Assembly (NCBI RefSeq): GCF_034259325.1
Contig: NZ_JAXIVS010000021.1
Span: 62,001 to 126,000 of the forward strand
Source of the DNA: Hyalangium ruber
GTDB taxonomy: Bacteria > Myxococcota > Myxococcia > Myxococcales > Myxococcaceae
Length of the DNA stretch: 64,000 nt
Direction: 5' to 3'
Made by a program: the position numbers and the translations under genes
The notes under the pieces: generated by a model
What the model was told of the DNA's origin: nothing
What the model saw: the letters and a program-made list of their open reading frames with translations, nothing else
The model's database searches: none
In this document: positions 1 to 64,000 of the stretch, in pieces
How positions within the stretch are numbered: the first letter of the stretch is position 1
How the letters are laid out: each line of letters opens with the position of its first letter

Positions 1-1
1 C

Positions 2-1114
2 CTCTTCAAGGTGCACCTGTACGCGGGCCTCACGGTGGGCGCCGTCCTCGTCGTGACGGGCCTGACGGGCGCGGTGCTGGTGTTCGAAGAGGAGCTGGAA
101 GGGGCCCTGGATCCCGAGGTGCGGCGGGTGGTGCCCGGCCCGGAGCGGGTCCCCTTCTCCCAGGTGCTCGCGGCGGTGGTGGAGAACCAGGGCGGAACCC
201 AGCCGCGCATGTTGCGAATCCCCGAGCGCCACGATGCGCCCATCGAGGCCTGGATGGGGGGAGGACGCGACGCGGTGAAGGTCTACGTCAACCCCTACAC
301 CGCGCAGGTGCTGGGCTCCCGCAATCCAAGTGACAGCGTGGTGGGCATCGTCCGAGACCTGCACATCCGCCTGCTCGCGGGAAAAGCGGGGGAGACGGTG
401 GTGGGCGGACTGGGCGTGGCCCTGCTGCTGCTGAGCGTGACGGGGATCATCGTCTGGTGGCCGGGGCGGCGGAAGCTGGCCGAGGGCTTCAAGGTGCGCC
501 GCCCCCTGCGCTGGCGGCGCGGCAACTTTGATCTGCACAAGGTGAGCGGAGCAGTCACCTTGGTGTTCCTGCTGCTCGCGGGGCTGACGGGGACGGCGCT
601 GGTGTTCCCCGCGCCCTTCCAGTGGATGCTGAAGCCGCTCCAGGCCAGCACGCCCAAGGCCACGCCGACGCCGCCAGGGCCTGCCACGGGCGAGCCGCTG
701 TCGCTGGACGCGCTGATGGCCGTGGCGTCCCGGACGATGCCCGGCGCCCACCCCACCCGCATCGAGCTCCCCGCCACGCCGGATGCGGCGCTCAAGGTGC
801 GCATGCGCTTTCCGCAGGAGCCCCACCCCAACGGGATGAGCTTCGTGTTCGTGGATCGCCACAGCGGCGCGGTGCTGTACGCGGAGAGCGCGTTGAAGGC
901 CTCCGCGGCCTCGCGGCTGATGGCGCTGCGCTACCCGATTCACATTGGCCAGATCGGCGGCATGGTGACGCGAGTGCTGGCGGTGCTCACCGGGCTGTCG
1001 TTGGTGGGCCTCTTCTTCACGGGACTCTTCCTCTGGCACGCGCGGACCCGAGCCACTCCGGCCCCGCGGCCCGCGCAGAGCTCTACCCCTCCCACTCAGC
1101 CCAGCATGAGCTGA
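2..1114 (+). CDS. PepSY-associated transmembrane protein (5'-truncated)
   Basis: Inner-membrane PepSY_TM family protein, a group often encoded beside siderophore receptors and thought to reduce ferric siderophores or help release iron. The reading frame is open to the window edge and the residues before the first GTG (LFK then VHLYAG) match the conserved start of the family's first helix, so the true start lies outside the window. Hydrophobic segments lie near residues 8-28, 135-155, 180-203 and 330-350, with PepSY-like periplasmic regions between them and a Pro/Ser-rich tail. It ends 41 bases before the TonB-dependent receptor gene on the same strand, which supports an iron-uptake operon. 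The substrate cannot be told from sequence. Confidence 0.88.
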   Translation, partial: LFKVHLYAGLTVGAVLVVTGLTGAVLVFEEELEGALDPEVRRVVPGPERVPFSQVLAAVVENQGGTQPRMLRIPERHDAPIEAWMGGGRDAVKVYVNPYTAQVLGSRNPSDSVVGIVRDLHIRLLAGKAGETVVGGLGVALLLLSVTGIIVWWPGRRKLAEGFKVRRPLRWRRGNFDLHKVSGAVTLVFLLLAGLTGTALVFPAPFQWMLKPLQASTPKATPTPPGPATGEPLSLDALMAVASRTMPGAHPTRIELPATPDAALKVRMRFPQEPHPNGMSFVFVDRHSGAVLYAESALKASAASRLMALRYPIHIGQIGGMVTRVLAVLTGLSLVGLFFTGLFLWHARTRATPAPRPAQSSTPPTQPSMS

Positions 1115-1155
1115 GCCCTCTCCTCTCCCTTCTCACCCCCCTTGGAACATCGTCC

Positions 1156-3456
1156 ATGAGTTCTCCTCGCGACCCGCGCCGCCTGGCGCCCCGTGTGGCC
1201 ATCTTCCTGATCACGCTGTCCTCCCCTCCTCTCTGGGCACAGGAACTCCCCGCGGCACCTTCCACCGAGACAGCTCCCGCCGAGCCCGCTGCCGAGGCTC
1301 CTGCCCCTGCGCCCGCTCCCGCCCCCACGGCGGTGCCCGCGCCCACGGCCGTGCCCGCCCCGGAGCAGCAGGCCCAGACGCCCAAGGACGCCGCGTTCTC
1401 CGAGGACATGATGGTGACGGCCACGCGGAAGCCGGAGAACATCGCCACCATCCCGGGCTCCGTGACGGTCGTCTCCCACGAGGAGCTCGTGACCCAGGCC
1501 CAGATCTCCCAGCGGAACCTGGGCGACACGTTGGGCAAGCTCGTCCCGGGCCTGGCCCCGGGCAGCCAGAGCGCCAGCACCTTTGGCCAGACGCTGCGTG
1601 GCCGCAACGTGCTGGTGCTGATCGACGGCGTCCCCCAGTCCTCGGTGCGCAGCGTGCAGCATGACCTGCTGGGCATCGACCCGTCGGCGGTGGAGCGGAT
1701 CGAGGTGGTGCGCGGCACCACGGCCATCTACGGCGAGGGCGCCTCGGGTGGCATCATCAACGTCATCACGCGCGCGCCCCAAGGGGACCAGGGACTGAAG
1801 CTCACCACGGACCTCCAGGTGGAGAGCTCTCCCCGCAGCTTCTCCTCGGGCCTGGGCGGCACGCTCTCCCAGTCCGTGGATGGCTCGCTGGGGAAGATCG
1901 TGAGCTACGGCCTGACGGGCTCCTTCTCGCGCACCGGCGGCTACTTCGACGCGCAGGGTGATCGCATCCCGGCCGATCCGCATGGACAGGGAGGCCTGGC
2001 GGACACCAACGGCTTCAATCTCTTCGGCAAGGTGGGCGTGCGGCTCACGCCCGAGCAGCGCCTGCGCTTCAGCGCCAACTACTACCAGGGCGAGCAGGAC
2101 ACCCGCTACACGTCAGACCCCTCGGTGAAGACGGCGCCCCCGCTCTCGCAGAAGGCGCTGTCGCTGGAAGGGCTGGAGCTGTCGGATCCGCAGGGCACGC
2201 GCAACGCCGTGCTCTCGCTCACCTACGATCACGACCAGGTGCTGAACAGCACGCTGCACGCGCAGCTCTACTACCGCGACCACGAGTCGCGCTTCTTCCC
2301 CTTCGATGGACGCGCCTTCGCGGCCATGGGTGGCAACATCACCCAGTCGCGCCTGGCGACCCAGAAGGCCGGTGGCCGGCTGGAGATGGGCACCCCGCTC
2401 CCCTTCGGGCTGGATGTGCTGTGGGGCCTGGACGCCTCGCGGGAGAACACCTCGCAGCCCGTCACGCTGATGGATCAGCAGCTGTTCGCCGAGAGCAGCG
2501 GGCGGGCCTTCCAGTCGGTGGGCGAGAGCATGTGGGTGCCGGAGATGGCGCTCTCCACCGTGAGCCTCTTCACCCAGCTCGAGTGGAAGGCGCTCTCGCT
2601 GCTGTCCCTGCGCGCGGGCGTGCGCTACGAGCACACCGGACTGAACGTGGATGACTATTCCACGCTGGCGGGGGACGCCATCGAGGGCGCGTCGCTGTCC
2701 TTCAACCGGGCGCTCCTCAACGCGGGCGTGGTGGTCGGAGGGGCGCAAGGCATCAACGCGTTCGCGAATGTCTCGCAGGGCTACTCGCTGCCGGACGTGG
2801 GGCTCATCCTGCGCGGCGCGCCGGCCGGCTCCAGCGTGGCCACGCTCAACACCGCGCCGCAGGCGGTGGACCTGCTGGAGGTGGGCGTGCGCGGCAACTG
2901 GGAGTCGGTGCAGAGCTCGCTGTCCCTCTATTACAACCGCTCCGACCTGGGCACGAGCTCCGGAGGCCTCAGCGCCCCGGTGATTCGCGCGCCCGAGCGC
3001 GTGTACGGAATGGAGGCCACGGTGGACGTGCAGCCCATGGAGCGGCTGAACCTGGGCACCACCTTCACGTGGCTGGAGGGCCAGCTCGACAAGCTGGATG
3101 ACGGGAACTACACCTTCCTCAACAGCTACCGGATTCCGCCGCTGAAGGTCACCGGCATCGTGCAGCACGAGACGCTGCCGGGCTGGCACAACATGGTGCA
3201 GCTGGTCTTCTCGGGCCACCGCAACCGCTTCCCCACCAGCACGGCCTATGGGGAGCGCAAGGTGGACAGCTACTTCACGGTGGATCTCTCCACCAGCCTG
3301 AAGGCGGGGCCCGGCCAGCTCCGGGTGAGCGTCGCCAACCTCTTCAACCGGCAGTACTACACCCGTGAGTCCCAGCTGCTGCGCACGGGCGCCAACGACA
3401 GCTATGCCGCGGCGCGCGGCGCCGTGGTGAGCGCCGGCTACACGATGACGTACTGA
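1156..3456 (+). CDS. TonB-dependent outer-membrane receptor (siderophore type)
   Basis: 766-aa outer-membrane receptor for TonB-powered import, probably of an iron-siderophore. The ATG at 1156 is followed by a Sec signal peptide ending LWA-QE, then an Ala/Pro-rich linker with the repeat PTAVPAP, a TonB-box-like stretch (DMMVTATRK), a plug domain (DTLGKLVPGLAPGS, LVLIDGVPQ, IEVVRGTTAIYGEGASGGIINV) and a 22-strand-type barrel. The C-terminus alternates aromatic and polar residues (YTMTY), as expected for barrel insertion. The frame is open far upstream, but that part lies inside the PepSY gene and has no signal peptide, so the longer start is rejected. The neighbouring PepSY gene supports iron uptake; the ligand is unknown. 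Confidence 0.93.
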   Translation: MSSPRDPRRLAPRVAIFLITLSSPPLWAQELPAAPSTETAPAEPAAEAPAPAPAPAPTAVPAPTAVPAPEQQAQTPKDAAFSEDMMVTATRKPENIATIPGSVTVVSHEELVTQAQISQRNLGDTLGKLVPGLAPGSQSASTFGQTLRGRNVLVLIDGVPQSSVRSVQHDLLGIDPSAVERIEVVRGTTAIYGEGASGGIINVITRAPQGDQGLKLTTDLQVESSPRSFSSGLGGTLSQSVDGSLGKIVSYGLTGSFSRTGGYFDAQGDRIPADPHGQGGLADTNGFNLFGKVGVRLTPEQRLRFSANYYQGEQDTRYTSDPSVKTAPPLSQKALSLEGLELSDPQGTRNAVLSLTYDHDQVLNSTLHAQLYYRDHESRFFPFDGRAFAAMGGNITQSRLATQKAGGRLEMGTPLPFGLDVLWGLDASRENTSQPVTLMDQQLFAESSGRAFQSVGESMWVPEMALSTVSLFTQLEWKALSLLSLRAGVRYEHTGLNVDDYSTLAGDAIEGASLSFNRALLNAGVVVGGAQGINAFANVSQGYSLPDVGLILRGAPAGSSVATLNTAPQAVDLLEVGVRGNWESVQSSLSLYYNRSDLGTSSGGLSAPVIRAPERVYGMEATVDVQPMERLNLGTTFTWLEGQLDKLDDGNYTFLNSYRIPPLKVTGIVQHETLPGWHNMVQLVFSGHRNRFPTSTAYGERKVDSYFTVDLSTSLKAGPGQLRVSVANLFNRQYYTRESQLLRTGANDSYAAARGAVVSAGYTMTY

Positions 3457-3478
3457 GCCCTCACGGAAGGCTCAGTAC
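3450..3478. terminator. Bidirectional terminator-like hairpin spanning two stop codons
   Basis: Perfect 10-bp inverted repeat, GTACTGAGCC (3450-3459) and GGCTCAGTAC (3469-3478), with a 9-base loop. Its arms contain the TGA of the receptor gene (3454-3456) and the TGA of the convergent SRPBCC gene (3472-3474). There is no clear U-tract, which is common in high-GC genomes. Confidence 0.6.
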
Positions 3479-4653
3479 ACCCAGGTCTCCACGCCCCGCC
3501 CCGGGACCAGCTCGTCCCGGGAGACGGTCTCGTGCCCCGTCGCCTTGCCCAGCTCCATCAGCGACTTGAGCCGCAGCAGGTCGTCGTCCATCTGCTTCTT
3601 CGGGTCGGCTCCCAGCAGCTTGGCGAACGCGTGCCCGATGAGCCCCGCGGGCGGGTTGTAGGACAGTCGGATGTCCAGCCGCGTCCGACCCTCCCCCAGG
3701 TCCTCGAAGTGGATGATGCCCGCGTTCTCCACCATGGAGCCCTCGACGCTCTTCCACGCGAGCACCCGCCCCGGGTCGAGCCGGGTAATCACCGCGTCCC
3801 ACTCGAAGACGATCCCCGCCGGCCCCCGCACCTTCCAGCGCGAGTGCCCTTCCCCGGTCACCTCCACCTCTTCCACGTGGCTCATGAAGCGCGGGAAGTT
3901 GTGCATCGCCTGCCAGAAGGCGAACACCTCGTTCACCGGCGCCCGCAGGGTGATGTCCTTGTGGAACGTCAGCGCCTCCGGCCCCGCCCCCACGCCCGTG
4001 AGGCGCTTGAGCTCGAGGTTCGTCAGGCTCCGCAGCCCCAGCAGCAAGCTCACCCCTCCCAGCACCGGCGCCGCCTTGCCCCCACGCGAGAGGCCGTACC
4101 CGAGCAGCCCCACGCTCCCGAGCCCCACCAGGAAGCGCGCCGTCGGTGACCAGGAGCGCTGCAGCAACTCGGGGCGGCTCCCCGGCCGCGTCGCATCTCC
4201 CTGGAGATCCGGGTGATGTCCCGCGTGCTCGTGGACCTCGAGATCGTCATCGATCTCCCGCACGCCTCGCACGCGCCGGACGCAGGCGAGCACCCGCTTC
4301 GACTCGCTGGCCAGGATGGGCCCCTTCAGCTCCACCTGGCCGTGACGGCAAGCCACCTGGATGGCTCCGGGATGGGAGCAGACCCGCCCCATCGCCGAGC
4401 GCACCCGCGCCTCCAGCGTCACGTCATCCACGTCCTCGGGGTGGAGCTTGACCCGTCCCCGGTACAGGAGCCCTCGCGCCCGGTGGGACATGTCCCGGCG
4501 CACCACCTCGAACGCACTCCGCACCCCATGCAGGAGGTGCAGGGCCTTCTCCCGGACATGGGCGCGGCGCACCCTGCCGCTGCGCGGATCCGCCCAGTAC
4601 ATCAGCCCCGCTCCGAGCCCCACGCCACCGATTGCCCACCCTGCTCTGGTCAT
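3472..4653 (-). CDS. BON-domain / SRPBCC-domain membrane protein
   Basis: 393-aa protein of unknown exact role. The ATG at 4653 is preceded by a good ribosome site (CAGGAGG), which favours it over an in-frame start 10 codons upstream. Order: an N-terminal hydrophobic Gly-rich segment (about 5-22), a basic region, a BON-like domain (about 75-140), a second hydrophobic region (about 170-210), then a SRPBCC/polyketide-cyclase-like domain (about 235-380) typical of lipid or hydrophobic-ligand binding. Similar BON plus SRPBCC proteins are annotated as membrane-associated cyclase/dehydrase or stress proteins. It converges on the TonB receptor gene and shares a hairpin terminator with it. Function beyond envelope association is inference. 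Confidence 0.8.
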   Translation of the reverse strand: MTRAGWAIGGVGLGAGLMYWADPRSGRVRRAHVREKALHLLHGVRSAFEVVRRDMSHRARGLLYRGRVKLHPEDVDDVTLEARVRSAMGRVCSHPGAIQVACRHGQVELKGPILASESKRVLACVRRVRGVREIDDDLEVHEHAGHHPDLQGDATRPGSRPELLQRSWSPTARFLVGLGSVGLLGYGLSRGGKAAPVLGGVSLLLGLRSLTNLELKRLTGVGAGPEALTFHKDITLRAPVNEVFAFWQAMHNFPRFMSHVEEVEVTGEGHSRWKVRGPAGIVFEWDAVITRLDPGRVLAWKSVEGSMVENAGIIHFEDLGEGRTRLDIRLSYNPPAGLIGHAFAKLLGADPKKQMDDDLLRLKSLMELGKATGHETVSRDELVPGRGVETWVY

Positions 4654-4862
4654 GCGTCTGGCCTCCTGTAGGTCCCCACCCACTCAACGTGAAGGCGCCA
4701 TGTCCACCGAGCAGCAGCCAAGGAAGGGAGCCCCTCCATGACCGTCGCATCGGAAGGGAGACACATGCATTCCGCACCGGGGGTGCGCACCTTGTGAGAC
4801 TCGAACGGGCGGCGAGGAACGGGCCCTGCGCTCGCGCCCCCGCCCGCAGACCCGAGGTGTTC

Positions 4863-5111
4863 ATGCCTGTACAGCAGCCCTCCACGCCTCAAGCGCCCGT
4901 GAAGGAGCCTCAGCCCCAGAAGTCTCCGCAGGTCGAGCCGCCACCACGGCCGACCCCAGAGAAGGACCCACCGTCGAAGATGCCTCCCGAGCGCGATCCG
5001 CCGCCGCCTTCGCCCGAGCCCGGCAAGCCGGTGCCCGATGTGAAGGATCCACCAGTGCCAGGGCAGCCGCCTCGCACGCCCGGCATCATCGCCCAGGCGC
5101 CCCAGGCCTGA
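4863..5111 (+). CDS. Small proline-rich hypothetical protein
   Basis: 82-aa protein dominated by Pro, Glu, Lys and Asp, with repeated P-rich blocks (KEPQPQK, PPPRPTPEKDPP, PPPPSPEPGKP). There is no signal peptide, membrane segment or recognisable domain. The ATG at 4863 begins the low-complexity region. The frame is open upstream but the upstream codons look non-coding. It could be a real intrinsically disordered protein or a chance frame in GC-rich DNA. No neighbour suggests a role. Confidence 0.4.
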   Translation: MPVQQPSTPQAPVKEPQPQKSPQVEPPPRPTPEKDPPSKMPPERDPPPPSPEPGKPVPDVKDPPVPGQPPRTPGIIAQAPQA

Positions 5112-5273
5112 AGCGCGGCAGAGGACAGGGCGACGCCTCGGGTGCTCGGCTGCTCATCGGAGCCCCAGGCCAGCCCTGGCTCCCGCCCTGGTCGTCGTCT
5201 CGGGACGAACATCCATCTTGAGGGAGTTACGCCGCTTGAAGCCGGTCTGGCGGCGCCACGAAAGGACTCGCCC

Positions 5274-6236
5274 GTGCCCAGCAAGCTGAGCAGGTCCGTC
5301 GTCGTCGTCACCGGAGCCTCGAGCGGCATCGGCCGAGCGTCCGCGCTGCGCTTCGCGCGCAAGGGTGCCGCCGTCGTCCTCACCGCCCGCAACGAGCCCG
5401 CGCTGCGCGAGGTGGCCTCCGAGTGCGAACAGCTCGGCGCGCGCACCCTCGTGCTCCCGGCGGACGTCACGGATGAAGCCGCCGTGAAGGAGCTGGCCCG
5501 CATCGTCGTGGCGGCCTTCGGTCGGCTCGATGTCTGGGTCAACAACGCCGCGGTGGCCCTCTTCGCCCGCTTCGAGGACGCGCCACCCGAAGCCTTCCGC
5601 CAGGTCATCGAGACGAACCTCTTCGGCTACGTCCATGGCGCGCGCGCCGCCCTGCCCTACTTCCGCAAGCAGAACGGCGGCGTGCTCATCAACGTCTCCT
5701 CCGTCTTCGGTCCCGGCGGCGCGCCCTACCTCAGCGCCTACATCGCCTCGAAGTACGCCATCCGCGGCTTGTCCTCGTGCCTGCGGCAGGAGAGCCGCGA
5801 CACGGGCATCCACGTCGTCACCGTGCTGCCCGCCTCCGTGGACACCCCGATGTTCCAGCACGCCGCCAACTTCTGCGGCCGCGACGCCCAGCCCCTCGAG
5901 CCCGTCTATCCCGCCGAGCAGGTGGCCCGCGCCATCGTTCGCAGCGCCCTGCGCCCCCGTCGCGAGGTGTTCGTGGGCAAGCCCCGCCGCAGCAAGGGGC
6001 TCCTGAGCAGGGTGTCCCCGTCCCTCGGTGAACGCCGCGCCGCGCGCAAAGAGGGTGAAGCGCGCCGCCCGTCCGCGCTCGCTCCGCCCTCGCCCGGCAA
6101 CCTCTTCGCCCCCATGCCTCCCGCCGAGGTGAGCGGCGGATGGCGCCGCGCGACCTACGTCCGCAAGGGGCTGCTGCTGGGGCTGCTGGCGCTGCCCTTC
6201 CTGATCAGCTGGCGCAGACAGCGGCGGAATTTTTGA
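5274..6236 (+). CDS. Short-chain dehydrogenase/reductase with C-terminal membrane anchor
   Basis: 320-aa NAD(P)-dependent oxidoreductase of the classical SDR family. Visible motifs are the nucleotide-binding TGASSGIG near residue 12, NNAA in the central fold, the catalytic Ser region (INVSSVFG) and YIASK (YxxxK). The GTG start at 5274 follows AAAGGA and puts the Rossmann motif where the family has it. Beyond the roughly 240-residue SDR core there is a basic Pro-rich tail and a terminal hydrophobic helix (LLLGLLALPFLISW) followed by Arg-rich residues, so the enzyme is probably tethered to the inner membrane. The substrate cannot be predicted. It is not obviously in an operon with its neighbours. 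Confidence 0.88.
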   Translation: MPSKLSRSVVVVTGASSGIGRASALRFARKGAAVVLTARNEPALREVASECEQLGARTLVLPADVTDEAAVKELARIVVAAFGRLDVWVNNAAVALFARFEDAPPEAFRQVIETNLFGYVHGARAALPYFRKQNGGVLINVSSVFGPGGAPYLSAYIASKYAIRGLSSCLRQESRDTGIHVVTVLPASVDTPMFQHAANFCGRDAQPLEPVYPAEQVARAIVRSALRPRREVFVGKPRRSKGLLSRVSPSLGERRAARKEGEARRPSALAPPSPGNLFAPMPPAEVSGGWRRATYVRKGLLLGLLALPFLISWRRQRRNF

Positions 6237-6268
6237 CGGGACGCCCAGCCGACCTCCTAATGCCGCCC

Positions 6269-6288
6269 ACAGGCCAGTAGCGGCCTGT
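6269..6288. promoter_or_regulatory. Inverted repeat upstream of the ribbon-helix-helix gene
   Basis: Perfect 7-bp arms ACAGGCC and GGCCTGT with a 6-base spacer, lying 23 bases before the RHH gene start and 32 bases after the SDR stop. It could be an operator for the RHH protein (these commonly autoregulate) or a weak terminator for the SDR gene. Sequence alone cannot decide. Confidence 0.4.
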
Positions 6289-6311
6289 AGCAGCCCTCCA
6301 GGAGGTCCCTG

Positions 6312-6551
6312 ATGCAGGATGGCAATATCAGCCCGCTGACTGCCGACACCGTGTCGGCCCCGGTCGATTCCGGTGAGCGTCGTCCCAGCCCCGAGGCCGA
6401 CGTCGTCTCCACCCACGTCCTCGTCGCCGAGGAGCAGGTGCAGAAGCTCCGCGAGCTGGCTCGGCGCACCCGCATCGCCCAGAGCGAGTACCTCCGCGAG
6501 GCGGTGGAGGATCTGCTCGCCAAGTACGGCCGCACCGGCGGTGAGCCGTGA
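6312..6551 (+). CDS. Ribbon-helix-helix (CopG/Arc-type) DNA-binding protein
   Basis: 79-aa predicted transcriptional regulator or antitoxin. The first 35 residues are polar and disordered. The C-terminal half shows an RHH fold: a short strand (THVLVAEEQ), helix A (VQKLRELARRT), a turn, and helix B (AQSEYLREAVEDLLAKY). The ATG at 6312 is preceded by AGGAGG (6300-6305) at ideal spacing. Its stop overlaps the GTG of the next gene (GTGA), so the two are translationally coupled. The arrangement is that of a regulator or antitoxin with a small partner. No toxin family is recognised downstream. Confidence 0.78.
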   Translation: MQDGNISPLTADTVSAPVDSGERRPSPEADVVSTHVLVAEEQVQKLRELARRTRIAQSEYLREAVEDLLAKYGRTGGEP

Positions 6552-6718
6552 CAGGCGCCACTGCGTCCACCAGCGCCCCCACGCGCACCCGCGACGTGCT
6601 GCCGCTCGCCCTGTCTCGGGACTTCGAGGGCTGGCGTGGCTCGCGCGCTCAGTCGCCCGCCGAGCGGCCGACCTCCATCAAAGAGGCCGTCATCCGCTGG
6701 CTCAACGAAGAGCTGTAA
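6548..6718 (+). CDS. 56-aa hypothetical protein coupled to the RHH gene
   Basis: GTG start overlapping the RHH stop by 4 bases; ends with TAA at 6716-6718. The product has a Ser/Thr/Arg-rich N-terminus, a central DFEGWRGSRAQSP segment and an amphipathic C-terminal helix (SIKEAVIRWLNEEL). There is no signal peptide or membrane helix. The reading frame is clean, uses normal high-GC codons and ends just before a strong hairpin, which argues that it is real. The C-terminal helix resembles the second helix of RHH proteins, so it may be a partner, a second half-site binder or a small effector. Function unknown. Confidence 0.6.
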   Translation: MTGATASTSAPTRTRDVLPLALSRDFEGWRGSRAQSPAERPTSIKEAVIRWLNEEL

Positions 6719-6736
6719 CCCCGCGCCCGTGCAAGC

Positions 6737-6758
6737 CCGGCCCCGTTTGGAGGGCCGG
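6737..6758 (+). terminator. Hairpin terminator after the RHH pair
   Basis: Perfect 7-bp GC-only stem, CCGGCCC / GGGCCGG, with an 8-base loop, 18 bases after the 56-aa gene stop and followed by a G-rich tract ending in TTT. Its position fits a terminator for the two-gene RHH operon. Confidence 0.5.
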
Positions 6759-6804
6759 TGGGGGTTTGGATAGGCTTCCGGCTCCCTTTGCACAGGAGTG
6801 TTGC

Positions 6805-7251
6805 TTGTACCTTCGTCCGCTGTTGCTTGCCGCCGCTGCCGCCGCCGTCACCGGCTGCGCCTCGTCCCCCAAGCCGAACTTCGACGCCATCTACCCCGGC
6901 ATGCACTCGCAGCAGGTGGTGGAGGCGATGCAGGGCGGCCCCTCCCGAGCCCGGGAGTTCGGCGAAGGCTCCACCGCCTGGTACTACGGTGAGGACCAGT
7001 GCGTGCTGATGCGCGAGGACAAGGTGGTGTCCAAGGAGCGCACCCAGGAGAACACCTCCGTGGACGCCGTCGTCGTCTCGCTGAAGAACTCCACGAAGGC
7101 CATGTGCGCGCCCCCCGGCATGGGCGAGGCCCGCAGCGAGCAGGAGATCGACACGCCCATCGGCACCTTCAAGGGCTCCATCGATCCCGCCGCCATCAAG
7201 AACAAGGTCATCGAGACCAAGAAGGAGCTGGTGGGCGACTCGCCCAAGTAG
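6805..7251 (+). CDS. Small outer-envelope lipoprotein (hypothetical)
   Basis: 148-aa predicted lipoprotein. A TTG start at 6805 is chosen because it follows AGGAG at 6-base spacing and immediately gives a short signal peptide with the lipobox VTGC, followed by ASSPK. The mature part begins FDAIYPGMHSQQVVEAMQGGPS, shortened here to the key pattern PGM-x(2)-QQVVEAMQG, which resembles SmpA/OmlA (BamE-like) lipoproteins, where a helix pair is followed by a small beta region (AWYYG, QCVLMREDKVV). The C-terminus is Lys/Glu-rich. BamE-like envelope function is only suggested. It ends just before a terminator hairpin facing a convergent gene. Confidence 0.75.
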   Translation: MYLRPLLLAAAAAAVTGCASSPKPNFDAIYPGMHSQQVVEAMQGGPSRAREFGEGSTAWYYGEDQCVLMREDKVVSKERTQENTSVDAVVVSLKNSTKAMCAPPGMGEARSEQEIDTPIGTFKGSIDPAAIKNKVIETKKELVGDSPK

Positions 7252-7264
7252 CCCCTCCGTGCTT

Positions 7265-7291
7265 CGCCCCTCTTCCGCGAGAGGAGGGGCG
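7265..7291. terminator. Terminator hairpin between convergent genes
   Basis: 11-bp stem CGCCCCTCTTC / GAGGAGGGGCG (one G-T wobble) with a 5-base loop, between the lipoprotein stop (7251) and the convergent UPF0104 gene stop (7297-7299). Likely acts in both directions. Confidence 0.6.
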
Positions 7292-7296
7292 CCGGC

Positions 7297-8358
7297 TCAC
7301 GCCACCGGGGCGGAGGCCTCGCCTTCCTTGTCCAGCTTGGTGGCGATGTCCCGGAAGGACAGGTGGCCGAGCGACAGCAGCACGAGGCCCAGGCCCACCT
7401 GCTGCACCGTCTGGCACAGCCACACCACGTTGGCGTAGGCCAGCCCGCTGGAGTTCACCACCGCGGCGGGCAGGAAGAGGCTCAGGCCCACCTTGGTCGC
7501 CGCCTGGAAGGTGCCCATCATCCCGGGCGCCGCCGGAATCATCAGCCCCACCACCAGCACCGTCATCACCACGTAGCCCTGGTACAGCGACAGGCCCATG
7601 GGCTGGCACGCGGCGTCCGTCACGCCCGAGCAGCTGAAGGCCCGCGACACCAGGGCCATGCCCGCGCCGTTGAGCCCCCAGTAGACCACGGTGCAGAGAA
7701 AGAAGCCCACCAGCCCCTTGGCATCGGGCAGCTGGCGCATCGCTCCCACGAAGCCGTCCACCACGTCCGCCATCTTGTCGGCCAGCTTCGGCACCACCCG
7801 CCCCACCGTGGCACGCACCAGGTGGACCGCCCGGTCGTGCTGCCAGCGCGCGAAGAACAGGAAGGCCAGCCCGCCACCGAACACGGCGAACATCAGCGTG
7901 GAGCCCAGCTTCACCAGGCGCACCGCCTCCGTCTCCGTGGGCAGGAAGAAGAGCAGCCCCCGCAGCAGCGTGGCCACGAAGAGCCCGTCGGTAATCCGCT
8001 CGAGCACCACCGAGGTCATCGCCGCGCTGCGGCGGATGGTGCTGCGCTGGGCGATGAGGAAGGGGCGCGCGAACTCGCCCAGCCGGAACGGCAGCACCAG
8101 CAACATCATGAAGCCGATGCCGGAGGCCTCGTTGAGCGGCCGGAACGCCACCCGCTGCATGCCCGAGAGCAGAAACCCCCACCTCAGCGTCCGGCACAGG
8201 TGGATGAGCAGCAGGATGGCGAAGTACGGCAGGACGTAGATGTAGTCGGCCGAGCGCAGACTGGCCCACTGCGACTTCCAGTCGGTGTCTCGGAACGCCC
8301 ACCAGGAGAACAGGATGGTGACCAGCAGGCTGGCGATGAGCTTGACGGCACGCTTCAC
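7297..8358 (-). CDS. UPF0104 / LPG-synthase-TM family membrane protein
   Basis: 353-aa polytopic inner-membrane protein of the lysylphosphatidylglycerol synthase TM (YbhN/AglD-like) family, several members of which act as lipid or lipid-linked sugar flippases. It has about eight hydrophobic segments and the family signatures HLCRTLRWGFLL, a long loop with LPFRLGEFARPFLI (conserved R.GE..R) and VLERITDGLF. There is no C-terminal synthetase domain, so a transport rather than aminoacyl-transfer role is favoured. It lies directly downstream of a CpsB-type phosphatase gene on the same strand, which suggests a role in surface polysaccharide or lipid export. Confidence 0.85.
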   Translation of the reverse strand: MKRAVKLIASLLVTILFSWWAFRDTDWKSQWASLRSADYIYVLPYFAILLLIHLCRTLRWGFLLSGMQRVAFRPLNEASGIGFMMLLVLPFRLGEFARPFLIAQRSTIRRSAAMTSVVLERITDGLFVATLLRGLLFFLPTETEAVRLVKLGSTLMFAVFGGGLAFLFFARWQHDRAVHLVRATVGRVVPKLADKMADVVDGFVGAMRQLPDAKGLVGFFLCTVVYWGLNGAGMALVSRAFSCSGVTDAACQPMGLSLYQGYVVMTVLVVGLMIPAAPGMMGTFQAATKVGLSLFLPAAVVNSSGLAYANVVWLCQTVQQVGLGLVLLSLGHLSFRDIATKLDKEGEASAPVA

Positions 8359-8374
8359 GGCGGGCGGTATACCG

Positions 8375-9106
8375 TCACTCCTCCTGGGACTCCAGTGTCT
8401 CTCCCGCCAGCAGACGCGCTGGGTTCTCCCGAAGGAGCCGCCCGAACGCCTGCTCCCCTACCCGCGAGCGCAGCTCCGCCAGCGCCTTGCCTACCCACTC
8501 CCGCGCTCCCACGGGGGCGTGCAGGTCCGTGGCACCCAGCGCGTAGAGCCCCTCGTCCAGGAAGGCCCGGGCCAGCTTCTTCGCCGTGCCTCCGTAGCGC
8601 CCGGTGAGCGCGCCCACGTCCAGCTGCAGCAAGGCCCCGGTGCGCACCGCCTCGGCGGCGCGGCCCTTGCGCTCGAACTCCAGGCAACGCTCCGGGTGGG
8701 CGATGACCGGGAAGACTCCCTTGGTGCGGATGCGGAACAGGATGTCGAGCAGCGCGGGTACCGGCGCGGTGTAGGGCAGCTCCACGAGCACATAGCGGCC
8801 CGCGCCCAGCAACCGCGCGGCGGGGGTGCCCAGGCTCCGCAGGAAGACGTCATCCAGCACGTTCTCCGCGTTGCGCCCGAGCGTCAGGGCAATGCCCTCG
8901 CGCTCCAGGGCGGCGCGGACTTCGGCGAGCCTGGCGTCCACCACCTCGGGGGGCGCGTACTCGGGGCGCGCGTGCGGACTGGGCGCCACCGTGGAGAAGC
9001 CCAGGTCCACCAGGGCCCGAGCCATCTCCAAGGTGTCTTCCAGGCGCTGCGCCCCATCATCCACGCCTGGCAGCAGGTGGCAGTGCAGGTCGACCAGACC
9101 GCTCAC
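8375..9106 (-). CDS. CpsB/YwqE-type tyrosine-protein phosphatase (PHP domain)
   Basis: 243-aa metal-dependent phosphatase of the PHP superfamily. The metal-binding DLHCHLLPGVDDG is at residues 6-18, followed by SPHARPEY, the central family motif LVELP, IAHPERC and DLHAP near the C-terminus. Family members dephosphorylate tyrosine autokinases that control capsule and exopolysaccharide chain length. The start overlaps the stop of yacG by 4 bases (ATGA), and the UPF0104 gene follows 16 bases downstream, so the three are probably co-transcribed. No BY-kinase gene is in this window. Confidence 0.88.
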   Translation of the reverse strand: MSGLVDLHCHLLPGVDDGAQRLEDTLEMARALVDLGFSTVAPSPHARPEYAPPEVVDARLAEVRAALEREGIALTLGRNAENVLDDVFLRSLGTPAARLLGAGRYVLVELPYTAPVPALLDILFRIRTKGVFPVIAHPERCLEFERKGRAAEAVRTGALLQLDVGALTGRYGGTAKKLARAFLDEGLYALGATDLHAPVGAREWVGKALAELRSRVGEQAFGRLLRENPARLLAGETLESQEE

Positions 9107-9306
9107 GCGTCACTGCCCCGATCTGAGTGCTCGGGCGGCAGTTCGTCCTCCCGCTCGTCCGATTGGCGCTCGGGCACGCGGTACTCCTCGCCGAGCCAGC
9201 GACCGAGATCCACCGCGCGGCACCGCCGCGAGCAGAATGGGAAGGAGGGGTTCTCGGCGCGCGGGGCGGCCGGCTTCTGGCAGATGGAACAGAGGGGGCG
9301 CGACAT
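9103..9306 (-). CDS. yacG: DNA gyrase inhibitor YacG (zinc-binding)
   Basis: 67-aa zinc protein. The motif C-x2-C (CSIC) and later C-x3-C (CSRRC) is exactly the YacG pattern, followed by VDLGRWLGEEY, the family signature. YacG binds GyrB and inhibits gyrase in E. coli. The ATG at 9306 is supported by GGGAG 8 bases upstream. A second ATG seven codons upstream lies inside a palindrome. The tail is acidic. First gene of a three-gene minus-strand operon with cpsB-like and UPF0104 genes. Confidence 0.9.
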   Translation of the reverse strand: MSRPLCSICQKPAAPRAENPSFPFCSRRCRAVDLGRWLGEEYRVPERQSDEREDELPPEHSDRGSDA

Positions 9307-9316
9307 GATTGGTCTC

Positions 9317-9336
9317 CCAGGACTCATAAGTCCTGG
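9317..9336. promoter_or_regulatory. 20-base palindrome just upstream of yacG
   Basis: Perfect inverted repeat CCAGGACT-CATA-AGTCCTGG, 10 bases from the yacG start codon, in the 175-base gap between divergent genes. It could be an operator or a leader hairpin that masks the yacG ribosome site (GGGAG lies directly beside it). Confidence 0.45.
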
Positions 9337-9481
9337 CGCCGGCACGGACCAGGATGTTTGACGGCCCCTGGCCCCTTGGGGGTCGGGGCACCGAGACACA
9401 CCTACATCGTAATATTGCACTGGCCTTGCGCGCTTCCCTACGATACCGGCACCTGCTGCCCGCCACGCCCCGGAGCGAGAG

Positions 9482-11377
9482 ATGAACCAGGCAACGAGCC
9501 GCCGGCTCCGCAAGCACTCCTTGTTACTGCTGATCCCGTTCCTGCTGGCGGGTGCGCCGCCGGCCCCCGTGGCGCAGAACGTCTCGTTGACCGGTGCCCC
9601 CACGCAACTGCGGCTCGAGTATGGCGGCACACCGAGGGCGGGGGTGCCGATCGAGGTCCGGGTGAAGGCCCTGGACGTGCTGGGCTTCGTCGCCCCCAGC
9701 TACCTGGGGAAGGTCCGCTTCAGGAGCACGGACACGGGGGCCACCCTCCCCGCGCCCTACCACTTCACCGAGGGCGATGCGGGGCAGCAGGTGTTCACCG
9801 TCACGTTCACCCAGGCCACCGAGCAGACCTTGTGGGTCGAGGCGATCGATGGTCCTCCGATGACGAGCGCCAGCATCTCCGTCACGATCGGCGTCGGCGT
9901 TCCGCACCACGTGAGGATCAGCGGCGCTCCCCTGCCGGTCCGCGCTGGAGCGCCCTTCGTCATCACGGCGATCGCCGTCGACGAGTTTGATAATCCGGCG
10001 GTCTTCGACGGGAACGTGTCCTTCACCTGGAGCGAGAGCCGGGTGGGACCGCCCGCTCCCCGTACTTTCGGGAACGGCCAGTTCGAGTTCGTCTTCCAGA
10101 GCGCCCGCACGCATTCGGTGAAGATCAGCACCCCCAGCCTTCCCGTAGCCAACGTGGAGCTGCCCGACATCGAGGTGCTTCCGGGTGAGTTCTTCCGGGT
10201 AAAGCTGTCCACCGCCACCCCACAGCCGGTGGAGGCTTGCAGCCCGGCGGTGCTCCAGCTGGCGGCGGTGGATCCCTTCGACAACCCCGTACGGGAGGAC
10301 ATCGGCGTGGAGCTGTGCGGCAGGCCTGCCACCACGCTGGCGTTCTCCAGCTCGAACCTCCAATCGGAGACGCGCTCCCCCGGGTGTGTCCACGGGCGGC
10401 TGTCTTCCGACGGCACCGGCCAGGCGAGCTGGAGCAGCACCGCGGGCCCCTCCGAGATCCAGTTCGTCGTCGAGCAGGAGCTGACCCCCGCGACCGACAC
10501 GCTCGGTGTCCTCTGGGGGGCCAGTGCGTACTCCGCGGCGCACTCCACGCTCTCCTTCAGCGGCACCCCGGAGGACACGCCCTCGCTGCGCACCTTCAGC
10601 GGGCAGCTCGACCTGCTGTTCGAGCCGCGCAACGCGTGCGGAGAGCTCGTGGCGCTCCCCACCGGGCAGACCTTCGCCTTCAAGGCGGAGACGCCGCTGT
10701 TCCTCCGAGAGCCGCCGGTCCAGCAAGCCGATGGTCGGTGGGCTACCTCCGTCCGGCTGCCCAAGTGTCCGGACTACTCCGCGCCCTTGAGGATCTGGCC
10801 GCTCGTCGGCAACGAGCTGGTGATGAAGAGCACCACCGAGCCGCTGGTCGCCGCTGTCGAGCCGCTGTGCGCCACCTCCGCCGTGCAGCTCTCGGTCCGC
10901 TCCGAGCCCGACGGAATGAGGCCCGCGCCCGGCACGCTCGTGGACCTCGTGGTGGAGCTGCGCAACGACGGCGAGGAGCCCTTGCCGGCAGGCGTGCTCT
11001 GGTTCGTCCCCCAGGAGCTGACGGAGGTGACGGCCAGCCTCGACGGACAGGCGCTCACCCCGCGCGGCGAGGGCTATGACCTTCCCGAGCTGGCGGCGCA
11101 TGCCACGCTGACAGTGAACCTCCAGGGCATGGCGGGGGCGCAGACCGATCTCCAGGTGAAGGCCACGGTGTGGTACGCGACCGCGGATGGCGCCGCGCTC
11201 ACCGAGAAGCAGACCCTGAAGCTCGACCGGGACGAGCTGGGGGTGGACGTTGGGTGCGGTTGCCAGACTGGCTCGCTGTCGAGCCAGTTCCTCCCGTGGC
11301 TGGCCTTGCTGGCGGCCGCTTCGCGCTCCCGGACGCGATTGCGTAGACTGAGGCGCGGCGAAAGGATCGAGCCCTAA
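9482..11377 (+). CDS. Cluster A: Ig-repeat surface protein with MYXO-CTERM-like tail
   Basis: 631-aa secreted surface protein, first gene of cluster A. The ATG at 9482 follows GGAGCGAGAG. A signal peptide (LLLLIPFLLAGAPPAPVAQ) is followed by several Ig-like/invasin-like beta domains (repeats such as PFVITAIAVDEFDNPAV and AVDPFDNPV), then a DUF11-like domain around residues 480-570 (VDLVVELRNDGEEPLPAG). The end has the MYXO-CTERM architecture: a Cys motif (GCGCQTG), a hydrophobic helix (LPWLALLAAAS) and an Arg-rich end. Such tails direct processing and surface delivery in myxobacteria. The same DUF11-like plus CGC tail occurs in the cluster B protein at 38515-41646. The next gene starts 5 bases downstream. 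Confidence 0.85.
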   Translation: MNQATSRRLRKHSLLLLIPFLLAGAPPAPVAQNVSLTGAPTQLRLEYGGTPRAGVPIEVRVKALDVLGFVAPSYLGKVRFRSTDTGATLPAPYHFTEGDAGQQVFTVTFTQATEQTLWVEAIDGPPMTSASISVTIGVGVPHHVRISGAPLPVRAGAPFVITAIAVDEFDNPAVFDGNVSFTWSESRVGPPAPRTFGNGQFEFVFQSARTHSVKISTPSLPVANVELPDIEVLPGEFFRVKLSTATPQPVEACSPAVLQLAAVDPFDNPVREDIGVELCGRPATTLAFSSSNLQSETRSPGCVHGRLSSDGTGQASWSSTAGPSEIQFVVEQELTPATDTLGVLWGASAYSAAHSTLSFSGTPEDTPSLRTFSGQLDLLFEPRNACGELVALPTGQTFAFKAETPLFLREPPVQQADGRWATSVRLPKCPDYSAPLRIWPLVGNELVMKSTTEPLVAAVEPLCATSAVQLSVRSEPDGMRPAPGTLVDLVVELRNDGEEPLPAGVLWFVPQELTEVTASLDGQALTPRGEGYDLPELAAHATLTVNLQGMAGAQTDLQVKATVWYATADGAALTEKQTLKLDRDELGVDVGCGCQTGSLSSQFLPWLALLAAASRSRTRLRRLRRGERIEP

Positions 11378-11382
11378 GCACC

Positions 11383-13323
11383 ATGGTGGCAGGGACACTC
11401 ACTCTCCTGGTCCTGACCTTGACCGGTCAGACCGTCGCGCTGCGCTCCGACAAGCCCTTCGTCACCTCCCGGGAGAGTGCGCGCATCGAGCTGCGCGTGC
11501 TGGATGAGACGGGTCGCCCCGTGCGCGGCGCCCGCGTCTCCTTGACCGTCAACGTCGGCTCCGTCACCGAGCCGGTCGCCACGCGAGAGGGTCCGCTCGT
11601 CGCCACCTACCGCCCCGCCACGCAGGAAGGGGCTCAGGTGGCCCTGTTCCACGCGACGGTGAAGTCGGGGCCCGCCTCCGGCTCGGGGGGGTGGCTCTCG
11701 CTGCCCATTCACGGGCGACACCTGCTGCGCGTGCAGGCTCCACCCCGCGCGCGGGTGCGCGTCTCCATCGAGGGCACCTCCTTCGGGCCTGTCACAGCTG
11801 GGGCCGATGGGACCGCCACCGTGCCGGTGGAGCTTCCCCCCGGAATCTCCAGCGCCCAGGTCACCACGGTTGACCGCTCCGGCCAGAGCCGCACCCAGGA
11901 AGTCCCGCTGCCCGCGCCCCGCTTCGCCCGGATCCGGCTGGTGGCTCCCGCCGAGGCTCCGAGCTGGGAGAAGCCTGTGCGGATCCAGGGCTTCGTCGTG
12001 GACGAGCGCGGCAACCCGGCCCTCTCCCTGCCGCCGATCGCGGTCAGCACGGAGCGGGGCACGCTGGGGCCCATCGAGCCCAAGGAGGGCGCCACCTTCG
12101 AGGTTCCGTATACCGGCCCGGAGCAAACTCAAGCGCCGGTGACGCTGTCCGCCTCCACCGTGGAGGATGCCGAGCGGGCCTCCACGCTCCAGCTCGCGCC
12201 TCGGCCCGGTCCCCTCGCGCGGCTGGGGATCACCCTGTCGCCGGCAAACTTCACGGCGGGCTCCACCGAGCCCATCGTCATCGAGGCCGTGGGCTATGAC
12301 GCCAAGGGCAACCCGCTGCCCGCACCTCCCGCGACGTTCTCCACCGAGGTGGGCACGCTCGAGGCCGAGGAGGGAGGCCGACGCGCGCGGATTCGCCCGC
12401 CCGATGCGTTTGGCGCGAAGAAGGCGCTGGCCATCCGCGTCCAGGCCGGAGCCCTTCAGGGCCAGGGAGAGCTGGCGCTTCAGAGCGGCCCACCCGTGCG
12501 GGGGGAAGCCTCCGTCCAGCCGGCGCTCTCGGGGAACGGGGATGAAGTCGAGGTGACCGGCCGCTTCGTGGATGCCTGGGACAACCCCGTCGATGGGCTG
12601 AGCGTGGTGGGGACCTCGCCTTCGGGGAGCCTGACGGGACCGGAGGCGCTGGGAGAGGGCCGCTACCGCTTCCGCTTCTCCCCTGCTCCCGGTCAGGCGG
12701 TGGGGGGCTCGGCTCCGTTCGAGCTTCGGGCGGAGGGCTTTCCCGTGGCGACCTCGGGCACGGTGCCGGTGCTGGCACGGCGGACGCGGTGGCAACCCTC
12801 GCTGGGGCTGCTCGGGTTCGTGCAGAGCAACACGGCCCTCTCCAACAGCTTGGGGATGCGAATGGAGGGCTCGCTGCGGATCGCCGATCTGCCGTGGGAG
12901 GCGCTGCTGCAGCTCGAGGCCCGGTACAACCGGCGGGAGACACAGCTCCTGTCGTCCTCGGACTCGAGTTCGGTGGAGAAGGTGTTCTCGCTGAACGGCT
13001 ACAGCGCGAGGTTGGGCGCACGCTGGAGCCATCCCGTGCTGCGCCGGGGCGTGCTGTTCGCGGACGCCAGCGCGGGCTACCTGCGGATGAGCGGGCAGGT
13101 GAAGGTGGAGGGACTGGGCGAGATGGTCCCCCAGCCGATCCTATCGCGAGGTCTCGTCGTCTCCGTGGGCGGCGGACTCGGGTGGACGATGGGGCCCGGC
13201 AGGCTCGTCGGACAGCTCCAGTGGGCCCAAGCTCCGGGTCGCGGGCTGGTGAGCGGCAACCTCGGTGGGCTGTCGCTGGGGGCCGGGTACCAGCTTCCGC
13301 TCTCAGGAGGCGTGGATCGATGA
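11383..13323 (+). CDS. Cluster A: Ig-repeat protein with C-terminal beta-barrel
   Basis: 646-aa exported protein. It has a short N-terminal signal (LTLLVLTLTGQTVA), then Ig-like domains to about residue 465 (e.g. SARIELRVLDETGRPVRGA, VRIQGFVVDERGNPAL, VEVTGRFVDAWDNPVDG), then a C-terminal region of alternating beta strands (SLGLLGFVQSN, LLQLEARYNRR, SVGGGLGWTMGPG, SLGAGYQLPL) that looks like a small outer-membrane barrel. Residues about 121-176 hold a module (IEGTSFGP, AGADG, PPG, VDRSG) clearly shared with the cluster B protein at 45184-47118. It overlaps the next gene by 4 bases. Probably presents Ig domains from the outer membrane. Confidence 0.8.
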   Translation: MVAGTLTLLVLTLTGQTVALRSDKPFVTSRESARIELRVLDETGRPVRGARVSLTVNVGSVTEPVATREGPLVATYRPATQEGAQVALFHATVKSGPASGSGGWLSLPIHGRHLLRVQAPPRARVRVSIEGTSFGPVTAGADGTATVPVELPPGISSAQVTTVDRSGQSRTQEVPLPAPRFARIRLVAPAEAPSWEKPVRIQGFVVDERGNPALSLPPIAVSTERGTLGPIEPKEGATFEVPYTGPEQTQAPVTLSASTVEDAERASTLQLAPRPGPLARLGITLSPANFTAGSTEPIVIEAVGYDAKGNPLPAPPATFSTEVGTLEAEEGGRRARIRPPDAFGAKKALAIRVQAGALQGQGELALQSGPPVRGEASVQPALSGNGDEVEVTGRFVDAWDNPVDGLSVVGTSPSGSLTGPEALGEGRYRFRFSPAPGQAVGGSAPFELRAEGFPVATSGTVPVLARRTRWQPSLGLLGFVQSNTALSNSLGMRMEGSLRIADLPWEALLQLEARYNRRETQLLSSSDSSSVEKVFSLNGYSARLGARWSHPVLRRGVLFADASAGYLRMSGQVKVEGLGEMVPQPILSRGLVVSVGGGLGWTMGPGRLVGQLQWAQAPGRGLVSGNLGGLSLGAGYQLPLSGGVDR

Positions 13324-14150
13324 GGCGCTGGGGAATCACTCTCGGGCTGATGCTCCTGAGCGCGGTGGCGCTGGCCGCGGCCCCGGCTCCGAGCGCGACC
13401 GGCACGGTGTGGATCACCCTGCAGCCCCAGCCCTCGGGGCCCTTGAAGGCTCCCCGCGTCCGGGTCGAGGGCAAGGAGGTCCCCACGAACCCGAGCGGAG
13501 CATTCCGGGTGGACGGGCTCGCGGGTGGGTGGGTGGCGATCCAGGCGTCGGCGGAGGGCTACCAGCCGCTGGAGCGGAAGGTGCAACTGCCCGCGGGTGG
13601 GCAGACCAGTGTCCTGCTGCCCCTGGAGCGCATCCGAGAGCCGGGCACCCTGCGCGGCCGGATCATCCGCCAGGCCGGTGGGGCGGGCGCGAAGGTCCCG
13701 CTCGCGGATGTGGAAGTGCAGCTCGGCGGCCAGGGGGTCGCCCGGAGCGACGCGGACGGTCGCTTCGTGCTTTCGGCCGTGGGGCCTGGACCGGTCTCGC
13801 TGAAGCTCCTGGGCGCGGGAGTCCGGCCCCAGGAGGAGGTGGTGGTCATCCCGCCGGGAGGTGAAGCCTCCATCGAGGTCGCCCTGCAGAAGGCCGAGGA
13901 GGTGCTGGCGTGGATGCGCGGGAAGGTCCGCTCCACGCAGGGCCAGCCGTTGCAGGCCACGCTGAAGGTCGCCGAGCGGAAGCTCAAGGCCCGCACCCGC
14001 CCCACGGGAGACTTCGAGTTCCGCCTGCCCGCGGGGCGCTACCAGGTGACCTTCGAGGCGCGCGGCCACATCGCGCAGACCAAGACCGTCGACGTGGGGG
14101 CGGGAGATCAGGCGCTGTTCTACGTGGACCTGTCGCCTCTGGAGAACTGA
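13320..14150 (+). CDS. Cluster A: carboxypeptidase-regulatory-like repeat protein
   Basis: 276-aa exported protein. The ATG at 13320 overlaps the previous stop (ATGA) and follows AGGAGG at 8 bases. Signal peptide MRRWGITLGLMLLSAVALAAA, shortened by processing after ALA, then three to four small beta-sandwich repeats of the CarboxypepD_reg / PEGA type, each ending in patterns such as GAFRVDGLAGGWV, DADGRFVLSAVGPG and GDFEFRLPAGRYQVTF. Such domains mediate protein interactions in the envelope. It has no clear counterpart in cluster B, where the giant barrel instead carries an N-terminal SdrD-B-like domain of similar type. The role is inferred from position only. Confidence 0.78.
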   Translation: MRRWGITLGLMLLSAVALAAAPAPSATGTVWITLQPQPSGPLKAPRVRVEGKEVPTNPSGAFRVDGLAGGWVAIQASAEGYQPLERKVQLPAGGQTSVLLPLERIREPGTLRGRIIRQAGGAGAKVPLADVEVQLGGQGVARSDADGRFVLSAVGPGPVSLKLLGAGVRPQEEVVVIPPGGEASIEVALQKAEEVLAWMRGKVRSTQGQPLQATLKVAERKLKARTRPTGDFEFRLPAGRYQVTFEARGHIAQTKTVDVGAGDQALFYVDLSPLEN

Positions 14151-14153
14151 GCC

Positions 14154-16055
14154 TTGCGCGCCCTGTCCCTCACGCTCCCGCTGTTGCTGCTGCTCTGGGC
14201 CTGCAAGAAGGACCCTGTCGCGCCCGGGCTGGCGACGCTCACCCAGGTACAAGGACAGGTCTCCGTGCAGCACGGCGTGGAGACCCGTCCAGGAGCCCTG
14301 AACCAACCCCTGTACCAGGGCGACACCCTGGTGACCGGGCCCACGAGCGCGGCGAAGGTGCGCTACGTCAACGGCGTCGAAGTGCAGGTGAGCGAGAACA
14401 GCCGCTTCCGCATCAACGGCACGCCGGGAGCCCTCACGCTGGAGCTGGAGGAAGGCCGCATCGTCTCCACCGCGCCAAAGGACGCCGAGACGGGGCTCAC
14501 CGTCACGGGGCGCTTTGGCCGGGCGGAGCTCATCACCGCCTCGGAGCTGGTGCTGGATCTCCGCTCCGCCAGGCCGCGCCTGACCCTGGAGTACGGAGAG
14601 ATCCGCGTCATTGACCCCGAGGGAGAGACCATCCCCCTGGTGGTGGCGCAGGAGCTCGAGCTCCCCGTGCGCAAACCCAAGCAGGCGGAAGAAATCCCGT
14701 TCATGCGCGCGACGGAGATCGTGTTCGTGCTCAAGTCCCAGAACGGAAAGGCGCGCGTGCGGGACTCCCAGCAGGCCGCCTTCACCGAGGTCTCCTCCGA
14801 TCAGCCGCGCGAGCTGGGCGCTGGCGCGTCCTTCGAGGTCCCCGCGCAGGCCACTGCGCGTCTGTCCTCCAGCGAGTTGCAGGTGAATCTGGAGGGGGAC
14901 ACCGCGGGGACGCTCACCGCGGCCTCCCGTCAGGGCGAGCAGCGCTCCTATGCCCTTCAGCTCAGCCGAGGAAAGGCGCAGCTCCAGTTCGCGCCGGGAC
15001 AGCACTCCCTGAAGCTCACCGACGCCCAGGGCTCGGTGGAGCTCAAAGTCAACGAGCAGAGCGCGATCTCGGTAAGCCACCCTCAGGAGGGCTCCCGCGT
15101 GACGGTCCTCACCGGTCAGGTCGAGCTGCTGGCGGATGGGAAGAGCACCGTCCTCAAGGCGGGAGAAGGAGTGAACCGCTCGGCGACGGCGGCACAGCAG
15201 GGAGCCCCGGACACGACCCCGGCGCTGGTGCTGCCCGCGAACGCGAAGGTGCGCGTCTTCTCGGACACCGTCTCCGAGGCGGGGATCCGCGTCCCCGAGG
15301 CGACCAGCGGGCCGCTGCGCGTGGAGGTGGCAGGAGAGCCGGCCTTCCGTGAGCCGCTCCTGGCGGGGCGCGTGGGCGAGAACTGGGTGCGGATCGCGCC
15401 TCCCGCCAAGGGCGAGCTGCACTGGCGCTTCCTCTCGGAGGATGGCACCCCGCGCGCCCAGGGGTCCGCGCGCTTCCAGCCCGACCGAGGCCTCTCCTCC
15501 CTGTCCGGAAAGAGCCCCCGAGCCGAGGTCCTCGAGACGGGGCTCAAGGCCTCCATCTACTTCCAGGGCGCGGCCCCTTCGCTGCACTTCAACTTCGATG
15601 CCCGCGAGGGAGCCCGCTCCTACCGGTTCCGCATCTTCCGCGCCAACGATCCGCAGCGGCCGTTGCTGGAGCGGGCGGCGAGCCGGACGGAGTTCACGCT
15701 GGAGCCGGGCGCGCTCGGCGAGGGGAACTATCTCTGGTACGTGGCGGCGCTGGGCGCGGGGGGCGAGGAGCTCTCCGGCGGACGGATGAACAAGCTCGAG
15801 CTGGTGTACGACAACGCGCGGCGCGGGCTGGCCATCAGCCGTCCCAAGCCTGGGGAGCGCGTCGGACGGGGCGACGTGCCCTTGGAGGGAGTCGCTCCCG
15901 TGGGCTCACGCCTGTCCGTCAACGGCCAACCCGTGGCGCTCGATGCCAAGGGCCGGTTCTCCCAACGCCTGCCCTCCGCCCAGGTCCTGGTGTTCCGCCT
16001 GCTGTCGGACCAGGGTGAGGCATACTGGGTGCGCAACCTCCGGAGCGACAGGTGA
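14154..16055 (+). CDS. Cluster A: FecR-domain lipoprotein
   Basis: 633-aa predicted lipoprotein starting with TTG at 14154 (3 bases after the previous stop, GGAG upstream). The signal peptide ends in a lipobox (LLLLWAC, then KKD). Residues about 25-135 form a FecR-like domain (LTQVQGQVSV, QGDTLVTG, VQVSENSRFRI), and a second FecR-like stretch lies near 210-345. The C-terminal 75 residues form an Ig-like domain (VPLEGVAPVGSRLSVNG). The same FecR plus terminal domain pairing occurs in the shorter cluster B protein at 47218-48210. No sigma factor is nearby, so this is not a classical FecIR pair. It overlaps the kinase gene by 4 bases (GTGA). Confidence 0.84.
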   Translation: MRALSLTLPLLLLLWACKKDPVAPGLATLTQVQGQVSVQHGVETRPGALNQPLYQGDTLVTGPTSAAKVRYVNGVEVQVSENSRFRINGTPGALTLELEEGRIVSTAPKDAETGLTVTGRFGRAELITASELVLDLRSARPRLTLEYGEIRVIDPEGETIPLVVAQELELPVRKPKQAEEIPFMRATEIVFVLKSQNGKARVRDSQQAAFTEVSSDQPRELGAGASFEVPAQATARLSSSELQVNLEGDTAGTLTAASRQGEQRSYALQLSRGKAQLQFAPGQHSLKLTDAQGSVELKVNEQSAISVSHPQEGSRVTVLTGQVELLADGKSTVLKAGEGVNRSATAAQQGAPDTTPALVLPANAKVRVFSDTVSEAGIRVPEATSGPLRVEVAGEPAFREPLLAGRVGENWVRIAPPAKGELHWRFLSEDGTPRAQGSARFQPDRGLSSLSGKSPRAEVLETGLKASIYFQGAAPSLHFNFDAREGARSYRFRIFRANDPQRPLLERAASRTEFTLEPGALGEGNYLWYVAALGAGGEELSGGRMNKLELVYDNARRGLAISRPKPGERVGRGDVPLEGVAPVGSRLSVNGQPVALDAKGRFSQRLPSAQVLVFRLLSDQGEAYWVRNLRSDR

Positions 16056-17788
16056 GCGGAGTTCCATCCTCAGGCGTCATTCCCCTCACCCGGCCGGCCG
16101 CTCCGCGCCGCTTCGGCCAGTACCTGCTCTTCCGCAAGCTCGCCGAAGGAGGCATGGCCGAGCTCTACCTCGCCAAGCAGATCGGCGCCGAGGGCTTCGA
16201 ACGCGACGTGGTGATCAAGTGCATGCTCGATCACCTCTCCAAGAACCAGGACTTCATCTCGATGTTCCTGGACGAGGCGCGGCTGGCGGCGCGGCTGCAC
16301 CATCCGAACATCGTGCAGATCACCGATCTCGGCGTGGCCGACGATCGCTACTTCATCTGCATGGAGTACCTCGCGGGAGAGGATCTGGATTCGCTGATCG
16401 GCTGCTCGCGCCACAAGGGCGAGGCCATCCCCATTCCGGTCGCCGCGCGAATCATCCTCTCGGCGCTCGAGGGGCTGGAGTTCGCCCACGGCTACCAGGA
16501 GCAGGGCCAGTCCGTGGGGCTCGTCCACCGGGACGTCTCCCCCTCGAACATCTTCGTCACCTACCAGGGCACCGTGAAGGTGCTGGACTTCGGGATCGCC
16601 AAGGCCTCCTCCCGGATGACCCAGACCCAGCCCGGGCTCCTGAAGGGCAAGTGGGGATACATGTCCCCCGAGCAGGCCCGGGGCGAGTCGATCGACGCGC
16701 GCAGCGATCTGTTCTCGCTGGGCATCACCTTCCATGAGCTGCTCACCGGGCGCCGGGTGTTCGAGCGGGACCACGAGATCGGCGTGTTGCTGGCGCTGAT
16801 GGCCCAGCCCATCCCTCCGCCCAGCACGCTGCGTCCGGACATTCCTCCAGCGCTCGACCGGATCGTCATGAAGGCGCTGGAGCGGCAGGCCGACGATCGC
16901 TACGCGAGTGCCTCCGCGATGCGGGCGGACCTGGAGGACTTCCTCCGCTCGACGCCTTCGGTCTCAGGCATCTCCCACCTCGCCCAGTACATGCAGGGCC
17001 TGTTCGGACCTGTCGAGGTGGCGAACAAGACGAAGATCCCCTCGCTCACCGAGCTCGCCGCGATCCGCGTACCCACGCCTCCGCCGCCTCAGGACGAGCG
17101 CATCGGGTACGAGAAGACGCTGGTCCGACCGACGGATCCGGGCGAGGGCTCCAGCCCCGCCGCGCCAGCGCGTCCGTCCACCGACCGGCAGCCGCTTCCG
17201 GCGCCCGTCCCTGCCACCCCTCCCCGCCAGAGCATGGCCGTGCCCGTGGCCATTGGGGCGCTGGTCGCGGTGGTGCTCCTGGCGTTGGGCGGAGGCGCGG
17301 CCTGGTACTTCCTGTTCCGCACGCCCGCTCCGGCGCTCTCCGTCACGGCTCCGCCTGTCGCGATCCCGGCGTCTCCGGTGGAAACGCCTCCGCCTGCCCC
17401 TCCAGCTCTCCCCACCGCGCCCGTGGCGCAGCCGACTCCGCCGCCGGCCACTCCTGCTCCGGAGCCGACCCCGGAGCCCGTGGCGAAGCCCAAGATCCCC
17501 GCCAAGCTCAGCCAGAGAGAGATCGACCGGGTCTTCAGGAAACACCGCGAGAGGCTGCTCGCATGTGGAGAGAAGTTCAGCACCGACATTCCCCCGAGCC
17601 GTCGGGTGAAGCTCCAGATGAGCCTCAAGAACTCCGGAGAGGTGTATGACATCCGGATCTCCGAGCCCACCTCTCTGGCACCTGAGCTGGCGAAGTGCCT
17701 GATCGCCCGAATGGAGGCGGCGAGGTTCCCGCCCTCTCAGACGCCCGTGCTCCGGCTCGAGCTCCCGCTGGTGTTCAGCGAGCGCTGA
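16052..17788 (+). CDS. Cluster A: transmembrane serine/threonine protein kinase
   Basis: 578-aa Hanks-type kinase. The catalytic motifs are intact: Gly loop LAEGGMAEL (30-38), VIK with Lys56, Glu75, HRD at 159-161, DFG at 179-181 and SPE at 205-207. A Pro-rich linker leads to one membrane helix at about 396-422 and a periplasmic C-terminal domain of the AgmX/PglI or TonB-like type (REIDRVFRKHRERLLACGE, KLQMSLKNSGEVYDI). The GTG start overlaps the FecR gene stop, so kinase and FecR protein are made together, suggesting that the kinase senses or controls this envelope complex. Last gene of cluster A; transcription may continue into the RNA ligase cassette 35 bases on. Confidence 0.92.
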   Translation: MSGVPSSGVIPLTRPAAPRRFGQYLLFRKLAEGGMAELYLAKQIGAEGFERDVVIKCMLDHLSKNQDFISMFLDEARLAARLHHPNIVQITDLGVADDRYFICMEYLAGEDLDSLIGCSRHKGEAIPIPVAARIILSALEGLEFAHGYQEQGQSVGLVHRDVSPSNIFVTYQGTVKVLDFGIAKASSRMTQTQPGLLKGKWGYMSPEQARGESIDARSDLFSLGITFHELLTGRRVFERDHEIGVLLALMAQPIPPPSTLRPDIPPALDRIVMKALERQADDRYASASAMRADLEDFLRSTPSVSGISHLAQYMQGLFGPVEVANKTKIPSLTELAAIRVPTPPPPQDERIGYEKTLVRPTDPGEGSSPAAPARPSTDRQPLPAPVPATPPRQSMAVPVAIGALVAVVLLALGGGAAWYFLFRTPAPALSVTAPPVAIPASPVETPPPAPPALPTAPVAQPTPPPATPAPEPTPEPVAKPKIPAKLSQREIDRVFRKHRERLLACGEKFSTDIPPSRRVKLQMSLKNSGEVYDIRISEPTSLAPELAKCLIARMEAARFPPSQTPVLRLELPLVFSER

Positions 17789-17823
17789 GCCGGCACCCGC
17801 CCTTTCGGTGTTAGCTTCACGGG

Positions 17824-18564
17824 GTGCGCCTCGGTCCTGATCCGGAGTTTCGCCCGCTCGGTGGAAAGGCCTACGGCTCCATCCCGCACCTTCCAGGCTC
17901 TCGTACCGGCCCCGCGGATCGACACCTCGCTCCCGGGCTCGCGCGGCGCTGTACCGACACGGCGCGCGATGGGGCCGAGCACGTGGTGGTGCTCGAGAAA
18001 CTCGACGGCTCCTGTGTGGCCGCCGCGCGCTTGGGAGACACGCTCGTCGCGCTCGGTCGAGAGGGTCGGCTCGCCGCGCACTCTCCCAACGAAGCGCGCC
18101 GGCTCTGGGCCGCGTGGGTCGCCGCGAACGCGGACCGCTTCCTCGCCATCCTCCAGCCCGGCGAGCGGCTCGTTGGAGAGTGGCTCGCCCTGGCCCATGG
18201 CACGCGGTACGCGCTGCCGCACGAGCCCTTCGTCTGCTTCGATCTGATGCGGGAGCGCGAGCGGCTCCCCTGGCGCGAGCTGGTGGAGCGCGCTCGCGCC
18301 GGTGGCTTCGTGACACCAGGGCTCGTCCACGAGGGTGGCGCGTTGAGCATCGAGGCGGCGATGGAGCGGCTGCGCGGCGGCGGCTTCCACGGTGCGGTGG
18401 ATCCCGTCGAAGGCGCGGTCTGGCGGGTGGAGCGGCGCGTGGGCGAGACGGTCCGCGTGGACTTCCTGGCGAAGTACGTGCGGCCCGACAAGATCGACGG
18501 CAGCCTGCTCCCCGAGAACACCGGGCTCCCGTCCGTCTGGAACTGGCGCCCGGAGGCGTCGTAG
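17824..18564 (+). CDS. RNA ligase family protein (nucleotidyltransferase, KxDG)
   Basis: 246-aa covalent nucleotidyltransferase of the RNA ligase family. Motif I is VVLEKLDGS with Lys59 as the predicted AMP-accepting lysine. Motif III is FVCFDLM (136-142), motif IV EGAVWR (196-201) and motif V DFLAKYVRPDK (213-223, Lys217). The family seals RNA ends via ATP. There is no N- or C-terminal accessory domain and the protein is shorter than T4 Rnl1/Rnl2, though within the range of bacterial stand-alone ligases. The GTG start has a weak ribosome site. It is followed 21 bases later by the Ham1-like fusion and then a nucleotidyltransferase, which suggests an RNA repair or editing cassette. Confidence 0.85.
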   Translation: MRLGPDPEFRPLGGKAYGSIPHLPGSRTGPADRHLAPGLARRCTDTARDGAEHVVVLEKLDGSCVAAARLGDTLVALGREGRLAAHSPNEARRLWAAWVAANADRFLAILQPGERLVGEWLALAHGTRYALPHEPFVCFDLMRERERLPWRELVERARAGGFVTPGLVHEGGALSIEAAMERLRGGGFHGAVDPVEGAVWRVERRVGETVRVDFLAKYVRPDKIDGSLLPENTGLPSVWNWRPEAS

Positions 18565-18585
18565 GCCGCAAGGAGCCCCTCACGC

Positions 18586-19779
18586 ATGCCACGCGCCTTC
18601 TTCGTCACTGGCAACCAATACAAGGCCGAGGAGATCTCCCGGCTCCTCTCCGGCCTCGACATCGTCTGGCGGAAGCTCGCCCTCCCCGGGCTCGAGCCCG
18701 CCGCGCCGGAGCAGGGACCGATCGACCTGGCCGCCCTGGCCCGTCGCAAGGTGCTGGCGGCCTGGCAGGCGCTGGGGGCTCCGTGCTTCGTCGAGACCAC
18801 GGCGCTCGAGTTGGACGGCGTGGCCTCCTTCACCGGGGCCCGCTTCAAGAAGCAGTGGCTCGCGCAAGGCGAGCAGGCCTTCCTGGCGACCCATGGGGGC
18901 TGCCGAGGCCGGGTTCGGGTGGCCGTGGCGTTCTCGGAGGACGGCGTCGCGGAGCACGTCTCGGTCTTCGAGGGCTCCATCGAGGGCACGTTGCTCGCGG
19001 CACCCCGTGGCGATGGGGGCTACGGCTGGGATCCCGCCTGGCTGCCCGACGGCTATGCGCGCACGCTCGGAGAGATGGCGCAACAGAAGTTCTTCCTCAA
19101 CATGCGCCACCGGCCCTACCTGGAGCTGGCGGACCGGCTTCGGGAGCATTCGATCGGTGGCCCCTATGAGGCCCATGTGACGATCGCGACGCGTTCGGAG
19201 GAGGACCTCGAGCGCTTCCGTGCCTTCTGCGGCGCCGCGGGGGTCAAGTGCATCTTCATCGAGCTGGGCCAGGGAGCGGTTCGCTTCCAGCCGATGACGG
19301 CCTCGTACCACCACGGGCCGCTCCGGCAGGCGCTGGACGAGGTGCAGACGTTCGCGCGCTCCCTGGCGGCCGACGGCTTCGATGTGACGCGGCTCAAGAT
19401 CGAGGCGCTGGGCACCAACCGCGACATCCCCGAGGAGGATGCGGCGGCGAAGGCCCAGCCGGCGAACTACTTCGAGTTCCACGTGAAGGTGACGCTCCCC
19501 TCGGTGGGCGCGGACCTGGAGGCGCTGCGGGCTCGCTGTGAGCGGCATGGCGCGCACCTGTCGCGCAACGCGCGCAAGGTACGGGCGGACGGTGCCTCCG
19601 AGCGCTTCGTCACGCTGCGCATTCGCGGCCTGGGTCGGGCGAATGCCGACGCGCGCTTCACGGCGCTGCTGCGGGAGCTGGCGGAGACGGAGCTGCCCCT
19701 CTCCTACCCGCTGCGCGAATACACGGTCTACGACTCGAACCAGGGGCTCGATCGGGGCTGGGGCGAGGTGCTGACGTGA
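18586..19779 (+). CDS. Ham1/ITPase-like domain fused to a duplicated C-terminal domain
   Basis: 397-aa protein. Residues 1-186 follow non-canonical purine NTP pyrophosphatases (Ham1/RdgB): FFVTGNQYKAEEI (5-17), ETTALELDGV (70-79, where RdgB has EDTGL), FTGARFKK (82-89), GGYGWDPAW (144-152) and LGEMAQQKFFLNMRHR (161-176). Residues 190-397 are a second region that looks duplicated: YEAHVTI...DLERFRAFCGAAG and FEFHVKV...DLEALRARCERHG share the same spacing. The first copy carries a 2H-like HVT triplet. The EDTGL to ETTAL change may alter metal binding. It overlaps the next gene by 4 bases. Function unproven; nucleotide clean-up or RNA end processing are possibilities. Confidence 0.82.
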   Translation: MPRAFFVTGNQYKAEEISRLLSGLDIVWRKLALPGLEPAAPEQGPIDLAALARRKVLAAWQALGAPCFVETTALELDGVASFTGARFKKQWLAQGEQAFLATHGGCRGRVRVAVAFSEDGVAEHVSVFEGSIEGTLLAAPRGDGGYGWDPAWLPDGYARTLGEMAQQKFFLNMRHRPYLELADRLREHSIGGPYEAHVTIATRSEEDLERFRAFCGAAGVKCIFIELGQGAVRFQPMTASYHHGPLRQALDEVQTFARSLAADGFDVTRLKIEALGTNRDIPEEDAAAKAQPANYFEFHVKVTLPSVGADLEALRARCERHGAHLSRNARKVRADGASERFVTLRIRGLGRANADARFTALLRELAETELPLSYPLREYTVYDSNQGLDRGWGEVLT

Positions 19780-20576
19780 ATCCCACGCCTCCCGTGCTCG
19801 CCGCGGCCATGGGCCTGCTCCGGCGCCTTGCCCGCTCGCCCGTGGCGGAGGAGCTCATCCTCCGGGGCGGGATGATGATGCGCCTGTGGAGCGGCTCGGT
19901 GCCTCGACCGGTGGAGGACATCGACTTCCTGGCCCGCTTTCCCTTCGACGCGGCGGCGACGGTCGCGAGGCTCGAGTCCCTCTGCCGCGTGGAGGTCGAA
20001 GATGGGATGCGCTTCGGTGCGCTGCGCTCCGAGGTGATCTGGGCCGAGACAGCCTTCCCGGGAATGCGCGTCTTCGTCGAGGTGGCCCTGCGCGACACCG
20101 AGCAACCCTTGGAGCTGCGGATCGACACCGGCTTCGGCGATCCCATGGACCCTCCCGCGATGTGGATGGACCATCCGCTCGAAGAGGGCACCGCCGCCCG
20201 CGTCCTCGCCTGCCGGCCCGAGACGCTGTTCGCCTGGAAGGTCCATGGCCTCTTCGAGCGAGGTCCTGGACGCTTCCGCCCCAAGGATCTCTTCGACGTC
20301 TACCTGCTGGCCAGGCACGCCCCGCTCGATGCGGCGCTGCTGCCCCGGGCGCTGCGCCTGGCTTTCGACTCGCGCGGCGACTCACTCGAACTCACCTCCC
20401 GACTGGTCGCGGGTGAGTTCGGACAGAGCCCCTGGAGCCTTGAGAAGTGGGCACGTTTCCGCAACAGCCTGCCGGAAGGCCGGCCCGAGCAGCTCTCCGA
20501 GGTCGTCACCTCGGTCGCGCGGGTCCTCGGCCCGGTGGTGACGGTGGCCATGGCACTGCCCTCCAGGATGGAGTAG
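19776..20576 (+). CDS. AbiEii/AbiGii-type nucleotidyltransferase
   Basis: 266-aa predicted nucleotidyltransferase of the AbiEii toxin / MNT superfamily. The active-site signature LRGGMMMRLWSG (29-40) is followed by RPVEDIDF (44-51) with the metal-binding Asp48/Asp50. Later come PETLFAWKVHGLFER and RPKDLFDVYLL, the usual AbiEii Lys and Asp motifs. AbiEii and MenT-type relatives transfer nucleotides to RNA or proteins. The GTG start overlaps the Ham1-fusion gene (GTGA). No AbiEi-like antitoxin is adjacent. Its partners here are an RNA ligase and a Ham1-type protein, so it may add nucleotides to RNA rather than act as a classical toxin. Confidence 0.82.
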   Translation: MNPTPPVLAAAMGLLRRLARSPVAEELILRGGMMMRLWSGSVPRPVEDIDFLARFPFDAAATVARLESLCRVEVEDGMRFGALRSEVIWAETAFPGMRVFVEVALRDTEQPLELRIDTGFGDPMDPPAMWMDHPLEEGTAARVLACRPETLFAWKVHGLFERGPGRFRPKDLFDVYLLARHAPLDAALLPRALRLAFDSRGDSLELTSRLVAGEFGQSPWSLEKWARFRNSLPEGRPEQLSEVVTSVARVLGPVVTVAMALPSRME

Positions 20577-20615
20577 CTGAACCAAGGCCCAAGCCGTCTC
20601 TCGGACGAGGTTCCC

Positions 20616-21605
20616 ATGCAAGTCTTCCGCACCACTGGCGCTGGCGGTCCCGAGGTCCTCGCTCCCGAAGCTCGCCCGGACCTCACGCCAGGTCCCTCCG
20701 AGTTGCTCATCCGCGTGCGCGCCACGGCGCTCAACCGCGCGGACCTGCTCCAGATCAAAGGCCACTACGCGCCACCGCCTGACGTGCCCCAAGACATCCC
20801 CGGCCTGGAATACGCGGGAGAGGTCCTCGCCGTGGGCCCGCGCGCGCGCCGCTTCCGGCCAGGCGATCGGGTGATGGGCCTGGTAGGCGGAGGTGCCTGG
20901 GCCGAACAGCTCACCGTCCACGAGCGCGAGGTGCTCCCCATGCCGGAGGGCATGGACTTCACCGACGCCGCCGCGCTGCCCGAGGTGTACCTCACCGCCT
21001 TCGATGCGCTCGTGCTCCAGGGCGGAATGCGGACCGGAGAGACGGTGCTCGTGCATGCGGTGGCCAGCGGCGTGGGCTCCGCGGCGGCGCTCCTGTGCCG
21101 GGCAATGGGGGTTCGCGTGGTGGGCACCGGTCGCAACGCCGCGAAGCTGGAGCGCACGCGCGAGTGGGGGGTCGAGCGGACCATCCACGTGGAGGGAACG
21201 CCGCCGCGCTTCGCCGAGGCCGTCCGCGAAGCCACGGGAGGCCGAGGCGCTGATCTCGCGCTGGATCTGGTGGGCGGGGACTATGTCCCGGAGACGCTGG
21301 AGGCGCTCGCGCCGCAGGGCCGGGTCATGCTCGTGGGGTTGGTCGCGGGCAACAAGGCCCAGCTCCCCCTGGGGGTCATCCTCATGAAGCGGCTGCGCAT
21401 CACCGGCACGGTGCTTCGCAGCCGCCCGCTGGAAGAGAAGATCGCGCTAGCACAGGCGGCCGAGCGTCACCTGCTGCCGCTGTTCCGCTCGGGGGCCCTC
21501 AAGCCCGTCATCGACGCCGTGGTACCCATGCGAGACATCCGGGAAGCCCTCACTCGCATGGCGAGCAACGAGACCGTGGGCAAGGTCGTCCTGCGCTGGG
21601 ACTGA
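20616..21605 (+). CDS. NAD(P)H-quinone oxidoreductase, PIG3/zinc-less MDR family
   Basis: 329-aa medium-chain dehydrogenase/reductase of the quinone oxidoreductase (QOR/PIG3) group. Start MQVFRTTGAGGPEVL, a GroES-like fold (TALNRADLLQIKGHY, VPQDIPGLEYAGEVLAVG), a Rossmann region (VLVHAVASGVGSAAALL) and the C-terminal SRPLEEK motif typical of PIG3 relatives. The structural zinc Cys residues are absent, as expected. It reduces quinones or enals with NADPH. It stands 39 bases after the nucleotidyltransferase gene with its own ribosome site (CGAGG), so co-transcription is possible, but the biochemical link is unclear. Confidence 0.92.
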   Translation: MQVFRTTGAGGPEVLAPEARPDLTPGPSELLIRVRATALNRADLLQIKGHYAPPPDVPQDIPGLEYAGEVLAVGPRARRFRPGDRVMGLVGGGAWAEQLTVHEREVLPMPEGMDFTDAAALPEVYLTAFDALVLQGGMRTGETVLVHAVASGVGSAAALLCRAMGVRVVGTGRNAAKLERTREWGVERTIHVEGTPPRFAEAVREATGGRGADLALDLVGGDYVPETLEALAPQGRVMLVGLVAGNKAQLPLGVILMKRLRITGTVLRSRPLEEKIALAQAAERHLLPLFRSGALKPVIDAVVPMRDIREALTRMASNETVGKVVLRWD

Positions 21606-21618
21606 GCCCCCTCACGCG

Positions 21619-22086
21619 CTACTGGGACAACAGCACCTGGTAGATGAAGGTGTATTCCTGCGTCGGCGAGTCCCGAAACTCGAGCTGCATCTGGCCGTGG
21701 GCGCCCTTGAACGCGCCCGTGCCTCCGGTAATCGCGAGCACCGAGCCCTTTCGATCATAGAAGGGCCCCGACACCGTGAGCTGCCCGTCACTCAGAAAGG
21801 CGGTCCACGTACACTCCCAGGACTCGCCCGCCACCATGCGCACGCAGTACCCCTGGTCCGTGCCCATCTGCGTCGTATTCGTCGCGTCGAACAACAGGTT
21901 CGAGAAGGTCAGCACATCGCCCGCGGAGTCCCCCGCCGGCTCGTTGTCCACCACCGCGTCCGAGGCCGCGCGCTCCACCAGCTGGATCGTCTGGATCTGT
22001 AGCGGAGCCGCCTCCTCGTCTCCACAGCCCACCAGCGCCGTGAGCAGCACGAGTCCCAGGCCACCCTTCATCCGCGTCCTTCGCAT
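21619..22086 (-). CDS. Lipoprotein with allene-oxide-cyclase/dirigent-like barrel
   Basis: 155-aa predicted lipoprotein. The ATG at 22086 has a G-rich ribosome site (GAGGGGG) and gives a signal peptide with lipobox LVGC followed by GDEE. The mature part resembles AOC-barrel/dirigent-type proteins: FSNLLFDATNT, YCVRMVAG, ECTWTAFLSDGQLTVSGPF, and the hallmark ITGGTGAFKGAHGQM near the end, followed by a final strand. Bacterial members have no well-established reaction. It faces the agmatinase-like gene divergently and ends 13 bases from the convergent quinone oxidoreductase gene. Confidence 0.78.
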   Translation of the reverse strand: MRRTRMKGGLGLVLLTALVGCGDEEAAPLQIQTIQLVERAASDAVVDNEPAGDSAGDVLTFSNLLFDATNTTQMGTDQGYCVRMVAGESWECTWTAFLSDGQLTVSGPFYDRKGSVLAITGGTGAFKGAHGQMQLEFRDSPTQEYTFIYQVLLSQ

Positions 22087-22208
22087 GTGTACCCCCCTCA
22101 GGGCCGAGTGATACGGCGGGCGCAGTGTACCCATGGGCTCACCGAGCGAGCGAGCACCCCTCGAAGACCGTTGCCAAGCATGGCCAGCTCCATATCCTGC
22201 GCCGCGCC

Positions 22209-23246
22209 ATGGCTACCCACTTCGATCCCAGCGCCGCCGCCCCCGCCGACTCCGGCATCTTCGGCCTCCCCCACTCCGCCGATGAGGCCCACGTCGTCCT
22301 CGTCCCCGTCCCCTTCGAGGCCACCACCAGCTACGGCGGTGGCACCTCCGAGGGCCCCGCCGCCGTCCTCGACGCCAGCCGCCAGGTGGACCTCTTCGAC
22401 GTGGAGACCGGCCGCCCCTACGAACGCGGCATCGCCATGCTCCCCGAGTCCGAGGACCTGCGCGCCTGGAACACCCGCGCCAAGGAGCGCGCCCAGCTCG
22501 TCATCGAGGCGGGCGGCGTGGACCCCGCCAACGCCGAGCTGCGAGCGGCCGCCGATGAGGTCAACGCGCTCTGCGAGAAGATGAACGACGTCGTCTACCG
22601 CACCACCCAGCAGTGGCTCGAGAAGGGCAAGCGCGTGGGCGCCGTCGGCGGAGACCACTCCATCTCCTACGGCATCATCCAGGCCCACGCCGAGAAGTAC
22701 CCCGGCCTGGGCGTGCTCCACCTCGACGCGCACGCCGACCTGCGCAAGGCCTACGAGGGCTTCACCTGGTCCCACGCCTCCATCATGTACAACGTGGTGA
22801 AGCGCATTCCTGGCGTGAAGTCGCTCGTCCAGGTCGCCATCCGCGACATGAGCCAGGAGGAGCACCAGCTCATCGAGGACTCCGGCGGCCGCGTGCGCGC
22901 CTTCTTCGACTCCACCCTGCAGAACAAGCGCTTCGACGGAGTGCCCTGGAACCGCCAGGTGGACGAGATCGTCGCCCAGCTCCCCGAGCACGTGTACCTG
23001 TCCTTCGACATCGACGGACTGGACCCGGTGCTCTGCCCCCACACCGGCACGCCCGTGCCCGGCGGCCTCTCCTTCCCCGAGGCCAACGCCCTCATCGCCG
23101 GCGTGGTCCGCTCGGGGCGCACCATCGTCGGCTTCGATCTCACCGAGGTGGCCCCGGCTCCCGACGGCGGCGAGTGGGACGGCAACGTGGGCGCCCGGCT
23201 GCTCTACAAGATGATCGGCTGGATGCTGAAGTCGCAGCGCGCCTGA
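22209..23246 (+). CDS. Agmatinase/ureohydrolase family protein
   Basis: 345-aa binuclear manganese ureohydrolase. Metal motifs: GGDHS, DAHADLR and DIDGLDP, in the standard order, and a C-terminal FDLTEVAP. These residues are all intact, so hydrolysis of a guanidino compound such as agmatine or arginine to urea is expected. An insertion of about 60 residues between the first strand (VPVPFEATTSYGGGTSEGP) and GGDHS is longer than in E. coli SpeB and is common in some agmatinase subgroups. The ATG at 22209 has no strong ribosome site. Its stop touches that of the convergent receiver-kinase gene (TGATCA). Confidence 0.92.
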   Translation: MATHFDPSAAAPADSGIFGLPHSADEAHVVLVPVPFEATTSYGGGTSEGPAAVLDASRQVDLFDVETGRPYERGIAMLPESEDLRAWNTRAKERAQLVIEAGGVDPANAELRAAADEVNALCEKMNDVVYRTTQQWLEKGKRVGAVGGDHSISYGIIQAHAEKYPGLGVLHLDAHADLRKAYEGFTWSHASIMYNVVKRIPGVKSLVQVAIRDMSQEEHQLIEDSGGRVRAFFDSTLQNKRFDGVPWNRQVDEIVAQLPEHVYLSFDIDGLDPVLCPHTGTPVPGGLSFPEANALIAGVVRSGRTIVGFDLTEVAPAPDGGEWDGNVGARLLYKMIGWMLKSQRA

Positions 23247-24263
23247 TCAGCGCGGCAGCAACAGGCTGAAGGTGGAGCCCCTGCCCATCCGGGACTCCAC
23301 CGACAGCGCGCCTCCGTGCAGGCGCGCCAGCTCCGAGGCCACATAGAGCCCTAGCCCCGTGCCGCTGTCGGCACGGACCTGGAACGGCGCGAAGAGGCGC
23401 GGCAGATCCTGCTCCGAGAAGCCCGCGCCCTCGTCCCGCACCCGCACCGTCACCAGCGTCTTCGAGGCGTTCAGCTCCACCCGCACCTCGCCCTGCCCCG
23501 CGCCGTGATGCACCGCGTTCGCCAGCAGCGCGTCGAACACCTGGCGGAGCCGCTCCGGATCGAAGCGCAGCTCCACCGGCTCCGGGGGCACCAGGAGCTT
23601 GAAGGGCAGCGCGGGTACCTGCGCCCTCCAGCCCTCCACCACGTGGCGCAAGTGCGGCGTCAGGTCCTCCTCCGCCGGCTGCAGCGTCACATTGCCCGCC
23701 GCGAGCCGCGCCGCCTCGTGCAGACTCCGGCCCAGGAACTCCATCGAGCGCAGCTGCGCTCCCAGCGCCGCCAGCGCCCCCGCGTCCACCGCGGGCGTCT
23801 CCTGCAACCGCTGGAGCTGCTCACGCGCCGCCGCCAGCGGCACCTGCAGCGTCTGCGCCACCCAGTGGCCCACCTCCTCCACCGAGGGAGCGTCCTGCGC
23901 CGGCCTGCGCTGCGGCACGTGCGCCAGCGACTGGCGAATCAGCGACTCGAAGTCATTGATCTCGAAAGGCTTGTGCAGGAACGCGGAGGCCTCGGGCGCG
24001 CCGTTCGGCAGCACCGCGCTCAGCAAAATGACGGGCACGTCCTTGAGGACGTCGTCTCCGCGCAATTGCCGGCAGAGCTCCACCCCGCTCAGCCGCGGCA
24101 TCATGTGGTCCGTCACCACCAGATGCGGCCGCCGGGCTCGCGCCAGTCCTAGCGCCTCCTCGCCATCCCGAGCACGAACCACATCGTGCCCCAGGTCCTC
24201 GACGACCTGGCTCAAGACCTCGAGCACCGCAGGTTCGTCGTCCGCCACCAGGACGAGACTCAT
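23247..24263 (-). CDS. Receiver-histidine kinase hybrid lacking the phospho-acceptor His
   Basis: 338-aa cytoplasmic signalling protein. Residues 1-118 are a receiver domain with ADD (7-9), phospho-Asp52 (VVTDHMMP) and Lys98 (HKPFE). Residues 128-200 occupy the dimerisation helix region; where kinases have SHELRTPLAA this protein has AQTLQVPLAA, with Gln137 at the phospho-His site. Residues 235-338 are a HATPase_c domain with N box (ALLANAVHH), DEGAGF and GTGLGLY. It may therefore bind ATP and dimerise but not autophosphorylate on His. The MSLVLV start at 24263 begins at the receiver fold; an extension upstream lacks family residues. Divergent from the HtrA gene. Confidence 0.88.
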   Translation of the reverse strand: MSLVLVADDEPAVLEVLSQVVEDLGHDVVRARDGEEALGLARARRPHLVVTDHMMPRLSGVELCRQLRGDDVLKDVPVILLSAVLPNGAPEASAFLHKPFEINDFESLIRQSLAHVPQRRPAQDAPSVEEVGHWVAQTLQVPLAAAREQLQRLQETPAVDAGALAALGAQLRSMEFLGRSLHEAARLAAGNVTLQPAEEDLTPHLRHVVEGWRAQVPALPFKLLVPPEPVELRFDPERLRQVFDALLANAVHHGAGQGEVRVELNASKTLVTVRVRDEGAGFSEQDLPRLFAPFQVRADSGTGLGLYVASELARLHGGALSVESRMGRGSTFSLLLPR

Positions 24264-24432
24264 GCCGCCACTCCTCGACGCCAGCGCGGGACCCCAACCC
24301 ACGCCCACCTGGCCATGCCATTGATCTATTAAAAGGCCGTACATCGGTTCCAGGTGGGCTCGGGAATCCTGACCGTTTCCCGACAGTCCCTTCGTCTCGC
24401 GCAGGACATCGTCCTTGCGCAGGAGGTACGGA
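24264..24432. promoter_or_regulatory. Divergent promoter region, receiver-kinase / HtrA genes
   Basis: 169-base gap between divergent starts. It holds one conspicuously AT-rich stretch (TTGATCTATTAAAAG, near 24321-24335) and a 6-bp inverted repeat CGGGAA/TTCCCG at 24361-24382. The HtrA ribosome site AGGAGG is at 24421-24426. Exact promoter elements cannot be assigned with confidence. Confidence 0.45.
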
Positions 24433-25767
24433 ATGAGGCTCTCAGGTATGAGGTGGTGGGTTCTGACCGGAGTGTTGCTGGCCTCCGTCGCCCAGGCGGA
24501 CCAGGCGCGGCGGCGGGATGCGGTGGTGGAGGTGGTGCAGAAGGTCTCCCCCGCGGTCGTCTATATCGGCACCGAGCAGGAGGTGGAGTCGCGCTTCCGC
24601 GGCCGGCGCTCCCCGCTGGAGGACTTCTTCGGCGGGTACGAGCAGCCGCAGCGGCGGCGGGTGCAGGGGCTCGGCAGCGGCGCCATCATCGACGCCTCCG
24701 GCATCATCGTCACCAACGAGCACGTCATCCGCGGGGCCTCCGCCATCCACGTCGTCCTGGAGGACGGGCGCACGCTGGACGCGGAGGTGCTCGGCAGCGA
24801 CGCGGGCAATGATCTGGCGGTGCTCAAGGTGAGCGCCCGGGAGCCGCTGCCCACCGCGAAGCTGGGCACGAGCTCGGATCTGATGATCGGCGAGACGGTG
24901 GTCGCCATCGGCAGCCCCTTCGGCCTGTCGAAGACGGTGACGGCGGGCGTGGTGTCCGCCGTGGGCCGCACGTTCCGCGCCGAGGACGGGCGCGTCTACA
25001 ACGACTTCGTGCAGACGGACGCGGCCATCAACCCAGGCAACTCGGGCGGCCCGCTGCTCAACGTGGACGGAGAGATCATCGGCATCAACACCGCCATCTT
25101 CGCCAGCGCGCAGGGCATCGGCTTCGCGATCCCCGCCGACAAGGTGCGCCGCATCGTCGAGGAACTCACGCGCTTCGGGAAGGTGCGCCCGGCGTGGGTG
25201 GGCATCGAGGCGCTGGATCTGGCCCCTCAGGTGGCGAGTCAAGTCGGATGGGATCGCACCTACGGCGCGCTGGTGGCCGCCGTCGAGCCTGGCAGCCCCG
25301 CTGAGCAGGCAGGCGTGCAGCGCGGGGACGTGCTGGCGGAGATGGGCGGCTCTCGCGTCTCGGATGCCGATGACTTCGACACCCGCGTGCGTGGCTATCC
25401 GGCCCGCTCCGCCTTCCCGCTCACCGTCTTCCGCCAGGGCGGACTGCGCACACTCCAGGTGACACCCGTGGAGTTCCCCACTCGGATGATCGAGACGCTC
25501 GCGTGGGAGCGACTCGGACTTCGAGTGAAGGAGGCTCGCGGCGGCGGCATGGCCCTGTCCGCCGTCCGTCCCGGCTCCGCGGCCGAGGAGGTGGGCCTGG
25601 TTGCCGGGGATGTGATCCTTCGGGTGAACAACCAGCAGGTCGCCAACTCGGACAGCTTCCGAGAGGCCCTGCTCACGGCGCGACGGGGGCGTAGCGTCTT
25701 GTTGCTCGTCCGCCGGGGGCGATATGGCTACCACATCACCCTCCCGTTCCAAGGCCAACGCCTCTAG
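24433..25767 (+). CDS. HtrA/DegP-family serine protease with two PDZ domains
   Basis: 444-aa periplasmic protease. The ATG at 24433 follows AGGAGG at 6 bases and gives a signal peptide ending VAQA-DQ. The trypsin-like domain has the full triad: His97 (TNEHVI), Asp127 (GNDLAVL), Ser204 (NPGNSGGPL). Two PDZ domains follow at about 255-350 and 355-435 (GALVAAVEPGSPAEQAGVQ, SAVRPGSAAEEVGLVAGD). It degrades or chaperones misfolded envelope proteins. A pseudokinase gene starts 12 bases downstream, so the two are probably co-expressed. Confidence 0.94.
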   Translation: MRLSGMRWWVLTGVLLASVAQADQARRRDAVVEVVQKVSPAVVYIGTEQEVESRFRGRRSPLEDFFGGYEQPQRRRVQGLGSGAIIDASGIIVTNEHVIRGASAIHVVLEDGRTLDAEVLGSDAGNDLAVLKVSAREPLPTAKLGTSSDLMIGETVVAIGSPFGLSKTVTAGVVSAVGRTFRAEDGRVYNDFVQTDAAINPGNSGGPLLNVDGEIIGINTAIFASAQGIGFAIPADKVRRIVEELTRFGKVRPAWVGIEALDLAPQVASQVGWDRTYGALVAAVEPGSPAEQAGVQRGDVLAEMGGSRVSDADDFDTRVRGYPARSAFPLTVFRQGGLRTLQVTPVEFPTRMIETLAWERLGLRVKEARGGGMALSAVRPGSAAEEVGLVAGDVILRVNNQQVANSDSFREALLTARRGRSVLLLVRRGRYGYHITLPFQGQRL

Positions 25768-25779
25768 CATGATCACCGC

Positions 25780-27645
25780 ATGAGTCAGGTCAGCTATCAG
25801 CCCCTCGGTCCCTTGATGTCTGGCGAGGGCTCTCGCGCGTTCCTCGGGCTGGCGCTCGAGGATGGCGTCGCGCCCCACCCCGTGGTGCTCATCTGGGCAC
25901 CACCGGAGGTCGCGCAGGACGCGGACCTGACGGACAAGCTGCGCCGCGAGACACAGCGTGCCGTCGTCTTCGAGCACCCCAACATCCTGCGCGTGCATGG
26001 CCTGGTGTCACTGGAGCAAGGCCTGGCGCGCGTCACCGAGTACGCCGACGGCGAGTCGCTGCGCCGCGTGCTGGAGGTGACTCCGCGCATTCCTCCTCCG
26101 CTGGCCGCGCGGCTGGTGGCGGACGCGGCCATGGGCGCGCACTACGCGCACATGGCGGGCAATGACGATGGCTCGCCATTGGTCCACGGCGACCTGCGCC
26201 CGGAGACGCTGATCATCTCCTTCCAGGGCGTGTGCAAGGTGACGGGCTACGGCGCGCTGGGCGTGGCGCCTCGGGAGCGCGGCGGGCGCCGCGTGCGCAA
26301 CCGGCGCAAGTACAGCGCGCCCGAGCAGCTGCTGGGCGGTCGCGAGGCCGTCAACATCCAGACCGACGTGTTCCTGCTGGGCCTCGTGCTCTACGAGTGC
26401 CTCACCGGCAAGGTGCCCTTCAAGGACGCCAAGGACGCGGACACCGCCACCCTCACCGAGGCGCTGCCGCACCTGCCTCCCAACATCCCCAAGGAGCTCG
26501 ACGCGGTGGTGCAGAAGGCCACCGCCAAGCGCGCCAACGAGCGCTACCCCTCCGCGCTCGCGATGCGCGATGCGCTCGTGGCGGCCATGGGCGATCTGCC
26601 CCAGCAGGACGTGCTCTCCGTCTTCATGAACCGGTTGTTCCCGGTGAAGGAGACGGCGCGCGCGGCACGGGCTCAGGTGATCTCGCTCGGAATGGAGCAG
26701 GCGCTGCGGCGCTCGGAGGCGAACTGGCCCACCGTGGTCCCCTCCGCGCAGCCGCACCGCCCTGCTCCCGAGGCAGCGCCCTCCGCACCCGCGCCGAAGG
26801 CCGCTCCGGTTCCGGCGCCGAAGTCCCCGACCCGAACGGCGGAGCTTCCGGCGACTCCGGTTCGGGCCTCCGCGCCCGCGCCTGTTCCCGCTCCCGTGCC
26901 CGCGGCCACTGCCGCCGTCAGCGCCCCCGTGGCCGCTGCTCCCGCGCCCAACGTACCCGTGGCTCCCGCGCCCAGCGCGCCCGCCTCGCAGCGCTCGCGC
27001 CTCCCGCTCGTGATTGGCGCGCTCGCCCTGGTCAGCGCGGCGGCGGCGGTCGTGGTGTGGCGAGGGAAGCTGCCCGGTGACTACTCCTTCTCCTCCGAAG
27101 CGGGCGACGCGGGTGTCTCCCTGGCCTCTCTCACCCCGGGCCCCGCGCCCATCGATCCGCTGGCGATGCCTGACGCGGGCGAGGCGCCAGATGCCGGCGT
27201 CGCGGATGGCGGCGTGGATGCCGGAACGGAACTCGAGCTGATCGTCGATCCGCGCGTGGACATCCTCTTGTCGGATGGCGGAGTGCTCGGCCGCACGCCG
27301 CTGACGGCGCCGATGCCCGCGGGCCGTCACGTGCTCTCCCTGAGCAACCCGGCGCTGGGCATCCAGACGGCGCGCTCGGTCACCGTGAACCTCACGGGCC
27401 GCACCACGCAGCGCTTCTACTTGAACAAGGGCTTCGTCACCATTCGTGGGCCCGAGGGCTCCATCGTCCAGGTCGACGGGCGCAAGGTGGGCACCACTCC
27501 TGTCGAGGAGCTGGACCTCTACGAGGGCTACCACCGGCTCGTCGTCACCGTGGGCTCGGCGCGGTGGACCAAGTCCTTCCAGCTCGATGCGACCCAGCGC
27601 GTCACCTTCACGGTGGACTTCGAGGAGCCGGAAGAAGAGCCCTGA
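25780..27645 (+). CDS. Membrane-anchored pseudokinase with PEGA domains
   Basis: 621-aa kinase-fold protein that lacks key catalytic residues. The VAIK lysine is Trp39 (PVVLIW), HRD is HGD (136-138), and DFG is replaced by GYG (156-158). The SAPEQ motif (179-183) and the alpha-F Asp region (TDVFLLGLVLYECLTG) are kept. After an Ala/Pro-rich linker comes a membrane helix (LPLVIGALALVSAAAAVVVW) and a periplasmic part with two PEGA-like domains (VDILLSDGGVLGRTPLT and GSIVQVDGRKVGTTPVEEL). Probably a signalling scaffold rather than an active kinase. The partner may be the HtrA protease encoded 12 bases upstream. Confidence 0.86.
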   Translation: MSQVSYQPLGPLMSGEGSRAFLGLALEDGVAPHPVVLIWAPPEVAQDADLTDKLRRETQRAVVFEHPNILRVHGLVSLEQGLARVTEYADGESLRRVLEVTPRIPPPLAARLVADAAMGAHYAHMAGNDDGSPLVHGDLRPETLIISFQGVCKVTGYGALGVAPRERGGRRVRNRRKYSAPEQLLGGREAVNIQTDVFLLGLVLYECLTGKVPFKDAKDADTATLTEALPHLPPNIPKELDAVVQKATAKRANERYPSALAMRDALVAAMGDLPQQDVLSVFMNRLFPVKETARAARAQVISLGMEQALRRSEANWPTVVPSAQPHRPAPEAAPSAPAPKAAPVPAPKSPTRTAELPATPVRASAPAPVPAPVPAATAAVSAPVAAAPAPNVPVAPAPSAPASQRSRLPLVIGALALVSAAAAVVVWRGKLPGDYSFSSEAGDAGVSLASLTPGPAPIDPLAMPDAGEAPDAGVADGGVDAGTELELIVDPRVDILLSDGGVLGRTPLTAPMPAGRHVLSLSNPALGIQTARSVTVNLTGRTTQRFYLNKGFVTIRGPEGSIVQVDGRKVGTTPVEELDLYEGYHRLVVTVGSARWTKSFQLDATQRVTFTVDFEEPEEEP

Positions 27646-27670
27646 GCTCGGTGGCAGGAAGCCTCCGAGC
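27646..27670 (+). terminator. Hairpin terminator after the pseudokinase gene
   Basis: 10-bp arms GCTCGGTGGC and GCCTCCGAGC with one mismatch and a 5-base loop, starting directly after the TGA at 27643-27645. Separates the protease/pseudokinase pair from the prolyl oligopeptidase gene. Confidence 0.5.
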
Positions 27671-27728
27671 AGGCACCGCGTCCGAGGAAGCGCTTCTCAG
27701 CGGGCGGGCTGGCCGTTATGTGAGGGGA

Positions 27729-29807
27729 ATGCATTTCGCGCGTATCCCCTCAGTGTTGGCCCTGGTGTTGACCGCCTCCGTCTCATGGGCGGCGGATGAT
27801 CCCTTCCTCTGGCTCGAGGACGTGCAGGGCCAGAAGGCCCTCGAGTGGGTCGGTGCGCAAAACGCGCGCACACTGGCAGTGCTGGAGAAGGACACTCGCT
27901 TCGAGCCCTTCCGCACCCAGGCGCTGGAACTCCTCACCGCCAACGATCGCATCCCGAAGCCTCTCTTCCGGGCGGGCGGCGTGGACAACTTCTGGCAGGA
28001 CCGCCAGAACCCGCGCGGCCTGTGGCGGCACACGTCGCTCGACAGCTACCTGAGCCCGAGCCCCGAGTGGCAGACGGTGCTCGACATCGACGCGCTGGCC
28101 AAGGCCGAGGGCGGCAACTGGATCTTCAAGGGCGCTCAATGCCTGCCCCCCGAGGACCGGCTGTGCCTGGTGCGCCTCTCCAACGGCGGCAAGGACGCGG
28201 CCGAGGTGCGCGAGTTCGACGCCGTCTCGAAGACCTTCCTAAAGGACGGCTTCCAGATCCCCGAGGGCAAGCATTCCGCCACATGGCTCGACACGGACAC
28301 CCTGCTCGTCGGGCGGGATTGGGGCGGTGACACCCTTACCGAGTCCGGCTACCCCTACGTGCTCAAGCGCTGGAAGCGCGGAACGCCCCTGGAGCAGGCC
28401 ACCGAGGTGTTCCGGGGAAAGAAGTCGGATGTGCGGGTCGGCCCCATCGAGCTGCGGGACGCCGAGGGCCGGCTCCAGGCGGTGCTCCTCACCCGTGGCA
28501 TCAACTTCTTCGAGGACGAATTCTTCCTGCTCACGGACGCGGCGCCCGTCCCGCTGGCCCTGCCAAAGAAGACGTCCTTCCAGACCTTCGTCGCGGGGCA
28601 GCTCATCTTCACCCTCCAGGAGGACTGGGGGCAGCTCAAGCAGGGGGCGGTGTTCGCCCTCGAGCTCGCCGCGCTGAAGGCGAACCCCGCCCAGCTGAAG
28701 CCGACGCTGCTGCTCCAGCCCGGGCCTCGCCAGGCCATCGAGAGCGTGGCGGGGACGCGCAACAAGCTCGTCGTCAACGTGTACGAGGACGTGAAGGGCG
28801 CCACCGATGTCTACACCTGGGCCAAGGGCCGCTGGAGCCACAAGCGCCTCGCGTTGCCCAAGAACGCCTCGGTCGGCATCGTCGCGGCTTCCTCGGCGCA
28901 TGACCGGCTGTTCGTGGAGTCCCAGGGGTTCCTCGAGCCGACGACGCTGTGGCTCGCGGATGCCGCGGCCACCACCGTGAAGAAGGCCAAGGCCCTGCCC
29001 GCGCGCTTCCAGGCGTCGACCCACAAGGTCGAGCAGTTCTGGACCCCGTCCAAGGACGGCACCCGGGTGCCCTACTTCGTCGTCCGGCCCAAGGCCCAGA
29101 AGCCCACGGGCGCCGCGCCGGCCATCGTCTACGGCTATGGCGGCTTCCAGGTCTCCAAGCCGCCCGTCTACCTGCCCGAGGTGGGCAAGCTCTGGCTGGA
29201 GCACGGCGGCGTCTATGTCATCGCCAACATCCGCGGCGGCGGCGAGTTCGGCCCCCGCTGGCACCAGTCGGTGCTGCGCGAGAACCGGCAGAAGTCCTTC
29301 GATGACTTCGCCGCCGTCGTCGAGGACCTGGTGCGCCGGAAGATCAGCTCGCCGCGCCGCATCGGCATCTATGGACGCTCCAACGGAGGTGTGCTCACCA
29401 GCGTGTCGATGACGCAGCACCCCGAGCTCTTCAACGCGGTGGTCATCGAGAGCCCGCTCATCGACATGATGCGCTACACGAAGCTGCCGGCGGGCGCGTC
29501 CTGGGTCAGCGAGTACGGCAACCCCGAGGTGCCCGAGGAGGCGGCGTTCATCTCGAAGTACTCCGCCTACCAGAACCTCAAGGAGGGCGTGCGCTACCCC
29601 AAGCCGTACATCACCACCAACACGAAGGATGACCGCGTCCACCCCGGCCACGCGCGCAAGTTCGCGGCGCGGCTCGAGGCCATGGGGCTGCCGTACCTCT
29701 ATTACGAGAACACCGACGGCGGTCACTCCAACGATGCCGACCCGGTGATGAACGCGCGGCGGTGGGCGCTGCACTATGTTTACTTGGCGCAGCAGCTGAT
29801 GGACTGA
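27729..29807 (+). CDS. Prolyl oligopeptidase family serine peptidase (S9), exported
   Basis: 692-aa peptidase. The ATG at 27729 has GAGGGG upstream and a signal peptide (LALVLTASVSWAA). The N-terminal DDPFLWLEDVQGQKALEWV is the S9 family signature, followed by a beta-propeller region and the alpha/beta hydrolase domain with GRSNGG (Ser551), DDRVHP (Asp634/635) and GGHSN (His666). It cleaves short peptides after proline. Probably periplasmic or secreted, which fits predatory or degradative myxobacteria. The gamma-glutamyltranspeptidase gene follows 38 bases later, so the two may form a peptide-degradation unit. Confidence 0.93.
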   Translation: MHFARIPSVLALVLTASVSWAADDPFLWLEDVQGQKALEWVGAQNARTLAVLEKDTRFEPFRTQALELLTANDRIPKPLFRAGGVDNFWQDRQNPRGLWRHTSLDSYLSPSPEWQTVLDIDALAKAEGGNWIFKGAQCLPPEDRLCLVRLSNGGKDAAEVREFDAVSKTFLKDGFQIPEGKHSATWLDTDTLLVGRDWGGDTLTESGYPYVLKRWKRGTPLEQATEVFRGKKSDVRVGPIELRDAEGRLQAVLLTRGINFFEDEFFLLTDAAPVPLALPKKTSFQTFVAGQLIFTLQEDWGQLKQGAVFALELAALKANPAQLKPTLLLQPGPRQAIESVAGTRNKLVVNVYEDVKGATDVYTWAKGRWSHKRLALPKNASVGIVAASSAHDRLFVESQGFLEPTTLWLADAAATTVKKAKALPARFQASTHKVEQFWTPSKDGTRVPYFVVRPKAQKPTGAAPAIVYGYGGFQVSKPPVYLPEVGKLWLEHGGVYVIANIRGGGEFGPRWHQSVLRENRQKSFDDFAAVVEDLVRRKISSPRRIGIYGRSNGGVLTSVSMTQHPELFNAVVIESPLIDMMRYTKLPAGASWVSEYGNPEVPEEAAFISKYSAYQNLKEGVRYPKPYITTNTKDDRVHPGHARKFAARLEAMGLPYLYYENTDGGHSNDADPVMNARRWALHYVYLAQQLMD

Positions 29808-29845
29808 GCCGCCGCGAAGGGCTCGGTTCCGGTAGGGTGCGGAGC

Positions 29846-31669
29846 ATGCGCAGACTCCTCATCGCCGCGTGTACCGGGCTGCTGCTCGTTGCCAGCTGCA
29901 GCCACGACAAGGCGGCCTCCGGTGCTACCTCCGCCACCGCGTTCCAGCCCCAAGCCACTGGGCGCGGCGGCGCGGCGGCGACGATCGATGTGCGCGCCAC
30001 CGCGGCGGCCATCGAGATCCTCAAGGATGGAGGCAATGCCGTCGACGCGGCCGTCGCCGCCGCGGGCGTGCTCAGCGTGACGGACCTCTACTCCTGCGGC
30101 ATTGGCGGGGGTGGGTTGATGGTCATCTACCTGGCCGGCGAGCAGCGCGTCGTCACCGTGGAGCACCGCGAGGCCGCTCCCCGCCAGCTCCGCCGGGAGC
30201 TCTTCTATGAGGCGGGTGTGCCCATCCCCACGCTCGAGGTGATGACCAGCGGCCTTTCGGCCGGAGTGCCCGGCATGGTGCGGGGCTGGGAGACCGCCCT
30301 GGCGCGTTACGGTACCCGCGGGCTCAAAGAGGTGCTCCAGCCGGGCATCCGCGTCGCTGAGCAGGGCTTCGAGGTGGACCCGTTCTTCTTCGACCAGACC
30401 ACGCGCAACGCCGAGCGCTTCAAGCTGTTCACCAGCTCGGCCAGCCTCTTCCTGCCCGCCCAGGGCCAACCCCTCCCTGTCGGTGCCACCTTCACCAACC
30501 CGGGCATGGCGAAGACGTACCGGCTGGTGGCCCAGGGCGGCAGCCAGGCCTTCTACCGAGGCGAGCTCGCACGGGCCATCGTGGAGACGGTGACTCGGCC
30601 TCCCATGTCGCCCGGGGCCGCGCACCCGGTCCGCGCGGGGGTGATGAAGCTGTCGGACCTGGCGGACTACGAGGCGCGCATCCGCGAGCCGGTAAAGAGC
30701 ACCTACCGGGGCTACACGCTCTACGGCATGGGCGCGCCCACCAGTGGAGGGCTCACGCTGGGCCTGGCCCTGAACATCCTGGAGGCAACGTCGCCGGCCT
30801 CGCCGAACCGGGCGGAGATGCTCCACCGCTACCTCGAAGCCTCGCGTCTGGCCTTCGCGGACCGCAACGCCTACGTGGCCGACCCGGAGTACGTGGACGT
30901 GCCCGTGGCGGGGCTGCTCTCCAAGGAGTATGCGGCCGAGCGGAGCAAGGCGCTCGATCCGGCGAAGGCGGCTCCGGGCGCGGCGCGCGCGGGCAATCCG
31001 TTCGCGTATCAGCAGGACCCCAGCACCCTTCCGCCCCTCGCGCAGCGCCTGCCGGCGCTCCCGCCCTCGGTGCTGGACGTGCCCCACCGGGAGACCACGC
31101 ACATCACCACTGCGGACAAGGCGGGCAACATCGTCGCGTACACGTGCACCATCGAGGCGGAAGGCGGCAGCGGCATCGTGGTGCCCGGCTACGGCTTCCT
31201 GCTCAACAACGAGATGACGGACTTCGACGTGCCACCGAGTCCTGCCACGCCCCACGCCAACATCCCCGAGGCCGGCAAGCGGCCGCGCAGCAGCATGACC
31301 CCGACGTTGGTGTTCAAGGACGGCGTGCCAGTTCTCGCGCTCGGGAGCCCCGGTGGCAGCAGCATCATCACCACGGTGCTGCAGACGCTCGTCTACCACC
31401 TGGATCTCCACATGCCTCTGCTGGAGGCGGTGGCGGCGCCGCGCGTCTCCCAGAGCAACGTGCCGGATGGGAAGAGCCATGCCGAACCGGAGTTCATCGC
31501 CTCCCCCGAGGCAGCGGCGCTCCAGGCGAAGGGGCACACCTTCACGGAGGCGAACCCCATCGGCGCGCTCACCGCCATCCGCTTCAACCCGGACGGCACC
31601 CTCACCGCCGTGGCCGAGCCCCAACGCCGCGGGGGAGGCAGCGCCATGGTGGTCGAGCCGGTGCGCTGA
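29846..31669 (+). CDS. ggt: Gamma-glutamyltranspeptidase (lipoprotein)
   Basis: 607-aa N-terminal-nucleophile enzyme that cleaves gamma-glutamyl bonds of glutathione and related peptides. The ATG at 29846 gives a signal peptide with lipobox-like LLVASC. The family start ATIDVRATAAAIEILKDGGN, shortened to the core A..A..EIL..GGNAVDAA, is clear, as are GIGGGG and the autoprocessing site ETTHITTADKAGN, where the second Thr of the TTH triplet is the expected nucleophile. Downstream GSPGGSSIITTVLQ is the substrate loop. Length is normal for the family. It lies behind the S9 peptidase gene, consistent with peptide or glutathione scavenging in the periplasm. Confidence 0.94.
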   Translation: MRRLLIAACTGLLLVASCSHDKAASGATSATAFQPQATGRGGAAATIDVRATAAAIEILKDGGNAVDAAVAAAGVLSVTDLYSCGIGGGGLMVIYLAGEQRVVTVEHREAAPRQLRRELFYEAGVPIPTLEVMTSGLSAGVPGMVRGWETALARYGTRGLKEVLQPGIRVAEQGFEVDPFFFDQTTRNAERFKLFTSSASLFLPAQGQPLPVGATFTNPGMAKTYRLVAQGGSQAFYRGELARAIVETVTRPPMSPGAAHPVRAGVMKLSDLADYEARIREPVKSTYRGYTLYGMGAPTSGGLTLGLALNILEATSPASPNRAEMLHRYLEASRLAFADRNAYVADPEYVDVPVAGLLSKEYAAERSKALDPAKAAPGAARAGNPFAYQQDPSTLPPLAQRLPALPPSVLDVPHRETTHITTADKAGNIVAYTCTIEAEGGSGIVVPGYGFLLNNEMTDFDVPPSPATPHANIPEAGKRPRSSMTPTLVFKDGVPVLALGSPGGSSIITTVLQTLVYHLDLHMPLLEAVAAPRVSQSNVPDGKSHAEPEFIASPEAAALQAKGHTFTEANPIGALTAIRFNPDGTLTAVAEPQRRGGGSAMVVEPVR

Positions 31670-31688
31670 AGCCTCGACGGGCCCCGCC

Positions 31689-32291
31689 TTAATCGCGAGT
31701 CACCAGCACCCCTTCCCGGTGACTCGCCACCTGTCGATAGAAGGCTTGCAGGCCGCGAAAGGCCTCCACCGTCCAGCCCCACTCGTCCTCGCCCGCGCGG
31801 TCCGCCCAGAACTTGTAGACGGCCTGCGCCTCCATCCGCGCGGGCTCCCACGTCCGACGCAGGTCCTCTTCGGTCATGGGGCCCAAGTGCTCCGCGATGA
31901 CCTGGACGATCTCCGGACGGGAGTAGCGCAGGGGGATTCCCTGTCCCCCGGCGAGGTGACTGGCCAACGCGGCGGCGCCTCGGAGGGCGTGCGTACCCCA
32001 GTCGTCTCTGTCGAAGTGGCCCTCCCGGCGTGCCTCGGACAGCAGGTAATGGAGCACGTCCCACCGGGGCCCCACGTCGAACCTGCGCCGCTCCAGCCCT
32101 GAGTGGGTTTCACACAGCTTCGACAACTCCCGCGCGCACTCCGCCCAGGCCCCTCCCCACTTCAACCATTGGGGGTTCCCCGGTATCCAGTTGGCCACGC
32201 TGAAGGGCTCTGCGAACGCGGGGTCCCGGATGGCCCGGGCCAGCAACTCACAGCCCTCCGGAAGGGCCTGGTACAAGCCCTCGATTCCCAC
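31689..32291 (-). CDS. DUF1877 (YfbM-like) family protein
   Basis: 200-aa cytoplasmic protein of unknown function. GTG start at 32291. Family traits: MGIEG start, DVGPRWDVLHYLL (the usual DKAWHGLHYLL block), YSRPEIVQVIAEHLGPMTEEDLRR and the Met/Tyr-rich AQAVYKFW segment. No catalytic motif is known for the family, though YfbM-like proteins appear near toxin or immunity loci. It begins 4 bases after the stop of the MshEN-domain gene on the same strand, so the two are co-transcribed. Confidence 0.72.
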   Translation of the reverse strand: MGIEGLYQALPEGCELLARAIRDPAFAEPFSVANWIPGNPQWLKWGGAWAECARELSKLCETHSGLERRRFDVGPRWDVLHYLLSEARREGHFDRDDWGTHALRGAAALASHLAGGQGIPLRYSRPEIVQVIAEHLGPMTEEDLRRTWEPARMEAQAVYKFWADRAGEDEWGWTVEAFRGLQAFYRQVASHREGVLVTRD

Positions 32292-32295
32292 GGGT

Positions 32296-33966
32296 TCAGG
32301 CGCTCTTGCGGCGGCGAATCATCGCCTCGTACGAGCGGCCCACGCTCTGCGCCAGGATGAGCAGCTCGCCCACGTCCGGCGGCGTGAGCTGGTCCGGGCC
32401 GTTGTCGAGGTACAGCAGATGCACCACCTTGCCGCGCACCAGCAGCGGGAGGATGACCGACGTCTTCGGGTAGGTCGGCTCGGGCTGCTTGTCCGCCCCC
32501 AGCAACCGGTAGAAGACGTTCATCGCCGTGTCCCGGCGGACCGGGCCCACGTAGTGCGAGCGCGTGTCCCGCACCAGCCGGAAGGTGTTCTGCGGGCGCA
32601 GCGCGACACCAATCCGCCGCACCGCGGCATCGCGCACCCCGCGCCCCATGCCGTGCCAGCCCGTCACGAGGCTGCCCTGCACGGACAGCAGCAGGCACCG
32701 GCGCCACTTGCCCACCGCGAAGCGCAGCACCGTGGTGGCCACATCCTCGCGGTCCAGGCTCTTGGCGAGCTGCGCCTGGGCATCGGCGAAGGTGAGCGGC
32801 TTGAGAGCCGCCGGCTTGGCCACGCCCGGACGACGGGCGGCGACCTTCCCAGGCGCGGCGGCGGGCCTCGCGGCCTGAGGCCCCTGCGCCTGCGGAGGCG
32901 GAGCGACCGGCGGAACCACCGGGGCCACGGGGGGCAGCGCGGGCGCGGCCGGGGGCGGCCGGGCCTGGGCGTTTTCCGTCGGTACGGGGATGAAGCTCGC
33001 GGTGGGCCGGCGCGCCGGCGGCTCCACCGGCGCGGGGATGAAGGGAAGCTCCTGGGGAACCTCCGGCTGCGCCACCGGGGGAGGCGCATACGGCGCCACC
33101 GGCTGTTCCACCGGCGGCAACGAATAGTCCGGCACGGGCTGCTGGGCGACCGCCTGCATCGCCTCCGCGTAGGCCTCGGGCGCGCTCGGCACCGCCCACA
33201 TCTGCATCGTCGGACGCGCGGGAGGAGCCTCCGGCGGGGGCGCGTACACCTCGGGGGGCGCCTCCTCCACCACCTCGCCGGTGATGACCTCTTCCTCCAG
33301 CTCCTCGGCCACCACCTCGCCGGTGATGATCTCCTCTTCCTCCTCGAGGAGCTGCATCAGCGAGTCGGACCGCGCGCCGCCCGTGAGCGCCTGGGCGTAG
33401 ACCGACTGGAACTCCTCCTCGCTGATGAGCTCCGTCGACTTGTTGGAGGACCGGGACACCTCTCCCGAAGCTCCCAGCGACTCCAGCTTCTGGAGCGGCT
33501 GGGGCTTGGGCTTCTGCATGGCGTTCATGTCGATGGCCCGCAGGGGCCTGAACGCCTTGCAGTAGCGGCGCAACAGCTGGTGCATCCGGAACTCGGGGAT
33601 GACCACCGGCACCACGCGCTTGCCCGTCTGGAACCCGAGCGAATCCAGCATCGTGTAGTCCGTCGGGTTCATCACCGCGAGGCTCAGCCGCGTGGCATCC
33701 ACCCGCATCGGCAGGTAGTCCCGGTTGTCCGCGTCGTTGAGGTCCACCAGCGCCAGGGCCTGCGCGTCTGGCTTCATCTCCCCGCTGGCGTGCGCACACC
33801 CGTGCAGCTTGCCCAGCATGCGCGCCAGGTCCGGCTCCGCGATCAGCCCCAACTCCAGCAGGTTCGTCCCCAGCCGCCCGCCGTGGACGACCTGGGACTC
33901 CAACGCCTCCTCCAGCGCCTGGGGCGTAATCAGCTTCTCGCGGATGAGCAGTTCCCCAAGGCGCAT
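32296..33966 (-). CDS. MshEN (GspE N-terminal) domain regulatory protein
   Basis: 556-aa protein without an ATPase domain. Residues 1-160 form a GspE_N/MshEN-type module (LGELLIREKLITPQALEEAL, LGTNLLELGLIAEPDLARML, YLPMRVDATRLSLAVMNP), a fold that binds cyclic-di-GMP in MshE. There follows an acidic and Pro/Ala-rich linker (about 190-380) and a C-terminal GAF-like domain (LRFAVGKWRRCLLLSVQGSL, TSVILPLLVRGKVVHLLYLDN). Such MshEN-linker-GAF proteins are characteristic of myxobacteria and are placed among regulators of motility and development. Its exact role is not known. Start ATG at 33966. Confidence 0.82.
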   Translation of the reverse strand: MRLGELLIREKLITPQALEEALESQVVHGGRLGTNLLELGLIAEPDLARMLGKLHGCAHASGEMKPDAQALALVDLNDADNRDYLPMRVDATRLSLAVMNPTDYTMLDSLGFQTGKRVVPVVIPEFRMHQLLRRYCKAFRPLRAIDMNAMQKPKPQPLQKLESLGASGEVSRSSNKSTELISEEEFQSVYAQALTGGARSDSLMQLLEEEEEIITGEVVAEELEEEVITGEVVEEAPPEVYAPPPEAPPARPTMQMWAVPSAPEAYAEAMQAVAQQPVPDYSLPPVEQPVAPYAPPPVAQPEVPQELPFIPAPVEPPARRPTASFIPVPTENAQARPPPAAPALPPVAPVVPPVAPPPQAQGPQAARPAAAPGKVAARRPGVAKPAALKPLTFADAQAQLAKSLDREDVATTVLRFAVGKWRRCLLLSVQGSLVTGWHGMGRGVRDAAVRRIGVALRPQNTFRLVRDTRSHYVGPVRRDTAMNVFYRLLGADKQPEPTYPKTSVILPLLVRGKVVHLLYLDNGPDQLTPPDVGELLILAQSVGRSYEAMIRRRKSA

Positions 33967-34040
33967 GTCCTTGCTTGATACCCGTGGCGGCGCATCTTCC
34001 GCAAGGCTACCCGTGGCGACGGGTGACTTCCGTCCTCCGT

Positions 34041-34427
34041 TCAGTCCTCCGGATGATGACTGAGCGCCACCCGATTGCCCTCCGGGTCCCGGACATAGAT
34101 GGTCCAGCGCGTCTCATGGTCCAGGGGCACCTGGGCACGGGCGAAGGCCTCCACCGCCTGGGCCCGCGCGGACCGGGGGATGCGGAAGGCCAGCATCAGC
34201 AACCCCGGCCGCTCGTGGCGGAAGGGGCTCTCCTCCAGAGCGCCGGAGACCGCCTCGATGGCCAGGAAGGCGCCCCCGGGCACGCCTACCCAGATGCTCC
34301 GCAGGGAGCCGTCCGGGCGGTGGTGCCGGACCAGCTCGGGAAAGCCCAACAGGTCCCGGTAGAAGGCGGTCACCCGCTCCACGTCCCGCGCCTGGAGTGC
34401 GACATGGTGGAAGCCCTGAACGTCCAT
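34041..34427 (-). CDS. VOC/glyoxalase family protein
   Basis: 128-aa vicinal-oxygen-chelate protein. The start MDVQGFHHVALQARDVER places the first beta strand and metal His at the beginning; FYRDLLGFPEL and the final YVRDPEGNRVALSHH are family motifs. It is a single VOC module, so the active enzyme is expected to be a dimer. The reaction (glyoxalase, dioxygenase or resistance) cannot be chosen. The ATG at 34427 is 28 bases from the divergent response-regulator gene, so the two share a promoter region. Confidence 0.88.
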   Translation of the reverse strand: MDVQGFHHVALQARDVERVTAFYRDLLGFPELVRHHRPDGSLRSIWVGVPGGAFLAIEAVSGALEESPFRHERPGLLMLAFRIPRSARAQAVEAFARAQVPLDHETRWTIYVRDPEGNRVALSHHPED

Positions 34428-34455
34428 GAGGCGGATGCTATGGTGTCCACCCCCC

Positions 34456-35964
34456 ATGGCGCGACTGCTCATCGTCGAGGACAACCCCGAACTCGCCTCC
34501 CTGATGGTGGCGGCGGCCCAGAGCCGCGGTCACTCTGCTCAGGCTGCCCTGACAGGCGAGGATGCGGTCGCCCTGCTGCGCCCTGGGGCGTTCGACGCAG
34601 TGGTGGTGGACCTGCTGCTGCCCGACATGCGCGGCACCGAGCTGCTCACCACCCTGGTGCCCTACGGCATCCCCGCCATCGCCATCAGCGGTGTATTCAA
34701 GGGTGACCGTCTGGCCCGGGAGGCCACCAGCCTCTACGGCGCCCGGGCCTTCTTCGAGAAGCCCTTCGAGCTGGACGCCCTGCTGGATGCGCTGGAGCAG
34801 AAGTGCGGGCTGCCCTCCACCGCCAGGCCCCCTCCCCCTCCTCGCGAGGCCCAGGAGGAGGACGCCATCCTCGAGCTGATGGAGCTGCTGCCCGAGGACG
34901 AGGAGGTGGAAGAGGCCACCCAGCCCGCCATCACCCCCATCACCGAGAGCGACGCCGAGGACGAGGACGCGCCGTCCCCGCCCCCTCCTCCGGACAGCGA
35001 GGACCTGTCCGTGGATGCGGTGTTGGGACAGGCCGAGGCGCTCATGGGCCTGGCCGACCTGGCCGAGGCGGCCACCCCCTCCGGCACCGAGCCCCCCGTG
35101 CCCGACGAGCCGCCCGAGCCGGAGATCTTCCTGCCCTTCGGGGAGCGCGAGAAGGTGTGGGCCAAGGGCCACAAGCAGGAGGCCTCGGAGCTGCCCCGCG
35201 TGGGCCGCCGCGCCCTGCCGGAGTGGACGCTGGAGGGGGAGATCAAGGAGTCCACCATCCCCCGGCTCCTCAACGCCTATTACGAGGCGCGCCACCACGG
35301 CGAGCTCAAGCTCAAGCAGAGCCAGGTCCTCAAGGTCGTCTACTTCGAGGCGGGCCAGCCCGTGTATGCCGCGTCCAACCTGGCCCACGAGCGCTTCGCC
35401 CGCTTCTGCGCGCGCCGGGGCGTGATGTCCGACTCCGACATGCAGGCCGTGACGGCGCTCTCGAAGGAGGAGGGCCTGCGCACCGGAGACGCGATGATGC
35501 GCCTGGGCCTGCTCACCGCCGACAAGCGCCGCGCGCTCGTCGAGGAGCAGGTGAAGGAGATCATCTGGTCCACCTTCGGCTGGACCACCGGCGGCTATGG
35601 CTTCAGCCCCATGCGGCTGCAGCGCGCGGGGCTGGTGAAGCTGTCCATCTTCCCGGGCGATCTCATCCTCGAGGGCGTGCTCAAGCTGGAGACGCTGGTG
35701 GCGCTGCGGCAGAAGATGCCTCGCACGCGCCGGCTCTTTCCGAGGGCCGATCCGCCCTACGGGCTGCACGAGCTGAAGCTGGGCGGCCCCCAGGCCCTGC
35801 TGCTGGCCTACGCGGACGGGACGAAGACGGTGGAGGACCTCATCACCCTCACCGACCTCTCCGAGCGCGAGACGCTGGCCACGCTCCGGGGCCTGGAGCT
35901 GATGGGAATCCTCGAGGAGCGGCGAGAGGAGCCCAGCCGGCGCCGCATCACCTTCGGGCTCTGA
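34456..35964 (+). CDS. Response regulator with DUF4388 (PATAN) effector domain
   Basis: 502-aa cytoplasmic regulator. Residues 1-120 are a receiver with phospho-Asp52 (VVVDLLLPDMRG), EDN acidic pocket and FEKPFEL. An acidic, Pro-rich linker follows (about 125-245). Residues about 250-370 form a DUF4388 domain (WTLEGEIKESTIPRLL, GELKLKQSQVLKVVYFEAGQPV), and the rest continues into a helical region (GLLTADKRRALVEEQVKEI) and a final winged-helix-like part (LITLTDLSERETLATLRGLELMG). DUF4388 regulators are abundant in myxobacteria and linked to motility and polarity. No kinase partner is adjacent. Confidence 0.88.
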   Translation: MARLLIVEDNPELASLMVAAAQSRGHSAQAALTGEDAVALLRPGAFDAVVVDLLLPDMRGTELLTTLVPYGIPAIAISGVFKGDRLAREATSLYGARAFFEKPFELDALLDALEQKCGLPSTARPPPPPREAQEEDAILELMELLPEDEEVEEATQPAITPITESDAEDEDAPSPPPPPDSEDLSVDAVLGQAEALMGLADLAEAATPSGTEPPVPDEPPEPEIFLPFGEREKVWAKGHKQEASELPRVGRRALPEWTLEGEIKESTIPRLLNAYYEARHHGELKLKQSQVLKVVYFEAGQPVYAASNLAHERFARFCARRGVMSDSDMQAVTALSKEEGLRTGDAMMRLGLLTADKRRALVEEQVKEIIWSTFGWTTGGYGFSPMRLQRAGLVKLSIFPGDLILEGVLKLETLVALRQKMPRTRRLFPRADPPYGLHELKLGGPQALLLAYADGTKTVEDLITLTDLSERETLATLRGLELMGILEERREEPSRRRITFGL

Positions 35965-35978
35965 GCCACGCGGCTCAG
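35961..35978. terminator. Bidirectional terminator hairpin spanning two stop codons
   Basis: Perfect 7-bp stem CTGAGCC / GGCTCAG with loop ACGC. One arm contains the TGA of the + strand regulator (35962-35964), the other the TGA of the minus-strand MYXO-CTERM gene (35975-35977). Same design as the hairpin at 3450-3478. Confidence 0.5.
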
Positions 35979-36883
35979 CGGCGGCGCCGGGCCGCCAGCC
36001 AGAGCACGAGCGCCCCGAGCAGCGGCACGGTCGGAGCGGCGCCACAGCCGCCCTTGGAGGGCGCGGGCTCCTCCTCCTTGGGAGGGTTTACCCCGCCGTC
36101 GGTACCTCCCGGCGTCCCCGCATCCGGTGGGCTCTGAATGGCACACCCGGGCGTGGGCTGCCCCCGCGGGTAGAGCTCACAGAGCCCCTGGAGCGTGCCG
36201 GGATCGATGACGCGCTTCTGGGTATCCCCCCAGTCCAGGCGGCGCGCCATCGTCGAATCCAGGCGATCCACCAGGGCGAACCCGAGCGCCTCGCCGATGG
36301 ACCGCGTCATCAGGCTCTGGACGTCTCCAGAGACACAATCGGGAGCGTGGGTCCCTGGCGCGCACGGAGGACTGTCCACCGTGCTGAGCGTGCCATTGCT
36401 GCTATTGAGCGCGATGTGGGCGCCGACGATCTCCCCGGTGGTGTACCTGAACGTCGCCGACGCGTTGACGACTTCGTCCGAGCCGAAGGCCCAACAGCCG
36501 TACTCATCGACACAGGGCTCGTGGGGATTGCAGACCTGTCCCTCGGGGACGACGTCGCGGCACAAGCGCGGGCGGATGATGATCAGGGCTCTGCCGTCAC
36601 CGAAGGTCAACGTTCCATCCGTCACATCCGCCGTCTGCTCGAACACGAGGTCCGAGCAGGAACTGGCGGCCTGGCGCCAGGTGTTGACCGCAGCCTGGAT
36701 CGCGGCTCGCTCCTCCGGGGTGGGATGGCCCGGGGACGTGGCCACGGCATAGGTGAACGTCCGCGAGGGCCGACAGAGGAGCAGCCCGTCGATTCGCGCG
36801 CGTTCGTAGGCCTGGGCCTGAGCGTTGGAGGCAAGGAGCCAGAGGAAGAGCGAGGCGAGGAGCGACGGGCGGATCGAGGCCAT
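35975..36883 (-). CDS. MYXO-CTERM protein, degenerate matrixin-like metalloprotease
   Basis: 302-aa exported protein. Signal peptide (LLASLFLWLLASNAQAQA), then a fold reminiscent of matrixin-type metallopeptidases: TFTYAV...SPGHPTPEERAAIQAAVNTW, an ALIIIRP strand, GEIVGAHIALNSS and the zinc-helix region. That helix reads TRSIGEALGFALV where active enzymes have THEIGHALGFALV; both His and the Glu are lost, so it should not bind zinc or cut proteins. The tail is a Pro/Gly linker, a GGCG Cys motif, one hydrophobic helix (PLLGALVLWLAA) and Arg residues, i.e. MYXO-CTERM. Several Cys pairs suggest disulfides. Possible role as a surface binding protein. Confidence 0.84.
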   Translation of the reverse strand: MASIRPSLLASLFLWLLASNAQAQAYERARIDGLLLCRPSRTFTYAVATSPGHPTPEERAAIQAAVNTWRQAASSCSDLVFEQTADVTDGTLTFGDGRALIIIRPRLCRDVVPEGQVCNPHEPCVDEYGCWAFGSDEVVNASATFRYTTGEIVGAHIALNSSNGTLSTVDSPPCAPGTHAPDCVSGDVQSLMTRSIGEALGFALVDRLDSTMARRLDWGDTQKRVIDPGTLQGLCELYPRGQPTPGCAIQSPPDAGTPGGTDGGVNPPKEEEPAPSKGGCGAAPTVPLLGALVLWLAARRRR

Positions 36884-36924
36884 GACCCGCCCATGGTACC
36901 AGCGCCCCCGACCCCAGCGCTCCG

Positions 36925-38061
36925 CTAGCCCCAGACCTCGCGCATCACCCGCGCGAAGTTGCCGCCCAGGATCTTGGCGATGCGCGCATCGGAGTGACCG
37001 CGCGCGGACAAGAGCGCACCCAGCGTCTCGAACCGGCGGGCGTGGTTGAGTTCGGGGATGAAGGTCACCAGCTCAGGCGAGCGCCCCTTCGTCAGCACGC
37101 CGTCCGCGACCAGCCCCTTCATGAACTCGAGGTTGCCCTTCTCGAACTCGGGCGTGCGGTCCACCGGTGACAAGGTGTTGTCACTCCCGATGCCGACGTG
37201 ATCCTCTCCGCAGACCTTGATCGCATGCTCGATGTGGCGAATCAGGTCCGCGACCATCGGTTGGCCCTGCTCGCGCAGGTAGGGCCAGAACAGGATGCCA
37301 ACAACGCCACCGCGATTGGCCATCGCCTTCAGCTCCGCGTCGGCGGTCAGGCGCGGCAGGTTGGACAAGGCCCGGCACCCGGAATGGCTGATCACCACCG
37401 GCGCCTTGGACGCGGCGATGGCTTCGCGCACGGTGCGCTGCCCGCCGTGGGCGAGATCGACCAGGACCTTCTCGGCGTTGAGGCGCTCGATCACCTGCAG
37501 GCCCAGCTCGCTGAGTCCGGCGTTGCCCGGCTCCATGCACCCGTCGCCCACCAGGTTGCGCCGGTTGTGGGTGAGCTGGAGCACGCGCAGGCCCAGGCGC
37601 TTGAAGATCCCGATGCGGTCGGGATCCTCGCCAATCGGCGAGGACTCCTGGAACCCGTAGACCAACCCGACCTTGCGCTCGCGCTGCGCACGCTCCAGAT
37701 CGGCGCCGGTGCGCACGGCGGTGAAGCTGTCCGGGTGCGCGGCGATCTGCGCCTCCCAATGGGCGAACTCCTTCATCGTCGTCTCGAGGGCGGAGTCCCG
37801 GAAGCGGAACCGCCCCGTGGGCGCCAGCGTCAGCACCACCGCGCTCAGCCCCGACTCGCGCGCGTCAGCGAGTTCCAACGCGTTGAGAGATCCGTCCGGG
37901 TTGCCGGGGAATCGGCCGAAGCCACCGCAGGCGTCGATGGCCAGCGTCCCGCTGTAGGGCGCCCAGGCCTTCTTCTCCTGGCCCCACGCAGGGGGAGCCA
38001 CGCCTCCTGCGACGAGCGCCGCCGCGCCGCTTCCCACCAGGAACTGCCGTCGATTGATCAT
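36925..38061 (-). CDS. Tat-exported membrane dipeptidase (M19) family protein
   Basis: 378-aa amidohydrolase-fold protein. The N-terminus carries a Tat signal (NRRQFLVGSGAAALVAGG). Renal dipeptidase features are present: GFQES (metal Glu), VLVDLAHGG (His), VVISHSGC (His), and HVGIGSDN (Asp). The first metal motif, usually HxD in DGHNDLP, reads IDACGGF, so two ligands are missing. It may be a single-metal or altered-specificity enzyme; similar variants exist within the family. A good ribosome site (GAGGAG) precedes the ATG at 38061. Likely acts in the periplasm on dipeptides or lactones. Confidence 0.88.
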   Translation of the reverse strand: MINRRQFLVGSGAAALVAGGVAPPAWGQEKKAWAPYSGTLAIDACGGFGRFPGNPDGSLNALELADARESGLSAVVLTLAPTGRFRFRDSALETTMKEFAHWEAQIAAHPDSFTAVRTGADLERAQRERKVGLVYGFQESSPIGEDPDRIGIFKRLGLRVLQLTHNRRNLVGDGCMEPGNAGLSELGLQVIERLNAEKVLVDLAHGGQRTVREAIAASKAPVVISHSGCRALSNLPRLTADAELKAMANRGGVVGILFWPYLREQGQPMVADLIRHIEHAIKVCGEDHVGIGSDNTLSPVDRTPEFEKGNLEFMKGLVADGVLTKGRSPELVTFIPELNHARRFETLGALLSARGHSDARIAKILGGNFARVMREVWG

Positions 38062-38130
38062 CCCCTGCTCCTCTCTTTCGGGTCCGGTCGCACTCTACGC
38101 CACGACGCGCCCGGAGGAGCCGGACTTGAA

Positions 38131-38490
38131 CTAGGGACCCTCGACCTCGAGCAGCGCCGCGAGGAACAAGCTGTAGGTCAGCTCCCCCACCAATCGCTTC
38201 TCATGTCGCGCCTGTGCGCGCAGCGCCTTCGGCAAGGAGCACGGCTTGCCGCCCTCGCCTTCTCGCATCTGCACGTAGCCCCGCTCGGAGAACCCGACCA
38301 CCTGCCACCCCCGCTTGCAGAGCGCCTGGCTGAGATCATCCGTGAGCTGGTGGTGGACGGCCTTGTTGAGGGGCACCGGATCGAAGATCGCGTTGTGCCA
38401 GCCGCGCGCGTCCTCCTGCCAGCCGCGCGCGCGCAGGTAGTGGGACTTGCGCGCGAGCGAGAGCCCGCCGACGTGACGCTCAAGCTTCAT
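38131..38490 (-). CDS. Hypothetical protein, 119 aa
   Basis: Small soluble protein with no recognised domain. It has several aromatic and basic residues (HYLRARGWQEDARGWHNAIFDP, shortened to RGWQEDARGWHN), the patch SERGYVQMREGE and a hydrophobic C-terminus (LFLAALLEVEGP). There is no signal peptide. It begins 24 bases after the stop of the giant MYXO-CTERM gene on the same strand and could be the last gene of cluster B, though nothing in its sequence suggests an envelope role. Confidence 0.65.
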   Translation of the reverse strand: MKLERHVGGLSLARKSHYLRARGWQEDARGWHNAIFDPVPLNKAVHHQLTDDLSQALCKRGWQVVGFSERGYVQMREGEGGKPCSLPKALRAQARHEKRLVGELTYSLFLAALLEVEGP

Positions 38491-38514
38491 CGACCGGGTG
38501 CCCTCGCTCCACCT

Positions 38515-41500
38515 TCAGCGCTTGCGACGACGGCGCAGCACCGTGAGCAGCCCGGTCAGCCCCAGCGCCGCCGCTCCCGAGCCACCGCCCGAGCAACCAC
38601 ACCCGGACAGAGGCGCCTCCGGCGCCCGCGAGATGGGCACGGTCCGCAGGGAGGCCTGGCCCTCGAAGCGCTGCGACCCGAGCAGCTTCGGACGCACCAC
38701 GTAGCTGAGCTGCCCGGTGGCACCGCCCTCCAGCACCAGCCCGCTCACCTTCAGCCGGGTGCCGTCGAACGTGGCCTCCACCGGGGCGCCGTTGAAGCGC
38801 GCGCTGCCGGAGACGTAGTCCGCGCCCTCCAGGAGCTCCTCGTGTACCACCTCGCGCACGCCGCACGCCGTGGTGTTGCGCAGCTCGACGGACACGCCAA
38901 TGAGGTTCGTCTCGCCACCCGCGGGCCGCTCCGTGCGGCGGCTCAGCGCCACGAAGGGCTCCACGGTGATGGGTACGGTGTGCTCCTGCCGCGACACCAA
39001 CCCGTTGTTCGCCGTGACGCGCAGCACCACGGACTGGCCAATGAGCGCGCCGAAGTCCGTGTCCTGGGTCTCCACGTCAATCCTCGGCCCGGTGAAGACC
39101 CGCTGCGTCAGCGCTGGTCCATCCTCGTCAATCTGCTCCCAGGTGAGCGGCACCGTCGCGCACGGTCCCAGCGGCAACCGCTGCTGGAGCGTGCCCCGGG
39201 CCGCCTCACCACAGACCGCAGTGAGGCGCGGCGCCTCCAGCGGCTCCAGCGGGATCGTGACGGGCGGAACATTCACCGTCAGCTCGGCATCCTCCGCCAG
39301 GGTGCCCGGCATGTCTTCTCCGAGCCCTGCCCCTCCCTGCACGCCCGCGCCTCCCACCAGCTGGCCCACCACGCGGTAGCGCGCCCCCTCGCACCGGTCG
39401 CCCAGGGGGAACGTCCACGGCCCGGGAACGTTGAAGGTCCCCTGCTGGGCCACGCTGCCATCCTCGCGCTCCAGGCGCAGGTTCGCCTTCACCCCTCCGC
39501 GCTCAGAGATGCAGTTGAGCCAGGGTGCCGTCACCGTGCCCGTCACGCCCTGGGACGTGGAGGAGGTCTCCGTCAGCACCGGCTGCCCGGCGGACAGCGG
39601 CACCCAGTTGGGGTTCACCGTCACCTCATAGGCGGAGACGGGCCCCAGGATCCCGGAGCCGTCCTTCGGCACGTGGCGCACCGAGAACGGCAGGACGGCG
39701 CTCGCGCACTCCTCGGTCTGCACCGTGAGCCGCGGCGTCACCGCCCGCGTCGTCGTCACCGGGCTGCCATCTTCCGTGAGCAGCTGGATCTTCGACGGAG
39801 GCAGCGCTCCCGCCGGCAGATCCCACACCGTATCGACCCCCGGGTAGCCCGTGCTGCCCACGCAGGCGTGCTCGGCCTGGGGCTCGATCGTCAGGCTCTG
39901 CCCCGCATTCAGGGCCGCGCCCGCTCCGGCCCCGAAGGGCGCGTACGGCGTGCCCCAGGGGCGCACCTGCACACCGAACTCGGCGGGCGACGAGAGCAGT
40001 CCCTCCTTGTCCTTGGCGTAGACCCGGTAGAAGTAGCTCACCCCGTTCTCGGCGCACAGCGTGGGCGGGCTCGGGAAGGTCGCGCTCATGCTGCCCGGCG
40101 CGATCGCGGGCGCGCTCGGCGTCTGCGCCTCCCAGTAGTAGTCGGTGATCGCGCACCGGGGATTCGTCGGAGGCAACAGCTCGATGACCCCCGCGTCCCC
40201 ACCGGCCTGCACCGTCAGTCGGTTTGTGGTGAGCTCGGGCGTTTCGGGCGGGAGGGTATGGCGCACCCGCAGGTCCACGCCCACCCGTCGCTGATGGCTC
40301 GCCATCCCATCGGCCGTGACGAGCTCGAAATGCACCGCCTGCCCCTCGCAGAGGGGGCCGGCATCGACCGTGAACTCCACGCCGTCCTCCCGCACCGCCG
40401 AGGTGACATGCACCCCGTTCATCCGCATCTCGGGAGGCTCCACCGTCACGCGGACCGGGTCTCCGTCCAGGTCATCCACGCTGACGAAGATCGTTCCCAC
40501 CGAAGACTCGGGCACGGAGGCATCCGTGCCTGCGTCCACCACCGGCGCGTGGACGTTCCGGTAGAAGGCGATGTTCGGCACTCCCGCATCTGGCATCCGG
40601 CCCAGGGTCAGGACACAGAACTCCGCGCCGCGGCATGCCACCTCGCGCGGCGGAGCGGGGAGCGGCGGCTGTCGAGGCGACACCCTCCAGGTGGTCCCGA
40701 ACTCCTCGGGCCGGGTGCCCGGCACGGCGCGCAGCACCACCGAGCCGCCCGGCTGCGGCGCCAGCGCCATGCCGAAGCCTTCGCCGTAGGCAGTGCCCGC
40801 GTCGGTGTTCACATCCACGCTGGCGACGGTGGTCCCCCGGAACTGGGGCGGCACATCGACCTCCGCGAAGGGAAACGCCGAGGTATCGAGCGTCCCACGC
40901 AGGAGGCCGGAGGTCGTCGCCAGCAGCGCCGTCGGGGCAGCGGTCCCCGAGGGGATCAGCTCGATCGCCAGCGGCGAGGCGGGGGTGTAGGGCCCGGGGG
41001 CCACGTACGAAGCTTGGAGCTGATCCCCGCGGTACCAGAGAAAGCCCATCGCGCCCGGCCGGATACCGACGAGCGCGTGCTCGCCGCTGTCCAGCGAGAG
41101 CACCCCGAGGGCATCCGTCGTCAGGCCCGGCTCGTTGTACAGCAGCGCCCAGGGCCCCGGCTGGCGAACGCCTCCATCGCCGTAGGCCAGCAGCGCCGAG
41201 CCCGAGACGGTGTCCACGCCCCACGCGAAGGCATTGCCCGCTCGTGTGTGCTTTACCCGCGTGAGGTTCGGCGCATCGCCCGTGGCGAAAAGGTCCGCCG
41301 AGGGGGCGCAGCCCGTGGGGACGCTCTCCACGCCGTCATCCCTGCGGAACGCGGCGAAGCAGCCCCCATCCGACAGGTGCGTGCCCACCGCCCAGAAGCC
41401 GGGCAGGCTGCGCAGCGTGCCGCCCCCCGGAGCATAGAGGTAGGCACCCTGTGTGGTGGACACGGAGTAGAGGCCGTTGGGCCACACCTCCACGTCATCC

Positions 41501-41646
41501 GGAGTGCCAGGAACCTCGCGCATCTCCCAGTCGGCGCGCGCCGTCCCCATCATCGCCAGCAAGAAGCCGACGACGAGCGCGAGCCGGATGCGGAACCCGG
41601 TCCTAGTAGGCCATTTCCGCTCGGACATAGAGCCGGTCCGCCTCAT
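38515..41646 (-). CDS. Cluster B: giant MYXO-CTERM surface protein
   Basis: 1043-aa exported protein. Starts MRRTGSMSERKW at 41646; the second Met (41628) is also possible. A signal peptide follows (LALVVGFLLAMMGTARA). The N-terminal part looks propeller- or lectin-like (VEVWPNGLYSVSTTQGAYLY), then several Ig/Fn3-like beta domains with Cys pairs, a DUF11-like domain near residues 910-985 (LIGVSVELRNTTACGVREV), and a classical MYXO-CTERM tail: SGCGCSGGG, hydrophobic helix, RRRRKR. The same tail and DUF11-like domain occur in the cluster A protein at 9482-11377. Probably displayed on the cell surface. Overlaps the upstream barrel gene. Confidence 0.86.
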   Translation of the reverse strand: MRRTGSMSERKWPTRTGFRIRLALVVGFLLAMMGTARADWEMREVPGTPDDVEVWPNGLYSVSTTQGAYLYAPGGGTLRSLPGFWAVGTHLSDGGCFAAFRRDDGVESVPTGCAPSADLFATGDAPNLTRVKHTRAGNAFAWGVDTVSGSALLAYGDGGVRQPGPWALLYNEPGLTTDALGVLSLDSGEHALVGIRPGAMGFLWYRGDQLQASYVAPGPYTPASPLAIELIPSGTAAPTALLATTSGLLRGTLDTSAFPFAEVDVPPQFRGTTVASVDVNTDAGTAYGEGFGMALAPQPGGSVVLRAVPGTRPEEFGTTWRVSPRQPPLPAPPREVACRGAEFCVLTLGRMPDAGVPNIAFYRNVHAPVVDAGTDASVPESSVGTIFVSVDDLDGDPVRVTVEPPEMRMNGVHVTSAVREDGVEFTVDAGPLCEGQAVHFELVTADGMASHQRRVGVDLRVRHTLPPETPELTTNRLTVQAGGDAGVIELLPPTNPRCAITDYYWEAQTPSAPAIAPGSMSATFPSPPTLCAENGVSYFYRVYAKDKEGLLSSPAEFGVQVRPWGTPYAPFGAGAGAALNAGQSLTIEPQAEHACVGSTGYPGVDTVWDLPAGALPPSKIQLLTEDGSPVTTTRAVTPRLTVQTEECASAVLPFSVRHVPKDGSGILGPVSAYEVTVNPNWVPLSAGQPVLTETSSTSQGVTGTVTAPWLNCISERGGVKANLRLEREDGSVAQQGTFNVPGPWTFPLGDRCEGARYRVVGQLVGGAGVQGGAGLGEDMPGTLAEDAELTVNVPPVTIPLEPLEAPRLTAVCGEAARGTLQQRLPLGPCATVPLTWEQIDEDGPALTQRVFTGPRIDVETQDTDFGALIGQSVVLRVTANNGLVSRQEHTVPITVEPFVALSRRTERPAGGETNLIGVSVELRNTTACGVREVVHEELLEGADYVSGSARFNGAPVEATFDGTRLKVSGLVLEGGATGQLSYVVRPKLLGSQRFEGQASLRTVPISRAPEAPLSGCGCSGGGSGAAALGLTGLLTVLRRRRKR

Positions 41647-44600
41647 CCTTCATGTCTCCCGACAGCCCCAGGCCACTGAAGCCCAGCAGCGTGTAGCCTG
41701 CGGCGAAGCGTAGGCCCTCGTCCACCGGGTAGCCCACCTCGCCACGCAAGGCAGTCAACGCTTGTCCCTCGCGCGCCGAGCCGCGGCGTGCGCCTTCCAA
41801 CCCCAATTCCAGACCTCCTACCACCCGGACCGCGGGCCGCAACGTGCCCGTCCAGACCCAGCCCACCTCCTCGCCCAGGCTCGAGCGCCCGACGTGCAGG
41901 CCGGCCGCCACCGAGAAGCGATCGCCCAGGCGAACCGCGGGCAGCACCGAGAAGACTTGCAGGGAGCGCTCGCCGAACGCGTTGCGCTCTCCCGGCAGCA
42001 GCTCGCGGGTGATGCTGTAGCGCCCCACGAGGAGCCACGGCCCCGGCCGCCACGCCATGGCGGTGGAGCCCTCCAGCAGGCGCTGCTCGAGCTGCTCTTC
42101 GCCCAGGGTGCGGGCGAAGTTCAGGCGCCCGGAGAGGCTCAGGTCCTCTCGCAGCAGCGCCTCGCCAGCCAGGGAGACCACCGCCTGCAGCCGGTCCACG
42201 GAGGTGGCGGCGCCTCGCACCGGCGTGCCCTCCTCGCGGCGCAGCTCCGCCCTGCCCTCCACCCGCAGGCGCGCGAGCGTCCACTGGCCGAACAGACTCG
42301 CGGCATCCCGCGTGAGCGAGGAGGGCAGATCCAACGGGTGGCGGACTCCGCGCTCGTAGCGCCCGCCCACCTGCAGCCCTCCGGCGACGGCCTGCTGGAA
42401 GCCCACCGCGCGCGCCACGCGCACCGCGTTCGCGTCGTGCGCGCTGATGTCCTCCACGAAGACGCTGGTGCCATCCTCCAACTCCGTGCGCGCCCCCATC
42501 ACCGCGCGGCCCGCGCCGAAGTCCGGGCCATCCACGTCCACCGAGTAGCCGCCGTAGTAGACGTCGGGCCCTCGGCGCACGGAGGCATCGGCCCACACCT
42601 GGGGGCCCAGCTCCGGGCCCCAGCCTCCGCGCACGCCCACGGTGGTGTCCTCATCCAGGGTCAGGTCCACGCCCGCGGAGGAGAACGAGTCATCCACCCT
42701 GCCCGGCCCGTCGCCGCGACGCATGAGCGCCTGCCGGTGGCCCGCCGAGAGCACCACCCGCTCATGCACACGCAGCCGGCCCTGGAGCCCCACCGAGGTG
42801 CGACCGCCTTCCAGCACCGGCCCCACGCCCGGGACTTCGGAGGCGCGCAGCCAGGCATCGCGCAGCTCCAGGCGCGCGCTCCAGCTCTCGCGCTCGTAGC
42901 CCACGCCCAGGCCGAGCGTCCGGGAGGCGATGCTTCCGGGCTCGAACGGCAGGCGGGGGTCGGCCGAGCGTCGATCATCCCCGAGCAGCGTGAGGCGCAC
43001 GGGCCCCAGCGGCTGCGCGGCGCGCAGGGAGATCTGCCGGAAGAGCGCGCTCTCCGCGTGGGCCCCATCGGAGAACCCCGGCTCCCGCCAGCGGAAGGCC
43101 GCGTCCACCGAGCCTCCTCCGAGCGGCCCCGGGCCCTTCACCCTCAACCCCAGCGCGTCACCGCCCGTGGCGGTGCTCGACAAGGGCCGCAGGAAGGTGA
43201 GGCCGCCATCATCCGAGACACCAAACACCCCGGCGCGAATGGCCTGTCCCTCGCTGCGTGCCGCCTCGGCCCACAGCGTGTAGGGCCCCAGCGCGCCACT
43301 CACCCGGCCCGTGAGGAGCTGGTACGGGGCGCCAGCGCGGCGCTCTCGCACGCCGGCGAAGCTCAGCCGGGCTCCCGCCAGCTCCGCCCAGGCCTCACCG
43401 CCCACCGTGTCGTGCGAGCCGGAGAAGTCGAGCGCGGCATAGTCGGCGACCAGGACGGGCTCGGGCACCGCCGTGAGCGCGTCGGTGCGCAGCCAGGAGG
43501 TGCCCGCCAGGAGCGACAAGGGGCGCGCCAGGAGGATGCGTCCGGAGAAGTAATCGATCTCGTAGTCACGGCCTCGCACCAGGTGGCGCTCGGCGAGCGG
43601 CAGCCCCGTGAGCCCATCTCGCAGCTCCACGCGCAGCACCTCGGAGCCCTCCACGATGGCGGAGGCCCCCAGGAAGTAGAGGCTGCCCCCGGTGGCGTGC
43701 AGCTCCTCGTGCGCGGGCATCGCGGCCAGGCCCCGGACGGGATCCGTCATGCTGCCCGCGAAGGCATCCACGCCCACGCGGGCCGGGCCGGCCTCCGTCT
43801 TCAGCTCCGCGAAGGGGCCGAAGAGCGGGTGGTGGTAGCGGCCGATCTCCCGGTCCGCCAGCAGGGCCCGGTACGTCCCGAAGCCCGCGCGCCCGTACGC
43901 GTCGTGTCGGGCCTCCAGGCGCAGGCGCCCCTCCGCCGCGTTGGGCGTCAGGCTGGTGGAGTCGTCTCCCCACTCCTCCAGGGCCAGTTCGGGATCCAGG
44001 CTCCGCTCCAGGCGCTCCACCAGACGTGGGCGCAGCCAGGACGAGGCGTGCTCCGAGTGCAGCGTCCGGAAATCCGTGTCGCGCAGATCCACCTCGCCCC
44101 GCAGCTCGAAGTCGCCCAGCCGCGCCTCGGCGTGGGCCGCGCCGCGCCCGCGAAGCTGGAAGGCCCCGTCTCCCGGCAGGTACGCACCCTCCAGATCCAA
44201 CAGGCCCACCAGGAAGGGCCGCGCCACGGCGGACAATTCCACCGTCTCCTTGCGGGCCGGCTCTCCGGGCCGCTCGAACTCCAGCGTCACCGGGTTCTTG
44301 CCTGGCGTGAGCGTGAGCGGCACCTCGGCGTGGCCCTCGGGCCCCACCGTCACCTCGCCCTGGGGAGCGCGCACCCGAGTGCCCTCCGGGGCCTCCACGC
44401 GCAGCGAGACGTTGCCGCTGGGCACCTCCTCTTCCCGGCCTCCCGGCAGCCGCACCGCGCCCGAGGGCTCGATGGCACGGGGGGCGATGAGCCAGCTGCC
44501 CTCGCGCCGCACCACATCGACCCGCTGGCGGAAGAAGCGCACCGAGCCACCGGGCGAGGTGGCGGTGATGCCGAGGCGGTTCTCCCCCGGCTGGATCGAC

Positions 44601-45187
44601 ACGACCGCGCGGTAGGTGCCGTCCGCATCCACCTCGGCCTCGGTGTCCTCCACCCGGACGCGATCTCCCGGCGAGGCCTGCCCGGCGACGACGAAGGCGA
44701 TCCCCTCCTGGACGACCTCCGCCTGGGGCGGCACCTCCGCGTGGGTGGGCGCCAGGGGCGGTGTGGACTCCACGAGCAGGCGGACCGCGAAGTCCTGGAG
44801 GACGACGGCGCCCCAGGGCACCTCCAAGGTCACCGCCTCGGGAGTCGCCTGCCCTCCTGGCGGCAGCGATCGCGTGTCCAGCCGCAGCCGGTGGCGGCCG
44901 GGGCGCAGGTGGAGTCCTCCCGTCGCATCGGGGGTGCGCGAGTCCACGCCCGTGAGGTGGTAGCGGCCCTGCGCGTCGGTGAGCACCTCCCGCCCCGTGG
45001 CGAGCACCAACCGCACGCGGGCCAGGCCTGGCTCGGAGGAGCCGCAGCGCCCATCGCGATCCCGGTCCTCACACACCCGGCCGGCCAGGGTCGAGGCGAG
45101 CGCCGGCGGATCCTCCACCGGGCTCTGCGCCTGGCTCGCCCAGGACAGCAGGACGACTCCGAGCACCACCCATGCCGACCCTCTCAC
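41603..45187 (-). CDS. Cluster B: outer-membrane beta-barrel with SdrD-B-like domain
   Basis: 1194-aa exported protein. The GTG at 45187 overlaps the upstream stop (GTGA) and gives a signal peptide (VVLGVVLLSWASQAQ); a longer upstream reading lacks this. Residues about 34-110 form an SdrD_B-like domain with a calcium-binding-type loop (DRDRDGRCGSSEPGL) and GRYHLTGVD. Ig-like domains follow to about residue 350. Then comes a long outer-membrane barrel of about 800 residues with the motif GRDYEIDYFSGRILLARPL, seen in large surface barrels, and many alternating strands to the last YVRAEMAY. Likely the outer-membrane anchor of the cluster B complex. Confidence 0.84.
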   Translation of the reverse strand: MRGSAWVVLGVVLLSWASQAQSPVEDPPALASTLAGRVCEDRDRDGRCGSSEPGLARVRLVLATGREVLTDAQGRYHLTGVDSRTPDATGGLHLRPGRHRLRLDTRSLPPGGQATPEAVTLEVPWGAVVLQDFAVRLLVESTPPLAPTHAEVPPQAEVVQEGIAFVVAGQASPGDRVRVEDTEAEVDADGTYRAVVSIQPGENRLGITATSPGGSVRFFRQRVDVVRREGSWLIAPRAIEPSGAVRLPGGREEEVPSGNVSLRVEAPEGTRVRAPQGEVTVGPEGHAEVPLTLTPGKNPVTLEFERPGEPARKETVELSAVARPFLVGLLDLEGAYLPGDGAFQLRGRGAAHAEARLGDFELRGEVDLRDTDFRTLHSEHASSWLRPRLVERLERSLDPELALEEWGDDSTSLTPNAAEGRLRLEARHDAYGRAGFGTYRALLADREIGRYHHPLFGPFAELKTEAGPARVGVDAFAGSMTDPVRGLAAMPAHEELHATGGSLYFLGASAIVEGSEVLRVELRDGLTGLPLAERHLVRGRDYEIDYFSGRILLARPLSLLAGTSWLRTDALTAVPEPVLVADYAALDFSGSHDTVGGEAWAELAGARLSFAGVRERRAGAPYQLLTGRVSGALGPYTLWAEAARSEGQAIRAGVFGVSDDGGLTFLRPLSSTATGGDALGLRVKGPGPLGGGSVDAAFRWREPGFSDGAHAESALFRQISLRAAQPLGPVRLTLLGDDRRSADPRLPFEPGSIASRTLGLGVGYERESWSARLELRDAWLRASEVPGVGPVLEGGRTSVGLQGRLRVHERVVLSAGHRQALMRRGDGPGRVDDSFSSAGVDLTLDEDTTVGVRGGWGPELGPQVWADASVRRGPDVYYGGYSVDVDGPDFGAGRAVMGARTELEDGTSVFVEDISAHDANAVRVARAVGFQQAVAGGLQVGGRYERGVRHPLDLPSSLTRDAASLFGQWTLARLRVEGRAELRREEGTPVRGAATSVDRLQAVVSLAGEALLREDLSLSGRLNFARTLGEEQLEQRLLEGSTAMAWRPGPWLLVGRYSITRELLPGERNAFGERSLQVFSVLPAVRLGDRFSVAAGLHVGRSSLGEEVGWVWTGTLRPAVRVVGGLELGLEGARRGSAREGQALTALRGEVGYPVDEGLRFAAGYTLLGFSGLGLSGDMKDEADRLYVRAEMAY

Positions 45188-47118
45188 GGCTTCACCTCGG
45201 CGACGGCCGTCATCCCTGTCGTCACGTCCGCCACGGACACGCTCACGCGCCCAGGCTTTGCCCCCACGACGGTGAAGCGCGTGCGCCCCTCCCGCGCCTC
45301 GCTGCCCTCCATGCGCCCCGAGGAGAGCACCACATGCACCTTGCGATCCGGGAGCACGCGCCCCTGCGCGTCCTCGATCCAATACGTCACCCGCGCGCCC
45401 TCCACCTGGAGCCGGATGTTCACGGGCACGGCGGGCTCGAGGCGCACCGCCCGCACCACCGGCGCCGGCACCAGGGGCTCATCCACCGGGTACACCAGCC
45501 CGCTCGGGCCGAGCACATGGATCGTCCTGCGCAGCCCCGACCAGACGCCGTGTACCACCTCCAGCTTGCCGGGGCGTGGCGGGCCCAGGCTCATCGTCCC
45601 ATCCGCGCCGGTGACGCGTGACTCGCCGCCGATGCTCAGCGGCTGCTCGGGGATGGGCAGGCCGGCCAGGTTCGACACCCCGAGGAAGAGCTCCCCATCG
45701 CGAACCCAGGCGGAGATGCGCGCCGGCTCGGTGGCGACCGGGCCAAAGGCCCTCCCCGTCAAGGAGATCTCCCGGCGCTCGCCCTCAGCGGGCAGCGTCC
45801 AGGTGCTCTGGAAGAAGCCGGGGCGCTCCTCGCGTGGCGCGGAGAGCTCCCCCACGGGCGCGCCGAGCGCCACCTGGGCCCCGGGCCGTGGGCGGCCGAA
45901 CGCGTCCTCCACCGCCATCGACACCTGCACCGTGGAGCCGTAGTGGACCTGCGCCTCGGGGAGATTCACCGAGACCTTCTCCGCGGGGCCCTGGACGAGC
46001 TGGAGCGAGAGCTCCTCCCGGGAGTTCATCCCCTTCTGCGGCCAGGTCGCCAGGATGCTCTCGGGCTGCGCGGGCAGCCCCCGAGGCGCCGTGTAGATCC
46101 ACTCCAGCAGGCCACCCTCCGCGCGCTGAGGCCCCTTCAGGGTGCCGTGGCGAACCTTGGCGGTGACGCGCGCGTCCGGGACGAGGCGGCCTCGCGCATC
46201 ACTCGCCGCGCACAGCATCCGCGCGCGGGCGGCGCCATCGGCGGGCAGTCGGGGCGGGTTGAGCACGCAGGCCAATCCGTCCGTGGGCGGCAGCCCGAGA
46301 TCGATGGAGCGCCGGCGCACGTTGCCCGCCCGGTCCACCACCCGGCTCTGGCCAATCCGCTGCCCGGGAGGGACGACCACCGGCAACTGGAAGGACCCAT
46401 CCCGGCCCGCCTGCGTCGGCCCGTACGTCTTCCCCTCGATGGTGATGGAGAACTGCGCATCCGGCTCCGCCTCGCCCGACAGGGGCACCGCCGCCGCCAG
46501 CGGGACGAGGATCCGCCCGTACGCGCCGTGGATCGACTGAGGGTGCGGCCACGCGGAGAGCGCCACGAGGACGGCCACCTCGGGATAGGTGGTAGTGGGC
46601 AGCACGTAGCGGGCGCGGTAGGTGCCAGGGCCGGTGCGCGAGAGCTCCTCCACGCGGCCGACGTTCGCGCGCACCACGGGCGGGGAGCCCGAGTCATCCG
46701 GCGTGCCGTCCGGCTGCAGCAGCCGCACGGTGAGGACCGCCTCCGTGTCCCGTCCCTTCACCGGCTGCTCGGGCTCGAGCGCGAGCGCCACCCCAGCCGT
46801 GGGAGGCCCGATGGCGTAGCGGGCCTCCGCCTGCAGGCCCGAGGCGTTGGCGCGCAGCACCACGGTCCGGGCGCCCGGCTGGGGCACGACGAGGAAGGAG
46901 CTGAGCGGCGGCTGAGGAGTCCCGGGGCGCACCTCCGCGCCCTCGGCGGACAGCAGGGGGGCCTGGATCGCGACGGGTGTACCGGCAGCGTCTCGGCGCA
47001 CGAGTGCCACGGAGAAGCCCTCGGGAGGGACCGCCTCGGATGGCCCGAGGATTTCGAGGGTATCCGCCAGCGCTGCCGGGGAGAGCAGCAGGAGCAGGAC
47101 TAGAGGGAGCCGGTTCAG
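45184..47118 (-). CDS. Cluster B: Ig-repeat exported protein with probable CTG start
   Basis: About 644 aa. The first canonical start is GTG at 47010, but 36 codons upstream the same frame reads a textbook signal peptide (LNRLPLVLLLLLSPAALA, cut before DTLEIL) with no ATG, GTG or TTG available. The most likely start is therefore CTG at 47118, with GTG 47010 as the conservative alternative. The rest is Ig-like/invasin-like domains (VLTVRLLQPDGTPDDSG, VSMAVEDAFGRPRPGA). Genome positions 46297-46461 encode a module (IEGKTYGP, AGRDG, PPG, VDRAG) shared with the cluster A protein at 11383-13323. It overlaps the barrel gene by 4 bases. Confidence 0.8.
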   Translation of the reverse strand: MNRLPLVLLLLLSPAALADTLEILGPSEAVPPEGFSVALVRRDAAGTPVAIQAPLLSAEGAEVRPGTPQPPLSSFLVVPQPGARTVVLRANASGLQAEARYAIGPPTAGVALALEPEQPVKGRDTEAVLTVRLLQPDGTPDDSGSPPVVRANVGRVEELSRTGPGTYRARYVLPTTTYPEVAVLVALSAWPHPQSIHGAYGRILVPLAAAVPLSGEAEPDAQFSITIEGKTYGPTQAGRDGSFQLPVVVPPGQRIGQSRVVDRAGNVRRRSIDLGLPPTDGLACVLNPPRLPADGAARARMLCAASDARGRLVPDARVTAKVRHGTLKGPQRAEGGLLEWIYTAPRGLPAQPESILATWPQKGMNSREELSLQLVQGPAEKVSVNLPEAQVHYGSTVQVSMAVEDAFGRPRPGAQVALGAPVGELSAPREERPGFFQSTWTLPAEGERREISLTGRAFGPVATEPARISAWVRDGELFLGVSNLAGLPIPEQPLSIGGESRVTGADGTMSLGPPRPGKLEVVHGVWSGLRRTIHVLGPSGLVYPVDEPLVPAPVVRAVRLEPAVPVNIRLQVEGARVTYWIEDAQGRVLPDRKVHVVLSSGRMEGSEAREGRTRFTVVGAKPGRVSVSVADVTTGMTAVAEVKP

Positions 47119-47217
47119 AGCCTCGACTCTACAAGGCTCTCCGGATTCCCCGAAATCCTATCTACCGCCTCTGACGCAGATCCTGCCTCACCCCCACGCC
47201 AGCGCACTCCCGAGCTT

Positions 47218-48210
47218 TCAAGGACTATCTGGCTGGGCGGGCGTTATCTGCCCCCCGGCGTTACCCCACGGCGTCTTGAGCTTCTTGATGACGGGGGGCC
47301 GGGTGTCGACGCTGAACTTCTGGCTGTCCTCCTGCTGGCTTCCGCCCACGGAGACGGCGCGGATCTTCACCTCGTTCTCGCCCTCCTTGAGGGCCACGGT
47401 GCGGGTGAAGGAGCCGTCCTTGCTAGGCGAGAACGTCTCTCCGCCGACTTCCAGGCGGATGCCGGGCTCGGCCTGACCCTGGACGACGATCTCGCGCTTG
47501 TTCTGGCGGCCCGCGGGCCACTGCACCTTGCGCAGGAGGCTGGCGGGCACGGGCGTCGGCTCGGAGGGTCCGTTGGAGCCCGGCCGCACCACGGACTGCT
47601 GGCCGGCGCGGACGATGACGACCTTGCCGTTGCCGACGAACTCCACCTGCCCCTCGCGCGAGCCGACGGCCACGGTGCCCTCGCCGTCGTTGCTCATGGT
47701 GAAGGTACCCTCGGTGGCGCGCGCCACCGCGTCGCTGTTGGCCGCCTTCACCTCGAAGGTGTGCCGGCTGCCGGGGCGCACGGTGGTCGTCGCCATACCG
47801 CTGGCGAGCATGATGCGGGAGAGCGAGTCACTGAGCTGCTCGACCGTCACCTCGGTGCCGGAGTCCATGCGGACCAACACCGACTCGCCGCCGATGAGCA
47901 CGGCGTACGAGCCGTCCCGGGTGCGCACCGCGTCGGTGGCGCGCAGGGTGACGCCCTTCTCCACCTTCTGCCAGGTGCCGTCCTTGCGCCGCACCTCCAC
48001 GGTGCCGGACACCTCGCTGATCTCCATCTCCACGGGCTTGTCGGGCACGGGCGCCTCGACGACGGGCGGCGGAGCCACCACGGGCGGAGGAGGCGGAGGC
48101 GGAGGCGGCTTGTGCAGGAACAGGAAGTACCCCAGCGGCAGGGCCGCCAGAATCAACACGAGCCCGATGAGGAAGGGCGCCTGGCGTTTCATGGGGGGGG
48201 TTCCGGACAT
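47218..48210 (-). CDS. Cluster B: FecR-domain membrane protein
   Basis: 330-aa protein with an N-terminal membrane anchor (FLIGLVLILAALPLGYFLF), a poly-Pro linker, a FecR-like domain at about 62-210 (EISEVSGTVEVRR, DAVRTRDGSYAVLIGG, VRPGSRHTFEV) and a C-terminal Ig-like domain at about 235-310 (IVVQGQAEPGIRLEVGG). This last domain matches the end of the cluster A FecR lipoprotein in pattern. There is no sigma-factor partner. It begins 24 bases after the histidine kinase gene. It may sit between the inner-membrane sensor and the outer envelope proteins. Confidence 0.86.
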   Translation of the reverse strand: MSGTPPMKRQAPFLIGLVLILAALPLGYFLFLHKPPPPPPPPPVVAPPPVVEAPVPDKPVEMEISEVSGTVEVRRKDGTWQKVEKGVTLRATDAVRTRDGSYAVLIGGESVLVRMDSGTEVTVEQLSDSLSRIMLASGMATTTVRPGSRHTFEVKAANSDAVARATEGTFTMSNDGEGTVAVGSREGQVEFVGNGKVVIVRAGQQSVVRPGSNGPSEPTPVPASLLRKVQWPAGRQNKREIVVQGQAEPGIRLEVGGETFSPSKDGSFTRTVALKEGENEVKIRAVSVGGSQQEDSQKFSVDTRPPVIKKLKTPWGNAGGQITPAQPDSP

Positions 48211-48234
48211 TACCGATCGAAGGCTATCTCACGC

Positions 48235-53408
<5,174 letters not shown>

Positions 53409-53524
53409 AACGCCTGGAATTGTACGCTCAGATCAGCAGGGGGCCCCAAATTCTCGTATGGCGCCCCGGCGGGAGAGAGAGGACCCGGACAGTAGGATCG
53501 CCTGCCTGCTTGAAAGCATTGACT

Positions 53525-53541
53525 CTACACGCCTGTTCAGG
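53525..53541 (+). promoter_or_regulatory. LexA-binding site (myxobacterial type)
   Basis: CTACACGCCTGTTCAGG matches the consensus CTRHAMRYBYGTTCAGS, reported for delta-proteobacterial LexA, at all 17 positions. It lies 72 bases upstream of the lexA start, directly after TTGACT (53519-53524), a plausible -35 hexamer. Negative autoregulation of lexA is expected. It is also 116 bases from the divergent hybrid kinase start. Confidence 0.82.
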
Positions 53542-53613
53542 GAGATTGGATACTGAAAGCCTGTTGCCCTGGCAGGGGAGCGCCTGGTCGCTGGCCGAGT
53601 GAGGGAGCGTGGC

Positions 53614-54279
53614 ATGGAAGAGCTGACCGAACGCCAGCGAGAGATCCTCGCCTTCATCGTGAAGGAGACGGAGTCGCGGGGCTTCCCGCCCACCATCCGA
53701 GAGATCGGCGAGCAGATGGACATCCGCTCGACCAACGGGGTGAACGATCACCTCAAGGCGCTGGAGCGCAAGGGCTACCTGAACCGAGGCGAGCAGCAGA
53801 GCCGCTCGCTGGTGCCGACCAAGCGAGCGCGGCTGCTGCTGGGGCTGGGCGCCAAGAAGGACTCCGGGTTCCTGGAGGTGCCGCTGCTGGGCAAGGTGGC
53901 GGCGGGCGCGCCGCAGCTGGCCCAGGAGAACCCGGAGGACTCGGTCAAGATCGACAGCTTCCTGCTCGGAGGCACCGGAGGCCGCGAGGTCTTCGCCCTG
54001 CGGGTGAAGGGGCAGTCGATGATCGAGGACGGCATCCACGACGGGGACTACCTGTTCGTGCGCAAGACGCCCTCCGCTCAGCCCGGGGACATCGTGGTGG
54101 CGCTCATCGAGGACGAGGCCACGGTGAAGCGCTACTACCCGGAGGGTGAGCGCATCCGGTTCCAGCCTGCCAACGCGACGATGCAGCCCATCTACGTGAG
54201 CAAGGCGGACTTCCGCTCGACGATGCTGCTGGGCATCGTCGTGGGCGTGTACCGCAAGCTGCCCGGAGGCCGGAGCTAA
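53614..54279 (+). CDS. lexA: LexA repressor (SOS regulator)
   Basis: 221-aa SOS repressor. Begins [12 protein letters not shown], the typical LexA start, with GGGAG upstream of the ATG at 53614; a GTG 5 codons earlier is less likely. Winged helix-turn-helix region: [24 protein letters not shown], shortened to PPTIREI and STNGV. Self-cleavage site Ala97-Gly98 (KVAAGAPQL), catalytic Ser135 (GQSMIEDGI) and Lys172 (EATVKRYY). It binds operators of DNA-damage genes and is cleaved when RecA is activated. A matching operator lies in its own promoter. Confidence 0.96.
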
Positions 54280-54309
54280 CCCCTCTGGGCCTCCGCGGCG
54301 CTCTGGCTC

Positions 54310-54333
54310 AACCTGTCTGATGTCAGACAGGTT
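54310..54333. terminator. Inverted repeat between convergent lexA and TPR genes
   Basis: Perfect 11-bp arms, AACCTGTCTGA and TCAGACAGGTT, separated by 2 bases (10-bp stem with a 4-base loop if folded), 30 bases after the lexA stop and 13 bases before the TPR gene stop. Most likely a bidirectional terminator, although the symmetry would also fit a protein-binding site. Confidence 0.55.
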
Positions 54334-54346
54334 TGTGCAGAGCCTC

Positions 54347-55489
54347 TCAAGGGCAGGCGACGGCGCCGCCCCCGTCCTTGCCCGTGACACGGGCGCACAC
54401 GGTCTTCACCATCTCCGCGTCCTTCAACTCGCGCGCCAGCCGGGCGGTGCGCAGTTGGAGGTCCACGTCCTGAGCCATCTCCGGCTCGGACGACAGGGCC
54501 GCGAGGATGCGCAGCGCATCCGGCTTGCGCCCGAAGGTCACGAGCAGGTCCGACAGCTCGGTCAGCTCCCGCAGGTCCGAACCGGACACGGTGCCCAGGG
54601 CCAGCTCCAGCTCTTCCTCGGCGGCCTTGCGGTCCTCACGAGCCAGGTGGAGGCGGGCGATGGCCACGTGGACGATGGCGCGGTCCTTCACGCGCAGCGA
54701 CTCCCGGAAGGCGGACAGGGCATCGGCGCTCTTGCCCTGGCTCGCGTAGATCTCCCCGACCAGCTCCCACAGCGCCGGATCCCGAGGCGACTTGGTGGCG
54801 GCCTCGCGGTAGGAGCCCGCGGCCTCATCGAGCTTGCCGGCGCGCACCTGCTCATCTCCGAGCGCGGTGAGCACCTCGGGCGCGCGCACGCCCTGGGAGG
54901 CCGCCTTCTGGAGCAGCGCGAAGGCTTCCGCGTTGCGCTTGTCCTGCAGCAGCACCTCCACCCCGCGCATGAGCAGCGGGGGCTTCAAGGTGTCCGGGCT
55001 GGTCTGAGAGGCGAGCACGAAGTGGCGGATGGCCTCGTCCTTCTCGCCACGCTTGAGGTGCAGCTCGCCCAGTTGCTCCAGCGCGTTGAAGTCATTGGGG
55101 TACAGGGCCAGGGCCTTGCGCAGCGAGCTCTGCGCATCCTCGTCCTTGCCGAGCTGGACCTGGATGAAGCCGATGCGGCTCCAGGTGGTGGAGCGCTTGG
55201 GATCGATCTCGAGGGCGGCCTGGAACTCGGCGATGGCCTCGGTGTACTTGCCCATGGAGAGGTACACCTCGCCGACGGCGGCGGGCAGACGCGGATCCTT
55301 GGGGGCGTACTGCTTCATCTCGTTGAACGAGAGCAGCGCCTGGTCGAAGTTGCCCTGGAGGTACTCGGAGGTGCCCTTGATGTAGAGGCCCTCGGCCCGA
55401 TCCTTGGGGTCGACTTTGGGGGTGTCGTCGCAGGCAGCGGCGGCGGCAAGCAAGGCGATCAGCGGGAGGGCGCGCAGGCGCGAGGGCAT
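54347..55489 (-). CDS. TPR-repeat lipoprotein
   Basis: 380-aa predicted lipoprotein. The ATG at 55489 gives a signal peptide with lipobox AAAAC-DDT. The mature protein is built of tetratricopeptide repeats (e.g. AEGLYIKGTSEYLQGNFDQAL, shortened; AAVGEVYLSMGKYTEAIAEF; ALWELVGEIYASQGKSADAL), about eight to nine in total. TPR lipoproteins act as scaffolds for envelope machines such as BAM, pilus or gliding complexes. It starts 16 bases after the CsgG-like gene, so the pair is probably co-transcribed. No enzymatic motif is present. Confidence 0.84.
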   Translation of the reverse strand: MPSRLRALPLIALLAAAAACDDTPKVDPKDRAEGLYIKGTSEYLQGNFDQALLSFNEMKQYAPKDPRLPAAVGEVYLSMGKYTEAIAEFQAALEIDPKRSTTWSRIGFIQVQLGKDEDAQSSLRKALALYPNDFNALEQLGELHLKRGEKDEAIRHFVLASQTSPDTLKPPLLMRGVEVLLQDKRNAEAFALLQKAASQGVRAPEVLTALGDEQVRAGKLDEAAGSYREAATKSPRDPALWELVGEIYASQGKSADALSAFRESLRVKDRAIVHVAIARLHLAREDRKAAEEELELALGTVSGSDLRELTELSDLLVTFGRKPDALRILAALSSEPEMAQDVDLQLRTARLARELKDAEMVKTVCARVTGKDGGGAVACP

Positions 55490-55505
55490 GGAGGGGGCTC
55501 TGGGC

Positions 55506-56687
55506 TCAGAAGTGGTACGAGATTCCGGCGTTGAGATCGAGGTTGAGGCCATCGCCGAGTCCGTTCTCGGCGAGCCCCAGGGTGGCCTGGGCGAGGTTGG
55601 TGCCGACCTCGAGGTTGAAGCCCACCTTGCCGGCGATGCGGTACTCGAGTCCGCCGAAGCCAATCACGGTGGGCAGCGCGCCGGTGGACTGGAAGGGGCC
55701 GAACTGCCCGAAGCCAAGCTGCACGCCCAGGCCCAGGCCCCAGTACGGGTGCAGGGAGTGTTGCAGCCGATAGTAGTGGCGCGCGCCAATGACGCTGGGC
55801 AGCACGCGGAGGCGCCCCGCCTGCCCCTCCTCCGAGGAGCGAAGGAAGGAGATGCCCACCTGCAGGAAGCCAACCCACTCGGGATGGAAGGCGTAGCCGA
55901 CCTCCAGATCCGCGCCGGGGTTGAGGGCCACCAGGTTGTTGATGAAGGAGTTGTTGATGCGCAGCCCCAGCACCAGCCCTCCGCCCGGGGCCTCCTTGAC
56001 GCTGCCGAGCAGGGGCTGTGCCGGGGAGACCTTGCCGGAGGGCACCAGCTCGGCCAGGAGCTGCTCGCCGATGGCGTCGGCCACCTGCAGGAGCGCATCC
56101 GGCGTCTCCGCCTCGGCGCGGGGCCGGGCGAGGCTGCGGCCGCGCACGCTGTCCAGCAGGCTGACGGTGAGCAGGTACTTGTCCCCGAAGCGATCCAGCC
56201 GGCCCGTCACCATGTAGCGCGCGCCGGTGATGCTCGAAAGCTGCTCGATGCAGGTGCCCTGGGAACAACTGCCGGAGCCCAGGAGCTGGCGCTGACGCTC
56301 GGCGCTCAACATGGCCTCGATGTCGCGCTGGGTCAGCACCTTGAGCCGGGGGGACTCGGCGAGCCGACTCGCGATGAGAGAGGCGATGCCGGGCGCATCC
56401 TCCTGGGCTGCCTTGTTGGCCTCCAGGGCGAGCACCGCCACGGTGGGGATCTCCGCGGCGGCCTTGTCGGGCTGCGCGGTGGAGGAAGCCTCCGAGGCGG
56501 CAGGCGGCGTGGCACCCTCTGCCGGGGGCTCGGCGGGCGCGGGAGCCACCGGCTCGGGCACGGGAGCGGGCGCGGCGGGGGCCTCGGCGGGCGGGGTGGA
56601 AGGCGCCTCGGCGGAAGCTGGTGCCTGGGCACGAGCCACCGTCGAGATCAGCAGACAGGCGACGAACGGGAGAAGAAGGCGCTTCAC
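55506..56687 (-). CDS. Exported CsgG-like / barrel protein
   Basis: 393-aa protein. GTG start at 56687 is chosen because it directly begins a signal peptide (VKRLLLPFVACLLISTVARAQA, cut after ARA). An Ala/Pro/Glu-rich linker follows, then a CsgG/LpoB-like domain (PTVAVLALEANKAAQ, IASLIASRLAESPRLKVLTQRDIEAML, ITGARYMVTGRLDRFGDKYLLTVSLLD). The last 170 residues read as beta strands of a small outer-membrane barrel (VLGLRINNSFINNLV, GFLQVGISFLRSS, LNAGISYHF). This two-part build suggests an outer-membrane assembly or surface protein. It lies between nlpD and the TPR lipoprotein gene, 54 bases after nlpD. Confidence 0.8.
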   Translation of the reverse strand: MKRLLLPFVACLLISTVARAQAPASAEAPSTPPAEAPAAPAPVPEPVAPAPAEPPAEGATPPAASEASSTAQPDKAAAEIPTVAVLALEANKAAQEDAPGIASLIASRLAESPRLKVLTQRDIEAMLSAERQRQLLGSGSCSQGTCIEQLSSITGARYMVTGRLDRFGDKYLLTVSLLDSVRGRSLARPRAEAETPDALLQVADAIGEQLLAELVPSGKVSPAQPLLGSVKEAPGGGLVLGLRINNSFINNLVALNPGADLEVGYAFHPEWVGFLQVGISFLRSSEEGQAGRLRVLPSVIGARHYYRLQHSLHPYWGLGLGVQLGFGQFGPFQSTGALPTVIGFGGLEYRIAGKVGFNLEVGTNLAQATLGLAENGLGDGLNLDLNAGISYHF

Positions 56688-56741
56688 TGGTGACACTCTA
56701 GGGGAATCAGCCCCGCAGGCCATCCCCCTGCCCTCTCCCGC

Positions 56742-57659
56742 TCAGGAGGAAGGCAGGGGACCGAGGTAGTCGAGCGGCTCCACGGGCTTGCCGCCCACGC
56801 GGACCTCGAAGTGGAGGTGGGGGCCGGAGGTACGGCCGGACTCGCCCACCGTGGCGATGACCTGGGAGCGGCGCACACTCTGGCCGGTCTTCACCCTCAG
56901 GTCGCGGTTGTGGGCATACAGGGTGATGAGGCCATTGGGGTGCTGGACGATGACGAGCAACCCATAGCCCTGCTGCTCGCCCGCGAAGAGGATCTCCCCC
57001 TCCTGGGCGGTCTTCACCGGGGTGCCCGCAGGCGCGGCCAGGTCGATGCCGTCATGGGGCTCCTTGCCCTTCTTTCCGAAGCGCCCGTACAGCACCCCTC
57101 GGAGCGGCCAGTCGAGCATCCCCCGGGTCGCCGGTGCGGGACGCGCCGTCCCCTTCCCCGCCTGAGTGCCCCCTGGGCGCGCTGGAGGCCGTGGGCGCGG
57201 CGGCAGGTTCTCCCGGCTCGCCACGGGAGGCCCCTTCCCCTCGGAGACAGGCTCCAGGTCCGGCTCCGAGTGGGGCTCCTCCACCTCGGCCACCCCGGTG
57301 GGGATGAGCAACTCCTGGCCCACCGACAGACCGCGGGCATCCTTGATGCCGTTGGCCGCGCTCAGGTCCTCCACGGTGACGCCGTAGGTGCGGGCGATGC
57401 GGAAGAGGGTCTCCCCGCGCGCCACGCGGTGGCGAACAGAGATGAGCTCCGGCTCGGGGTGGGCGGCCCGCAGCGGAATGGGTACCGCGGCGGCGCCCTT
57501 CGCGGGTGTCGCGGGAGCCGCCAGGGCCTTCACGGGCGGAGGGGCCTCCTCGGACGCCTCCGGTCGGGCGGAGGCCCGGGAGCCCGCGCACCCGGCGGCT
57601 CCCAGGACCAGCAGGAGCGCCAGGCCCGCTCGGCTGAACCCGCGCCCCGCCAACCTCAC
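56742..57659 (-). CDS. nlpD: NlpD-like LysM/M23 lipoprotein
   Basis: 305-aa envelope protein. GTG start at 57659 overlaps the surE stop (GTGA) and gives a lipoprotein signal (LLVLGAAGC). A LysM peptidoglycan-binding domain follows (HRVARGETLFRIARTYGVT, LSVGQELLIP), then a linker and an M23/LytM domain (HDGIDLAAPAGTPVK, YGLLVIVQHPNGLITLYAH, RSQVIATVGESGRTSGPHLHFE). The zinc residues HxxxD and HxH are retained, unlike E. coli NlpD, so it could be an active endopeptidase as well as an amidase activator. Standard surE-nlpD arrangement. Confidence 0.9.
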   Translation of the reverse strand: MRLAGRGFSRAGLALLLVLGAAGCAGSRASARPEASEEAPPPVKALAAPATPAKGAAAVPIPLRAAHPEPELISVRHRVARGETLFRIARTYGVTVEDLSAANGIKDARGLSVGQELLIPTGVAEVEEPHSEPDLEPVSEGKGPPVASRENLPPRPRPPARPGGTQAGKGTARPAPATRGMLDWPLRGVLYGRFGKKGKEPHDGIDLAAPAGTPVKTAQEGEILFAGEQQGYGLLVIVQHPNGLITLYAHNRDLRVKTGQSVRRSQVIATVGESGRTSGPHLHFEVRVGGKPVEPLDYLGPLPSS

Positions 57660-58447
57660 CCGCCCTTCACTTCGTGGCGGCGGAAGCCTTCGATGGCCCA
57701 CCCCGCCAGCTGGGGGATGCGGCTGTGGTCGGTCATCTCCAGGTGCAGCGGCGTCACCGACACGCGCTTGTCCAGGTGGACAGCGTTGCAGTCGCTGCCG
57801 GGGATGTCCTCGTGCTCGTACTCGCTGCCACCGATCCAGTAGTACTTGCGGCCGCGCGGGTCGACGTTCTCCACCACGGCATAGCCGTACGAGTGCCGCC
57901 CGAGCCGGGTGACGACATAGCCGTCCGGCTCCACGCCTCCGGGGATGTTCACGTTGAGGAGCATCCGGGGAGGCAGGGGCTGGGACAGCGCCGCGGCCAC
58001 GATGGAGCGGGCGAAGCGCGCCGCCGGGCCGAAGTCGAACGGCGCGCGCGAGGCAAGGCTGAAGGCGATGGCGGGCACCCCGAGCAGGGCTCCCTCCATC
58101 GCCGCGGCCACCGTCCCCGAGTAGGTGACGTCGTCGGCCAGATTCGCGCCGTGATTGATGCCAGAGACCATGAGCTGGGGGCGATCATCCTTGAGGAGGT
58201 GGTTGATCGCCAGATAAGCGCTGTCGGTCGGCGTCCCATCGACGGAGTACCAGCGCTCACGGATCTGCTGGATGCGCAGGGGGCGGTGCAGGGAGATGGC
58301 GTGCGAGGCCGCGCTCTGCTCGCGGTCCGGGGCCACCACCCACACCTCTCCCAGGGGGCTGACGGCATCCACCAGCGCCTGCAGTCCCTGAGAGAAGTAC
58401 CCGTCGTCGTTGGAGACGAGGATGCGGGGGCGTCGTGCTTCAGTCAC
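57656..58447 (-). CDS. surE: 5'/3'-nucleotidase SurE
   Basis: 263-aa metal-dependent nucleotidase. Signature RILVSNDDGYFSQGLQAL at the N-terminus (Asp-Asp metal site), VAPDREQSA, VSGINHGANLADDVTYSGTVAAAMEG and LLNVNIPG all match SurE. It hydrolyses nucleoside monophosphates and short polyphosphate in stationary-phase survival. The GTG start is 6 bases after the enolase stop, with GAGG upstream. Part of the eno-surE-nlpD operon. The usual pcm and rpoS neighbours are not seen here. Confidence 0.93.
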   Translation of the reverse strand: MTEARRPRILVSNDDGYFSQGLQALVDAVSPLGEVWVVAPDREQSAASHAISLHRPLRIQQIRERWYSVDGTPTDSAYLAINHLLKDDRPQLMVSGINHGANLADDVTYSGTVAAAMEGALLGVPAIAFSLASRAPFDFGPAARFARSIVAAALSQPLPPRMLLNVNIPGGVEPDGYVVTRLGRHSYGYAVVENVDPRGRKYYWIGGSEYEHEDIPGSDCNAVHLDKRVSVTPLHLEMTDHSRIPQLAGWAIEGFRRHEVKGG

Positions 58448-58453
58448 GGCGCC

Positions 58454-61092
<2,639 letters not shown>

Positions 61093-61102
61093 CTGGAGCC
61101 AC

Positions 61103-61124
61103 GCTGAGGCGAAAGCGCCTCAGC
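61103..61124 (-). terminator. Hairpin at the 3' end of the 57-aa gene
   Basis: Perfect 9-bp stem GCTGAGGCG / CGCCTCAGC with a 4-base loop. Its edge overlaps the TAG stop of the minus-strand 57-aa gene (61124-61126). A likely terminator for that gene. Confidence 0.5.
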
Positions 61125-61297
61125 TACATGTCGATGACGACCACACCGCGAGGCGGCTTGTCCTCGTCGTCGGTCTCCGTACGGTGCCGGGGACGGTCCA
61201 TCGGCATCGGCAGGGGCAGAGGAATAGCAGGCCGCTCATGCTCCTCGCGGCTGCGCTCACGGCGCTTGATTTCTTCGATGATGAAGGCGTCCAGCAT
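61124..61297 (-). CDS. 57-aa hypothetical protein with conserved-looking N-terminus
   Basis: Small gene in the gap between the ADP-ribosylglycohydrolase and SRPBCC genes. ATG at 61297 with GAGGGAG 9 bases upstream. The product starts MLDAFIIEEIKRRERSREE, a charged helix, continues with a Pro/Met-rich stretch (PLPLPMPMDRP), then an acidic patch (TETDDEDK), and ends VVVIDM. There is no signal peptide. The ribosome site, the hairpin at its stop and the strongly patterned N-terminus support a real gene. In my recollection short proteins starting MLDAFIIEEI are recurrent in myxobacteria; function unknown. Confidence 0.68.
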   Translation of the reverse strand: MLDAFIIEEIKRRERSREEHERPAIPLPLPMPMDRPRHRTETDDEDKPPRGVVVIDM

Positions 61298-61669
61298 GGG
61301 TTCGCTCTCCCTCAGCCTACATACCCCGGAGTACGCCCGCCAACCCCAACCCGTTCCAGTTCTCCCGTTAGATGCAAACTAAGGACCCTCGTTCCTCCGT
61401 GGGGACTTACTGCGCTAACTGGCACGGTTGCTCGTCCACCACCCGACATCACAGCCACACCCCTGTGGCAGGGATGTCATGGAGGTCTCCGACTCCTTCG
61501 CCCTGGGTACGTTGATTGTAATGCAGTAACGGCGGCCCGCAAGCCGTCCAACCAGCACCGCTACCACGCCCATCCGACGCGGCAAGCCATGAAAAAACGA
61601 AGGTGGCTGGCCGCCCGCCCTGGGTGGGTCCAGGTGAGCGCCCTGGGGTGAAAGCGACCCGGGGAGCGA
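61298..61669. other. Intergenic region, 372 bases, no gene seen
   Basis: No convincing coding frame in either direction. A possible sigma-70-like promoter faces the 57-aa gene on the minus strand: TTGCGG (61537-61542) and TACAAT (61515-61520) with a 16-base spacer, giving a leader of about 210 bases. A small inverted repeat CCTGG/CCAGG lies near 61618-61635. Otherwise unremarkable. Confidence 0.35.
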
Positions 61670-62095
61670 TCAGGTGCTCTCCGCCCGGCGCTTGAAGGCC
61701 TCCAGCATCTTGGGCAGCGAAGTCTCCGCCAGGGCGTTGACGACGGTCTTGGGCACCAGCAGGCCGAAGGACATCTCCACGTTGTAGGTGGCCTTGGTCT
61801 TCCCCTCGCCCGCGGGCTCGAGCACCCAGCTGCCCTTGTTGTCCTTCATGAACTCGCCCTCCACGAAGCTCCAGGACATGCGGGTGGGCCGCTCCTCCTT
61901 GACGCGGATGGTGTACGAGACGGTCTTCACCACATCGACCTTGTAGTGGACGTTGATCTCGTTGCCCTGGCGGCCGGAGGTGCGCACCTCCTTCACCTCG
62001 GAGAGGAACTCCTTGTACTTGTCGTACTGGACGATGATGTCGAACACCTTCTCCACGGGGGCATTGATGACGATCGAGCGGGTGGCGCCTGGCAT
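61670..62095 (-). CDS. SRPBCC (COQ10/START-like) family protein
   Basis: 141-aa single-domain lipid-binding-fold protein: SIVINAPVEKVFDIIVQYDKYKEFL is the family start, followed by VHYKVDVVKTVSYTIRV and a long C-terminal helix (LPKMLEAFKRRAE). This is the ubiquinone-binding/RatA-like branch of the SRPBCC superfamily. Members bind quinones or lipids, or act as toxin-like ribosome factors (RatA); which applies is unclear. GGAG precedes the ATG at 62095. It is third in an operon after the thioesterase and glpX. Confidence 0.88.
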   Translation of the reverse strand: MPGATRSIVINAPVEKVFDIIVQYDKYKEFLSEVKEVRTSGRQGNEINVHYKVDVVKTVSYTIRVKEERPTRMSWSFVEGEFMKDNKGSWVLEPAGEGKTKATYNVEMSFGLLVPKTVVNALAETSLPKMLEAFKRRAEST

Positions 62096-62131
62096 GGGAC
62101 TCTCCGGAGCGGGGCGAGGGGTGGACGTCGA

Positions 62132-63097
62132 TTAAGGAGCGTAGCCCGGCTTCTTGTCGAACTTGTGGATGGATTGCACGAAGCGGACGGTGCCGGTCTT
62201 GCTGCGCATCACCACCGAGTGCGTCTCGCAGCCGCCGCCGAAGAAGCGCACGCCCTTGAGGAAGTCGCCCGAGGTGACGCCGCTGGCGGCGAACATCACC
62301 TCGCCGCGGGCCAGATCCTCGGCCGTGTAGATCTTGCTCATGTCGGTGATGCCCATCCGCTTGGCGCGGTCGATCTCGCCCTGGTTGCGGGGCACCAGCC
62401 GGCCCTGCATGTCGCCGCCCACGCAGCGGACGGCCGCCGCGGCGATGACGCCCTCGGGCGCGCCGCCGATGCCCATCAGCACGTCCACGCCCGTCTCCTC
62501 GAAGCAGGTGGAGATGGCGCCGGCCACGTCCCCGTCCTCGATGAGGCGCACGCGCGCGCCCGCGGTGCGCACCTCCTTGATGAGGTCGGCGTGCCGCTCG
62601 CGGTCGAGGATGACCACGGTGAGGTCCTCCACGTAGACCTTCTTCTTCTCGGCGACAGCGCGCAGGTTCTCGGTGGCGGAGCGGCGCAGATCGATCGCGC
62701 CCTTGGCGGCCGGGCCCACCGCCAGCTTCTCCATGTACGTGTCGGGCGCATTGAGCAGCCCGCCCTTGCCGGCCATGGCCACCACGGAGATGGCACCCGG
62801 ACGACCGTAGGCGCACAGGTTGGTGCCCTCCAACGGGTCCAGGGCGATGTCCACCTCGGGGGCGCCCTCCTGGCGCTTGCCGACCTTCTCACCGATGTAG
62901 AGCATGGGCGCCTCGTCGCGCTCGCCCTCGCCGATGACGACGGTGCCGTCGATGTAGAGCGCGTCGAAGGCCTTGCGCATGGCGTCCACGGCGGCCTGAT
63001 CCGACTCGTTCTTGGTGCCGCGGCCCATCAGACGGGCGGAGGCAATGGCCGCCATCTCGGTGACGCGCACAGCCTCGATTGCCAGGTTGCGATCCAT
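62132..63097 (-). CDS. glpX: Class II fructose-1,6-bisphosphatase (GlpX)
   Basis: 321-aa gluconeogenic phosphatase. GlpX motifs: IGEGERDEAPMLYIGE, DIALDPLEGTN (lithium-sensitive phosphatase metal site), AMAGKGGLL and GIGGAPEGV. Length matches E. coli GlpX (336) closely. AAGGAG precedes the ATG at 63097. It removes the C1 phosphate of fructose-1,6-bisphosphate. It is transcribed with a thioesterase upstream (31-base gap) and a SRPBCC gene downstream (36-base gap). Confidence 0.95.
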   Translation of the reverse strand: MDRNLAIEAVRVTEMAAIASARLMGRGTKNESDQAAVDAMRKAFDALYIDGTVVIGEGERDEAPMLYIGEKVGKRQEGAPEVDIALDPLEGTNLCAYGRPGAISVVAMAGKGGLLNAPDTYMEKLAVGPAAKGAIDLRRSATENLRAVAEKKKVYVEDLTVVILDRERHADLIKEVRTAGARVRLIEDGDVAGAISTCFEETGVDVLMGIGGAPEGVIAAAAVRCVGGDMQGRLVPRNQGEIDRAKRMGITDMSKIYTAEDLARGEVMFAASGVTSGDFLKGVRFFGGGCETHSVVMRSKTGTVRFVQSIHKFDKKPGYAP

Positions 63098-63128
63098 GTC
63101 GAACTCCTTGGAATAACGGTTGGAACCT

Positions 63129-63530
63129 TCAGGAAGACGTTTCGATGAGGCGCGCGAGGCTGTCCGGAATGCGCTTCAGCTTGCCGTCGCGCCCCAGACA
63201 GGCGTGTACCGTCGTGCCGGTACACAGCAGCGAGGCCGGCTCGCGCTCGCGGACCACTTCATAGGTGAAGACGAGCGAGGCGCGGCGCAGCTCGCTCACC
63301 TTGGGGCGGATGAGGAGCAGATCGTCATATCGCGCCGGTGACTTGTACTGACACGAGGCCTCGACGACGGGCAGCATGAAGCCCTGGGCCTCCAGCTCGA
63401 CGTAGCTACCGCCCCTCGCGCGGAAGTACTCCATGCGGGAGAACTCGAAATAGCGGAAGTAGTTGGCGTGATAGACGACGCCCATCTGGTCCGTGTCGCC
63501 GTAGATGACTCGTAGCCGCGCCTCCACCAT
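63129..63530 (-). CDS. YbgC-type acyl-CoA thioesterase
   Basis: 133-aa hotdog-fold thioesterase. The active-site motif YGDTDQMGVVYHANYFRYFE is near residue 10, with the catalytic Asp in DTDQMG. The rest (MEYFRARG, KSPARYDDLLLI, FTYEVVRE) fits the YbgC/FcbJ branch. It hydrolyses acyl-CoA, usually short-chain or aromatic. The start at 63530 gives the normal family length. First gene of the operon with glpX; 97 bases separate it from the divergent phosphatase gene. Confidence 0.92.
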   Translation of the reverse strand: MVEARLRVIYGDTDQMGVVYHANYFRYFEFSRMEYFRARGGSYVELEAQGFMLPVVEASCQYKSPARYDDLLLIRPKVSELRRASLVFTYEVVREREPASLLCTGTTVHACLGRDGKLKRIPDSLARLIETSS

Positions 63531-63627
63531 TCGGGCGCGGACCGTAACAGGGCGGTGTCGCCCCTCCAAGCAGCCCAGGTGGGCAGTTGATTGCTTCTGA
63601 CCAACTGGCGGCGAAGATGTGGCCCCT

Positions 63628-64000
63628 ATGGTGCGCCCTCTCGCCCTGGCCCTGGTCCTCGTTGCCCTCCCCGCGCTCGCCAAGCCGCCCCGGCTGACGC
63701 TCTTCATCACCGTGGATGCGCTCGGCACGGACCTGCTGCTGCGCTCACGCCCGAAGTTCAAGAGCGGCCTGCGCCAGCTGCTGGACGGGGGAGCCTTCTA
63801 CCCCTACGCGCGGGTGCAGTACGCCAAGGCGCGCACCGCGCCGGGCCACGCCACCCTGATTACCGGCGCCAACCCCTGGCGACACGGCATCGTGGACAAC
63901 CGGGTGGTGGACCGGGCCACGGGCGTCCCCTCGAGCGTGTTCCGGGACGACACGCACCCGGTGCTGGAGGTGCCGCTGAACGTCGCCACCGAGGGGGACA
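63628..64000 (+). CDS. Alkaline phosphatase family protein (3'-truncated)
   Basis: The first 124 residues of a secreted phosphatase of the type I phosphodiesterase/PafA-like superfamily. ATG at 63628, signal peptide (LALALVLVALPALA), then LTLFITVDALGTDLL (first metal Asp) and TAPGHATLITGANPWRHGIV, where the Thr of TAPGHAT is the expected nucleophile position. The gene continues past the window edge. The substrate (phosphate monoesters or diesters) is unknown. Confidence 0.88.
   Translation, partial: MVRPLALALVLVALPALAKPPRLTLFITVDALGTDLLLRSRPKFKSGLRQLLDGGAFYPYARVQYAKARTAPGHATLITGANPWRHGIVDNRVVDRATGVPSSVFRDDTHPVLEVPLNVATEGD

Follow-up and report, generated by a model that had tools for sequence, protein, structure and literature searches.

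The three-gene cassette at positions 17,824 to 20,576 of the window, the 64,000-nucleotide stretch of Hyalangium ruber DNA that was analysed, looks like an unstudied variant of the AbiE-like anti-phage toxin units with an RNA-sealing enzyme added. We assign a probability of roughly 0.45 to the reading that an AbiEii-type nucleotidyltransferase (NTase) and the C-terminal domain encoded just upstream (CTD) form an AbiE-like conflict unit, which has acquired a phage-lineage RNA ligase and a pseudo-Ham1 domain. The CTD family, an uncharacterised partner domain, is the most interesting element of the cassette.

Cassette layout and distribution

Three open reading frames, all on the plus strand, make up the cassette. 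The first (17824..18564, GTG start) encodes a 246-residue RNA ligase of the phage-type subfamily of the covalent nucleotidyltransferase superfamily. The second (18586-19779, ATG start) encodes a 397-residue fusion, in which residues 1-192 form a Ham1/RdgB-like domain (18586..19161), predicted to be a pseudoenzyme or nucleotide sensor, followed by the CTD (19162..19779), the NTase partner in the antitoxin position. The third (19776..20576) encodes the 266-residue NTase of the AbiEii/MenT/AbiGii type, with a GTG start that overlaps the stop codon of the CTD. The coordinates agree with the tight spacing described in an earlier sequence-only reading of this DNA, with a 21-bp gap between the ligase and fusion genes and a 4-bp overlap (GTGA) between the fusion and NTase genes. 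Neither a nuclease nor an end-healing enzyme was recognised among the cassette genes.

On the left, a protein kinase-like gene (16052..17788, plus strand) lies outside the cassette; it ends 35 bp before the ligase gene and is not found beside the cassette in relatives. The right-hand boundary is a PIG3-family quinone oxidoreductase gene (20616..21605, plus strand; TIGR02824, 2e-101), likewise outside the cassette, which keeps its synteny with an agmatinase-type gene in many relatives that have no cassette. In relatives, the 5 kb on either side of the cassette contain none of the window neighbours tested. Moreover, the sister genome G099 has orthologues of the kinase and PIG3 genes about 5 kb apart, with unrelated genes between them and the cassette absent; the kinase orthologue there occupies 12104-13876 of locus L166 and is followed by these unrelated genes. 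Neighbours that are not retained, together with this empty equivalent site, fit transfer of the cassette as a single module.

The same arrangement is found repeatedly in Myxococcota, and the trio of ligase, CTD and NTase is also present on a Deinococcus plasmid, with the ligase gene in divergent orientation; this recurrence is far above chance. Co-occurrence elsewhere had been set beforehand as the test of the sequence-only reading, and it was found. Among 195 Myxococcota genomes, 29 have a strong CTD match (>100 bits) and 28 a strong ligase match (>200 bits), and all 28 ligase genomes also carry the CTD, a count inflated by shared descent, given that these genomes are mostly related members of one family and do not represent 28 independent events. 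The single genome with a CTD and no ligase (G148) has a locus that reaches a contig edge inside Ham1, and in G068 the ligase and CTD are on different contigs. The NTase is present in 28 of the 29 CTD genomes, at a distance of about 4 kb from the CTD in G151; CTD loci without an NTase are those of G185 and G580, that of G134 being weak. Within genera of Myxococcota the cassette is patchily distributed. In five more Myxococcota genomes (G077, G078, G081, G118 and G125) the CTD-NTase pair is diverged and the ligase is missing, and the pair also occurs without an adjacent ligase in cyanobacteria and actinobacteria, as separate genes with the CTD directly upstream and often overlapping. There the CTD is rare (3/396 Actinomycetota and 2/386 Cyanobacteriota genomes), and a search for PF09414 found no ligase in three of the eight CTD-bearing cyanobacterial and actinobacterial genomes, one of the three having a broken NTase. 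Since the pair exists elsewhere without ligase or Ham1, we regard the CTD-NTase pair as the core and the other two parts as add-ons.

The nucleotidyltransferase and its partner domain

The AbiEii assignment made in the sequence-only reading is borne out by a match to AbiEii (PF08843, E=1e-30), the sole Pfam match of the NTase at E<=1, and by invariant active-site residues. The protein also matches the PADLOC model PDLC02319 (1e-99), its family profile finds the AbiGII structure 9hlo (4.9e-31), and none of D48, D50, K155 and D174 varies among 15 homologues. MenT1, a tRNA-modifying toxin of this NTase family, requires D41, K137 and D152 (PMC10435456), which by motif appear to correspond to D48, K155 and D174. 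MenT toxins are controlled by phosphorylation of a Thr/Ser two residues before the active-site Asp (PMC11375011, PMC10435456). Unlike in MenT, the aligned position is V46 in the cassette NTase and a Ser/Thr in none of the 15 aligned homologues, so this route of control looks unavailable judging from the alignment. In two cyanobacteria, a broken NTase stands beside an intact CTD, one with an in-frame stop (L057) and one with about 27 recognisable residues (L058). Such remnants are expected if the NTase is harmful and fit this idea, with the proviso that the search was CTD-seeded and biased against finding an intact NTase that has lost its CTD.

The CTD comprises about 205 residues after Ham1 (residues ~194-397 of the fusion) and belongs to no Pfam family. 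It matches the PADLOC 'AbiEi' model PDLC02277 (5.4e-65), and the PDLC02277/02279 'AbiEi' models also match the CTDs of cyanobacteria, actinobacteria, Deinococcus and jumbo phages. Given that the CTD is a separate gene directly 5' of the NTase in the three bacterial groups, and that in the window it fills the antitoxin position and overlaps the NTase start, the previous claim of an NTase with no antitoxin is not supported. A 53-sequence alignment revealed 15 invariant residues (in CTD numbering, E3, H5, T7, R77, K79, E81, Y103, E105, H107, T151, R153, E186, D191, D197 and W200). In the AF2 model (pLDDT 93.8), the CTD is predicted to fold into two ferredoxin-like beta-alpha-beta-beta-alpha-beta lobes. 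By hhalign the lobes are homologous repeats (probability 96, E=3.6e-9), and both carry an E-x-H motif at the same place. The fold thus modelled appears enzyme-like. No close solved structure was found in the PDB, where the leading matches are generic ferredoxin-like proteins with a TM of only ~0.44; the viral library, by contrast, contains true relatives, from phages of Aeromonas and Sinorhizobium and from giant viruses of the Klosneuvirus type.

Several assignments of the CTD were tried and rejected. A 2H/LigT phosphoesterase, prompted by an H-x-T motif, has no convincing match in Pfam (a lone one at E=0.06 among the 53 members) and is not among the 50 fold matches listed. CYTH/TTM gave no Pfam match and is likewise missing from the fold matches listed. 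As for a classical AbiEi, no AbiEi or HTH Pfam model matches in the cassette at E<=1, and the predicted fold is an alpha/beta double ferredoxin-like one.

The CTD was found in 19 phage records and in 42 viral-contig loci, the latter through a phage-seeded alignment; viral contigs scanned with the bacterial CTD gave no match, and an alignment mixing phage and bacterial sequences proved too diverse to be of use. In most of the 41 phage loci examined, the CTD is fused to a MazG-like domain with an EExGE...EExxD pattern. AbiEii is present in none of 31 CTD-bearing phage records. Since the CTD occurs without AbiEii in jumbo phages, its basic activity cannot be NTase inhibition alone; the CTD must also do something that does not depend on AbiEii. 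A tie of the phage CTD to RNA ligase through proximity was rejected, with 5 of 22 within 8 kb, which is not above chance (P=0.12).

The RNA ligase and the Ham1 domain

The ligase matches RNA_ligase (PF09414, E=2.8e-17) and phrog_38169 (1.9e-32), and its motifs I (K59-L-D-G), III (G-E119-W), IV (E196-G) and V (K217) are unchanged in 11 homologues, in line with the intact KxDG RNA ligase reported previously. An AF2 model built on an alignment of the window and genome-scan loci only (pLDDT 87.6) has RNA ligases as its best Foldseek matches in the PDB, at moderate TM (query-normalised ~0.45-0.56 for the leading ones). The nucleotidyl-lysine motif, motifs III/IV/V and the ligase fold that mark ATP-dependent RNA ligases are all present by sequence and by model. 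The same subfamily occurs in 47 phage contigs, mostly at 45-57% identity to the window ligase, and more distant relatives in Flavobacterium phages and on a Rhizobium plasmid. CTD, NTase and Ham1 are found within 5 kb of the phage ligase in none of the 47 contigs, no partner gene recurs at these loci, and tRNAs there are few. The ligase is therefore separable from the other parts; as its relatives suggest, it is probably of phage lineage and was then recruited to the cassette. In a CTD-bearing cyanobacterium, a related ligase adjoins an HD/AAA_33 kinase-like gene.

The strict coupling of a motif-complete ligase to the CTD in Myxococcota is compatible with an RNA-repair operon, in which the CTD would heal ends (e.g. 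by removal of a 3' or cyclic phosphate), the NTase would restore nucleotides and the ligase would seal, so that tRNAs cleaved by toxins or by anticodon nucleases are rescued. The RlaP-ligase modules of jumbo phages provide a precedent (PMC7824862), and the duplicated E-x-H motifs of a CTD found in jumbo phages and giant viruses, as well as the kinase-like neighbour of the cyanobacterial ligase, point the same way. However, the NTase is AbiEii and no RlaP-family match was found in the cassette, CTD-NTase pairs occur without an adjacent ligase or in genomes without PF09414, the CTD has no convincing 2H/LigT match, and its phage homologues are not near ligases above chance. On balance, we consider a repair operon about half as probable as the AbiE-like unit, or slightly better.

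Residues 5-168 of the fusion protein match Ham1p_like (PF01725, E=3.2e-20), and the best solved relative in a PDB search is KomB of the Kongming system (8zsg, 1e-17). Active Ham1 enzymes of the RdgB/ITPA type have a catalytic Asp and an SHR motif. The former residue is presumably equivalent to the general-base Asp of Maf. In Maf pyrophosphatases, which are related, the equivalent Asp serves as the general base (PMC3899018). In the window Ham1, both this Asp and the SHR His are gone, with VETT in place of VEDT/ADDS and NMR in place of SHR. Throughout the aligned cassette members the Asp is replaced by T, N, A or V, and VETT/VENx and NMR are found in nearly all; KomB has VEHT and SMR at the matching motifs, and a housekeeping Ham1 copy elsewhere in the host genome retains ADDS and SHR. 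The fold named in the sequence-only reading stands, but two key catalytic positions are substituted: judging from these residues, ITPase activity has probably been lost from the Ham1 part, which probably serves as a sensor or scaffold instead. In a tree, the cassette Ham1 forms its own clade, and nesting within the KomB clade was not supported. Ham1 is missing from 5 of 29 CTD loci with the rest intact, and is therefore dispensable; in four of the five (L043, L045, L018 and L051), an in-frame deletion has left a scar with the first Ham1 residues still in place. No Ham1-CTD fusion was found outside Myxococcota among the loci examined. Away from the cassette, the host genome has a separate SIR2-HAM1 pair.

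The kinship to KomB and the loss of the same catalytic positions raise the prospect of a nucleotide-signal defence, in which phage infection raises a non-canonical purine nucleotide (dITP, for example) whose binding by the Ham1 pseudoenzyme releases the NTase, as in KomB/KomC; dITP activates KomBC (PMC12948488, PMC12774641). This scheme appears unlikely, given that Ham1 has been deleted from several loci, that its fusion to the CTD is confined to Myxococcota among the loci examined, that the tree does not put it inside the KomB clade, and that the cassette has no KomA-like deaminase. Least probable is a metabolic house-cleaning link, with the CTD acting on products of NTP-cleaving partners (phage MazG and Ham1, while NTase and ligase release pyrophosphate), which would suit its fusions to MazG-like and Ham1 domains and its mostly charged or His invariant residues, suggestive of an enzyme, but is at odds with a Ham1 without key catalytic residues and with a patchiness in bacteria unlike housekeeping, and leaves the tight pairing with a toxin-type NTase unexplained.

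A putative model and its relation to known systems

AbiEii relatives lengthen tRNA 3' ends, and a putative model of the AbiE-like unit can be proposed on this basis. The NTase would extend RNAs at the 3' end by adding nucleotides, with tRNA acceptor ends as its most likely target, in keeping with the perturbation of tRNAs upon AbiE toxin expression (PMC7725324). The CTD, translated just ahead of it, would restrain the NTase; as the CTD is two-lobed and enzyme-like by prediction and not a DNA-binding AbiEi, this control is probably enzymatic or through direct binding. In Myxococcota, Ham1 without its key catalytic residues would probably bind a non-canonical purine nucleotide and tune the CTD. 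The ligase, in Myxococcota and Deinococcus, may serve for repair or escape by sealing RNA breaks with 5'-phosphate and 3'-OH ends, and could mend RNA upon firing of the unit or after cleavage by phage or host nucleases. Co-inheritance, the CTD-NTase overlap, the pair without ligase elsewhere, the toxin family of the NTase and the broken NTases support the AbiE-like core. Against it stand the CTD without AbiEii in jumbo phages, the separable ligase and the CTD loci without an NTase.

The cassette resembles AbiE, MenAT and AbiGii in having an AbiEii-family NTase with invariant active-site residues and a partner directly upstream in an overlapping gene, both of which PADLOC labels AbiE. It differs from these systems in a partner without HTH or AbiEi Pfam domain, and in the added RNA ligase and Ham1. 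With Kongming (KomABC) it shares a HAM1-fold protein whose general-base Asp and SHR His are replaced; unlike Kongming, its ORFs include no KomA deaminase or KomC SIR2, and its Ham1 is fused to the CTD, dispensable and of a separate clade. As in the RlaP modules, a polymerase-beta-type NTase is encoded with an ATP-dependent RNA ligase, whereas here the NTase is AbiEii, no kinase or phosphatase is recognised and the core pair exists without the ligase. The jumbo-phage MazG-CTD proteins belong to the same CTD family with the same invariant residues, joined to a nucleotide pyrophosphatase-type domain and, unlike the cassette, with no AbiEii in their records; the likeness of the giant-virus homologues is by fold match only. 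In the open-access part of the literature, no relevant report joining AbiEii with an RNA ligase was found. Overall, the sequence-only reading holds for co-occurrence, NTase type and ligase motifs, and gives way on the antitoxin; its Ham1/ITPase-like label fits the domain in fold.

A bolder proposal, which we hold to be rather improbable though less so than the nucleotide-signal scheme, is that the CTD represents a new enzyme family whose substrates are nucleotides or RNA ends, with separate uses in jumbo phages, in giant viruses and, as the regulator of an AbiEii toxin, in bacteria. It draws on the double ferredoxin-like fold, the two E-x-H motifs and the invariant R-x-K-x-E and T-x-R. In myxobacteria, the dead Ham1 would then be a sensor of a non-canonical purine nucleotide for the toxin and the captured phage ligase would undo RNA damage; if true, the cassette would amount to an immune system that has a nucleotide sensor as well as a repair arm of its own.

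AbiEii/MenT toxins have a variety of antitoxins, whose mechanisms are still under study. Being common to jumbo phages and giant viruses, the enzyme-like CTD family has an activity that can be assayed outside the toxin context. In addition, the cassette offers a test of nucleotide sensing by Ham1 pseudoenzymes beyond Kongming, and of whether some defence systems come with their own repair arm in the form of an RNA ligase.

CTD architectures and losses around it

On jumbo-phage contigs (L082–L117), most proteins carrying the C-terminal domain of the Ham1 fusion protein (CTD) have an N-terminal MazG-like domain fused to it, as exemplified by L082:4689-5606. This MazG-like domain retains the EExGE...EExxD pattern, and the Pfam MazG models score the proteins slightly under the model cut-offs. 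Fold homologues of the CTD are also present in Klosneuvirus-type giant viruses of protists, with TM values of 0.76–0.82 normalised by query (BFVD A0A7D3QXP7, A0A5K0U8W2, A0A1V0SJD9 and A0A2H4UU17, annotated as uncharacterised). At loci L043, L045, L051 and L018, the Ham1 domain is deleted in frame, leaving scars of at least two distinct shapes directly upstream of the CTD. In two cyanobacteria, the CTD is intact and the adjoining nucleotidyltransferase has decayed, to a remnant of about 27 residues at L058:5635-5715 and by an in-frame stop at L057:5603-6553.

Solitary, rearranged and possibly decayed ligases

The RNA ligase subfamily (230–250 residues), with an HLPGSR motif in its N-terminal part, is common as a solitary gene in phage contigs (L169–L215), mostly shorter than 80 kb. 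In Pyxidicoccus caerfyrddinensis (L044:1030-4421), an extra gene is inserted between the ligase and Ham1-CTD genes, which left a complete ligase together with a second, C-terminal ligase fragment; genome G127 holds a similar fragment. A ligase copy in genome G132 (C6:386703-387410), interrupted by one in-frame TAA, is possibly a pseudogene.

A separate SIR2–HAM1 locus in Hyalangium ruber

Elsewhere in the Hyalangium ruber genome, a SIR2_2 gene and a HAM1 gene overlap (C12:259069-259581, locus L078). The HAM1 protein carries the motifs VEHGALCID...FHWDP and is near PDB 9v0g, and the SIR2 protein is ThsA-like by PADLOC score. The two genes make up a putative NAD-depletion pair, Kongming-like or related.
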